From the NCBI GenBank assembly GCA_020848375.1, contig JADLAF010000071.1, positions 1-39,775 of the forward strand: a stretch of 39,775 bases of DNA, read 5' to 3'. This stretch comes from Ignavibacteriaceae bacterium. Its GTDB lineage: Bacteria > Bacteroidota > Ignavibacteria > Ignavibacteriales > Ignavibacteriaceae. This document shows, one piece after another, positions 1 to 39,775 of this stretch. The position numbers and the translations under genes were made by a program. Positions within the stretch are counted from its first letter, which is position 1, and each line of letters starts with the position of its first letter. The notes beneath the pieces were generated by a model. It searched no databases. It was not told where the DNA came from and saw only the letters and a program-made list of their open reading frames with translations.

Positions 1-728
1 AGAATTTTTATCTGCTCTGATATGATAAACTTCCGCTGAGTCTTTGCGATGTTTTCCTGAACTTTTCCGTCAATCTCAATTTCTATACGTAGTATATCAA
101 TTTCAGTGTTCAGCATTTTGATCAGTTCATAATACTGTTCACGCAGACTATATATCGAAAGCAGCCGCTGCTTATTCTCTATTGACTGTGTAACATTAGC
201 AGCAGCAAAAAACAATTTCTTCTGCGGGTTATCAATCAGGTCAAATGATGCAGCAAGATCCTGGTTTCCGGTTTTGCTTAATTTAAGGTACTCTTTAAAA
301 AGATTTGTCGCCTGCCGGACGAGTGCATCAATTTCATTCGAGTTCATTACTCCGGGGAGCAAAAAATCAACATTGGCTTCAAAAAATTCTTTCCGATCAG
401 TAAAAGAAACGATTTTACCCTGCACCAACCCGTCAACAAGCACCTTCATCAGCCCGTTTGGAAGACGCACCATTTGTTGGATTCTGGCTATAGTCCCCTC
501 AAGGTAAAGGTCTTCCTTACCCGGGTTCTCGATTGAAGAACGGATTTGTGTGGTCAGGAAAAGAATCTTCCCTGCTTCCATTGCATGGTTAGCAGCAGTT
601 ATGGACTGCTCCCTGCCGACCAGCACCGGATAAATCATAAAAGGGAAAATTACCATATCCCGCAGCGGTAGTACCGGCATTACCCGGGGAATTTCAATTT
701 CCCCTGTCTGTTCTGCCTCATTTTTCAT
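1..728 (-). CDS. lon: Lon protease, N-terminal part (cut by window edge)
   Basis: ATP-dependent cytosolic serine protease that degrades misfolded and regulatory proteins. Only the first 242 codons are present; the gene runs off the left edge. I translated the minus strand from an ATG at 728. The start of the protein reads MKNEAEQTGEIEIPRVMPVL, followed by LRDMVIFPFMIYP and LVGREQS, the hallmark of the Lon substrate-binding (LAN) domain. The later segment EIEIDGKVQENIAKTQRKF is the start of the helical linker before the AAA+ module. The AAA+ and Ser-Lys protease domains lie outside the window, so catalytic residues cannot be checked. It is divergent from the metal-efflux operon that begins at 903. 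Confidence 0.93.
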   Translation of the reverse strand, partial: MKNEAEQTGEIEIPRVMPVLPLRDMVIFPFMIYPVLVGREQSITAANHAMEAGKILFLTTQIRSSIENPGKEDLYLEGTIARIQQMVRLPNGLMKVLVDGLVQGKIVSFTDRKEFFEANVDFLLPGVMNSNEIDALVRQATNLFKEYLKLSKTGNQDLAASFDLIDNPQKKLFFAAANVTQSIENKQRLLSIYSLREQYYELIKMLNTEIDILRIEIEIDGKVQENIAKTQRKFIISEQIKI

Positions 729-786
729 ATAATATCAGCTTTCCAAGTCATCGTGAATTCAAACCTAAAATTTACCAAAAATCCGA

Positions 787-814
787 CCGTCCTTCAAGAT
801 AAAAGACCGGACGG
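787..814. repeat. Small inverted repeat between lon and the efflux operon
   Basis: CCGTCC (787-792) and GGACGG (809-814) form a 6-bp inverted repeat with a 16-nt loop in the divergent intergenic region. It could be an operator or a chance hairpin. No T-tract follows it. Confidence 0.25.
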
Positions 815-865
815 GGGGCTAACCACCCCTTTCATCATACCATTTTAAGCCAAAAGCTCCCCCTG

Positions 866-898
866 TTTGCAAGATGTACAAAATTTTACTTATTTTTG
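866..898 (+). promoter_or_regulatory. Bacteroidota-type promoter for the metal-efflux operon
   Basis: TTTG at 866-869 and TATTTTTG at 891-898 match the Bacteroidota -33 (TTTG) and -7 (TAnnTTTG) boxes, separated by 21 nt. The -7 box ends only 4 nt before the ATG at 903. The transcript would therefore start at or next to the start codon and be leaderless or nearly so. The match is visible in the sequence; use as a promoter is inferred. Confidence 0.45.
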
Positions 899-902
899 CA
901 AC

Positions 903-1313
903 ATGAAATTATTGCGATTTTCCATTTTAACCATCTATCTGACCGGAGTGCTCAACATCCCGGTTTTGGCACATTTCTGTGCAATGGAAGAATCGTTTAG
1001 TCTGCAGGTATGTGATATGTGCACTGAGCCGGAGGAGTCCTCCTGCTGCTCGGAAACCGAAGAGTCACCGGTTAAGGAAAAATTAGAGTCCCAGTATGAG
1101 GAGTGCTGCTCAACCGAGATCAGCGATTCAAATCTGGACTGCCAGATTTCCGGTAACCAGAAAATACTTCTTACTCCTGAACTTTCAGTGATTTCAATTC
1201 TTAGCGAAAGCGTTGGAGAAGGAATTTCATCATTCGGGAAATTTTCACCCGATACCTCTCCCCCACCCAGGGGGGTTCCCGTCTATTTATTCCACAATAT
1301 ACTTCTGATCTGA
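903..1313 (+). CDS. HYC_CC_PP-like small Cys-rich secreted protein
   Basis: 136-residue exported protein. Residues 1-23 are a signal peptide (MKLLRFSILTIYLTG..). The mature part starts with HFC (H24, C26), followed by CxxC (C37, C40), two CC pairs (48-49 and 68-69), a lone C80 and a PPP motif near the C terminus. This order (H-x-C, CC, PP) matches the small Bacteroidota family called HYC_CC_PP, often found beside copper or heavy-metal efflux genes. The Cys/His content suggests periplasmic Cu(I)/Ag(I) binding, but no function is established. I chose ATG 903 over the upstream TTG at 867 because it places the signal peptide at the N terminus. It is the first gene of the efflux operon, 82 bp before cusA. 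Confidence 0.75.
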   Translation: MKLLRFSILTIYLTGVLNIPVLAHFCAMEESFSLQVCDMCTEPEESSCCSETEESPVKEKLESQYEECCSTEISDSNLDCQISGNQKILLTPELSVISILSESVGEGISSFGKFSPDTSPPPRGVPVYLFHNILLI

Positions 1314-1342
1314 GAATCACGCAGTTCTAATTTAACGGTCTG

Positions 1343-1365
1343 AGACAATCCGTAAGGAATTGTCT
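1343..1365 (+). promoter_or_regulatory. Hairpin in the leader of cusA
   Basis: AGACAAT (1343-1349) and ATTGTCT (1359-1365) form a 7-bp inverted repeat, extended inward by CC/GG with one bulged A. It sits 30 nt upstream of the cusA ATG. It has no T-tract, so it is not a simple terminator. It may be an operator or an mRNA stability or processing element inside the operon. Confidence 0.3.
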
Positions 1366-1395
1366 ATCCATTTATTAAACTTAAGCAGATTCATC

Positions 1396-4300
1396 ATGAT
1401 TGAAAAAATTATTGACTGGTCGGCTAAAAACCGGTTCTTAGTCATCATCATTTATATACTCCTGACGGCGGCAGGGTTATATTCCCTCTACAATCTGAAT
1501 ATTGATGCAATTCCTGATCTTTCGGAGAATCAGGTCATCGTATATACAGAATGGATGGGGCGTTCCGCTGAAATTGTTGAGAACCAGCTTACTTTTCCTC
1601 TGGTTTCGGCTCTACAGGGTCTTTCCGATGTTAAAGATATCAGAGGCAGTTCCATGTTCGGTATGTCTTTCATCTTTGTCATTTTTGAGGAAGATGTTGA
1701 CCTTAAACGGGCAAGATCGCAGGTACTGGAAAAACTATCATCAATTCAGTCCGCGCTTCCTCAGGGAGCAAAACCGATTCTTGGACCTGACGGCACCGGA
1801 GTCGGGCATATTCTCTGGTACACCCTTCGCGGTGAAAAACATGATCTTGCAGAACTGAGGTCTTTGCAGGACTGGTTTGTTAAACTACGCCTCTCCGCAG
1901 TACCCGGAGTTGCAGAGGTAGCCAGTATCGGCGGATTTGTAAAACAGTATCAGATTATCTTAAATCCGGATAAACTCACTTATTATAATATTGCGCCATC
2001 ACTGGTGACCGCTGCACTCAGGAAAAGCAACAGCGAAGCGGGGGGAAGAATCATAGAAATGACCGATACTGAATATTATATACGCGGTAAAGGATACTTC
2101 ACCGGACTGGATGATCTGGCAAATGTTGTTGTAACAACCCTCCCCGGCGGTCGGGCGGTATATATCAAAGATGTTGCATCAGTTAGTTTTGGAACTGAAC
2201 TGCGGCGCGGTCTTCTTGATGCTGACGGTGAGGGGGAGGTTACGGGCGGAATCATTGTTATGCAAAACGGAGAAAACGCTAAAGAGGTTATTGACCGCGT
2301 TAAGAAAAAAATGGAAGAAATAAAATCCGGACTGCCTGAGGGGGTTTCTATTCATATAGATTATGATCGCAGCGAGCTGATTGTGGCTGCTGTGTCAACA
2401 CTGGAACGCGCGCTGCTCGAAGCGGCTATAACCGTCTCCCTCATGGTTGCTATCTTCCTCCTTCACTTCAGAAGCATCGTAAGAATTCTTATCGAAATCC
2501 CCGTTGCAGTAATCCTATCATTTATTCTGATGTACCTTTTTGATATTACAACAAATATCATGAGTCTGGGAGGCATCATCATTGCAATCGGAGTAATTGT
2601 TGACTCCTCCATTGTTATGGTTGAGAATGCTTACCGAAATATTGCAGCGAAAATAAAAGAAAAAGGCGTCTTATCTGATGCAGATTATAAGGAAATCTCT
2701 ATTAACTCTGCCAAACAGGTCGGGCGTGCCATATTCTTTTCAGAGTTGATGATTTTCATATCATTTGTACCTGTCTTTTTACTCACCGGACAGGAAGGCA
2801 AACTATTTTCTCCGCTCGCTTTCACAAAATCTTTTGTGATGCTCAGTTCAGCAGTCATATCCATTTCTTTAATTCCGGTTATGATGACCTTTCTTATGAG
2901 AGGAAAGTTCAGATCTGAAACGGAAAATCCTGTAACAGGATTTTTCATGAAAATCTATAAGCCGGTAATTCGTCTAGCTTTGAAATACCGCAAGACTGTG
3001 CTTGTAGTGAATATCATTGCACTGCTAACTGCAGTCCCGCTTTATATGAATACCGGATCTGAATTCATGCCATCGCTGGATGAAGGTTCGCTGTTGTTCA
3101 TGCCGGTTACTCTGCCAAATATATCCATAACCGAAGCCAAGAGAATTCTCACCTTGCAGGACAAAATCATCAAATCAGTTCCTGAAGTTGCTTCCGTTCT
3201 AGGTAAAGCAGGGCGCGGAGAAACTGCGACTGATAACGCACCTCTCAGTATGATTGAAACCATAATCATTCTAAAACCTCACGATCAGTGGAGGCCTGGT
3301 ATCACCAAGAATGACATTATCAATGAACTTGATGCAAAATTAAAGCTGCCAGGTGTGAGAAACGGCTGGACTCAGCCGATTATCAATCGTATCAATATGC
3401 TCTCAACAGGAGTACGTTCTGATCTCGGGCTTAAAATATACGGTACAAATCCTGATACTTTAGATTATTACGCAATCAAAGCTGAAAATCTGCTTAAGGG
3501 TGTTGAAGGTATCTCACAGCCGTTTGCAGAAAGAAATCTTGGCGGGCTATATATTGATATTCAGCTTAAACCAGAAGCCAATCGTTATGGCCTTACCTCA
3601 GGCGAGCTCAATTTTATTATTGAATCACTCATTGGCGGAGAAAAGATTTCAGAAGTTTTGAGCGGAAGAGAACGATTCCCGGTAAGCGTTCGTTACTCCC
3701 CTGCTTCGCGTGATGATATTGATGCACTGCGGGATTTACTGATTCCGGTTTCCATAAGCAGCGCAAATAGCAGCAGGTCATCCGGTGGTTCAATTTCCTC
3801 ATCTTCCGCATCAATGGGTAGCATGGGCGGAATGGAAGGAGGTTCGTCTGTAGCGCAAGCCCCGGCACTATCAGTATCAGAGAATGAGTCATCCTCTCTG
3901 CTTACTTCAAATGCATCATCACAATGGGTAAAACTCGGAACTATTGCAGATATATCAATCGTCCCTGGCGCTTCAATGATTAACAGCGAAAACGGATTTC
4001 TCCGCTCTATCGTTTACACAAACGTCTCTGGCCGTGATCTGGGTAGCACGGTTGAAGATGCTGATGAAGTTATAGCAGCCGGCTTAAATCTGCCTGCCGG
4101 ATACACTTACGAATGGGGCGGGCAGTACGAAAATAAAATCAATGCACAGCAACGGCTTCAGTATATAGTTCCGCTTATCCTGGTTGTTATTTTCATGCTT
4201 CTTTATATCACCCTTAGAGACTTTAAGGAAGCATTTGTTGTAATGCTTTCTGTTCCGTTTGCTCTTATTGGCGGTATATTTATGATATATCTGCTTGATT

Positions 4301-4743
4301 ACAATTTCTCTGTAGCCGTGTGGGTTGGTTTTATTGCTCTTTACGGAATTGCAGTAGAAACAGGAGTTGTAATGGTGGTGTATCTTCATGAGGCCCTGGA
4401 CAAAAGAATCAGAGCAGCTCAGAGTGAGGAAAGGGCAGTTACTTCTGCTGATATTTATGAAGCAACGGTAGAAGGTTCGGTTCTCCGCTTAAGACCAAAA
4501 CTGATGACTGTATTCACCAGCATGATCGGGCTTGTACCAATCATGTGGGCAACTGGTACCGGTGCTGATGTAATGAAACCCCTCACTGCGCCGATGATTG
4601 GCGGTCTGCTCACTTCAGCAATTCATGTGCTTATAGTAACGCCGGTTATCTTTATCATGATGAAAGAACACCTGCTTAAAAAAGGCAAACTTACCGTTTC
4701 AAAATTGCATCATGGTGAAAATGATGAGGTTAAACATGCGTAA
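1396..4743 (+). CDS. cusA: CusA/CzcA-family heavy-metal RND efflux pump
   Basis: Inner-membrane proton-driven RND transporter that drives export of Cu(I)/Ag(I) or divalent metals through a tripartite CusCBA-type complex. It is 1115 aa; E. coli CusA is about 1047. Family signatures are the N-terminal helix (IIDWSAKNRFLVIII), VYTEWMGRSAEIVENQLTFP, the TM4 segment with IAIGVIVDSSIVMVENAY (proton-relay Asp), and the late TM motif GIAVETGVVMVVYL followed by RLRPKLMTV (Glu and Lys of the relay). These assign it to the heavy-metal (HME) branch. It has an unusual Ser/Gly/Met-rich insert at about residues 785-838, including SMGSMGGMEGG, in the second periplasmic porter region. ATG 1396 is preferred over TTG 1360 because the family starts at IEKIIDWS. 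Its 3' end overlaps the next gene by 8 bp. No metal sensor gene is in the window. Confidence 0.93.
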   Translation: MIEKIIDWSAKNRFLVIIIYILLTAAGLYSLYNLNIDAIPDLSENQVIVYTEWMGRSAEIVENQLTFPLVSALQGLSDVKDIRGSSMFGMSFIFVIFEEDVDLKRARSQVLEKLSSIQSALPQGAKPILGPDGTGVGHILWYTLRGEKHDLAELRSLQDWFVKLRLSAVPGVAEVASIGGFVKQYQIILNPDKLTYYNIAPSLVTAALRKSNSEAGGRIIEMTDTEYYIRGKGYFTGLDDLANVVVTTLPGGRAVYIKDVASVSFGTELRRGLLDADGEGEVTGGIIVMQNGENAKEVIDRVKKKMEEIKSGLPEGVSIHIDYDRSELIVAAVSTLERALLEAAITVSLMVAIFLLHFRSIVRILIEIPVAVILSFILMYLFDITTNIMSLGGIIIAIGVIVDSSIVMVENAYRNIAAKIKEKGVLSDADYKEISINSAKQVGRAIFFSELMIFISFVPVFLLTGQEGKLFSPLAFTKSFVMLSSAVISISLIPVMMTFLMRGKFRSETENPVTGFFMKIYKPVIRLALKYRKTVLVVNIIALLTAVPLYMNTGSEFMPSLDEGSLLFMPVTLPNISITEAKRILTLQDKIIKSVPEVASVLGKAGRGETATDNAPLSMIETIIILKPHDQWRPGITKNDIINELDAKLKLPGVRNGWTQPIINRINMLSTGVRSDLGLKIYGTNPDTLDYYAIKAENLLKGVEGISQPFAERNLGGLYIDIQLKPEANRYGLTSGELNFIIESLIGGEKISEVLSGRERFPVSVRYSPASRDDIDALRDLLIPVSISSANSSRSSGGSISSSSASMGSMGGMEGGSSVAQAPALSVSENESSSLLTSNASSQWVKLGTIADISIVPGASMINSENGFLRSIVYTNVSGRDLGSTVEDADEVIAAGLNLPAGYTYEWGGQYENKINAQQRLQYIVPLILVVIFMLLYITLRDFKEAFVVMLSVPFALIGGIFMIYLLDYNFSVAVWVGFIALYGIAVETGVVMVVYLHEALDKRIRAAQSEERAVTSADIYEATVEGSVLRLRPKLMTVFTSMIGLVPIMWATGTGADVMKPLTAPMIGGLLTSAIHVLIVTPVIFIMMKEHLLKKGKLTVSKLHHGENDEVKHA

Positions 4744-6031
4744 TTTAATTGTATTGCTTACGATACTTTCAGCCGGACTCAGTGCTCAGCCGCTGAATGA
4801 AATCCTTGATCTGACCTTTAAGAACAACAGTGCATTGCGTTCTTTTGATTACCGTTCAGAAGCAATCAAATCTAAAGCCGGTGCTGCTGGTATATATCCT
4901 GCTCCGCAGATGATGTTTACCATTAACCAGATTCCCTGGCCTGACGGCAATCCGCTCAATGAAGCATATTCGCAGGAGTTGTCCTTTAGTCAGATGTTTA
5001 TGACCGGAGGTAAGCTCGGTGCTATGAGGAGTGCTGAACTCAAAGGAATTCCCCTTGCAGAAGCGCAAAAAAGAGAATATAAGGCAAAGATAGCTTCAGA
5101 GATAACTCAGTCGTATTTCAATCTCTGGGCAATGGATCGGGAGCTTGAATTGCAAAACAGATATAACGCGCTTGTCACACGCCTGATAAATCTAATCAGT
5201 ACGCAGTCATCATCTGGTTACCGCGCTGCTGAACTGATTTCGCTCAAATCTGAATTTGCTGTTTCTCTGATAACGATCAACAAAATGAAGGCCGAAAGAC
5301 GTTCGATGGAGCTCATGTTACTCGGTCAGACCGGAATTTCAGATTCATTACTGAGCGCAGTGGTTCCCATTCTTCAGCCGTCAGATACATTACTAACCAT
5401 CGGAATGGATGCAAACTCAAAGTTGAATCCGCAGCTTTATGTAATGAGCGCGATGGAAGAGATGCTTTCGGCTGAAAAAGAAGCTGTCAGCCGTGGAATG
5501 TATCCTGATCTCATGGCAGAACTGATGTTCATGCGAATGCCTCTCGGTATGCCACTTACAACCAAAACTGATCCTGAAATGATTCATGATCTGGGAAAGG
5601 GTGAAACGGAGTATATGTATGGCCTCAGGTTCAGTTTAACACTTCCATTTCTTCCCGGATACTCGGCAAAGATCAAACATAATGCTGATGAAAAAGCACT
5701 GCAGCGAAGCGCCCTGGCTCTGGAACGCGAAAATATGAGAAAAATGTTTGACCGCGAATCTGCTGCCCTCAGAGAAGAATTCTTTGCAACGGTCAATCTG
5801 ATGCAGTCATACAAAACGGACGTTCTTCCGCTGCTCAGACAGAATATTCAACTGCTCGAAACACTATTTAGCAGCGGCCAGGCGGAGCTTTCCTCATTAC
5901 TGCGCGAAGAAAAAATGTATATCATGAACGAGATGGAAATGCTCGGACTGATAAAAAAAATGCTTTCAATTAAAGCTAAGTATATCCCCTACACTGATTT
6001 TGAACAATTGTCTCAGGAGGGACAGTTATGA
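4736..6031 (+). CDS. TolC/CusC-family outer-membrane efflux channel
   Basis: Outer-membrane factor of the RND efflux complex, 431 aa. It has a signal peptide (MRNLIVLLTILSAGLSAQ) and then two long helical coiled-coil repeats typical of outer membrane efflux proteins (PF02321): LNEILDLTFKNNSALRS near the start, and ERENMRKMFDRESAALREE in the second half. An in-frame ATG lies upstream at 4712, but ATG 4736 puts the signal peptide at the N terminus and has an AGG Shine-Dalgarno-like stretch just upstream. It overlaps cusA by 8 bp and cusB by 4 bp (ATGA), indicating translational coupling. It should form the exit duct for CusA/CusB. Confidence 0.88.
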   Translation: MRNLIVLLTILSAGLSAQPLNEILDLTFKNNSALRSFDYRSEAIKSKAGAAGIYPAPQMMFTINQIPWPDGNPLNEAYSQELSFSQMFMTGGKLGAMRSAELKGIPLAEAQKREYKAKIASEITQSYFNLWAMDRELELQNRYNALVTRLINLISTQSSSGYRAAELISLKSEFAVSLITINKMKAERRSMELMLLGQTGISDSLLSAVVPILQPSDTLLTIGMDANSKLNPQLYVMSAMEEMLSAEKEAVSRGMYPDLMAELMFMRMPLGMPLTTKTDPEMIHDLGKGETEYMYGLRFSLTLPFLPGYSAKIKHNADEKALQRSALALERENMRKMFDRESAALREEFFATVNLMQSYKTDVLPLLRQNIQLLETLFSSGQAELSSLLREEKMYIMNEMEMLGLIKKMLSIKAKYIPYTDFEQLSQEGQL

Positions 6032-7488
6032 AACTTATAAAATTTATATTGCCTCTTTTACTAATATTAATCGCCGGATGCGGCGGAGATGAACCAGCCA
6101 AAACTACTGGCTCATCATATTATTGCCCCATGCATCCTGAAGTAACCTCTGACAGGCCAGGTGCCTGCCCGATCTGCCACATGGATCTGGTTCTAACAAC
6201 TGATACTGAGGGTGCTGAAAATATGATCTCAGGAGATTTCCGTCTTTCTAAAGATGATATTATAAAAGCCAACATCATCACCGCGGAAGTTAAAAAAGGG
6301 AGTATCTCCCCATCATTCAACTTCTCAGGAAAGATTGAAATTCCGGAAGATAACATCCGTATCGTATCGGCCCGATTTTCAGGACGCATTGAATCACTCA
6401 GCGCATCAAGCACCGGTCAGATGCTTTCAAAAGGTTCGCGACTGTTTACAAGTTACAGTGATGAGATGAGCAGATTGTTTAGTGAATACCGGTCGTTATA
6501 TAATTCAGGTTCTGCTGCAAATCAGAATCTGATTAAATCTATGGAAGATCGTCTTTTGCTCAAAGGATTAACCCATGAGCAGATTACCTCTCTCCGGTCA
6601 GCATCATCCGATATATTTGATGTGACTTCACCATTCGGCGGAGTAATTGTTGAAAAGTATATCAGCGAAGGCGAGTATTTCAGTGAAGGCACACGTTTAT
6701 TTAAGGTGGCAGACCTTTCCACAGTATGGGCGGTAGCTGATGTTTATACTGATGCTCTGCCATATATAAAAGTTGGCTCCGCCGCTGAAATCAAAACTGA
6801 ATCTACAGGATTTGTAACCCGTTCAAAAGTTTCATTTATTTCCCCCGTTGTTGACAATGCAAGCAGATCGGTTAAGGTGCGGGTGGCATTGAGCAATAAT
6901 GGCTCACTCAGGGCAAATGACTTTGTAACGGTTACATTTACAGCAGCACAGAAAACCGGTATCACTGTCCCCATTAATGCGGTTGTAAGAACCGGCAACG
7001 AAGATATTGTCTGGATCCAAACCGGTGATGAAACATTTAAACCCCGCCGGGTTCAATTAGGGCAAAGAACAGGTGAGTTTTACTCTGTTATATCCGGACT
7101 TTCGGAAGGTGATAAAATTGTCATCAACGGAGTATATCTCCTTGATTCAGAGTCACGCCTCCGGAATTTTACGGGCACAGATGATTCAGCTCTTCATTCA
7201 GGTCATACTGTTGCAAACCCCAAAAAGAAGAAAGAGGAAAAACCGGAAACTCACAATCATAAAGAAAAAGCTGAGTTTCTTGGAAAAACAAATGACGTCC
7301 CTTTTAATAAAGTCTGCCCTCTTCTGGGGGACGAAGTAGCACCTAACAGTCCTAAAGTGAGGTATAAAGGAAAAATTTGGGGATTCTGCTGCCCTGGTTG
7401 TGACGAAAAATTTATGTCTGACCCTGCTAAATATAGTCAGAATATCTCTGCAGACGGCAAATCATATCTCGGTGTATATGAAGACTGA
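6028..7488 (+). CDS. cusB: CusB-type periplasmic adaptor lipoprotein with two metal-binding domains
   Basis: Membrane fusion protein linking CusA to the outer-membrane channel, 486 aa. LIAGC (Cys18) is a lipobox, so the mature protein is probably lipid-anchored. Residues about 31-57 are a heavy-metal-binding domain (YYCPMHPE, then CPICHMDL: C33, H36, C47, C50, H51). Next come the barrel-sandwich and beta-barrel domains (GKIEIPEDNIRIVSARFSGR, VTSPFGGVIVEKYISEGEY, TVWAVADVYTDALPYIKVG). After a Lys-rich His-containing linker there is a C-terminal YHS/TRASH-like domain at about 426-486 (C430; GFCC at 452-455; C458). Many CusB homologues lack this last domain. A strong AGGAGG Shine-Dalgarno (6015-6020) lies 7 nt before the ATG. 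The same terminal domain recurs in the next gene. Confidence 0.9.
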   Translation: MKLIKFILPLLLILIAGCGGDEPAKTTGSSYYCPMHPEVTSDRPGACPICHMDLVLTTDTEGAENMISGDFRLSKDDIIKANIITAEVKKGSISPSFNFSGKIEIPEDNIRIVSARFSGRIESLSASSTGQMLSKGSRLFTSYSDEMSRLFSEYRSLYNSGSAANQNLIKSMEDRLLLKGLTHEQITSLRSASSDIFDVTSPFGGVIVEKYISEGEYFSEGTRLFKVADLSTVWAVADVYTDALPYIKVGSAAEIKTESTGFVTRSKVSFISPVVDNASRSVKVRVALSNNGSLRANDFVTVTFTAAQKTGITVPINAVVRTGNEDIVWIQTGDETFKPRRVQLGQRTGEFYSVISGLSEGDKIVINGVYLLDSESRLRNFTGTDDSALHSGHTVANPKKKKEEKPETHNHKEKAEFLGKTNDVPFNKVCPLLGDEVAPNSPKVRYKGKIWGFCCPGCDEKFMSDPAKYSQNISADGKSYLGVYED

Positions 7489-7548
7489 AACAAAATTTGA
7501 ACTTAGTTCATCAAATAACCAATAACAAAACAAAAAAAGGAAAAACCA

Positions 7549-7893
7549 ATGCGTTCTTTCATATTTCTTTTCGTTTTCTTTCTTGCTGCAGGCGCAACTG
7601 CTTTTGCACAGGATCACACAAACCATAACCATAACACGAAGAAAAACGACAGTGTTACGGTAAAAAGCGAAACCCCTGAGGTGAAGAAAGAGGAATCTGA
7701 CTCAACCAAAATCTGGAACACTGTCTGCCCGGTAATGGGTGAAGAAGTTGACCCAGACGTCAAAACTGTTTCCTATAACGGCAAAGAATACGGATTTTGT
7801 TGCAAAAGCTGCATCAAAAAATTCAGCAAAAACCCCGAAAAATATGCTGCAAAGTTATCTGAAGACGGAACAAAGTTAGTAGGCACCAAATAA
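7549..7893 (+). CDS. Secreted YHS-domain metal-binding protein
   Basis: 114-residue exported protein. It has a signal peptide (MRSFIFLFVFFLAAGATAFA), a His-rich segment (DHTNHNHN, residues 22-29), a charged linker, and a YHS/TRASH-type domain with C60, C84, C85 and C88 (VCPVMGEEVDP, then YGFCCKSC). The domain is clearly paralogous to the C terminus of the upstream CusB. Both have VCP..G.EV, YxGKxxGFCC..C and KF..(D/N)P.KY in the same order and spacing. It lies 60 bp downstream of cusB with a purine-rich AAAAAAGGAAAA before the ATG, and is followed by a strong terminator, so it is probably the last gene of the operon. A periplasmic metal chaperone or buffer role is inferred. Confidence 0.82.
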   Translation: MRSFIFLFVFFLAAGATAFAQDHTNHNHNTKKNDSVTVKSETPEVKKEESDSTKIWNTVCPVMGEEVDPDVKTVSYNGKEYGFCCKSCIKKFSKNPEKYAAKLSEDGTKLVGTK

Positions 7894-7914
7894 TAAAATT
7901 TCGTTGATAATCAG

Positions 7915-7954
7915 AAGGGATGACCTGTAACATCGGTCATCCCTTTATGTTTTT
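7915..7954 (+). terminator. Rho-independent terminator of the efflux operon
   Basis: A perfect 11-bp stem, AAGGGATGACC (7915-7925) with GGTCATCCCTT (7935-7945), has a 9-nt loop and is followed by a T-rich run. It lies 22 bp after the YHS gene and touches the stop codon of the convergent phosphatase gene, so it may serve both directions. Confidence 0.85.
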
Positions 7955-9141
7955 ATACAAATCAGGGTAATATCATCATCAAAAACATCCCGCCCGGTGA
8001 ACCGGTGCAAATCAGCTTTTAGAGCATTGCAAATGATTTCAGGCGGATTTCCGACATAATCGCTGAAGGATGATCTAAGCCGTGCAATTCCAAACTCCTG
8101 CCCGTCCCGGTTTCTGGCTTCTATTATGCCGTCCGTATATAATAAAAAGTAGTCCCCTTTTCTGAAAGTAATCTCCTGATGAGTGTAGCGGAAGTTCCCC
8201 TGCATTCCAAGAGCCAGATTCGGAATGCGGTAGTCCGCCGCCAGTTTATCATAAAACTTATAATGCAAAACCGGATGATGACCACCGGTGATAATCTTAG
8301 CCGTTAAATCCGTCTGATTGATATATACGAAAGCTGCGGTAACGAAATGAGATTTTTCAGTTATCTGCTGAAGAGTTCTGTTCATTCTGATAAAAAGCTC
8401 TGTGGGTTCTTCCAGAAACTCCCTGTTTGAATAAAACGCGCTCTTTGTCATTGCCGCGACAATACCGGAACCAATTCCATGACCAGATACATCAGCTACA
8501 AAAACGGCTGTTTTCCCTTCTCCTATATCAACGTAATCAAAAAAGTCACCTCCTACTTCCTGAGCTGCCGAAGCAATACCAAACACTTCCACATCTCCGG
8601 AAACAAGTCCCTTTCCCGGATTAAGTGACTTCTGTATTTTTCTGGCCACCTGAAACTCTGTTTCAAGACGGATTCTCTGTTTGCCTTCACGCTGAAGCGT
8701 AACAATAAACATGGTGTAACCCAGAGCAAGCAGGACTACTGAGAACGCCCCAAGCAGCATTCTTTCGTTTCTGATTTCCGAATACTCCTTTTTATTCAGT
8801 ACGATATTCTGATCTGAGTCTTTATATATTCTTACAGAAGATTTAGAAAACAAAAAATATTCAATTTCAGCCGCGAAGATATTGCCCGCCATAAATAGTG
8901 ACAGCATCAGAATGAGCAGCAGCTTCTTCCGAGCAAATAAGATGATGCTTCCTGAGATTCCGCCGGAGCAGATCGTAACGAGAAGGACGCCTGTAAACGA
9001 AACATGCCTGAGAGGATCATCCATCAGTATGCTGAGCGGGCCTATGGTGGAAAAAATAAGAAATACCGCGACAGCCAGTAATATCCTGACTTTCAGATTC
9101 ATATCCTTCCATATATTATATGCCTGCATATTATTCTTCAT
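7945..9141 (-). CDS. Membrane-anchored PP2C-type (SpoIIE/RsbU) serine phosphatase
   Basis: 398-aa protein. The N-terminal half has several hydrophobic helices (ILLAVAVFLIFSTIG, GVLLVTICSGGISGSIILF, LLLILMLSLFMAG, and one at about 130-150). A short coiled linker (TEFQVARKIQKSLNPG) leads into a SpoIIE/PP2C domain. Metal-ligand motifs are present: EVGGDFFDY, VFVADVSGHGIGSG, and near the C terminus LYTDGIIEARN and FDDDITLICI. Such proteins usually dephosphorylate an anti-sigma-factor antagonist in a partner-switching pathway, but no STAS protein or anti-sigma kinase is nearby, so the target is unknown. ATG 9141 is preferred over TTG 9147. It is convergent with the efflux operon and shares its terminator hairpin. 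Confidence 0.88.
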   Translation of the reverse strand: MKNNMQAYNIWKDMNLKVRILLAVAVFLIFSTIGPLSILMDDPLRHVSFTGVLLVTICSGGISGSIILFARKKLLLILMLSLFMAGNIFAAEIEYFLFSKSSVRIYKDSDQNIVLNKKEYSEIRNERMLLGAFSVVLLALGYTMFIVTLQREGKQRIRLETEFQVARKIQKSLNPGKGLVSGDVEVFGIASAAQEVGGDFFDYVDIGEGKTAVFVADVSGHGIGSGIVAAMTKSAFYSNREFLEEPTELFIRMNRTLQQITEKSHFVTAAFVYINQTDLTAKIITGGHHPVLHYKFYDKLAADYRIPNLALGMQGNFRYTHQEITFRKGDYFLLYTDGIIEARNRDGQEFGIARLRSSFSDYVGNPPEIICNALKADLHRFTGRDVFDDDITLICIKT

Positions 9142-9210
9142 GGACAATTATGGTAACTTTGCCGGATTAATTTTTGTAACAATTCTAAAATATTAAACAA
9201 ATGGATAAGG

Positions 9211-9243
9211 TAAAAAATAAAAGAGGCGGTTTTTAGCCGCCTC
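9211..9243 (-). terminator. Terminator of the citrate synthase gene
   Basis: GAGGCGG (9223-9229) and CCGCCTC (9237-9243) form a 7-bp GC-rich stem. On the minus strand it is followed by TTTTATTTTTTA (9222-9211). It lies 19 bp beyond the gltA stop codon. Confidence 0.85.
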
Positions 9244-9262
9244 CGTTTAACTGAAGTGCAAG

Positions 9263-10537
9263 TTATCTGTTTTCAACCGGAGTATATACCCGCCGGGTAT
9301 GACCGGTGTAAACCTGACGCGGACGGTTAATCCTTAGTGCCGGATTGTCGCGCAGTTCCTTCCAGTGAGCAAGCCAGCCCGGTAAGCGGCCGATTGCGAA
9401 CATAACAGTGAACATATTGGTTGGTATCCCAAGCGCTTTATAGATAATACCGCTGTAAAAGTCAACATTGGGGTAAAGTTTCCTCTCAATAAAGTATGGG
9501 TCTTCAAGAGCAACCCTTTCAAGATTCTTGGCAACCTCAAGAAGCGGATCGTTGATTCCGAGTTCATGCAGAACCCGGTCGCTGGCTCCTTTGAGAATCT
9601 GTGCGCGAGGATCAAAGTTTTTATATACTCTGTGTCCAAAGCCCATAAGCTTAAAGCCGCTGTTCTTGTCTTTTGCCTGTGAGATATACTTCTTATAATC
9701 CATATTATCATTGGCAATAAGTTCAAGCATTTCAATCACTTCCTGATTTGCGCCGCCGTGGAGTGGTCCCCACAGTGCGCCAACTCCGGCTGAGATGGTT
9801 GCATAAACATTTGCATGCGAACTTCCCGCCATACGAACAGTTGAAGTACTGCAGTTCTGCTCATGGTCTGCATGAAGGATGAGCAGTTTGTCAAGCGCAT
9901 CTTCGATAACAGGCGAAAAATCATACTTCTCTGAGGGCACTGCAAACATCATGTGCAAAAGATCACCGGTATAGCTGAGATCGTTTCTGGGGTATATATA
10001 GGGCTGACCGAGAGATTTTTTGTATGAGAATGCAGCGATAGTTTTGATTTTGGAAATGAGGCGGATGATATTCAGATTTGCTTCCTGTTTGTAATCCGTC
10101 TCCGGATAAAATGTCGAAAGTGAAGCCACCATTGAAGAGAGCACTCCCATGGGATGTGCAGAAGAGGTGAATCCTTCAAACATTTTTTTCATATCTTCGG
10201 GAAGAAGACTGTGATGTGTGAGATCATGCTTGAACTGATCAAGCTGATCAACTGTGGGGAGTTCCCCGTAAATAAGAAGATATGCAACTTCAATAAAGGA
10301 TGATTTGTTCGCCAGTTCTTCAATCGGGTAACCTCTGTAACGAAGGATACCCTTGTCACCGTCAATAAAAGTGATAGCACTTTTGCACGAGCCGGTATTA
10401 CCGTAGCCGTCATCCAGGGTGATAGCACCCGTCTGAGCTCTGAGCTGAGTTATATCTATTGCCACTTCCTGTTCACTTCCGACCAGCACCGGAAGGTCGT
10501 ATTCCTTACCGTTGAGAGTTAGTTTTGCTGAATCCAT
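9263..10537 (-). CDS. gltA: Citrate synthase
   Basis: Condenses oxaloacetate and acetyl-CoA to citrate in the TCA cycle; cytosolic. The 424-aa length fits the Gram-negative hexameric type. Family motifs are present: GPLHGGANQEVIEML (active-site His), MGFGHRVYKNFDPRA (second His) and YPNVDFYSGIIY (catalytic Asp). The N-terminal beta-rich domain (LTLNGKEYDLPVLVGSE) is also typical. It starts at ATG 10537. The upstream 169-bp region is AT-rich and shared with the divergent MFS gene. It is transcribed alone and ends at a clear hairpin terminator. Confidence 0.97.
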   Translation of the reverse strand: MDSAKLTLNGKEYDLPVLVGSEQEVAIDITQLRAQTGAITLDDGYGNTGSCKSAITFIDGDKGILRYRGYPIEELANKSSFIEVAYLLIYGELPTVDQLDQFKHDLTHHSLLPEDMKKMFEGFTSSAHPMGVLSSMVASLSTFYPETDYKQEANLNIIRLISKIKTIAAFSYKKSLGQPYIYPRNDLSYTGDLLHMMFAVPSEKYDFSPVIEDALDKLLILHADHEQNCSTSTVRMAGSSHANVYATISAGVGALWGPLHGGANQEVIEMLELIANDNMDYKKYISQAKDKNSGFKLMGFGHRVYKNFDPRAQILKGASDRVLHELGINDPLLEVAKNLERVALEDPYFIERKLYPNVDFYSGIIYKALGIPTNMFTVMFAIGRLPGWLAHWKELRDNPALRINRPRQVYTGHTRRVYTPVENR

Positions 10538-10706
10538 TTTGTTATTCCAATCTGTTAAATTGTAATCAGGAGTTAATTAGAACGATAATTAGTATATAAA
10601 CTTAGGGAATATCAGGATATTTTACAAGAATAAACGGAAGCGGGATATTGCGTATTTTGAAGGATATGAATTTCAGATTCTCAAAAAAAGCCCGGTAAAG
10701 TTACCC

Positions 10707-11900
10707 ATGAAAGAAATCTGGCGCCGTAACCTCACCACACTCTGGATGACCCAGTTTTTCGCAATGGTCGGGCTGAGTGCAGTTGTCCCTTTTCTGCCTC
10801 TTTTTGTCAGAGAATTGGGCATTCACAACCAGGATGAAGCGGTCACCTGGAGCGGCCTGGTTTTCGCAGCACCGTTTTTTGTAACAATTTTCATTACTCC
10901 CTTTTGGGGGGCTCTCGGAGATAAATTCGGGATGCGGTTGATGGTCATAAGGGCTGTTATTGGACTTGGGATAGCCCAAATTCTCATGTCTTTCGCCCAA
11001 ACCGTAGAACAGCTCTTTTTTTTCCGGATTTTGCAGGGGGCACTCAGCGGCTTTTACCCTTCTGCCATGACTCTGATTGCATCTAATACCCCCGAAGAAA
11101 AACAAGGTTATGCCCTTGGTGCATTTCAGTCAGCCAATACCTCCGGAAATATCTTCGGCCCGGTTATTGGGGGGTTCATCTCAGTAATCATCGGATTCAG
11201 AGCGGTATTCGTGGCGAGTGCAGCCATAAGTTTTCTCATGGCTATTGTACTTTATTTCACACTCAGAGAGGAAGTTCGACCACCAATAACTGCACCTAGG
11301 TTCAAATACCTTGACTATTGGAAGTTTGCGCTTTCTTCACGGTCGCTGATGATTTTGCTGACACTCATTTTTCTCGCTTCGTTTGGTGTCGCCTTTATAA
11401 GACCTCTCTTCGTTTTCTTTATCGAGACTATGATCAGCGACAGCAAAACTTTACCCGGGACCACCGGCGCGCTTTATAGTCTTATCGGTATCTTTTCAGC
11501 ATTTTCATCCTTTTGGTTTGGAAAAAGAATTGACACACACGGCTCTCGGCAGGTTCTCATCATCGGGACCATTCTGACTGGCGTCACCTACATAGCTCAC
11601 TTTTATGTTACTTCAGTCTATCTTCTTATTCCGGTCAGGATTTTGCTCGGACTTGGATATGGTGTCATCCTTCCCTCGTTATTTACCGGCATAAGTCTTT
11701 TTTCACCCGCTGAAAAGAAGGGGGGGCTTATGGGGATAGCATCAAGCGCCCAGACACTGGGGAACTTGATTGCTCCGCTTCTTTCCGGAGTTGCCGCCTC
11801 TCTTTTTGGTATCAGATCCGCCTTCTTTATTGCCGGTTTTGTTTTTCTGCTGATGCTGCCATTTATTAAAATGCAGGAACGTTTTAAGCAGGAGACATAG
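10707..11900 (+). CDS. MFS multidrug exporter, MdtG-like (DHA1)
   Basis: 397-aa inner-membrane protein with about 12 predicted helices. It shows MFS motif A (GALGDKFGMRLMVIR), an arginine-containing TM4 (FFRILQGALSGFYPSA) and antiporter motif C (SGNIFGPVIGGFI). The N-terminal WRRNL..LWMTQFFAMVGLSAVV and PFLPLFVRELGI resemble E. coli MdtG. It probably exports drugs or metabolites using the proton gradient; the substrate is unknown. It starts at ATG 10707 and ends with TAG. It is divergent from gltA, and no convincing terminator separates it from the VOC gene 69 bp downstream, so co-transcription is possible. Confidence 0.88.
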   Translation: MKEIWRRNLTTLWMTQFFAMVGLSAVVPFLPLFVRELGIHNQDEAVTWSGLVFAAPFFVTIFITPFWGALGDKFGMRLMVIRAVIGLGIAQILMSFAQTVEQLFFFRILQGALSGFYPSAMTLIASNTPEEKQGYALGAFQSANTSGNIFGPVIGGFISVIIGFRAVFVASAAISFLMAIVLYFTLREEVRPPITAPRFKYLDYWKFALSSRSLMILLTLIFLASFGVAFIRPLFVFFIETMISDSKTLPGTTGALYSLIGIFSAFSSFWFGKRIDTHGSRQVLIIGTILTGVTYIAHFYVTSVYLLIPVRILLGLGYGVILPSLFTGISLFSPAEKKGGLMGIASSAQTLGNLIAPLLSGVAASLFGIRSAFFIAGFVFLLMLPFIKMQERFKQET

Positions 11901-11969
11901 AATTCGGCTTTTTTTCTCCGCTTCTTTTATCGTAATTTTATATACTTTACAAAATTTTTTAGGTTGTTA

Positions 11970-12323
11970 ATGTCTAATCAGGTAATAGGGCATGTTGAAA
12001 TACCCAGCCCGGATTTTTCGGTTTCATCAGCATTTTATAAAAAAGTATTCGAATGGGAATTCCGTGAGTTTGGTAACGGCTATATGCTGTACAATACCCA
12101 CAAGGGCATGACCATCGGGCTCAGAAAAGTTGACACAGTTGTTTCTGGTAACACAACAGTTTTCCACGTTCATGTTGACGAAGTAGAAAAATATTGCGAC
12201 CTGGCTGAAATGGCAGGCGGAAAAGTATTTAAGACCAAGGCCACCATTCCGGTTTACGGTTGGTATGCTCTGATTGAAGATCCTTTTGGAAATAAAATCG
12301 GACTCTTTCAGTCACCTAAATGA
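11970..12323 (+). CDS. VOC-superfamily (glyoxalase/bleomycin-resistance-like) protein
   Basis: 117-aa single-domain cytosolic protein. It has the paired beta-alpha-beta-beta-beta pattern: IGHVEIPSPDFSVSSAFYKKVF (the usual 'H.ei...d...s..FY..vFgW' opening), GMTIGLRKV, FHVHVDEVEKYCDLAEMAGGKVF, and YGWYALIEDPFGNKIGLFQ (closing 'DPfGN..gl'). The His of HVE and the Glu of IED are candidate metal ligands. These proteins do varied metal-dependent chemistry, and the substrate cannot be read from sequence. ATG 11970 is preferred over the TTG two codons upstream. Confidence 0.82.
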   Translation: MSNQVIGHVEIPSPDFSVSSAFYKKVFEWEFREFGNGYMLYNTHKGMTIGLRKVDTVVSGNTTVFHVHVDEVEKYCDLAEMAGGKVFKTKATIPVYGWYALIEDPFGNKIGLFQSPK

Positions 12324-12411
12324 CAGAAATTGTCCGACTGACTCCTAAAAAGGGTTACTTTCCGGAGACGTGGTTCACTTCTGTTTAACCGTTGTGTCTT
12401 TTAACTTTGAA

Positions 12412-12419
12412 GTTTGCTG
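12412..12419 (+). promoter_or_regulatory. Candidate -7 box upstream of the phosphofructokinase gene
   Basis: TAACTTTG (12412-12419) fits TAnnTTTG exactly, with GTTG at 12391-12394 as a weak -33 element 17 nt upstream. It would give a 5' leader of about 75 nt before ATG 12500. I see nothing else clear in the gap 12324-12499. Confidence 0.35.
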
Positions 12420-12499
12420 ACCGTCATCAGAGGGGGAAATGACAACCATAATTTTAATGACCAATAATGTGCAAAAAACCAGTTAACTAATTGATTGCT

Positions 12500-13615
12500 A
12501 TGAATACAAACGCCACGATAAAAAAGATTGCCATCAATACCGGCGGAGGAGACGCCCCTGGTCTGAACGCTGTTATTAAAGCCGCTACCATCTCCGCACT
12601 TAACAAAGGTTGGGAGGTTGTCGGCATCAAAGAGGGCTACAATGGACTTTTCCTCCCTGAGAAATTCCCTGAGGGCGGGTTGATAAATCTGACGTATGAT
12701 GTAGTGGCAGATATCACCGGACTCGGCGGAACAATACTCGGTACAACTAACAGAGGGAATCCGCTGCGTTTCCCCATGAAAGCTGCTAACGGGAGCATAG
12801 TTGAAGTTGACCGTTCAGACGAAATAATGGCAGGATTCAGAAGAAATAACATTGATGCACTGATCGCAATAGGCGGCGACGGTTCACTTAGTATGGCAAA
12901 TGTATTTGCAAAAAAAGGACTGCGTGTAATAGGTGTTCCTAAAACCATTGATAACGACCTTGACAAAACCGTTATTACTTTCGGATTTGATACCGCCCTC
13001 TCCTTCTCTACCGAATGTATTGACCGGCTTCACTCTACAGCTAAATCGCATAGCCGAATACTTGTTGTTGAAGTGATGGGGCGATACGCCGGCTGGATTG
13101 CATTGGAGTCGGGAATTTCCGGCTCTGCAGATGTGATTCTGATTCCCGAACTGCCGTATGATATCAATAAGGTAGCTGAGCATCTGAACAGCAAATTTAA
13201 TAACACCGATAAGAATTACGCAATTATTGTGGTTGCCGAGGGGGCCGTCCCGACTGGCGGAACTACTTCCGTGCTTGAAAAAGAAGTGGGGAAAGCAGAA
13301 CGTCTTGGCGGAGCGGCTGAACGAATTGCGGCCTCCCTCAAACCGCTGGTTGAAAATGAGATCCGAACCGTCATCCTCGGTCACCTACTGCGCGGGGGAA
13401 GTCCAACAACATTTGACCGCCTACTCTCCCTCAGATTTGGCGCTGCTGCGGTCCGCGGACTGGTGGAAGGTCAGAGCGGCGTGATGGTTGCACTTGCACC
13501 CCCAAAAGTAAATTATGTACCTTTGGATGAAATATCAAACAAAATGAAATTGGTGCGAAAAGAATCTGATATTATTCTAACCGCACGAGATCTGGGTATC
13601 TGCTTCGGAGACTGA
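12500..13615 (+). CDS. pfkA: 6-phosphofructokinase, mixed-substrate clade
   Basis: Phosphorylates fructose 6-phosphate in glycolysis; cytosolic. The 371 aa are longer than E. coli PfkA (320). Motifs: NTGGGDAPGLNAVIK (nucleotide loop), GGDGS at 125-129, PKTIDNDL at 147-154 (catalytic Asp151) and MGRYAGWIAL. The diagnostic pair is Gly128 (E. coli G104, typical of ATP use) and Lys148 (E. coli G124, Lys being typical of PPi enzymes). This combination marks the mixed 'group III' clade, in which both ATP- and PPi-dependent members are known. Gly at the first position favours ATP. ATG 12500 is preferred over TTG 12491. A hairpin terminator follows. Confidence 0.93.
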   Translation: MNTNATIKKIAINTGGGDAPGLNAVIKAATISALNKGWEVVGIKEGYNGLFLPEKFPEGGLINLTYDVVADITGLGGTILGTTNRGNPLRFPMKAANGSIVEVDRSDEIMAGFRRNNIDALIAIGGDGSLSMANVFAKKGLRVIGVPKTIDNDLDKTVITFGFDTALSFSTECIDRLHSTAKSHSRILVVEVMGRYAGWIALESGISGSADVILIPELPYDINKVAEHLNSKFNNTDKNYAIIVVAEGAVPTGGTTSVLEKEVGKAERLGGAAERIAASLKPLVENEIRTVILGHLLRGGSPTTFDRLLSLRFGAAAVRGLVEGQSGVMVALAPPKVNYVPLDEISNKMKLVRKESDIILTARDLGICFGD

Positions 13616-13633
13616 TAGGACCAAAACATCTCA

Positions 13634-13666
13634 AAAGGGTGACTGCTCAACCAGCCGCCCTTTTTT
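13634..13666 (+). terminator. Terminator of the phosphofructokinase gene
   Basis: AAAGGGTGACTG (13634-13645) pairs with CAGCCGCCCTTT (13652-13663), with one U-G pair and one A-C mismatch, a 6-nt loop and then a T run to 13666. It lies 18 bp after the pfkA stop. Confidence 0.8.
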
Positions 13667-13771
13667 GTATATACTTAGATTAAAATCCGCCGAAGGACAA
13701 AACATTTTTGACCAGTATCCCTCAGAATCGTTAAATTCGGAGAAAAATCAAACAACGTCTGTACTCACAGT

Positions 13772-14653
13772 TTAATTATCGGTAAGATGTTTATATACCG
13801 CTTCTGAAACTCTTCCATACATTTTCTTTGCTTCAGGAACGTTATCTATCCCCTTCCCTAAAATTACCAAAACATATACCCGTCCATCGGGGAGAAATAT
13901 CAGTCCGGAATCGTGCATCACTCCGGTTATTGATCCGGTTTTATGCGCAACTACTACATCTTCAGGCAGATTTCTTGGGATGAGATCATTAAACTTCTGC
14001 TGTCGAAGAATTGATATCATCTCATCATAGCGTGGCTCATCGGGAAATTTCCGGATATATATCTGTCGGAAAAGTTCCGCCAGTCCGTTAGCGGTAACAG
14101 TATTATTCAGACCGGCATTAAACGCAAGTCCGTCCTCAACTCCCCTCAGTACCGTGACGCCTCTCACGCCAAGTTCATTCAGGGTTCCCATTACCCTTCT
14201 GGCATCAATAATGTCAATTAAAATATTTGTTGCCAGATTTGATGATACGGTTATCATCTGAAGGACTAATTCCCGGACAGTAGTGTACTTCCCGATAAAC
14301 TTGTAAAGACCTTCTCCGCTGTCATCACCAATATCCATACTGTATGAGCTTCCGTCAACAATGCTTTTAAACTCATTTTTTACAAGTACGGTGTCCTCAA
14401 GTGACATTTTACCATCAGAAACATCACTCATCACCTGCACCATAACCGGCGTTTTCATCGTGCTTGCCGCGTGGAAAACGGTGTCAGCGTTAAAAAAGAG
14501 TACATCTTCTGGTACAGAGATGTTAAGAAAAGAGAGCGCAAAGGTCCCCTTCAGTAAACGGAACTCTTTCTCAACAGTGAGTGAAAGGTTTTTAAGACTC
14601 TGACCTGTAGTATTCATCAGTGCGACCACGAACAAAAAGATAAAATATTTCAT
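13772..14653 (-). CDS. Class A beta-lactamase-fold serine hydrolase, secreted
   Basis: 293-aa exported protein with signal peptide MKYFIFLFVVALMNTTGQ. It has the full penicillin-interacting motif set: S64-T-M-K67 (SxxK), S137-S-N139 (SDN equivalent), a Glu at 173 in RGVEDGLAFN (omega-loop, compare ExxLN of class A enzymes), and K238-T-G240. It belongs with the 'beta-lactamase2' / class A-like serine hydrolases, which include true beta-lactamases and uncharacterised hydrolases. Resistance activity cannot be assumed. Its ATG overlaps the stop of the upstream nuclease gene (ATGA, 14650-14653), so the two are co-translated. Confidence 0.85.
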   Translation of the reverse strand: MKYFIFLFVVALMNTTGQSLKNLSLTVEKEFRLLKGTFALSFLNISVPEDVLFFNADTVFHAASTMKTPVMVQVMSDVSDGKMSLEDTVLVKNEFKSIVDGSSYSMDIGDDSGEGLYKFIGKYTTVRELVLQMITVSSNLATNILIDIIDARRVMGTLNELGVRGVTVLRGVEDGLAFNAGLNNTVTANGLAELFRQIYIRKFPDEPRYDEMISILRQQKFNDLIPRNLPEDVVVAHKTGSITGVMHDSGLIFLPDGRVYVLVILGKGIDNVPEAKKMYGRVSEAVYKHLTDN

Positions 14654-16329
14654 TTCATAAAATGAATTGGAAGTGAAGCCGAATGTTTCCCGCTGAACAT
14701 TCTGACAAAATAGATACCGCTCGGCAAACCGGACATTTCAATACGGAGTGTGTATTCGCCGGCCGTCTGATATCCGGCTGATAACACCCTAACCTGCTCT
14801 CCGCTTATTGAAAAAAGTGCCACTGTTATTTCTCCCGGAATATATACAGTGTACCTCAAAGATGCACTCCCGTTAAATGGATTAGGGTAGCTACCGGTTA
14901 TTCTAAAATCCATTTCACCTGCCGTTACTGATTCATCTGCATCACCGCTTACGGCCGTACCGCGCACCGGTACTCTAAATATTCCGTCATTGGTTGAGAG
15001 TAAAAGTTCTGTCTGATAATATCCCTGTACCGCTGGTGTAAATACTATCAGAATCGAATCAACTCCGCCAAATCCCACAGTATCATCATTAGTATATACC
15101 TTAAAGACTTCAGAACTCAGTGAACCTATCTGATATGTCAGAGTACCGCGTGAGGCATTAGCAATATACAACCACTGCGTACTGCTGTCACCCTGCTTTC
15201 CGACCCATTCATAACGCAGATGAATGCTGTCCGCTGAAAGCACTGCCTCCGGCTTATGTGGCGTGACAAGATTTGTCATCACGAAAGATGCGATACGGTC
15301 AAGGAATTCAGGATGATCAATAAGCGGGTTCCTCTTTCCCTGATACTGAGCGATTTTAGTGTTTCGTGCAGCTTCAGTAACAGAAACAGTATCAAACCTG
15401 CTCCACTCCTTCAGAACATTTTCCTGAACAGTATCCATATAGCCCTGATAATTCTGGTACCTTGTTATAAAATAAAACATCGCTCTGGCTGCATCCCCTT
15501 TATGAACGTCTCTCGGTTCAAAAACGGTTGCGTTCCTGTAGTCTAATCCTCTTTTGCTCCCCCCTACCTGCCAGTTGATACCAGAGACTACCTTACCGAA
15601 CGGGTAATTACCTCGTGTATTATTTGCGGAACTGTTTGTAGGGTAAAGGTGAAAAATATCTGAGCGCATTGGTTCTGCCTGACTGAAAGTACCCTGAGGC
15701 CAGGTATGTTCAGTGTCAAATCCCTGGTTCTGGGCAATTGTTCTTGTTGCTGCCTGAATCCGAATGCCGGTATAAACGCATTCGATGGTATCGCCAGCTT
15801 GTTTATCTATGTTCTCATACATCCGGTCACGACCGGTATTATAGCCCAGAGAAGTATGATTAAGTACCAATGAGTTCAGAGAGTTTTTAAGATCATTATC
15901 CCACTTATCAAAAGTAGCCGCATCGTACGTTACCAGAGTCGACCCCTCTCCCTTAAGCCGGACCGGAAAAGACTCACCTGTTTCAACTGAAGTGACAAAC
16001 AGAGTATTTTTGTAACTGATGTTTTGCGGCGGACTGAATGAAACCAAAACCTGAATCGAATCATAAATACCAAGAAAGAAATCCTCCTGCGAGACGGTAA
16101 ATCCAGCCCCTTTTTCAAAATTGATCTTAATGGATACAGGCAGCATTGACATATTCTTTATCAGCATATTTCGTGCACTGATTGACCTCACCGGCACTTT
16201 GCCGAAACTCATTTCGGACTGCGACACTAAAATTTGTCCTTCCGTTTTTACCCCATTGAGAAGGATTAAGACCATGATAAATTGAATGCTTCTGATTATC
16301 TTTTGCGCTTTATTTGTTTGATTTCTCAA
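14650..16329 (-). CDS. T9SS-exported endonuclease I with choice-of-anchor/Ig-like domains
   Basis: 559-aa secreted protein. Domains in order: a signal peptide after a basic N terminus (KAQKIIRSIQFIMVLILLNG); an ASH/choice-of-anchor D-like Ig fold (about 35-130, SEMSFGKVPVRSISARNMLI); an endonuclease I domain (about 135-350); a second Ig-like segment (about 355-460); and a T9SS type A sorting domain (SYPNPFNGSASLRY to the C-terminal FMK). Nuclease motifs are DTEHTWPQGTF, DIFHLYPTNSSANNTRGN and HKGDAARAMFYF. It should degrade DNA/RNA outside the cell or at its surface. The start is probably TTG 16329; the next ATG (16275) would leave a signal peptide without basic residues. It is divergent from 16349 and coupled to the hydrolase gene downstream. 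Confidence 0.87.
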   Translation of the reverse strand: MRNQTNKAQKIIRSIQFIMVLILLNGVKTEGQILVSQSEMSFGKVPVRSISARNMLIKNMSMLPVSIKINFEKGAGFTVSQEDFFLGIYDSIQVLVSFSPPQNISYKNTLFVTSVETGESFPVRLKGEGSTLVTYDAATFDKWDNDLKNSLNSLVLNHTSLGYNTGRDRMYENIDKQAGDTIECVYTGIRIQAATRTIAQNQGFDTEHTWPQGTFSQAEPMRSDIFHLYPTNSSANNTRGNYPFGKVVSGINWQVGGSKRGLDYRNATVFEPRDVHKGDAARAMFYFITRYQNYQGYMDTVQENVLKEWSRFDTVSVTEAARNTKIAQYQGKRNPLIDHPEFLDRIASFVMTNLVTPHKPEAVLSADSIHLRYEWVGKQGDSSTQWLYIANASRGTLTYQIGSLSSEVFKVYTNDDTVGFGGVDSILIVFTPAVQGYYQTELLLSTNDGIFRVPVRGTAVSGDADESVTAGEMDFRITGSYPNPFNGSASLRYTVYIPGEITVALFSISGEQVRVLSAGYQTAGEYTLRIEMSGLPSGIYFVRMFSGKHSASLPIHFMK

Positions 16330-16348
16330 TCGGAGAGTGTCCTGTTCG

Positions 16349-16783
16349 ATGACTAAAGTATTAATTTGCTTGTTTCTGTTTGTTACGGTTTCAAATTTAT
16401 TCCCTCAGAAGGAGAATCACAAATGGAAACCGCTTATAATCACAGAATCTCAAAAAGTCTGGGTTGACCAATCTCAGGCAGACACCATAACTGCCCCGGT
16501 CTTTGACATCTGGGTCCTTGAGCTGCATCAGCCGCTTCTGACCGTTGAAGGCATAAAAGGGAAGGTTATGCGTTCAAAGTCCCTATATCAGGTTAACGTG
16601 CTCGAAAAGTGTTATAATCTGAAGAGTGTGGTTTATTATAACTCTTCCAATACAGAAATAGCAAGATTCGATTATGATCTTTCGCTGATGAATGAAAATA
16701 ACCGGTTCTCATTTCCTGTGTATGAGGAATCAGTTATTGATAAAATTATCCGCACTATATTTATCCGCACCGCAGAATACTAA
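16349..16783 (+). CDS. Secreted protein resembling surface-adhesin E family
   Basis: 144-aa exported protein with signal peptide MTKVLICLFLFVTVSNLFPQ. The mature part has alternating hydrophobic strands: WKPLIITESQKVWVDQ, FDIWVLELHQPL, LYQVNVLEKCYNLKSVVYYN and IARFDYDLS. This order (W.., vw.D, ..vW..., Y....DC....) loosely resembles the 'surface-adhesin E' family of small secreted beta proteins; the assignment is tentative. ATG 16349 is preferred over GTG 16337. The gene starts only about 19 bp from the divergent nuclease start and stops 5 bp before the SET gene, so it probably forms a short operon with it. Confidence 0.65.
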   Translation: MTKVLICLFLFVTVSNLFPQKENHKWKPLIITESQKVWVDQSQADTITAPVFDIWVLELHQPLLTVEGIKGKVMRSKSLYQVNVLEKCYNLKSVVYYNSSNTEIARFDYDLSLMNENNRFSFPVYEESVIDKIIRTIFIRTAEY

Positions 16784-16788
16784 TCATA

Positions 16789-17247
16789 ATGCAGCACTAT
16801 CGCCGGCATTTATTTGTCAAAGAGTCCCCTATTGAGGGCAAAGGTCTCTATTGTGCTTCAGAGGTTAAGGAAGATAAGATAATCATGAAAATTGAGGGGG
16901 AAATCATTTCCGGAGAGGAATGTGAACGAAGGGAAAATGAAGAAAACAATGTATATATCTTCTGGAACGGCGATGAATACGTTGACGTAAAACATACTGA
17001 GGACATTAAATATATCAATCATAACTGTGACCCCAACTGCTATGTGGACGCTGATAAGAAAGGTAATTTGCTCCTTGTTGCAGCAAGGGATATAAAATCA
17101 GGGGAAGAACTTACCATTGATTACGGTTATGATGAGATATATGATATCTGTTCATGTGATATTTGCAGTACAGAGGAAGAAGATGGTGAAGTGGGAAAAG
17201 AGGAAAAACCGCTAAACGAGAATAAGAAAAAAGAAACAGGTATTTAA
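16789..17247 (+). CDS. SET-domain protein (putative protein lysine methyltransferase)
   Basis: 152-aa protein consisting of little more than a SET domain. Signatures: SPIEGKGLYCASEVKED (opening 'G.G.fa...i..g'), INHNCDPNCYVD (the N-H-x-C-x-P-N SAM-binding/knot motif) and GEELTIDYGYDE (catalytic Tyr region). They are followed by a post-SET-like Cys cluster, CSCDIC, and an acidic/Lys-rich tail. SET proteins transfer methyl groups from SAM to lysines; in bacteria targets are mostly unknown, with ribosomal and DNA-binding proteins reported for some. It starts at ATG 16789, 5 bp after the upstream stop. Its stop is 2 bp from the convergent aroE stop. Confidence 0.88.
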   Translation: MQHYRRHLFVKESPIEGKGLYCASEVKEDKIIMKIEGEIISGEECERRENEENNVYIFWNGDEYVDVKHTEDIKYINHNCDPNCYVDADKKGNLLLVAARDIKSGEELTIDYGYDEIYDICSCDICSTEEEDGEVGKEEKPLNENKKKETGI

Positions 17248-17249
17248 AA

Positions 17250-18122
17250 TCAGGGGTTCAGATATTTTAGCAAAGTATCATAAATTTCAGCAACCGGCAT
17301 CTGCTTTCCCGTCCACAGTTCAAAAGATTTAGCTCCTTGTGCAACCAGCATTTTAATCCCTTCAATAGTGACTGCGTCTTTTTCTTCCGCAAATCTGAGA
17401 AACTGCGTTTTAACCGGGTTATATACCATATCAAATACGATCTGATCCCGTGTAAAACCTTCACTGCTGCTCACCGGTGAATCTGTTGTTAGGGGTGTCA
17501 TACCAAGTGAAGTGGTGTTAATGATCAGTTTACATCCTCTCATTATTGCATCAGTATCAAACGGTGCACTCTCACTGGTTTCAATTCCTTCATAGTGCAT
17601 CTGCTGTTTAAAGTGGTGAGCTATTTGTTCAGCCCGCTGCACAGTTCTGTTAACAATATGAATTACAGAAGGTCGGTAATGACGGATGAGAGCATACACA
17701 GCAGCGCGGCTTGCGCCGCCGGCTCCGAAAATCATGACGGGACTGCCGGTAATTTCTTCCCGGAAGGGATCAAGTGCATACTGAACACCGAAAGCATCCG
17801 TGTTATATCCTTGCAGTGCACCACTATTATTCACCACACAATTAACTGCTCCTATTACAACCGCCTCCTCCGAAACAGCATCAAGAAATGGAAATATGGC
17901 CTCTTTATGGGGGACGGTAACATTAAACCCTTTAAAGCCGAGTGCTTTAAGACCGGAAATTCCTTCTTTCAGTTCAGCAGGTGATATATCAAAGGGAAGA
18001 TAGAGATAGTCTGCATCAAGAAGCTGGGATGCCACATTGTGCATCATGGGTGAAAAGGTATGCTTTATCGGATGCCCGATAAGCCCGAGAAGTTCTGTGT
18101 GTGTGTGCAGGGCGTTTTTCAT
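17250..18122 (-). CDS. aroE: Shikimate dehydrogenase
   Basis: NADP-dependent reduction of 3-dehydroshikimate to shikimate in aromatic amino acid synthesis; 290 aa, cytosolic. Motifs: LIGHPIKHTFSPMMHN (substrate Ser/Thr), FNVTVPHKEAIFPFLD (catalytic Lys), GYNTDAFG (catalytic Asp), MIFGAGGASRAAVYAL (Rossmann loop) and IVNRTVQRAEQIA (NRT, phosphate recognition for NADP). It starts at ATG 18122, 24 bp after the TPR gene, and is the last gene of a minus-strand run. It converges on the SET gene with a 2-bp gap and no visible terminator. Confidence 0.96.
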   Translation of the reverse strand: MKNALHTHTELLGLIGHPIKHTFSPMMHNVASQLLDADYLYLPFDISPAELKEGISGLKALGFKGFNVTVPHKEAIFPFLDAVSEEAVVIGAVNCVVNNSGALQGYNTDAFGVQYALDPFREEITGSPVMIFGAGGASRAAVYALIRHYRPSVIHIVNRTVQRAEQIAHHFKQQMHYEGIETSESAPFDTDAIMRGCKLIINTTSLGMTPLTTDSPVSSSEGFTRDQIVFDMVYNPVKTQFLRFAEEKDAVTIEGIKMLVAQGAKSFELWTGKQMPVAEIYDTLLKYLNP

Positions 18123-18146
18123 AAATACCGAATTTGCGAAGGAAAG

Positions 18147-19568
18147 TTATTCCTCATCTCTTACAGCCAGACCATAAAACCATGAGAACCACAGGTCCGG
18201 ATATCTTTCCCGGACGATGTTATCAGGTTCTCCTTTTACAGCATTTTCATATCTCCGAAGGTAATTGATTCCACGTTTGAAATTACCGAGCAGGATTTCA
18301 ATCTGAGAGAGAAAGAAGAATGAGTCTGCCTTATAACGTGACCTTTCCTTAAGTGCACGGTAACAAGCCCACGCTTTTGACTTATTCCCCCGTTTATTGT
18401 AGCCAAGAAACAAGATAATAAGAAACTCACTATCCAGCAGATGATAATCCTTAAACCTGCTATCCGAACGGGTGAATTTTATAAAACTTTCTTCGGGTGC
18501 TGATTTTAATTCTTTCTTACGCAGTGAAAACGGCTTTTCAAAAATCGTCCGGAGTGCTGCCGCAAAATAATCCAATCCTTTTCCTTTATCTTCGGATTTA
18601 TACAAACAATATGCCTTCAGCATTCTTGCTCTCAGACTGTCCGGCATTATTTCGAGCAGAAAATCAGTCTCGCGAATCGCGGCCCGGTATTTCTCCTGAT
18701 CAATATATAGGTTAATCAGATTGAGCGGAATTTCTTCCGGGAAGTCAGCATCTTCAGGGACGCGTGTATATGCCAGGTAGGCCTTAACAAAGTCACCCAT
18801 CTCGGTATAGGTGTGCGCCAGTGATATCGCTGCATCCTGGTATTCGGGATATACCTCGAGTGAACGCAAAAATGATTTTATCGCGTTTTCGTATCTCTGA
18901 TGGCGGTGCTGGTTCAGTCCGAGCAGGTACCAGCCATACTCATCATCAGGGTAACGATCTGTATAAGACTTATATACTGAAATGGATTTATTGATCTTTT
19001 TCATATCCTCGTAACAGTGCGCGAGGTCTTCGTACAGCTCAATATTATCCGGGTGCATCTGAATTGCTTTGCGGTAATAAATGGCTGCTTTTTCGGGGAA
19101 TTTAAGCTTCCTGTAGTAGTAACCGATACCAGCAAGAACATAATCATCAAGAGAGTTAATGCGGTAGGCCTTAATGAGCGTCATTTTGGCGCGGTCATAG
19201 TCCTGCTCGTTCAGATATATACGCGCCCGCTCAACCAAAGCTTCGACATGAACAGGGTTCAGAGTAAGTACCCTGCTCAGCGATTTAATCTGTCCGCGCT
19301 TATTGCCTCTGTGCCCTTGTGCAATACTTCTCTTAAACCACAGTTCAGAGTCATATCTGAATGTGGAAAGAAGATTATTTGCGATAAACAGCGCGCGGGT
19401 AAAATGTGCGGTTTCAAGACATTCATCCAATAATTCTTCCAGGTCATCTTTCATAAGAACAACCTGTCCTGCTTCGATAATTTCCCGGTAACGGTCGAAA
19501 CGTTTTTTTAAACGCTCCTCGTCATGGAAACCGAAGTTATCTGAAGAACCCTGATTTGATGATTTCAT
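18147..19568 (-). CDS. TPR-repeat protein
   Basis: 473-aa cytosolic-looking protein (no signal peptide or membrane segment) made largely of tetratricopeptide repeats. Helical pairs are visible at about 50-260, for example PVHVEALVERARIYLNEQDY, EKAAIYYRKAIQMHPDNIEL, YENAIKSFLRSLEVYPEYQ and AAISLAHTYTEMGDFVKAYL. Further repeats follow near the C terminus (about 290-340 and 400-460). It is presumably a scaffold for protein-protein contacts; the partner is unknown. It starts at ATG 19568, 23 bp after sucC, with aroE 24 bp downstream, so it lies inside an otherwise metabolic operon. Confidence 0.88.
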   Translation of the reverse strand: MKSSNQGSSDNFGFHDEERLKKRFDRYREIIEAGQVVLMKDDLEELLDECLETAHFTRALFIANNLLSTFRYDSELWFKRSIAQGHRGNKRGQIKSLSRVLTLNPVHVEALVERARIYLNEQDYDRAKMTLIKAYRINSLDDYVLAGIGYYYRKLKFPEKAAIYYRKAIQMHPDNIELYEDLAHCYEDMKKINKSISVYKSYTDRYPDDEYGWYLLGLNQHRHQRYENAIKSFLRSLEVYPEYQDAAISLAHTYTEMGDFVKAYLAYTRVPEDADFPEEIPLNLINLYIDQEKYRAAIRETDFLLEIMPDSLRARMLKAYCLYKSEDKGKGLDYFAAALRTIFEKPFSLRKKELKSAPEESFIKFTRSDSRFKDYHLLDSEFLIILFLGYNKRGNKSKAWACYRALKERSRYKADSFFFLSQIEILLGNFKRGINYLRRYENAVKGEPDNIVRERYPDLWFSWFYGLAVRDEE

Positions 19569-19591
19569 TATGTCTTACGTTTGTTAATAAA

Positions 19592-20758
19592 TCAGGATGC
19601 TTTAAGCACCTTCGTAACTTTTTCGGCGGCTTCGTGCAGCGAACCGGCCACTTCAAAAGCAAGACCGGATTCATTCAGCATTACACCCGCCTCTTTTGCG
19701 TTGGTTCCTTCAAGACGAACAACGATAGGCAGTTTAACTTCAATTTCTCTTGCTGCATCTATTACGCCCTGGGCAACACGGTCACACCTGACAATCCCGC
19801 CGAATATATTAATCAGGATTGCTTTCACATTCGGATCAGATAAAATAATCTTAAATCCGTTTGCAACAGTGGTTTTATTAGCTCCACCGCCAACATCAAG
19901 AAAGTTAGCAGGTTCGCCACCGGCAAGTTTTATGATATCCATTGTTGCCATTGCAAGCCCTGCACCATTAACCATACACCCGACGTTTCCGTCAAGCTTT
20001 ATGTAATTAAGATTAAATTTTGAAGCTTCAATTTCAAGAGAGTCTTCCTCATCAAGGTCACGGTATGCTTCAATATCTTTATGCCGATACATCGCATTAT
20101 CATCAAAATTCATCTTAGCATCAAGCGCTATCACATTTCCTTCTTTGGTAACAACCAGCGGATTGATCTCAGCTAATGATGCATCCGTTGCTTCATAAGC
20201 TTTGTAAAGAGCAATAAGAAACTTGGTTGCACTGGCTACCTGAGCCCCTTTAAGCCCAAGTGCAAATGCAAGTTCACGTGCCTGATACGGCTGAAGTCCG
20301 ATAAAAGGAGCAACTGCACACTTAATGATTTTTTCAGGTGATTCCTCAGCAACCTTTTCAATCTCCATCCCCCCCTCGGTTGAAACCATAACCACATTCT
20401 TTGAAATAGCCCGGTCCAAAGTGATACCAAGATAGAGTTCGCGGTCTATGTTTACCCCCTCTTCAATGAGGAGCTTTTTAACTAATTTTCCTTCCGGTCC
20501 GGTCTGATGCGTAACCAGGGTCATTCCAAGAATTTCGGAAGCGTATTTTTTTACTTCATCTATCGATTTTGCAACCTTCACTCCTCCCCCTTTGCCGCGT
20601 CCGCCGGCGTGAATTTGGGCTTTTACCACCCAAACTGGTCCTCCGAGCTGTTCAGCAGCGCTTACCGCTTCCTTAACGCTTGTGGCTGCAAATCCCCTCG
20701 GAACTGGTACGTTATATTTTCTGAGAATTTCTTTCCCTTGAAATTCATGAATTTTCAT
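19592..20758 (-). CDS. sucC: Succinyl-CoA synthetase, beta subunit
   Basis: ADP/GDP-forming subunit that interconverts succinyl-CoA and succinate with substrate-level phosphorylation; works with SucD, which is not in the window. It is 388 aa, the usual length. The ATP-grasp N-terminal domain is seen in [38 protein letters not shown] and EINPLVVT. The C-terminal CoA-ligase domain has [28 protein letters not shown] and [11 protein letters not shown]. It starts at ATG 20758 with AAGG upstream. It follows pruA after a 93-bp gap containing a weak hairpin and heads a tight set with the TPR gene and aroE. Confidence 0.97.
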
Positions 20759-20807
20759 CTATTTACCTTAATTTTCAAAAAAATTAGACATACTTGATTT
20801 AATAATA

Positions 20808-20822
20808 CTGAAAAACTTTCAG
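20808..20822 (-). terminator. Weak hairpin after pruA
   Basis: CTGAAA and TTTCAG form a perfect 6-bp, AT-rich stem with a 3-nt loop between pruA and sucC. On the minus strand it is followed by TATTATT. It is too weak to be sure of termination; read-through into sucC is plausible. Confidence 0.3.
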
Positions 20823-20851
20823 CAATTAAACTTGATTCTTTGCCAAAAATT

Positions 20852-22402
20852 TCAGAGTATCTTTTCAGATATAGTTTTTGCTTGCAGGAACAGGAGCAGG
20901 TAGTCCCGTCCGCCGGCTTTTGAATCAGTACCCGACATATTAAATCCGCCAAACGGATGAACCCCGACAAGAGCACCAGTACATTTCCGGTTCAGATAGA
21001 GATTTCCAACGTGGAAATCTTTCTTAACGCGGTCAAGCTTAGCCCGGTCGTTGGTGTAAACAGCTCCAGTGAGACCGTAAATAGTGTTATTAGCGATTTT
21101 TAAGGAGTCATCGAACCCTTTTGATTTAATAATTGCCAGAACCGGACCAAAAATCTCCTCTTGTGAGATAACAGCCATAGGGTCAATGTCATAAAATACA
21201 GTAGGTTTAATGTAGAATCCGTTTCCTTCGCCGACAGTGCCGCCACAGAGGAGTTTACCCTCTTTTTTACCAATCTCGATATATTTCATAATGCTTTGAC
21301 GAGCCGACTCGCTGATAACCGGACCACTGTAGAAGTTGTCTTCGGCTTTCCCCTGCTTCAGGTTATCAACCAGGGTTTTTACTTTACTAACAAACTCTTT
21401 ATAAACCGCCTTATCAACAATCACGCGGGAGCACGCGGAGCATTTCTGCCCCTGGAAGCCAAAAGCTGAAATAACTGTTCCGTAAGCTGCTGCCTCCAGG
21501 TCAGTATCCTTATCAATGATGATGCTATCTTTACCGCCCATTTCGGCCACAACACGCTTGAGCCAAATCTGTCCCGGCTGAACTTTTGCAGCCAATTCGT
21601 TAATATGACAGCCGACACCCACGGAGCCGGTGAATGATACAAACCGGGTTTTGGGGTGCGCAACGAGTGTGTCTCCAACTTCTCCGCCAGAGCCGGGGAG
21701 GAAGTTTAATACACCCTTAGGAAGCCCCGCTTCCTGCATTATTTCATTAAAAACCTGCCCCATCATCGGGGTTTCGCTCGAAGGTTTAAGGACGATAGTA
21801 TTTCCTGTTACTATTGCCGCGGTTGACATTCCGACCAAGATTGCGAACGGAAAATTCCATGGGGGGATGATAGCACCGACACCCAGTGGAATGTAGTTTA
21901 ATTCATTTTTCTCTCCTTTGGTTGGTACGATCGGCTGTTTACCGCCATAACGGAGCATTTCGCGAGCATAAAAGTCCATAAAATCAATAGCTTCGGCCGT
22001 ATCGAGATCAGCTTCAGCGAAGTTCTTGCCTGCCTCTAATATCATCCAGGCGTTAATTTCGAGCTTTCTTCTGCGGGCAATTTCTGCTGCTCTGAACACT
22101 ATTTCAGCCCTTTCCTCAGGGGTGGTTTTGCTCCACTTCAGGAAAGTCTGGTGAGCACTTTCTACTGCCTGCTGGACTAATTCTTTGGTTCCCTTGTGAA
22201 AATGACCTACCACCTCATCCTTATCTGACGGGTTATAAGAGGTCAGCAGACTGCCTGTTTTGACCCTTTTCCCCCCGATAACGAGGTCATAAGTCTTACC
22301 AAATTTTTTTCTTACGGCAGTTATTGCGTCTTTCTGTGCCTGGAAATTTTGTGATTTTGTAAAATCTGTTGCGGGTTCATTTTTGAAAGGTTTGGGGGAC
22401 AT
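20852..22402 (-). CDS. pruA: L-glutamate gamma-semialdehyde (P5C) dehydrogenase
   Basis: Oxidises pyrroline-5-carboxylate/glutamate semialdehyde to glutamate with NAD in proline breakdown. It is 516 aa, typical of the stand-alone (RocA-type) enzyme and not the PutA fusion. ALDH motifs: IPPWNFPFAILVGM, VLKPSSETP, FTGSVGVG, VVAEMGGKDSIIID (catalytic Glu) and FGFQGQKCSACSR (catalytic Cys; the P5CDH-type context). C-terminal QEEIFGPVLAI and HPFGGFNMSGTDSKAGG are also as expected. It starts at ATG 22402, with GGAGA 5 nt upstream. Its promoter region is shared with the divergent hybrid kinase. No proline dehydrogenase gene is in the window. Confidence 0.94.
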   Translation of the reverse strand: MSPKPFKNEPATDFTKSQNFQAQKDAITAVRKKFGKTYDLVIGGKRVKTGSLLTSYNPSDKDEVVGHFHKGTKELVQQAVESAHQTFLKWSKTTPEERAEIVFRAAEIARRRKLEINAWMILEAGKNFAEADLDTAEAIDFMDFYAREMLRYGGKQPIVPTKGEKNELNYIPLGVGAIIPPWNFPFAILVGMSTAAIVTGNTIVLKPSSETPMMGQVFNEIMQEAGLPKGVLNFLPGSGGEVGDTLVAHPKTRFVSFTGSVGVGCHINELAAKVQPGQIWLKRVVAEMGGKDSIIIDKDTDLEAAAYGTVISAFGFQGQKCSACSRVIVDKAVYKEFVSKVKTLVDNLKQGKAEDNFYSGPVISESARQSIMKYIEIGKKEGKLLCGGTVGEGNGFYIKPTVFYDIDPMAVISQEEIFGPVLAIIKSKGFDDSLKIANNTIYGLTGAVYTNDRAKLDRVKKDFHVGNLYLNRKCTGALVGVHPFGGFNMSGTDSKAGGRDYLLLFLQAKTISEKIL

Positions 22403-22482
22403 GTTTTCTCCGGAAATATAAAATCATAATCCTAAAATTAACTCTTAAAGGGTGAATTACAATGAGGAGAATCTGACGCTAA

Positions 22483-22500
22483 TACCGTATTTTTATGGTA
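22483..22500. promoter_or_regulatory. Inverted repeat between divergent pruA and kinase genes
   Basis: TACCGTA (22483-22489) and TATGGTA (22494-22500) form a 7-bp near-perfect dyad with a 4-nt centre in the divergent promoter region. It may be an operator; no factor can be named. Confidence 0.28.
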
Positions 22501-22544
22501 AAGTTTATATTTTGATCTTTAATTTTTAGTATTCTTGTTGCCCA

Positions 22545-25500
22545 TTGAAATTGAACCATGAAGCCCTGCGCTTGCAGGGAGAGATAAATAAACTCAAAAA
22601 GTTAATCGAAACAGGAGAATCTGCCTTTAAAAGGAAAGATTTTCTTAACTATCTTGAAGAACTTACCCTGCAGTTAACCACACTTGCTGAGGAGAACGAA
22701 AATCTCAGGGTACTGGTCACCACTTCTCATGATGTTATCTTTCGCCTGTCACCCACTGGGAAACTCATTTATGCCTCCCCTTCAATCAGTCTCCTCCTTG
22801 GTTATACTCCCGAAGAAGCTGTCGGACGGCCTTTTATTGATTTCATCATGGAAAGTGACCGTCGGCGCAGTCTGGTTGCAATTTCAAAGTTTTTTAAGGA
22901 AAAATCAGTTTCCAATTACATAACTCATCTTCTCAGAAAAGACGGTTCAACGGTACCTGTTGAGCTTAACGGGATGATGATGAAGGAAGGGGAAAAATAT
23001 GTAGGTCAGGGGACCATCAGAGATATAACCGACCGCATCAAAGCAGAAAACGAAATTAACCAGGTTGAAAATACTTTTCGTGAAGTTTGGGAGCGATCAA
23101 ACGACGGAATGCGCCTGACTGATGATAATGGAATTGTGGTCATGTGCAATGAAGCTTACGCTGAAATGATGAATTCCAGCCCGACTGAAATAGAAGGGAA
23201 ACTTTTTACCAAGGTATATACTGAGGAGATCCGTCAAAGAGTGCTCGAAACTTATCAGAAGAATTTTGCGGACAGAACTCTCCGAAGCAAATATGAAACT
23301 GAGTTAACCATCTGGGATGGCTCAGTAAAATATCTGGAAATTTCTGCATCGTTTATAGGTTCAGAATCAACCGGAAGAATAATGATTCTTTCCGTCTTCC
23401 GTGATATAACTATCAGAAAAAAACAGGAAGCCCTGCTTAAACGGAGAGATTCATTACTCGAAGGGGTTGCTTCTGCAACAGCTATTCTTCTCTCAGAGTC
23501 CGATACTGACAAAGCACTTCAGACCGCACTTGAGATTCTTGGCAAGTCTGCTTTAGCGGACCGCGTTTATCTTTTCAGAAACTTTGAGGATACGAACGGT
23601 GACCTGAGAGCTGAAGAACTTTATGAATGGACAGCCGAAAATATCCCATCGCAAATTTCATCCCTGCGTAACTATGGTATCAGTTACCAGCATTTTGCGC
23701 CGCTTCAAATGCTCGAGTCACTCAGAAAAAATCAAATCATTCATCACAACGTAAATGAACTGCCGGGAGAAAAAGCTCATCTTTTCCTTGACACCTCAAT
23801 TCAGTCAGTTTTAATTGCACCGGTTTTTGTGAGCGGTACCCTCTGGGGGTTCATAGGGTTTGATACTTGTTTCAGCCCGCGAAAATGGGATGATGCTGAT
23901 GCTTCAGTGATCAGTACTCTGGCTAACTCCATAGGAGCTGTGCTCGAAAGAAAAGACTTTAATGATGAACTGCAGAATAAAAACAAAGCACTGGATAACG
24001 CGTTAGATCAGGCAAATCAGGCGGCGCGTGCTAAAAGTGAATTCCTCGCGATGATGAGTCACGAAATTCGTACTCCGATGAACGGCGTAATTGGGATGAC
24101 AGGTTTATTGCTTGATTCGAACCTGACACGCGAACAAAGAGATTATGTTGACACTATACGTTTAAGCGGTGAGCAGCTTCTTGTTATCATCAATGATATT
24201 CTTGACTACTCCAAAATTGAATCTGATCGTCTTGAAATAGAAAAAATTCCTTTTGACCTGCGAGACTGTATTGAGGAAACACTGGATCTTATGGGTGCAA
24301 AAGCAGGAGAAAAAAGTATTGACCTGCTTTATCTTATGGAAGACAGTGTCCCCCATACCATTGTGACTGATGTTACTCGTCTCAGACAAATCCTGACCAA
24401 CCTAATCGGTAATGCACTGAAGTTCACAGAGAAGGGAGAGGTATTGGTAAAGGTCTCCAGGAATTCTGTCAGTCAAAACATGAATGAACTGCTTTTTATT
24501 GTGCAGGACAGCGGCATCGGAATTCCTAAAGATAAAATGGAAAAGCTGTTTAAGCCATTCAGTCAGGTTGATTCTTCAACAACACGGCTCTACGGCGGTA
24601 CAGGGCTCGGACTTGTCATCAGTAAAAAACTGATTGAACTTCTTGGTGGTAAAATCTGGGTCGAGAGCGAAGAAAGTAAAGGCACTACATTTTTCTTTAC
24701 GCTCCCCGCCGAGTCTGCTCAGGCAAAGCCCAAAATTTTCTCAAGAGTTTTGCAGCAGGGCATTGAAGGCAAACGTGTTCTGATTGTTGATGATAATCTG
24801 ACAAACCGGAAAATTTTGCGGATCCAGACAACCCGATGGGGAATGATATCTGAGGAAGCTGAATCAAGCGTAAAGGCAATCGAAATAATTGAAACCGGTC
24901 AGAAGTTTGACCTGGGGATATTGGACTATCAGATGCCAAATACTGATGGAATAGGACTTACCGAAAAACTTCGTGAATATAACAACGGACGGTTCCCTGT
25001 CATTATCCTTACTTCTATCGGAAGGCGTGAACGTTCAGACGTGCTTGCCCAGCTTAATATCACAAAGTTTTTAAACAAGCCGATTAAGCAGTCCCAGCTT
25101 TATGAAAGCATCGTTCAGTCACTTACCGGCAACCCCACGCAGCAGGAAAAAAAGCCCCGCGGTGCTGTTCTGGATACAGAAATGGCAGACAAACATCCGC
25201 TAAAAATTCTGCTGGCCGAAGATAACCTTGTCAATCAAAAAGTAGCAACCAAGATTTTCGAAAAGCTGGGTTATCGTATTGATATCGCTTCAAACGGAAT
25301 TGAAGTTCTCTCAGCCCTTCAAATGACCGATTATGATATTATTTTTATGGACGTTCACATGCCGGAGCTTGACGGCTTAGAGGCAACCCGTGCAATAAGG
25401 AGCAACGGACCCTCCGCCTATCAGCCCCTGATTATTGCAATGACTGCCAACGCGATGCAAGGTGACCGGGAAATCTGCCTCGCTGCCGGGATGGATGATT

Positions 25501-25979
25501 ACATTAGCAAACCTGTTCGAATTGATGAGCTTCAGATGCTGGTTCTTCGCTGGAGCGAACACATGCGGAAAGAAGCCGCTCCTACTAAGGAAAAGGCGGT
25601 TAAAACTACCGAAAATGAGCCGGTAGTTAATGAACAGGATATGCCTGTCCTTTTAGATATCGAATCAGAAGAAGACCAGAAGTTTGTTTCTGAACTGTTT
25701 GAAATTTACCTGAGCGAAACACCCCGTATGTTGGCCAGTCTGAGAGTTGCATATAGCAATGAAGACTTCAAAGCTATCGCATTTTATTGCCATAAACTGA
25801 GGGGGAGCAGCGCTAGCATAGGGATCACCAAAATCGCCTCCATCAGTGAGGAAATTGAGATGGCTGCAAAGAAAAAGGATATTGACACGATACGAACTTC
25901 TCTGACGGTTCTGGAGAAAACCTTTATTATAGCTCAGGAGGATTTGCTTAGAATCAAAACCCGGCTCGACAGCCGGTAG
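22545..25979 (+). CDS. Hybrid sensor histidine kinase (PAS-PAS-GAF-HK-REC-REC-HPt)
   Basis: 1144-aa cytosolic phosphorelay protein. Domains: N-terminal coiled coil (1-60); PAS1 (about 60-175, [20 protein letters not shown]); PAS2 (about 180-300, [19 protein letters not shown]); GAF (about 310-460); HisKA with [16 protein letters not shown] (His506); HATPase (about 610-735, [33 protein letters not shown]); REC1 (about 747-865, Asp794); REC2 (about 885-1005, Asp936 in [11 protein letters not shown]); HPt (about 1045-1140, His1083 in [13 protein letters not shown]). All phosphorelay residues are intact. There is no membrane segment, so the signal is probably intracellular. It starts at TTG 22545 or TTG 22551; no ATG fits the frame. 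No cognate DNA-binding regulator is adjacent. Confidence 0.92.
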
Positions 25980-26142
25980 GGTCATAATCACACATATCTG
26001 ACTGCATGCCTGATTGAAATTAATCCACTGTCTCATTTTGAGAGAGTGACCAATTTTGTATCAAATCTATAAGCTCCAGTTCTTCAAAAGTACCCTTTTT
26101 ACCTCAAATTTGGCACCCAATTTTGGCGTGATTATTGCATAA

Positions 26143-26148
26143 TATAAT
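26143..26148 (+). promoter_or_regulatory. Candidate -10 box upstream of the pilin-like cassette
   Basis: TATAAT at 26143-26148 with TTTG at 26122-26125, 17 nt upstream, in the 305-bp gap 25980-26284. This would give a leader of about 130 nt. The rest of the gap is AT-rich, with no ORF or RNA gene recognised and no clear terminator after the kinase gene. Confidence 0.3.
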
Positions 26149-26284
26149 TGAACTAAATACTTAATTTTTTTAAGTTTTTATTATCTTACAGGAACCAAAA
26201 TTTCTTTGCTGGTTTTTCGGATTTTACACTAAATAACAGATTGCCATTTTGAAAAAACAACTTTTCTTGAAATAACCTGAAATA

Positions 26285-26770
26285 ATGGGTTACTCACAGT
26301 TAATTCTATTATTAGGTTCTATGGTTCTGCTCGGACTTCTGGGTCTCTCCCAGAATAATTCTCTCAGCAGAAATACAGAATACAATATGTATAATCAGGC
26401 GCTATTTACCGGTACGGGCATTGCCCAGTCATTGCTTGAGGAGGTTTTAAGCCGTGAGTTTGATGAGGTAACGTTAACCCGAATGTTGACAATCCCTGAC
26501 TCATTGACCGCCCCATGGTCATTGGGTAAAGAATCCGGCGAAACTGTTGTCACTACATTTGATGATGTTGATGATTACCACAATTACACTAAAACTGACA
26601 GTCTGGATCTTTTCGGCAGCTTTAACATGCTGGTCACAGTCCATTATATCGTTTCTATGGACCCCGATACGAAAAGTGCAAGCAGAACTTTTATGAAGAG
26701 AGTTGATGTAAAAATGTATAACATATATATCGCTGATACCCTGACGGTAAACGGAATTAAGGCATACTAA
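26285..26770 (+). CDS. PilV/MshD-like minor pilin-type protein without standard prepilin leader
   Basis: 161-aa protein with one N-terminal hydrophobic helix (SQLILLLGSMVLLGLLGLSQ) directly after MGY. The following amphipathic helix has ALFTGTGIAQSLLEEVLSRE, much like the 'LAQ.LLEE' helix of PilV/GspI-type pilins. FDDVDDYHNY is the signature seen in MshD/PilV-type pilins. The canonical prepilin site (G then FTLIE, with Glu at +5) is missing; the only possible leader is MG. No specific family was recognised with certainty. It is first of three tightly spaced genes (4 bp to the next) and starts at ATG 26285. A role in a pilus- or pseudopilus-like surface structure is inferred. Confidence 0.6.
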   Translation: MGYSQLILLLGSMVLLGLLGLSQNNSLSRNTEYNMYNQALFTGTGIAQSLLEEVLSREFDEVTLTRMLTIPDSLTAPWSLGKESGETVVTTFDDVDDYHNYTKTDSLDLFGSFNMLVTVHYIVSMDPDTKSASRTFMKRVDVKMYNIYIADTLTVNGIKAY

Positions 26771-26774
26771 AGTA

Positions 26775-27341
26775 ATGGATCAGCTAATTACCCTGCTTGG
26801 CACCTATTTCATCGGCGGATATATAACACTTACCGTGCTGGTTATGAACTTTACCATGAGCTCGAAGATTACAGAACTGGTAATTGACAAATTCAGCCAG
26901 CAGAGTGCACTCACCACTGCTCAGACTCTGGAGTTTGATCTTTACAAAATTGGTTATGGTTCAACCGGCGATATTATCCTTGTGGCTGATTCTACCCGGC
27001 TGCGTTTTGTGTCTGATATTGACAATAACGGCGCTGTTGATACAATTTTTTATTATAAAGGTGCTGTTTCTGAGATGAGCACTACCGCCAATCCGCATGA
27101 CTTTAAGATATACCGCAGAATTAATACCACTACATCAATAGTTGGTTTCGCAACTGATTTTACGTTTACTTATCTGGACGAAACAACAGCTACCCTCAAC
27201 TACGGTTCTCTCAACAGCCAGGCAAACAGAAACAATATCCGTTTCGTTACAGTTTATTTAAGGACTGAGTCCCCTGATTCAGTAAGTTTCGGATACTCCC
27301 CTGTTGAGTGGAGAAAACAAATTTTACCGAAGAATTTATAA
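26775..27341 (+). CDS. PilW-like minor pilin-type protein
   Basis: 188-aa protein with an N-terminal membrane helix (LGTYFIGGYITLTVLVMN), then a helix ending in QTLEFDLYKIGYGS, which resembles the 'l..DLr.aGyg' segment of PilW/GspJ-type pilins. A mainly beta C-terminal domain follows, including a DIDNNGAVDTIFYYKG strand pair. There is no Gly/Phe prepilin cleavage site and no Glu5. It sits 4 bp after the PilV-like gene and 11 bp before the PilX-like gene, the V-W-X order of minor-pilin operons. The family assignment rests on context plus these helix motifs and is not certain. Confidence 0.55.
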   Translation: MDQLITLLGTYFIGGYITLTVLVMNFTMSSKITELVIDKFSQQSALTTAQTLEFDLYKIGYGSTGDIILVADSTRLRFVSDIDNNGAVDTIFYYKGAVSEMSTTANPHDFKIYRRINTTTSIVGFATDFTFTYLDETTATLNYGSLNSQANRNNIRFVTVYLRTESPDSVSFGYSPVEWRKQILPKNL

Positions 27342-27352
27342 GAGATTAAGTT

Positions 27353-28477
27353 ATGGGTTATACTACAATAATATATATAACTGGTTCTGTGATGCTATTT
27401 AGCATTATGTCCCTGAATGTCAATACAGTTGTTGGCGATCAGCTTTCTCAGTCAGTCAGTTATTATGAGGAAGTTCAGGTTAGAAATCTGTGCAACTCAG
27501 TTACCGAGATGCTGGCTTCATCAGTGTCATCAGATCCGAGCTACCGCAAGAACAGTTATTCAAATCTCTCCCTCTTTAGCGGCTCAGCATATTACCGCGT
27601 GGTGGACACCGTTGTCTCAGCAGATACCCTTGTAAAAATTGAAGTCATTGGATATTTTGGAACAACTCCTAAAGTAACCACCTCTTATTTTTCTGCCCAG
27701 GACACCGAACCTGAACTCCCCCCCCAGTTTAAGTACGCAGTATCCTCACAAGGGAAGCTGAGTCTGGGAGGAAATTCAAAAGTTGTAGATGATGGTGACC
27801 CGACTCTGAATGCGGATGTTTTTGTAACCGATTTAGCACTGGCTGGTAATGCAAATATCAAAGGTTTTGTAAGTTATACCTCTTCTTTTTCGGGCAACAC
27901 AAGCAAGATTACTCCAAACTCAAATCCTTCCGGTCTTCCGGTGACAAGTCATGTCAGCAGTATTTCTGTTCCAACCTTTAAGGCAGAAGACCATCTCTCA
28001 AAGGCAACAGTTAAATACTTTTCGGATGTTACTGTAAAGAACAATACCCTTACTTTAGGCACTAAGGCAAATCCGGCAATTGTTTATATATCAGGGAATC
28101 TCAAACTGCAGGCCAACTCTAAAATAAACGGTTACGGAATGATTATCGTTACAGGGAATGTTGAAATGAACGGAAACACAACATTCGGAACCAATGACCC
28201 GAATGTGAGCAGTCTTGGGATTTACGCAAACGGCAACATTACAGCGAGCGGTAACAACACGTATTATGGCCAGATGTACGCAAATGGAAATATCGAACTT
28301 TCTGGTAATGCAAGCATTCATGGCAGCGTATCAGCAAAAGGAAATATTGAGATGTCCGGTAACAATACCATTGCCTATAAAAAAGGGAATGTTGATTTAA
28401 CAGAAGAAATTTGGGAAACCACAGGCGGTGGAGGTAATTCTATCGAACGGGTCGCCCGGCGACTTTATTATGAATAA
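27353..28477 (+). CDS. PilX-like protein with beta-helical repeat domain
   Basis: 374-aa protein. It starts MGYTTIIYITGSVMLFSIM, a membrane helix with the same MGY opening as the first cassette gene. A helix and a small beta segment follow (about 30-115). Residues about 130-345 form a Gly-Asn-rich repeat region with recurring 'GN(I/L/V)...GN' turns (ISGNLKLQANSKINGYG, VTGNVEMNGNTTF, ANGNITASGN, ANGNIELSGNASIHG, AKGNIEMSGNNTI), as expected for a right-handed beta helix. This layout resembles PilX-like proteins with a C-terminal DUF7305-type polymer-forming domain. It ends the cassette and is followed by a strong terminator. It could be a surface-exposed tip or adhesive subunit. Confidence 0.6.
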   Translation: MGYTTIIYITGSVMLFSIMSLNVNTVVGDQLSQSVSYYEEVQVRNLCNSVTEMLASSVSSDPSYRKNSYSNLSLFSGSAYYRVVDTVVSADTLVKIEVIGYFGTTPKVTTSYFSAQDTEPELPPQFKYAVSSQGKLSLGGNSKVVDDGDPTLNADVFVTDLALAGNANIKGFVSYTSSFSGNTSKITPNSNPSGLPVTSHVSSISVPTFKAEDHLSKATVKYFSDVTVKNNTLTLGTKANPAIVYISGNLKLQANSKINGYGMIIVTGNVEMNGNTTFGTNDPNVSSLGIYANGNITASGNNTYYGQMYANGNIELSGNASIHGSVSAKGNIEMSGNNTIAYKKGNVDLTEEIWETTGGGGNSIERVARRLYYE

Positions 28478-28500
28478 TGAATAATAAAAAATGAAATGAA

Positions 28501-28535
28501 AATGCCGCCTCGCTCAAGGCGGCATTTTTATTTTT
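28501..28535 (+). terminator. Terminator of the pilin-like cassette
   Basis: AATGCCGCC (28501-28509) pairs perfectly with GGCGGCATT (28518-28526) around an 8-nt loop, followed by TTTATTTTT. It lies 23 bp after the last cassette gene. Confidence 0.9.
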
Positions 28536-28570
28536 GTGGGGGCTTAACAATTTCACCGGGATCAGTATTT

Positions 28571-28590
28571 CTGAAATTATTATATTTCAG
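28571..28590. promoter_or_regulatory. Inverted repeat before the secreted Fn3 protein gene
   Basis: CTGAAAT (28571-28577) and ATTTCAG (28584-28590) form a perfect 7-bp dyad with a 6-nt centre, 16 bp before the ATG at 28607. It could be an operator or a leader hairpin. Confidence 0.3.
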
Positions 28591-28606
28591 CACTAAATCC
28601 GGACTA

Positions 28607-30244
28607 ATGATGCGACAATTTATTATAACTGCATTTCTGCTCTTTGCTGCAGAAGTATTAAGCCAGACGCTCCCCCTGCCTGCCAGACCTGCTAATGCTC
28701 TGTCCGGAAGTCAGATGGTAACGCTGCTCACACCGCTAAATTTAGATGCAAGAGAAAATGAGATTTATAACCAGGTTTTAAGCGGCAATGTACCTGATTT
28801 TATAAGAAACCTGACACAGGTTACCGCTTCAGTCAGCGGGCGAAGTGTGAGTTATTTTGTAATACCAGAATATCTTGCGCTCGGTTCAAATCAGGACTAT
28901 TTCCTCATCCCTATGACCCCCTTGCTGGCTCAAAGAATTGCAAACGCTCTTAACTGTGTGCTCCCCACAAAACGGATGGTGGATCAGATATATACTGCCT
29001 CTTCCTGCAAACTGCGTCCCCAACCGATTCCGCCAACCGCCCAGATGACTACCATACCGGTATTCAAAGATCATAACGATTCAGTCAAATCACTCCGGCT
29101 GCCGCTGCTGAATCAGTATCCTTTTGGCACATTGGTCGGAGGGACAAAGAAGGACGTGATCATTTCCAACAGAATTTATACCAATCTTAATCCCAACACA
29201 CCAAAACCCGTCGTCATCTACGGATGGCATCAGTTAAACGGAAGCCCCATTCAGCCGGTATATAATGGTCATGGTGAAACTTACGCTGACTACAGTCACG
29301 GAATACGCCTGGTGCTTGATTCTTTAATCGTTGACGGTACTTACAAAAAATTCGCTCCTCTGCTCTCTGATGCAGTTCTCTCGGTTGTGATAAGTGATGA
29401 AGGAGTTATCAGCAAACCATATTATACCCTCTCCGGTTCAACTACTCCCCAACCTTCAGTTTTTACTGTAACTTCATTCTCCGGATCGCAGCTTTTGGTT
29501 AAAGCTCCTTTTTCTCCATCTTCAATATATAAAGCATTTTACGGTTCTTCGCCTGCGGGATTGACTGACTCATCAGATTCCTTTACCGATTCCGTCCTCA
29601 TTAGCGGACTCACGGAGGGCAGTATATATTATGTACACATCAGGGCCGCCGGACAGGGGGGGTACTCCCCATTGAGTGAAGTGCTTGCTGCGGTACCTTC
29701 AACTTCGCCGAATTACCTGCTCATAGTAAACGGTTTTGACCGTGCTGTTACAGGCAATACAAATGATTTTGTTAAAATGCACGGTCCGGCTTTTCTTAAT
29801 GCAGGACTACGTTTTGACGGCTGCACTAATGAAGCAGTTACAATTGGAATGATTTCACTTACTTCCTATAAGATTACGGACTACATACTCGGTACAGAAA
29901 GTACTGCGAATGAAACATTCAGCACTGAGGAACAAACTAAAGTTATTGAGTTCCTGAGGGGAGGAGGATATTTTTTTTGCTCAGGTTCTGAGATTGCCTG
30001 GGACCTGGATAACCGCGGAAGTGCATCTGATAAGGATTTCATCCGTCTCTATCTTAAGACACAGTATTTAAACGATGCTCCCGGAGGTCTCGCCAGTACA
30101 TACTACACCGCATCCGGCTTCCCCGGAGAAATTTTCAACGGAGTTAATAATATAACTTTTGACAACGGCACTCACGGCACTTTTAACGTGGGGTATCCCG
30201 ATGTCCTTCAGGGGATAAACGGGGGCACAAATGTAATGCAATAG
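28607..30244 (+). CDS. Secreted Fn3-containing protein, 5' part, ended by premature TAG
   Basis: 545-aa exported protein. It has a signal peptide (MMRQFIITAFLLFAAEVLSQ). An N-terminal domain of unknown function (about 25-265) includes VIYGWHQLNGSPIQPVYNGH and ETYADYSHGIRL. A fibronectin type III-like domain follows (about 275-365). The next domain (about 370-545) has YLLIVNGFDRAV, STANETFSTEEQ and FLRGGGYFFCSGSEIAWDLD, as in Bacteroidota secreted proteins often labelled xanthan lyase-like. The frame stops at TAG 30242-30244 right after GGTNVMQ, but the same frame continues open into a matching domain end and T9SS tail (next entry). The original protein was probably about 703 aa. As it stands the product lacks its export tail. 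In-frame ATG 28496 lies in the preceding terminator hairpin, so it is not used. Confidence 0.75.
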   Translation: MMRQFIITAFLLFAAEVLSQTLPLPARPANALSGSQMVTLLTPLNLDARENEIYNQVLSGNVPDFIRNLTQVTASVSGRSVSYFVIPEYLALGSNQDYFLIPMTPLLAQRIANALNCVLPTKRMVDQIYTASSCKLRPQPIPPTAQMTTIPVFKDHNDSVKSLRLPLLNQYPFGTLVGGTKKDVIISNRIYTNLNPNTPKPVVIYGWHQLNGSPIQPVYNGHGETYADYSHGIRLVLDSLIVDGTYKKFAPLLSDAVLSVVISDEGVISKPYYTLSGSTTPQPSVFTVTSFSGSQLLVKAPFSPSSIYKAFYGSSPAGLTDSSDSFTDSVLISGLTEGSIYYVHIRAAGQGGYSPLSEVLAAVPSTSPNYLLIVNGFDRAVTGNTNDFVKMHGPAFLNAGLRFDGCTNEAVTIGMISLTSYKITDYILGTESTANETFSTEEQTKVIEFLRGGGYFFCSGSEIAWDLDNRGSASDKDFIRLYLKTQYLNDAPGGLASTYYTASGFPGEIFNGVNNITFDNGTHGTFNVGYPDVLQGINGGTNVMQ

Positions 30245-30718
30245 AGCAGTGTTACTTCCCAATTTGCCGCTACCGCTTATGCAGGAATGCTCCCCGGCGG
30301 ATCTCTGCCTGGAAGAGTTATAGTTATGGGCTTCCCCTTTGAGGCAGTCTATCCGGAGGCAAAACGGAATGAAGTTGCTGGTAAAATTGCACAATTTTTT
30401 GGGACATCAACAGATATTTTCTCCGATGAATTATCAGACTCCCCATCCGGATATTCAATCAGCTCTTATCCGAATCCTTTTAATCCAACGGTTACCATAG
30501 AGGTAAAAGTTGATGTGGAGGGATATTACGCAGTTACGATATATACCATGCTCGGAGAGGTGGCTGATCTGCTCTATGATGGATTTCTGCTGAAAGGTGA
30601 CTATTCCTATCAATGGAATCCATTTAACGGCACAACCAGATCACCTTCAGGAGTTTACATAGCAACATTGAGCGGAGATGGTATCCTTAAAACCCAAAAA
30701 ATGTGTTTAATAAAATAA
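30245..30718 (+). pseudogene. 3' part of the same gene: domain end plus T9SS sorting domain
   Basis: Same reading frame as the upstream part, directly after the TAG. It completes the previous domain (SSVTSQFAATAYAGM, then GRVIVMGFPFEAV, the usual end of that domain) and adds a T9SS type A sorting domain (SSYPNPFNPTVTIEV to PSGVYIATLSGDG and a final KMCLIK). The first usable ATG is at 30287. That short ORF would have no signal peptide, so it cannot be exported on its own and is best read as the detached tail of a broken gene. Confidence 0.75.
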
Positions 30719-30739
30719 TTTATCCCTTTCTGTGAATCT

Positions 30740-30780
30740 GCCCTGTGACAATAAAGCCCCGCATTTTAATACAGGGCTTT
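30740..30780 (+). terminator. Possible terminator after the broken T9SS gene
   Basis: Two alternative stems overlap: AAAGCCC (30753-30759) with GGGCTTT (30774-30780), and GCCCTGT (30740-30746) with ACAGGGC (30771-30777). There is only a short T run, so the call is weak. Confidence 0.35.
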
Positions 30781-30793
30781 GAGTCGTCTGAGA

Positions 30794-30889
30794 TCATTTC
30801 AACAAAAGCATTTTACCGGTTTTTCTAATAAATTTACCATTTTCCAAACTCCGCGCTTTCATCTTATAGAAATACACTCCGCTCATGAG
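30794..30889 (-). pseudogene. Remnant of a T9SS C-terminal sorting domain
   Basis: On the minus strand, reading from about 30889, the frame gives LMSGVYFYKMKARS, then ENGKFIRKTGKMLLLK and a TGA stop at 30794-30796. This is the closing part of a T9SS type A domain ('l.sGvYfyrl......t.kmlllk'). A TGA just upstream (after VFCL) closes the frame, and no matching gene body is present, so it is a decayed 3' end of a lost secreted-protein gene. Confidence 0.6.
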
Positions 30890-31005
30890 GCAAAACACTC
30901 AGGAAAATCCGCCTTGGGCCTGCTCAAATCCGCATTAATAAAGGGTATTATTGGTTTTGCAAATGTATTCAATCTGCCTATTTTACCGGCACATTATTCC
31001 AAGTT

Positions 31006-31377
31006 ATGAAGATAAAATTGAAAAAGCAGATCATAAACACCTCTGGTTCAGCATCAATGTTTCCCTCTCACAGAAAGCAAACGGCAACAAATTTTCACTT
31101 TTCTTTGCTTTCCTTTTTATTATTAGTGTTCATCGCCGTTCCGCTTTACTCCCAGATAAGCAATGTAGATATAGCCGTCCGGCTCTATCAGCAAAAAAAA
31201 TATGCTGAGGCGGGGGCGCTGTTTGAAGCCCAAATTAACGCGGGTTCCAGACAGAAAGAAGTTTACCTCGGTGCAATAGATTGCTTTATTCAGATAAAAA
31301 ATTATGATAAAACACTCATTCTTACACAAAAAGCATTAAACCTTAATCGTGCATTAGGACTTGGATTTTCGCCATAA
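31006..31377 (+). CDS. Truncated secreted TPR protein (probable gene fragment)
   Basis: 123 aa. After a long polar start there is a signal-like helix (SLLSFLLLVFIAVPLYSQ), then about one and a half TPR units: AVRLYQQKKYAEAGALFEAQ and VYLGAIDCFIQIKNYDKTLI. The protein ends soon after, in a non-repeat tail (NRALGLGFSP). TPR proteins of this kind normally carry many more repeats, so this looks like the 5' end of a larger gene cut off by deletion. The next 200 bp show no continuation in any frame. In-frame ATG 31057 is an alternative start. Confidence 0.5.
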   Translation: MKIKLKKQIINTSGSASMFPSHRKQTATNFHFSLLSFLLLVFIAVPLYSQISNVDIAVRLYQQKKYAEAGALFEAQINAGSRQKEVYLGAIDCFIQIKNYDKTLILTQKALNLNRALGLGFSP

Positions 31378-31540
31378 GTCTTTAATATAGAACAACTTAC
31401 GCAAAAATCTAGCTGCACATTTTCTAATGCATGGTGATAAAAAATCATTTACAACCCGCTCTATAATAATTGGTTACAGCACTTCGAGTTTTTCTATTGC
31501 TGGATTCGTGTTCAAACTTCTTATTTCGTAATACTTTGAT

Positions 31541-31548
31541 TATTTTTG
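31541..31548 (+). promoter_or_regulatory. Candidate -7 box upstream of the epimerase-like gene
   Basis: TATTTTTG at 31541-31548 matches TAnnTTTG exactly, 32 nt before the GTG start at 31581; no good TTTG -33 box is seen. The rest of 31378-31540 shows no gene. Confidence 0.35.
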
Positions 31549-31580
31549 GAAGTGTCCTTATTTACCAAGGGAGATGCCCT

Positions 31581-32327
31581 GTGAAAGCTGTAATAACCGG
31601 AATGAGCGGGACTGTTGCCCCGGCTCTCTCAAATTATCTTGTCACCAAAGGTGCGGTTGCTATCCGTTGGGACCGCAATATCATCCCGCCGGAAAACCAG
31701 AAGGCCTGTTTTGATTTTCTGGCTGGTGTTCAGCCGGACTATCTCTTTCACTGTGCATCCGGCTCCCCCGCATGGGCAGAACTGATTTCGCGCCTTTGCA
31801 GCCGGCTCGGAATAAAGCTAATATATACAAGTTCAGTTTCCATTTACTCCGGCTCTCAGCGCGGACCCTTCACTCCGCATGACAGACCAAATCCCGATGA
31901 TGATTATGGTATTTACAAACTGGAATGTGAACAAAGGATTCTTTCCTTTAACCCGGAAGCCGTGGTTGTGCGGCTTGGATGGCAGATTGGAACCGAACCA
32001 GAAAAAAACCACATGGTTAATTTTCTGGACAGTGAGTTTAATGATAGCGGCAAAATTACCGCATCGGTTAACTGGATGCAGGCCTGTTCCTTTCTTGAAG
32101 ATACCGCTGTTTGTCTGGCTGACACTATTAGGACCATGCCAGGCGGTATCTATCATTTTGATTCCAATGATGGTCTCAATTTTTATCAAATAGTGACCGG
32201 ACTGAAAAATCTTTTGGGCAAACCGTGGAGTGTTGAACAGGGTGATTCCCCCAATCTGAACAATCTCCTTCCTGATGACAGAATAAATGCGCCCAAACTC
32301 TCTGACCGACTGGCAGTCAAACTCTGA
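31581..32327 (+). CDS. RmlD/NAD-dependent epimerase-like sugar nucleotide protein
   Basis: 248-aa cytosolic protein of the extended short-chain dehydrogenase group. It starts with a beta strand and glycine turn (VKAVITGMSGTVAPALSNYL). It has the PDYLFHCASGS segment, IKLIYTSSVSIYSG (Ser of the catalytic triad), and YGIYKLECE (the YxxxK catalytic pair). The glycine loop is not the standard GxxGxxG and the protein is shorter than RmlD (about 300 aa), so the reaction is uncertain. GTG 31581 is chosen because AAGGGAGA (31567-31574) lies 6 nt upstream and the fold starts there; the TTG at 31470 would add a non-homologous leader. Confidence 0.75.
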   Translation: MKAVITGMSGTVAPALSNYLVTKGAVAIRWDRNIIPPENQKACFDFLAGVQPDYLFHCASGSPAWAELISRLCSRLGIKLIYTSSVSIYSGSQRGPFTPHDRPNPDDDYGIYKLECEQRILSFNPEAVVVRLGWQIGTEPEKNHMVNFLDSEFNDSGKITASVNWMQACSFLEDTAVCLADTIRTMPGGIYHFDSNDGLNFYQIVTGLKNLLGKPWSVEQGDSPNLNNLLPDDRINAPKLSDRLAVKL

Positions 32328-32386
32328 AATGTGAAAATCCGAACATATTATGGCAAACTGGTATGTGATTTTTCGTAAATTGAGTT

Positions 32387-32986
32387 ATGAAAAGAATTTT
32401 ATCGCACACGCTTCTTTTCGCCCTTTTTCTGCTGGTACTTCCGTTATCAGCTCAGAAACAACCGCCATCTGATAAGGCAAGAGGCATCTTTCTGGCTGTC
32501 GGACTGGGTCCGCGTCTGCCGCTCGGTGACTTTGGCAAGGTGTCTTTCCTCGGTTACGGCTACAACATGGAGCTTTCTTATACCGACAACGAATACCTTC
32601 CGGTTTTCCTTTTCGGTAAGATAGGATTTGAGCAGTATCCCGCATCTCAGGACTACTACCAGGCCTCAGAATATTCCCATTTTTCCACCAATATGCTTCC
32701 CTTAACTGTCGGCGCACGATATTTTTTTGCCCCCTTCATGGAGCGTGTTGTAATAATTATGCCAGTGCTTGAAGTCTCTTCCACGCTGCTGATATTTCAG
32801 AACTTTCACCAGTTCAAAACCAACAGACCCGGCTACATAGAGGAAGGGACAAAACTTGGTTTTTCAGCAGGAATTGGTGCTTCAATGTTTTTACTGGACA
32901 TTATGACCAACTATCACTATTTCCCTGATAACCAGTTCATCTCATTCGATCTAAAAATCAGAATTCCATTAGTTGCAACTATCTGA
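32387..32986 (+). CDS. Secreted small outer-membrane beta-barrel-like protein
   Basis: 199-aa exported protein of no recognised family. It has a signal peptide (MKRILSHTLLFALFLLVLPLSAQ), then alternating short strands rich in aromatic residues and Gly: GIFLAVGLGPRLPLGDFG, LGYGYNMELSYTD, LPLTVGARYFFAPF, LGFSAGIGASMFLLDI and FISFDLKIRIPL. Strands of 8-10 residues with aromatic girdles suggest an 8-stranded barrel, or a soluble periplasmic beta protein. It starts at ATG 32387, 59 bp after the epimerase-like gene, and lies 8 bp before the enoyl-CoA hydratase gene. Confidence 0.7.
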   Translation: MKRILSHTLLFALFLLVLPLSAQKQPPSDKARGIFLAVGLGPRLPLGDFGKVSFLGYGYNMELSYTDNEYLPVFLFGKIGFEQYPASQDYYQASEYSHFSTNMLPLTVGARYFFAPFMERVVIIMPVLEVSSTLLIFQNFHQFKTNRPGYIEEGTKLGFSAGIGASMFLLDIMTNYHYFPDNQFISFDLKIRIPLVATI

Positions 32987-32994
32987 GAAATATC

Positions 32995-33774
32995 ATGAAA
33001 TTTGAAACCATCCTTTTTTCCTGTGAAAACCATATTGCTAAAATTACCATTAACCGCCCTGACAAGTTGAATGCACTCAATGCAACAGTCATCAAAGAGC
33101 TTTCAGAGGTCTTTGACTTCCTCTCGAAGGATGAAAACACAAGAGTAGTTATTATAACCGGAGCGGGACCAAAAGCGTTTGTTGCCGGGGCAGATATTTC
33201 AGAGATTAACAGACTTGATACCATCAGCGGTAAATCATTTGCAGAACTTGGGCAGGAAGTTTTTAACAAAATCGAAAAACTTTCTAAACCGGTTATTGCC
33301 ATGGTAAACGGTTTTGCACTTGGCGGAGGGTCAGAACTGGCGTGGGCTTGTCACATCAGATTTTCATCAGGGAACGCGAAATTTGGTCAGCCCGAAATAA
33401 ACCTTGGGATAATCCCCGGCTATGGCGGAACGCAGCGGCTCCCCCGTCTTCTGAACCAGGGCTACGGCTATTACTATATACTGACAGGAGAAAATATTGA
33501 TGCCGACATGGCTCTTAAACTGGGGCTCGTTCAGGGGGTTTTCAGCCCTGAAGAGCTTGAACCTGCTGTGATGAAAGTTGCCACGGCTATTGCCTCCAAG
33601 CCGGCGGACATTGTTTCCTTTGCAATGAAGGCAGTTCACGCCAGTGGTGATTTCGGGCTTAAGGAAGGGCTCGCTTACGAAGCGTCTTTATTTGGTCTTT
33701 GCTGTGGTACCGATAACTTTAAGGAGGGGACCTCCGCATTTCTGGAAAAAAGAAAACCTGAATTCAACAAGTAA
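32995..33774 (+). CDS. Enoyl-CoA hydratase/crotonase-family protein
   Basis: 259-aa cytosolic enzyme that hydrates trans-2-enoyl-CoA (crotonyl-CoA type) in fatty-acid or amino-acid breakdown. Motifs: AKITINRPDKLNALNATVIK, VIITGAGPKAFVAGADISEI (CoA and oxyanion-hole region), VNGFALGGGSELAWACHIRF (first catalytic Glu in the hydratase position), FGQPEINLGIIPGYGGTQRL (second catalytic Glu) and the C-terminal KEGTSAFLEKRKPEF. Both Glu residues are present, so true hydratase activity is likely. It starts at ATG 32995, 8 bp after the barrel-like gene. No other beta-oxidation gene is in the window. Confidence 0.94.
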   Translation: MKFETILFSCENHIAKITINRPDKLNALNATVIKELSEVFDFLSKDENTRVVIITGAGPKAFVAGADISEINRLDTISGKSFAELGQEVFNKIEKLSKPVIAMVNGFALGGGSELAWACHIRFSSGNAKFGQPEINLGIIPGYGGTQRLPRLLNQGYGYYYILTGENIDADMALKLGLVQGVFSPEELEPAVMKVATAIASKPADIVSFAMKAVHASGDFGLKEGLAYEASLFGLCCGTDNFKEGTSAFLEKRKPEFNK

Positions 33775-33779
33775 TTTCC

Positions 33780-33836
33780 ATGAAAGGAGGACTGTTTTTT
33801 AACATGCACATATTCAAGGGTGTTCTCTGGCATTAA
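33780..33836 (+). CDS. Possible 18-residue upstream peptide
   Basis: ATG 33780 to TAA 33834-33836 encodes 18 residues (MKGGLFFNMHIFKGVLWH), starting 5 bp after the enoyl-CoA hydratase stop. It overlaps the presumed CTG start of the next gene (33827) in a different frame. It may couple translation of the next gene or be meaningless; no homologue is known to me. Confidence 0.25.
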   Translation: MKGGLFFNMHIFKGVLWH

Positions 33837-34849
33837 AGAAAACTCTCGTTTTTGTTCTGCTGCTGAATCTGGCGCTCTTCCTCTTCCTGGTATTTACTGG
33901 TGGAGATTCAACCCGCACACCCGATGAGCAGGATTTTGAAAATAAAATAAATGCTGACTCACTCTTCCGATATCATCTTTCCTATTACAACATCCCTGAT
34001 ACCCTTATAAAAAGGCAGTCAAAACGCCCTGTAAAAAATGATACGACTTCAATTTTGCTCCGCGTTACGCTGCCCGGCGATGTTATATTTCCGGTCTTTG
34101 TTAAAAGTCTCAATACACTTCTCGCAAAGTCTTCATTAAGAGCGAAATCAGATTTTAACGGTCAGTACACCTACAATCTGAACATCTATCGTGGCAGCAA
34201 TAAGATACTCTCATCCAGAATCACACGATCTCCGCAGCACCAGAGGAGCCAGGGGGCTTTGGCTGTATTTCTCTTAATACGAAGCAGTGACAATTTTAAT
34301 TTGAGCGATCTGGACTACCTTCCCGCCGGAATTTACCCTTTAGTTTACGCTGAAAAAATCAACCCTTCAAAGCTGCGGATTATTACCCAAGGGAACAGAA
34401 ACTACGGGGTACTGCTTGACGGGGAGATAAAAGAGGTAGATTTTAAACTTGATTTTTCTTTTTCAGAATCAAGATTTAACGGAGCTTTGAATAATATTTT
34501 CTCCTATTTTTCGGGTGTGAATCTGCTCCTGCTTTCACACCAGGCCAATTTTTACCTCCCCTCCGCAATAGGGAGGATTGTTAAAAAATCTGCCGAGAAG
34601 GGGATCCCGGTTATTGGCACCGGTCTTTTAGTTGATCTGAGAGATACTGATTCAGGTATCTCATTAAATGAAATAAAATTATTCGTTTCGCGCCTGCGCT
34701 CAGATGAAGCCGGAATTATCTTTCTTGACGCTCAGGCATATCTGGACATAAAAAAAGAACTTTATACCCTGAAAGAACAGGGTATAAAAATGCTATCACT
34801 GGCTGAAATTGTCAGGAAAGCCGGTCTGAGCTCTGCCCGGATAAACTAA
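33827..34849 (+). CDS. Membrane-anchored divergent polysaccharide deacetylase-like protein, probable CTG start
   Basis: The open frame runs from 33803 with no ATG, GTG or TTG before the membrane helix. CTG 33827 gives ALKKTLVFVLLLNLALFLFL as a signal anchor, with AAGGGTG 33816-33822 just upstream as Shine-Dalgarno. The first conventional start (TTG 34055) would remove the anchor. The mature 340-aa protein has an approximate PF04748 layout: IYPLVYAEKINPSKLRIITQ, VNLLLLSHQANFYLPSAIGR, GIPVIGTGLLVDLRDTD and AGIIFLDAQAYLDIKKEL. The metal-site His and Asp of active deacetylases are not clearly conserved, so it may be inactive. Function is uncertain; cell-envelope location is likely. Confidence 0.5.
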   Translation: MALKKTLVFVLLLNLALFLFLVFTGGDSTRTPDEQDFENKINADSLFRYHLSYYNIPDTLIKRQSKRPVKNDTTSILLRVTLPGDVIFPVFVKSLNTLLAKSSLRAKSDFNGQYTYNLNIYRGSNKILSSRITRSPQHQRSQGALAVFLLIRSSDNFNLSDLDYLPAGIYPLVYAEKINPSKLRIITQGNRNYGVLLDGEIKEVDFKLDFSFSESRFNGALNNIFSYFSGVNLLLLSHQANFYLPSAIGRIVKKSAEKGIPVIGTGLLVDLRDTDSGISLNEIKLFVSRLRSDEAGIIFLDAQAYLDIKKELYTLKEQGIKMLSLAEIVRKAGLSSARIN

Positions 34850-34933
34850 ATCACCGGTTTATTAATAATTTAATAACGAAGTGATGCTCCGCGATAAGAG
34901 GAAAAATTAGTTAATTTCCGGACTAAAATAAAA

Positions 34934-35021
34934 TACTTTAGACCGCCGGAATTTTATATCCGCGGAGATTCAATCAGAAATTTTTCGGTCGTTCAGGCGG
35001 TCGGAAACAGTTCCCGAAAAA
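34934..35021 (+). promoter_or_regulatory. Leader region of the TonB receptor: -7 box and alternative helices
   Basis: TACTTTAG (34934-34941) is one base off TAnnTTTG. Downstream, GACCGCC (34941-34947) can pair with GGCGGTC (34996-35002), and TTTTTCGG (34981-34988) with CCGAAAAA (35014-35021). The two helices interlock, so they would be mutually exclusive or form a pseudoknot. GGAG (35039-35042) then precedes ATG 35051. This resembles a switchable 5' leader, but no known riboswitch class (for example the cobalamin box) is recognised. Confidence 0.35.
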
Positions 35022-35050
35022 CTAACACTAAACAACTTGGAGTCGTCGTT

Positions 35051-38000
35051 ATGAAAAAACTTCTACAAACAGCCCTCTGTTTGTTCCTGCTGTTAAGCAT
35101 CGCTCCGCTTTCCCTTGTGCATGCACAAGTGATTACCACCGCAAGTATCAGTGGTGTAATCACGGATGACAAAGGCGAAGCCCTGCCGGCAGCAAACGTC
35201 ATTGCCGTTCACGTCCCTTCTGGTACCCAATATGGTATCTCGAGCAGATCTGACGGTAAATATAACATCCCTGGTATGCGCGTAGGCGGACCATACAAAA
35301 TCACTTTCTCTTTCGTAGGATTTGTTTCTCAGTCGGTTGAGAATATTTACCTCGAACTGGGACAGAACCTTGCTGTTGATGTAAAACTGTCCACTCAGGC
35401 AGTTCAGCTCGGTGATGTAGCAGTTTATGGTGAAAAAGATGCCATCATCCGCGGAGACCGCACCGGTACCGAAACCTCAATAAAAAGAGAAGGTATCGAA
35501 AGCATTCCTACCATCAGCAGACGGCTGGAAGATATAACCAAACTGACCCCTCAGTCTGGAAGAAATTCTTCTTTCGGAGGTGTTGATAACCGTCTTAATA
35601 ACATCACCATTGACGGTTCATACTTCAATAACTCATTCGGACTGGCAGGGCTTCCCGGAGACAGAACCGGTGTAGCTCCTATTTCCCTTGATGCTATCGA
35701 GCAGATTCAGGTAAATGTTTCTCCATTTGACGTTCGTCAGGGCAACTTTGTAGGCGCCGGAATCAACTCCATCACCCGCAGTGGTACAAACGAATTCTCC
35801 GGCTCTGTTTATTATCAGTTCCGCAATAATGATTTCGTTGGTGACAAAGCCGGTGACGCTGATTTCAAATCAGGCACATTCGACTTCAATCAGGTCGGTG
35901 TTCGCCTCGGCGGCCCGATTGTTCAGAATAAGCTGTTCTTCTTCGCTAATTTTGAAACCGATAACCTAATTCAGCCCGGTACAACCTATCTGGCCAATGA
36001 TGGTACTCAGACAGTAACCGGTCAGGTAACCAGAGTCCGTAAAACGGCACTCGATTCTCTTAGCAACTTCCTTAGAGGAAATTTCGGTTATGAAACCGGA
36101 CCTTATGAAGGTTACGATCACGAAACACCTTCCACCAGGTTCCTCGTCAAGTTTGATTACAACCTTGATAACTCAAACAAACTCAGCTTACGTTACACCC
36201 ACTTGGATTCTTACACTGATGTTCTTACTTCTAATTCAAGTTCTCTTGGTTTCGGTAACAGAAGATCAAACCTTAACGGTCTGAACTTCCAGAACTCAAA
36301 CTATAAGATTCTTGAAAACATCAGATCAGTCATCGGTGAGTGGAACTCAATTTTCTCAAACAACCTGACAAACAACTTCATCATCGGATATACGTACAAT
36401 GATGAAAGCCGTGAGTCACGCGGAACCTTCTTCCCGATGGTTGACATTCTTGAGGGCGGATCAGTATATACCACTTTCGGTTATGAACCCTTCACCCCGA
36501 ACAATGAACTCCGCTATAACAGCTTCCAGATTCAGAATAACCTGAGCTGGTATCTTGATGATCATAACCTCACATTTGGCGTCAGCTTAGAAAGTTATGA
36601 ATCTGAAAACATATTCTTCCCGGGTTCGCAGAGCGCTTATGTATATAACTCATTAAATGATTTCTATACTGATGCAAACGGATACCTCGGAAACCCTGCA
36701 AGAGATACATCAACAGTATCTCTCAGAAGATTCCAGGTTCGCTGGTCAAACATCCCTGGTCAGGATAAACCTGTACAGCCGCTTGAAGTAATGTACTCAA
36801 GTCTGTATGCCCAGGACCAGTGGAAAGTCAGCAGTACGCTTAATGTCATTGCAGGTATCAGATTTGACCTTCCGATATTCGGAGAAACAGGATATAAGAA
36901 TCCTCAGATGGATACCCTCTTCTTCAAAGATGAAGATGGTGCAACCGTTCAGTATAAGACCGAAAAACTTCCAGATGCAAACATACTCTTCTCACCAAGA
37001 GTTGGTGTAAACTGGGATGTTTTCGGAAACAAAACCACCCAGGTACGCGGCGGAACAGGTATCTTTACCGGAAAACCGGCTTATGTGTGGATTTCAAATC
37101 AGATCGGTAATAATGGTATGCTTACCGGTTTTGAACGTTTAGATAATACCCGTAACCGTCCGTTCAACCCGAATCCGGATAAATACAAACCAACTTCAGT
37201 TACCGGAGCTCCTGCTTCACAGTATGAGCTTGCTCTGACTGACCCGGATTTCAAATTTCCGCAGATGTGGAGAACAAATGTAGGTGTTGATCAGGTACTT
37301 CCTTATGGCTTCATCGGAACTGCAGAGTTCCTGTACAGCCAGGATGTAAACGGCGTATATTATATAAACGCAAACCTGAAGGACCCCAATACAGCTTTCA
37401 CAGGTGCTGACAATCGTCCGCGCTGGACAACTGGTAATAAAATCAACAGCAAAATTGATAACGCAATCGTTCTGAAAAATCAAGATCAGGGATATTACTA
37501 CAACATCTCTGCTTCACTTGAAAAGCCGCTTTCTGATAACTGGTACTTTAAGGCCGGTTACAACTACGGTGTTGCAAAGAACACAGTTGATGCAGGTTCA
37601 ATTGCGTTTGGTTCCTGGAACGGAAACCAGCACTCAGGCAATCCTAATAATCCTGGTGCTTCATTCTCAGCAAACAATCCTGGCAATCGCCTTTTTGTTG
37701 CTGCTTCTTATTCACTTGATTATTTCAACTTCGGTAAGACCACATTCTCACTGTTTGTTGACGGTTATAATCAGGCAATTGTAAACGGATTTGTTCAGGG
37801 TGTGGCAAGTTATACATTCTCTGGCGATCTTAACGGTGACGGCGGAACAAGCAATGACCTGATATATATTCCAAAAGACCAGGCAGAAATGAACTTTGTT
37901 GATATCACCTCCACCAGCGGCGGTGTTACAACAACACTCTTCACCGCTGCTCAGCAGGCAGATGCTTTCGAGAAGTTCATCCAGCAGGATGATTATCTGA

Positions 38001-38353
38001 GTGAAAACAGAGGAAAGTACGCTGAACGTAACGGTGTAAGCATGCCGATGATGTTCAGAACTGACCTGAGTATTGTTCAGGAGTTTTATACCGAATTCCT
38101 TAATAAGAAGAATACCCTTCAGGTACGTCTTGACATTCTTAACTTCATGAACCTCCTTAATGCTGATTGGGGCGTTGGAGATCAATTAGTTACCACCACC
38201 CCGCTCATTTCGCAGGGTGCTGATGCAAACGGTAAAGCACGCTATCAGTTACAGAGAGTTGGCGGCGCGCTTCTTGATAAAACATTTATCAAAGCAGCTA
38301 CCGTAAATGATGTTTACAGAATTCAGTTAGGTGTTCGTTACATCTTCAACTAA
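35051..38353 (+). CDS. Oar-like TonB-dependent outer-membrane receptor
   Basis: 1100-aa outer-membrane protein. It has a signal peptide (MKKLLQTALCLFLLLSIAPL..), an N-terminal carboxypeptidase-regulatory-like domain (about 32-118, ASISGVITDDKGEALPAANV), a plug (about 130-240: IPTISRRLEDITKLTPQSGR, IDGSYFNNSFGL, LDAIEQIQVNVSPFDVRQG, AGINSITRSGTNEFSGSVYY) and a large beta barrel ending in QLGVRYIFN. The plug is of the Oar (OmpA-related) type, not the SusC type, and no SusD partner is nearby. Ligand unknown; Oar proteins are linked to adhesion, fruiting or protein/peptide uptake in other bacteria. Codon choice looks more uniform than in neighbours, suggesting high expression. It is a single-gene unit with a long leader and a very strong terminator. 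Confidence 0.92.
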   Translation: MKKLLQTALCLFLLLSIAPLSLVHAQVITTASISGVITDDKGEALPAANVIAVHVPSGTQYGISSRSDGKYNIPGMRVGGPYKITFSFVGFVSQSVENIYLELGQNLAVDVKLSTQAVQLGDVAVYGEKDAIIRGDRTGTETSIKREGIESIPTISRRLEDITKLTPQSGRNSSFGGVDNRLNNITIDGSYFNNSFGLAGLPGDRTGVAPISLDAIEQIQVNVSPFDVRQGNFVGAGINSITRSGTNEFSGSVYYQFRNNDFVGDKAGDADFKSGTFDFNQVGVRLGGPIVQNKLFFFANFETDNLIQPGTTYLANDGTQTVTGQVTRVRKTALDSLSNFLRGNFGYETGPYEGYDHETPSTRFLVKFDYNLDNSNKLSLRYTHLDSYTDVLTSNSSSLGFGNRRSNLNGLNFQNSNYKILENIRSVIGEWNSIFSNNLTNNFIIGYTYNDESRESRGTFFPMVDILEGGSVYTTFGYEPFTPNNELRYNSFQIQNNLSWYLDDHNLTFGVSLESYESENIFFPGSQSAYVYNSLNDFYTDANGYLGNPARDTSTVSLRRFQVRWSNIPGQDKPVQPLEVMYSSLYAQDQWKVSSTLNVIAGIRFDLPIFGETGYKNPQMDTLFFKDEDGATVQYKTEKLPDANILFSPRVGVNWDVFGNKTTQVRGGTGIFTGKPAYVWISNQIGNNGMLTGFERLDNTRNRPFNPNPDKYKPTSVTGAPASQYELALTDPDFKFPQMWRTNVGVDQVLPYGFIGTAEFLYSQDVNGVYYINANLKDPNTAFTGADNRPRWTTGNKINSKIDNAIVLKNQDQGYYYNISASLEKPLSDNWYFKAGYNYGVAKNTVDAGSIAFGSWNGNQHSGNPNNPGASFSANNPGNRLFVAASYSLDYFNFGKTTFSLFVDGYNQAIVNGFVQGVASYTFSGDLNGDGGTSNDLIYIPKDQAEMNFVDITSTSGGVTTTLFTAAQQADAFEKFIQQDDYLSENRGKYAERNGVSMPMMFRTDLSIVQEFYTEFLNKKNTLQVRLDILNFMNLLNADWGVGDQLVTTTPLISQGADANGKARYQLQRVGGALLDKTFIKAATVNDVYRIQLGVRYIFN

Positions 38354-38372
38354 TCTGAAAACAGATTAAAAC

Positions 38373-38416
38373 AAAAAAGCCGCCGGAGGGTAAAACTTCC
38401 GGCGGCTTTTTTATTG
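38373..38416. terminator. Bidirectional terminator after the TonB receptor gene
   Basis: A perfect 15-bp stem, AAAAAAGCCGCCGGA (38373-38387) with TCCGGCGGCTTTTTT (38398-38412), has a 10-nt loop. A-runs and T-runs on both sides make it usable in both directions: for the receptor gene on plus and for lepB on minus. No gene is seen in 38413-38524. Confidence 0.92.
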
Positions 38417-38524
38417 ATAAGGATTAGCTATTAGCGGCTTAGCGGGCAGTTATTGCAGCTACTGGTAAAAGGACAATAACGATTTGAAGGACATAAACGA
38501 CGTCTCTGAATTCACAATCCACAA

Positions 38525-39466
38525 TTATTCAAGTATCATCATAATTCTTTCAAGCCGCACTGAGCCCAGAAGCTTGAAGATATTAAAGAACGGTATTTCT
38601 CTATCCCACGAAAACAGTACCAGAAACGCTGAACCAACTACTGCATCACGCGAAACCGGACCCCAGAATCGGCTGTCGTAACTGTCGTTACGGTTATCTC
38701 CCATCATAAAATAATAATCTTTTTTTACGGTGTAGGAGTTAACCGGTGTACCTTTGATGGTGATAACTCCGCTCCTCACGTCAACTACTCTTCCGCCGTG
38801 TTCACGATCAATGAACGTTCTCCACTGCATAATATTTTCAAGGGTCAGCGGAACGGTCATCCCTGCTTTTGGAACCACATAGGGGCCATAGTTGTCCTCA
38901 TTCCACGAAGCCCCGGCTGGATATATATAATCTTCTCCTCTTTCCGCGGGTTTTGAGTAAGGAAGTGCATAGTGAACATAAGGCGGAACGGGAAACTCTT
39001 TTCCGTTGACATAGGCAACACGGTCTATAATCTGGAGGGTATCACCCGGCATACCGATTAGACGTTTTACATAGTTAACGTTCAACTCTTTCGGTACAAG
39101 TTCTTCCCTGTCTCCGGGGAACTCAAATACGACTATATCCCCTGGCTCCGGCTCGCGGTAACCCGGGATGGTGAAATAAGGCAAAGCAACTTCAGTAAAC
39201 GGTATATACCGCGGTGAGGATGAGCCATAAATAAATTTATTTACAATAACAAAATCACCAACCAAAATGGTGTTTTCCATTGATCCTGTCGGGATTCTGG
39301 TATTCTGCACAAAAAATGTAATGATAAACAGCGCGGCTATTAACGCAAAGCCGAGTGACTTAAAGAATTCAATAACTTTTTCTTTTGGCGTTTTTTTTGC
39401 CTGTGCAGTTATTTCCTCTTCTGTGCGTATCCCCAGAATTTTTCTTCCGATTTCCTTAAAGTTCAA
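38525..39466 (-). CDS. lepB: Signal peptidase I
   Basis: Inner-membrane serine protease that removes signal peptides from exported proteins; 313 aa. It has one N-terminal membrane helix (LGFALIAALFIITFFVQ, about 38-54), then IPTGSMENT with catalytic Ser62, DFVIVNKFIYG (box C), NYVKRLIGMPGDTL with general-base Lys134, and the box E stretch MGDNRNDSYDSRFWGPV. A long linker between about 150 and 240 is typical of Bacteroidota enzymes. No ATG lies before Ser62, so TTG 39466 is the start, supported by AAGGA a few bases upstream on the minus strand. The intergenic repeat cluster lies upstream of it. Confidence 0.95.
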   Translation of the reverse strand: MNFKEIGRKILGIRTEEEITAQAKKTPKEKVIEFFKSLGFALIAALFIITFFVQNTRIPTGSMENTILVGDFVIVNKFIYGSSSPRYIPFTEVALPYFTIPGYREPEPGDIVVFEFPGDREELVPKELNVNYVKRLIGMPGDTLQIIDRVAYVNGKEFPVPPYVHYALPYSKPAERGEDYIYPAGASWNEDNYGPYVVPKAGMTVPLTLENIMQWRTFIDREHGGRVVDVRSGVITIKGTPVNSYTVKKDYYFMMGDNRNDSYDSRFWGPVSRDAVVGSAFLVLFSWDREIPFFNIFKLLGSVRLERIMMILE

Positions 39467-39524
39467 CTTTGTTCCTTAGTATATATTTTTTTATTCTTAT
39501 AATATTTGTTATTAACGGGTCACC

Positions 39525-39540
39525 CCCCGACTAGTCGGGG
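39525..39540. repeat. Perfect 16-nt palindrome
   Basis: CCCCGACTAGTCGGGG is its own reverse complement and lies 59 bp upstream of lepB, next to the tandem repeats. Such GC-rich palindromes occur as REP-like elements in Bacteroidota genomes; a terminator role is unlikely without a T run. Confidence 0.6.
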
Positions 39541-39560
39541 TCGCGGTTCATAATTGTTGC

Positions 39561-39643
39561 TAATCCATTTCAATCCCGGAGAGATTGTATATTGGTAGAA
39601 AACGCAATATGATATGAACCCACCGACCGCTTGTCGTTAGGAC
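39561..39643. repeat. Intergenic repeat, copy 1
   Basis: 83-nt unit beginning TAATCCATTTCAATCCCGGA and ending TTGTCGTTAGGAC. It is nearly identical to 39692-39775: one substitution and one inserted A near the 5' end, identical after that. The unit contains a degenerate inverted repeat (CAATCCCGGAGAGATTG). An open frame on the minus strand here is only a product of the repeat, not a gene. Confidence 0.85.
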
Positions 39644-39660
39644 AGGTCGCGACCTTGTCC
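39640..39660. repeat. Palindromic hairpin between the repeat copies
   Basis: GGACAGGTCG (39640-39649) is followed directly by CGACCTTGTCC (39650-39660), complementary except for one extra T. With the flanking GTTA/CTAC the dyad extends further. It overlaps the 3' end of repeat copy 1 and looks like a REP/BIME-type element. Confidence 0.6.
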
Positions 39661-39691
39661 CTACGGTATTTTGTCAACCTGCGAATCATCA

Positions 39692-39775
39692 TAATCCAAT
39701 TCAATCCCAGGAGAGATTGTATATTGGTAGAAAACGCAATATGATATGAACCCACCGACCGCTTGTCGTTAGGAC
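39692..39775. repeat. Intergenic repeat, copy 2 (runs to window edge)
   Basis: 84-nt copy beginning TAATCCAATTCAATCCCAGG, with matching bases 132 bp after those of copy 1. It is cut by the window end exactly where copy 1 meets the palindromic hairpin, so the array may continue outside. Confidence 0.85.

What the first reader, a model, noticed from the sequence alone, without database searches (positions are those of the whole stretch)
26285..28477. Three-gene PilV/PilW/PilX-like cassette without normal prepilin leaders
Seen: three proteins in tight tandem (gaps of 4 and 11 bp), each with a single N-terminal membrane helix. The first has 'AQSLLEE' and FDDVDDYHNY as in PilV/MshD. The second has LEFDLYKIGYG as in PilW. 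The third has a Gly-Asn repeat beta-helix tail as in PilX-like DUF7305 proteins. None has the G-F...E prepilin peptidase site. The first and third both start with MGY, which would leave a two-residue leader (MG) at most. Inference: a divergent pilus or pseudopilus, or a lineage-specific surface filament, processed by an unusual leader or not at all. No major pilin, ATPase or peptidase is nearby.
Basis: partly seen in the sequence, partly recalled or inferred. Interest (0 to 1): 0.75.

Follow-up and report, generated by a model that had tools for sequence, protein, structure and literature searches.

The report
Pilus proteins needing no leader peptidase
These three genes encode the minor (tip) subunits of a type IV pilus whose subunits are all made without the leader sequence that textbook type IV pilins carry, in bacteria that mostly have no gene for the enzyme that normally removes it.

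Summary
The three ORFs are PilV/GspI-, PilW/GspJ- and ComZ/PilX-like minor pilins: the model of protein 2 matches solved GspJ-type (pseudo)pilins at Z 10.6-12.8 (next unrelated row 2.9), protein 1 matches GspI best (Z 7.8, weaker), and the profile of protein 3 hits ComZ. None can have a leader: in-frame stops lie 1-8 codons upstream. The machinery is on another contig of the same genome: four leaderless major-pilin-like genes (MGQQQLLLIVLG...), PilC, PilB, PilT, PilM/PilO-like genes and a secretin. In Kryptonia, Calditrichaeota and some other Bacteroidota the trio lies inside that operon. No A24 prepilin peptidase was found in this genome; only 16 of 391 class genomes have one, while 213 have the leaderless pilin. 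Where read, the peptidase sits with a separate canonical pilin. [quoted passage not shown] Best reading: a type IVa pilus of born-mature pilins without prepilin peptidase. Filament assembly and true N-termini are untested. New variant of a known kind.

The parts
26285..26770 (+). V: PilV/GspI-like minor pilin, 161 aa, leaderless (MGYSQLILLLG...)
   Evidence: ORF; model pLDDT 88.9, helix 3-55 then antiparallel sheet; best PDB alignments XcpV/GspI Z 7.8, GspI 7.7, EpsI 7.2, above unrelated rows at 5.5 or less, though a Z under 8 alone is not conclusive; homologues in 57 of 61 same-family genomes
26775..27341 (+). W: PilW/GspJ-like minor pilin, 188 aa, leaderless (MDQLITLLG...)
   Evidence: Model pLDDT 91.0, helix 2-57 then sheet; PDB alignments only to GspJ/XcpW/EpsJ/TTHA1219, Z 10.6-12.8, next row 2.9; sequence profile hits TTHA1219 E 0.029 over residues 3-72
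27353..28477 (+). X: PilX/ComZ-like minor pilin, 374 aa, leaderless helix plus beta-solenoid-like C-terminal region
   Evidence: DUF7305 E 1.8e-7, DUF2572 E 7.9e-6; profile hits ComZ 6qvi E 7.8e-5; V and X profiles cross-match at their N-terminal part; not folded here
28013..28378 (+). DUF7305 region of X (residues 221-342), Gly-Asn-rich repeats
   Evidence: hmmscan

Best explanation
The trio encodes the minor pilins that form the priming/tip complex (GspI-GspJ-GspK-like order V-W-X) of a type IVa pilus whose subunits are synthesised without a class III leader and need no prepilin peptidase. Shown here: leaderless N-termini; pilin folds predicted for V and W; absence of a recognisable A24 peptidase from this genome and nearly all relatives; PilB, PilC, PilT and PilQ homologues beside four leaderless major-pilin-like genes; in other genomes the trio lies inside that operon. 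Inferred: the nascent N-terminal helix inserts N-in through SRP/Sec, the initiator Met is removed by ordinary methionine aminopeptidase where residue 2 is small (Gly in nearly all major pilins), the resulting end is directly assembly-competent, PilB/PilC polymerise the GQQQ subunits on a V-W-X tip, PilT retracts, PilQ lets the filament out. No N-methylation and no Glu5-N-terminus pairing are expected; the invariant Gln cluster is my guess for the polar contact that replaces it. Several trios per genome suggest exchangeable tips with different binding surfaces on one machine; that too is inference.
For: No leader: of 151 distinct major-pilin relatives 148 start M-G, with an in-frame stop a median of 4 codons upstream (141 within 10 codons); V, W, X medians are 3-4. 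Loci taken by profile rather than by motif, across many families and including peptidase-positive genomes, show the same start. 201 of 207 have no acidic residue within the first 26. No peptidase: PF01478 gives nothing at E 10 in this genome while 12 of 14 control genomes ring; over cut-off in 16 of 391 class genomes, none in the own family, the same-genus single-contig genome G155 included; the leaderless pilin is in 213 of 391, all 16 peptidase genomes among them. Outside the class 52 of 59 pilin-positive genomes lack it. Internal control: of the ten peptidase loci read, nine have a canonical G|FS(L/M)xEL pilin beside the peptidase. PF07963 is over cut-off in 14 of the 16 peptidase genomes, in 10 of the other 375 and in none of the own family. 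Machinery: T2SSF, two T2SSE, Secretin on C189; nearest solved relatives PilB, PilT, PilQ; same order in G155. Trio in the operon: Kryptonium L121, Calditrichaeota L138, L193, L196. Pilin folds. Literature: M. [quoted passage not shown]
Against: No filament, transcript or protein has been observed. The major-pilin family is called a pilin from operon position, size and N-terminal helix; its profile has no significant match to canonical pilins (hhalign E 0.055; geopilin E 0.91) and it was not folded. Foldseek alone found no significant relative for V or W; the pilin matches come from re-alignment of its candidate list, and V's Z of 7.8 is in a range that can be a common arrangement. Residue 2 is often Asn or another residue that methionine aminopeptidase does not favour in V (54% small residues). 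The own genome is 88.75% complete. A peptidase family unlike A24 cannot be excluded by a profile search. For W the expected acidic residue 5 after Met is present in only part of the family (28 of 68) and absent in the window protein.
Confidence: 0.8

Rival explanations
1. Ordinary type IV pilus with a conventional leader: starts are mis-called and PilD is missed (incomplete or divergent).
For: The own genome is a draft, 88.75% complete; peptidases are often encoded away from pilus loci (PMC6668835).
Against: In-frame stops a few codons upstream exclude a leader in almost all homologues. PilD is absent also in near-complete genomes of one contig (G155, G119; G416, G437, G469, G499, G549, G558), while the same search finds it in 16 class genomes.
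Confidence: 0.05
2. Pilins with a minimal two-residue leader (M-G) cut by an unrecognised, non-A24 peptidase, giving a mature Gln, Tyr or Lys at position 1.
For: Gly2 is nearly invariant in major pilins (98%) and common in X (65%), as Gly-1 is in prepilins.
Against: No dedicated peptidase gene recurs in the operons read. Berry and Pelicic give known leaders as 6-26 residues (PMC4471445). Many V and W lack Gly2.
Confidence: 0.1
3. A leaderless pseudopilus or secretion/competence machine that never makes long surface pili.
For: V, W and X resemble the T2SS tip pseudopilins GspI/GspJ and the Thermus proteins TTHA1219 and ComZ; the secretin is short (426 aa).
Against: A retraction ATPase closest to PilT and a secretin closest to PilQ are in the cluster, and there are four tandem major-pilin paralogues.
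Confidence: 0.2
4. The trio in this window is a decayed or idle duplicate, not used with the pilus on contig C189.
For: It is far from the machinery, and a second trio lies on C236. The T9SS cargo gene next door has an in-frame stop.
Against: All three ORFs are intact, with dN 0.13-0.25 against saturated synonymous change to the sister species (dS is saturated, so the ratio is only indicative). The neighbourhood is conserved in G155 (L038).
Confidence: 0.07

Closest known systems
Type IVa pilus (PilB, PilC, PilT, PilM, PilO, PilQ, minor PilV/W/X)
   Same: Assembly ATPase, retraction ATPase, platform protein and secretin with closest solved relatives PilB, PilT and PilQ; minor pilins with GspI/GspJ-type folds; operonic gene order
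   Different: Pilins have no leader, major pilins have no Glu5, and there is no prepilin peptidase gene in most genomes; the major-pilin family and V/W are in neither Pfam nor NCBIfam
T2SS minor pseudopilins GspI-GspJ-GspK (XcpV-W-X)
   Same: Gene order and predicted fold of V and W
   Different: No class III signal; a PilT is present; no T2SS-specific gene recognised in the cluster
Thermus thermophilus TTHA1219 and ComZ (pilus and competence minor pilins)
   Same: W profile and fold match TTHA1219; X profile matches the C-terminal part of ComZ
   Different: As I recall, the Thermus proteins are made as conventional prepilins and cut by PilD (not tested here)
MSH pilus loci (no peptidase gene in the locus)
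   Same: No prepilin peptidase in the locus (PMC6668835)
   Different: MSH genomes carry a peptidase from another system; most genomes here carry none that the search recognises

Membership tests
Type IV filament superfamily | Traffic ATPase of the T2SSE family | tested here: met
   Two T2SSE proteins on C189, E 1.2e-100 and 1.1e-34; nearest solved relatives PilB and PilT
Type IV filament superfamily | Polytopic inner-membrane platform protein (T2SSF) | tested here: met
   T2SSF E 2e-26 on C189
Type IV filament superfamily | Subunits with class III signal peptide: 6-26 aa leader ending in Gly, mature Glu5 | tested here: not met
   Upstream stops leave a median of 3-4 codons; 201 of 207 major pilins have no acid in the first 26 residues; no PF07963 in own genome or family
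Type IV filament superfamily | Dedicated prepilin peptidase (A24) | tested here: not met
   Nothing at E 10 in own genome; 16 of 391 class genomes
Type IVa pilus | Retraction ATPase PilT and secretin PilQ | tested here: met
   PilT 2ewv E 1.2e-67; PilQ 3jc8 E 3.7e-12
Type IVa pilus | Surface filament of the major pilin | not testable with these tools
   Needs microscopy and proteomics
GspJ/PilW minor pilin | Long N-terminal helix plus GspJ-type beta sheet | tested here: met
   Z 10.6-12.8 to TTHA1219, XcpW, EpsJ, GspJ; next row 2.9
GspI/PilV minor pilin | Long N-terminal helix plus GspI-type sheet | tested here: inconclusive
   Top six rows are all pilins or pseudopilins, best Z 7.8, unrelated rows at most 5.5; no sequence-profile hit in the PDB
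ComZ/PilX-like (DUF7305) | N-terminal pilin helix with beta-solenoid-like C-terminal domain | tested here: inconclusive
   DUF7305 over cut-off and ComZ profile hit; structure of X not predicted

The most novel reading that the evidence does not exclude
Across Ignavibacteria, Kryptonia, several other Bacteroidota lineages and some Calditrichaeota, type IVa pili are built from pilins that are born mature: no leader, no prepilin peptidase, no N-methylation and no Glu5, with a conserved N-terminal Gln cluster as a different inter-subunit contact. This would be a second solution to pilin maturation, and the class III signal peptide would not be a universal feature of type IV filaments.
Probability: 0.7. 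Interest if true: 0.9.

Novelty: new variant of a known kind. Interest (0 to 1): 0.83.

Why it matters
Reviews define type IV filaments by a class III signal peptide and a dedicated prepilin peptidase (PMC4471445), and pilin models such as PF07963 describe the leader-proximal segment with Glu5, so they miss this family. The Melioribacter roseus genome paper noted the gap (pilT, pilQ, pilB, pilC but no pilA or pilD, PMC3534657). If right, this supplies the missing pilin, makes testable what leader cleavage, N-methylation and Glu5 are actually needed for, and adds pili to large groups of environmental bacteria in which they go unannotated.

Tried and rejected
Pfam and NCBIfam on V and W: nothing credible. 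Foldseek on the V and W models: no match under E 0.3; re-alignment of its candidates gave the pilins. PDB profile search with V: no hits. Profile comparison of the major pilin with the canonical class pilins: not significant; with V it aligns start to start over residues 1-20, E 0.0016 but probability 16%, so only suggestive. V against canonical pilins: nothing; W: weak. Literature searches for leaderless pilins or prepilin-peptidase-independent pili found no report; the library holds open-licence papers only, so absence there is weak evidence. Considered and dropped: an orphan trio without machinery (machinery found), and LepB-processed secreted proteins (the N-terminal helix runs unbroken to residue 55-57 in the models, so no ordinary signal-peptide cleavage region is apparent).

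Full report
CHECK OF THE OBSERVATION. The three ORFs lie where stated, 26285-26770, 26775-27341 and 27353-28477 on the + strand, with gaps of 4 and 11 bp. Protein 1 and protein 3 start MGY, protein 2 starts MDQ, and none has a prepilin peptidase site. In-frame stops lie 3 codons (protein 1), 1 codon (protein 3) and 8 codons (protein 2, inside the end of gene 1) upstream, so no leader can be hidden by a wrong start. Protein 3 matches DUF7305 above its curated cut-off; proteins 1 and 2 match nothing credible in Pfam or NCBIfam. Against the same-genus genome G155 the proteins are 82, 71 and 66% identical, with dN 0.13, 0.19 and 0.25 and synonymous change saturated, which points to purifying selection.

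WHAT THE THREE PROTEINS ARE. Relatives of protein 1 (V) occur in 57 of 61 genomes of the family, often two to four per genome, and the trio recurs in the order V-W-X: 60 distinct trios in the loci read, 97.5% of gaps at most 60 bp. AlphaFold2 models from alignments of these relatives are confident (V pLDDT 88.9, W 91.0) and show one long N-terminal helix (3-55, 2-57) followed by an antiparallel sheet. Re-aligned to Foldseek's candidates, W matches only TTHA1219, XcpW, EpsJ and GspJ at Z 10.6-12.8, with the next row at 2.9. V matches XcpV, GspI and EpsI best at Z 7.8, 7.7 and 7.2 with unrelated rows at 5.5 or less; that is weaker, since a Z under 8 may be a common arrangement. Plain Foldseek gave no significant hit for either. 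By sequence profile W reaches TTHA1219 (E 0.029, residues 3-72) and X reaches ComZ (E 7.8e-5). V, W and X are thus PilV/GspI-, PilW/GspJ- and ComZ/PilX-like minor pilins; X was not folded.

THE REST OF THE MACHINE. Next to the trio in many relatives is a 125-150 aa protein starting MGQQQLLLIVLGVIIVGI. In this genome four such genes sit on contig C189, followed by T2SSF (PilC), T2SSE (PilB), a second T2SSE (PilT), two genes I label PilM- and PilO-like by position only, and a secretin, then a response regulator and a sensor kinase. Nearest solved relatives are PilB (5.6e-85), PilT (1.2e-67) and PilQ (3.7e-12). G155 has the same order on one 4.2 Mb contig. In Candidatus Kryptonium (L121) the order is M-PilC-PilB-V-W-X-PilT-PilM-PilO; in Calditrichaeota L138 it is M-PilC-PilB-V-W-X; L193 and L196 from other Bacteroidota are similar. 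This operon linkage is the main reason to assign the orphan trio of the window to the pilus on C189.

NO LEADER, NO PEPTIDASE. Of 151 distinct major-pilin relatives 148 start M-G, and an in-frame stop lies a median of 4 codons upstream. Because selected loci by the GQQQLLLI motif, I re-read loci found by profile alone in many families of the class and of the phylum: the starts are MGQQQ, MGTQQ, MGSQQ or MGNQQ almost throughout (a few ORFs show a short upstream extension from an earlier possible start codon). 201 of 207 have no acidic residue in the first 26, so Glu5 is missing too. PF01478 finds nothing in this genome at E 10, with 12 of 14 control genomes positive. In 391 class genomes it is over cut-off in 16, none in the own family, whereas the leaderless pilin is in 213, including all 16: 197 genomes have the pilin and no A24 peptidase. 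Outside the class the figure is 52 of 59. Of the ten peptidase loci I read (L062-L071), nine show a canonical G|FS(L/M)xEL prepilin beside the peptidase, mostly with a further ATPase-like gene (in L068 I saw no such pilin within the stretch held). PF07963 is over cut-off in 14 of 16 peptidase genomes and in 10 of the other 375. So the peptidase, where present, goes with a separate conventional system, and the GQQQ pilins do not change.

MECHANISM. Inferred: Sec/SRP insertion of the N-terminal helix, N-in; removal of the initiator Met by methionine aminopeptidase where residue 2 is small (established enzymology; Gly in 98% of major pilins, small in only 54% of V); direct entry of the subunit into a PilB/PilC-driven filament started on a V-W-X tip; retraction by PilT. 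Gln5 (counting Met) is invariant in the first major-pilin alignment and nearly invariant in V, and both families align start to start, though not significantly; I guess that this Gln replaces Glu5. In part of the W family an acidic residue sits exactly at position 5 after Met (28 of 68), as in mature conventional pilins; the window protein lacks it. Several trios per genome (this window plus C236 here) would be alternative tips.

RELATION TO WHAT IS KNOWN. It works like a type IVa pilus and shares its ATPases, platform, secretin and minor-pilin folds. Two of the features that reviews treat as universal, class III signal peptide and dedicated prepilin peptidase (PMC4471445), were tested and not met, so it is filed as a new variant rather than a plain member. 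The review names only Nanoarchaeota as lacking a detectable peptidase. Denise et al. note MSH loci without a peptidase, but in genomes that have one (PMC6668835). Kadnikov et al. found pilT, pilQ, pilB and pilC but neither pilA nor pilD in Melioribacter roseus (PMC3534657). I found no report of leaderless pilins in the open-licence library.

LIMITS. Taxonomic placement in Ignavibacteria is inferred from named relatives. The major pilin was not folded and has no significant similarity to known pilins; its role rests on operon position, size, copy number and N-terminal helix. Peptidase absence rests on one profile family, with good internal controls. No filament has been seen.

Noticed in passing
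window 28604-30718 (+): Gene downstream of the trio, also downstream in the sister genome (L038:9589-11688, a protein with a T9SS sorting tail), is interrupted here by an in-frame TAG at 30242-30244 where the sister protein continues; the same frame is open after it. Nonsense change or assembly error, not resolved.
   Followed up: partly
window 22545-25979 (+): Large hybrid histidine kinase (PAS, GAF, two receivers, Hpt) directly upstream of the trio, with the same kinase-trio-cargo order in the sister genome L038. A possible regulator.
   Followed up: no
L060 (G000:C189:21419-24054): Four tandem major-pilin-like paralogues in the own genome, three of them about 90% identical and one divergent; possible alternating or mixed major subunits.
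   Followed up: no
L194:3719-4234, L196:12437-12943, L197:11582-12085, L200:1386-1901, L202:1595-2101: A conserved protein of about 170 aa (KKFLKEPPLLLKNFHYEDVLEFLELG) of unknown role sits inside the leaderless pilus operon in the other-class Bacteroidota.
   Followed up: no
L048:7123-9183 (+): A 686 aa ORF begins as a V-like minor pilin and runs on, perhaps a fusion of minor pilins (table).
   Followed up: no
L062-L071: A minority of class genomes carry a second, conventional type IV filament locus: A24 peptidase, G|FSLTEL-type pilin and probably its own ATPase.
   Followed up: partly
window 1360-7488 (+): CusA/CzcA-type heavy-metal RND efflux operon with outer-membrane and HlyD-type partners.
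   Followed up: no

Follow-up and report, generated by a model that had tools for sequence, protein, structure and literature searches.

Does the single TAG at positions 30242 to 30244 (+ strand) mark a gene that has been broken, a gene whose stop is read through, or a gene that is intact in the living organism and interrupted only in its assembled sequence? The codon lies within a gene at 28607 to 30718 (+) for a multidomain protein predicted to be exported by the type IX secretion system (T9SS). The genome is a draft from an Ignavibacteriaceae bacterium (assembly GCA_020848375.1; 3.46 Mb, 259 contigs, 88.75% complete) that is presumably metagenome assembled, and its closest relatives in the set of named genomes compared are mostly Ignavibacteriales and allied metagenome-assembled genomes (MAGs). 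The window, by which we mean the whole stretch of DNA analyzed, is contig C71 of this draft, with a length of 39,775 nucleotides. The reference for comparison was a closed, single-contig genome of 4.21 Mb from the same genus (G001), with which the window is collinear over part of 3.205 to 3.265 Mb.

The interrupted frame and its protein

Translation of 28607 to 30718 yielded 545 codons, the TAG, a further 157 codons, and a terminal TAA (703 codons plus stop), confirming the preliminary description of a frame open apart from this one codon. Position 28607 is a sensible choice of start: in the draft the frame stays open as far back as 28496, but the closed relative has two TAA codons in that upstream stretch. 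The orthologue in the closed relative sits in the same place, is full length and 80% identical, and has Tyr (TAT) at codon 546, the codon occupied by the TAG. Because this orthologue is unbroken over 693 residues, the sequences on both sides of the TAG can be assigned to one protein, as had been proposed, and the fold model would place the stop inside a single domain. Upstream of the broken gene, the window carries three small genes at 26285 to 28477 that are 66 to 82% identical to those of the closed relative; the third matches DUF7305 and DUF2572.

The protein begins with a probable signal peptide (28607 to 28672, +; MMRQFIITAFLLFAAEVLSQ, cut near Q/T), which was read from the sequence and has a predicted helix at residues 3 to 17 in the fold model (mean pLDDT, 83.9; pTM, 0.52). 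A conserved N-terminal domain follows (28679 to 29431, +; approximately residues 25 to 275 in the protein alignment, A1). It belongs to no Pfam family and also occurs alone in other phyla, at loci matching only about residues 1 to 290. Sequence and structure matches then indicate a fibronectin type III-like domain (29447 to 29701, +; approximately residues 281 to 365). The domain interrupted by the stop (29714 to 30406, +; approximately residues 370 to 600) appears Rossmann-like and similar to ThuA and class I glutamine amidotransferase folds, based on the fold model and on Foldseek rows for 2gk3 and GH42. Foldseek returned partial matches to fibronectin domains and weak ones to structures with a glutamine-amidotransferase-like fold, such as 2gk3 (target-normalized TM, 0.57). 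A ThuA match was found in 1 of the 37 aligned members, and a sequence search of solved structures recovered fibronectin-like domains and T9SS tails only. Residue 546 is modeled as the end of a strand (541 to 546), after which strands 553 to 561 and 568 to 574 and helix 584 to 599 would complete the same domain ahead of the tail.

The end of the linker and a T9SS type A sorting tail lie downstream of the stop (30443 to 30715, +). The post-stop part of the protein scored 26.9 bits against TIGR04183, above the cutoff of 23, and 23 bits against Pfam PF18962, below the cutoff of 27, and on the former score the sorting tail first read from the sequence holds. A total of 150 T9SS tail matches were scored in the draft, which suggests that the T9SS machinery is present. 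With its apparent signal peptide, C-terminal tail, and domain order common to 37 aligned members, the protein resembles T9SS type A cargo (TIGR04183/PF18962); it differs in that its tail lies behind a stop codon.

Codon 546 and the condition of the gene

An aromatic residue, probably Tyr, had been predicted at the position of the TAG, and the homologues agree. Among 77 tblastn rows spanning codon 546, 67 had Tyr (50 TAT and 17 TAC), 4 had Phe, and 6 had other residues. Collapse of identical sequences left 67 distinct homologues, with Tyr in 59, Phe in 3, and misalignment in 5; in three of these five, a Tyr was found 1 to 3 columns away, and the other two were poorly aligned. The corresponding column of alignment A1 was likewise near invariant, with Tyr in 35/36 and Phe in 1/36. 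A stop at codon 546 was found in 0 of the 77 rows and 0 of the 67 distinct homologues, which makes the TAG private to the draft. The comparison of orthologues proposed in the preliminary description thus turned up none that end at this position. One homologue from another draft genome (L038, position 5473) has a lone TAA of its own elsewhere, in the sorting tail.

Amino acid identity to the closed relative was 0.81 before the TAG and 0.79 after it. At sites conserved among 7 close outgroups, the draft alone deviated 13 times and the closed relative alone 17 times; with all 35 other members as the outgroup, the counts at conserved columns were 7 and 2, respectively (small numbers). No further decay, in the form of additional stops, frameshifts, or relaxed change, was seen in the gene, a condition that a very young pseudogene would share. 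The lack of clear decay implies that the stop is either very young or not real.

The 3′ part of the gene has a feature of its own, a patch at 30395 to 30733 (+) that is ~90% identical to the closed relative at the DNA level, compared with saturation at synonymous sites in the rest of the gene. The excess of synonymous identity in the tail over the gene body was larger in the broken gene than in any other of the 265 genes compared, 29 of which are tail genes. A clear excess was found in about 8 of the 29 tail genes, and the second largest belonged to the gene on contig C117, the other T9SS gene bearing a stop. Over all 29 tail genes, there was no difference from the C termini of other genes (P = 0.52). 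The patch looks like the result of a recent exchange of the tail module between species or of constraint at the DNA level.

TAG as a stop codon in the draft genome

TAG is in regular use as a gene end in the draft (56 of 329 genes). Within the window, 2 of 29 open reading frames (ORFs) end in TAG, at 11900 and 25979; their orthologues in the closed relative terminate two codons farther on and at the identical codon, respectively, confirming the initial view that both are genuine gene ends. RF1 is present (532.7 bits), and the TIGR02367 profile for PylS had no match in the draft. Tyr codons occur at 28.4 (TAT) and 13.3 (TAC) per 1,000, so that a TAG reassigned to Tyr should have produced many more internal TAG codons than were found. 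Two internal TAG codons in 346 orthologue pairs are the sole point in favor of an organism-wide reading of TAG as sense, through reassignment or general suppression, whether as Tyr, pyrrolysine, or another residue. We consider this highly improbable, and the early judgment against a change of code is upheld by the TAG-terminated genes, RF1, and the lack of a PylS match.

Partial read-through of the TAG, in which only some of the product would receive the end of the domain and the export tail, also seems improbable. As read-through would need, the sequence 3′ of the TAG remains undamaged and in the same frame, and both TAG cases in the assembly (on contigs C71 and C77) fall at near-invariant Tyr codons. 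That coincidence would fit insertion of Tyr, but it is also mostly expected from T-to-G miscalls, which are common on some sequencers. An organism that inserts Tyr at some UAG codons, with leaky UAG setting the share of T9SS cargo that gets the export tail, strikes us as a long shot. No tRNA with the anticodon CTA (amber suppressor) was found among 40 candidates, 39 of which were typed by ARAGORN and the last of which is a degenerate initiator-tRNA copy; in a genome that is 88.75% complete, this absence is not proof. RNA 3′ of the TAG folded no better than shuffled sequences (z = 0.95, 1.10, and 0.14). The presence of RF1 counts against read-through as well. In addition, a product ending at residue 545 would be cut inside the modeled domain, lacking its last two strands and last helix, and so does not resemble a functional alternative form.

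In-frame stops under purifying selection have been argued to be common in bacteria (Belinky et al. 2021, PMC7918605), and the TAG described here is similar to such stops in lying inside a gene with flanks that look constrained. In that study, only stops common to at least two genomes are counted. Such recurrence was not observed for this TAG, which none of the 67 distinct homologues shares. A search of an open-access library found no paper on stop codon read-through together with type IX secretion.

Separately, the draft has a second initiator-tRNA copy on contig C110 (81136 to 81220; positions 1501 to 1585 of locus L321), in which a palindrome takes the place of the D arm and which adjoins an intact copy. 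Several partial initiator-tRNA copies occur in the same neighborhood of the closed relative (C1:3620135 to 3620691).

Lone stops across the assembly and the origin of the TAG

ORFs of the closed relative were compared with ~1.08 Mb of the 3.46-Mb draft, giving 346 orthologue pairs and 136,021 aligned residues, and the reverse comparison gave 352 pairs over 1.29 Mb of the 4.21-Mb relative; both spans include small overlaps, and the sample is biased in that 40 of the draft stretches compared were picked for carrying T9SS tails. Stops were present in 10 rows from the draft, among which were four clear lone internal stops (two TAG and two TAA): the TAG at 30242 to 30244 of the window, a TAG at C77:27120, a TAA at C117:4474, and a TAA at C137:2990. 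Frameshifts in this direction were limited to one weak, doubtful row in a 110-residue ORF. In comparison, the closed relative had 11 rows with a stop, all within 42 codons of the ORF start or 6 codons of its end, and two frameshift-like rows; no clear lone internal stop was found in its 352 pairs, with one ambiguous case (codon 36 of 177). A strict positional count (stops inside 10 to 90% of the ORF) would give about five in the draft versus one in the relative.

Several other candidates were set aside. Stops on C110 (two), C47, C221, and C35 and the first of those on C77 were at the first or last ORF codons and were treated as start or end differences. A TGA pair at window positions 16283 and 16319 was dropped because the longest ORF of the closed relative extends back across a divergent neighbor. 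A coding-potential scan for genes split by one stop in the same frame was uninformative (8 candidates in the draft and 7 in the relative); since it missed the TAG at 30242 to 30244, its result says nothing.

The other three stops differ in setting. The gene on C77 (locus L316, stop at position 7120) is the main inositol monophosphatase (PF00459), with some match in 31/31 genomes searched; the residue at its stop is Tyr in 10/11 relatives and Phe in 1/11, and no internal stop was found among the listed homologue rows outside the draft. The gene on C117 (locus L288) encodes a T9SS cargo protein with a lone TAA. The gene on C137 (locus L279), which we take to resemble a two-domain acyltransferase with the TAA perhaps in its linker, is intact in close relatives and is divided into two ORFs in genome G011. 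Its TAA stands against GCT in the closed relative, in a column that varies among relatives, and this difference at all three bases in a variable column makes it less like a single miscall. T9SS-tail genes make up 30 of the 346 pairs and carry 2 of the 4 lone stops, a distribution that either chance or relaxed selection on cargo genes that can be lost could account for.

The explanation that we favor, with about an even chance of being right, is a wrong consensus base in the draft assembly and a gene that is intact in the living organism. On this account, a single miscalled consensus base replaced a conserved Tyr codon with TAG, and the cell would make the full-length protein. Its signal peptide would direct export by Sec, and its C-terminal tail, the basis for proposing T9SS export, would direct sorting by that system. 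A miscall is favored over a mutation as the probable source because the stop is private to the draft, the rest of the gene is undamaged, and the assembly has other lone stops. The same choice is favored by stops that are nearly free of frameshifts and of mixed kinds, by the occurrence of one in a widely kept gene, and by the fragmented state of the draft. This pattern is like that of the spurious pseudogenes of Cooley and Wright (2024, PMC11017572), i.e., lone stops in otherwise intact genes of drafts with few frameshifts. According to that paper, many such stops are assembly errors, and poor reads chiefly increase the number of internal stops, not that of frameshifts; their evidence came from reassembly of reads, whereas ours comes from the consensus sequence alone. 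A topic search of the open-access library for MAGs with premature stops and assembly errors gave no paper. The 35-outgroup counts (7 versus 2) and the three-base difference on C137 weigh against a miscall, and four clear stops versus none is not decisive, with a chance expectation of (346/698)^4, or ~0.06 (one-sided, calculated manually).

A real and very recent nonsense mutation, present as a young pseudogene or a population polymorphism, is a serious contender at somewhat under even chance, and a new nonsense mutation in cargo that the cell can spare would explain the data almost as well as a miscall does. The product would end at residue 545, without the end of the domain and the sorting tail, and would misfold or stay periplasmic. 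Only some of the 59 genomes searched have a full-length relative, indicating that members of the order can do without the gene; the gene on C117 is a second T9SS gene with a lone stop, and a young mutation would leave the rest of the gene undecayed, as seen. These points are countered by the lone stop on C77, which strikes a gene that nearly every relative retains, and by the near lack of frameshifts alongside the stops, which is unusual in ordinary gene decay.

Of the three options raised initially (a fresh break, read-through, or an error), the analysis leaves an error or a very recent nonsense mutation, and read-through gained no positive support. Most likely the stop came about through a miscalled base or a mutation of very recent date, and not through some novel form of gene control. 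The main lesson is one of caution: for a lone stop in a draft environmental genome, neither read-through nor gene loss should be claimed until the reads have been examined and the frequency of such stops elsewhere in that assembly has been taken into account. A stop that was both real and leaky could hypothetically provide a simple switch between retained and exported forms of the protein.
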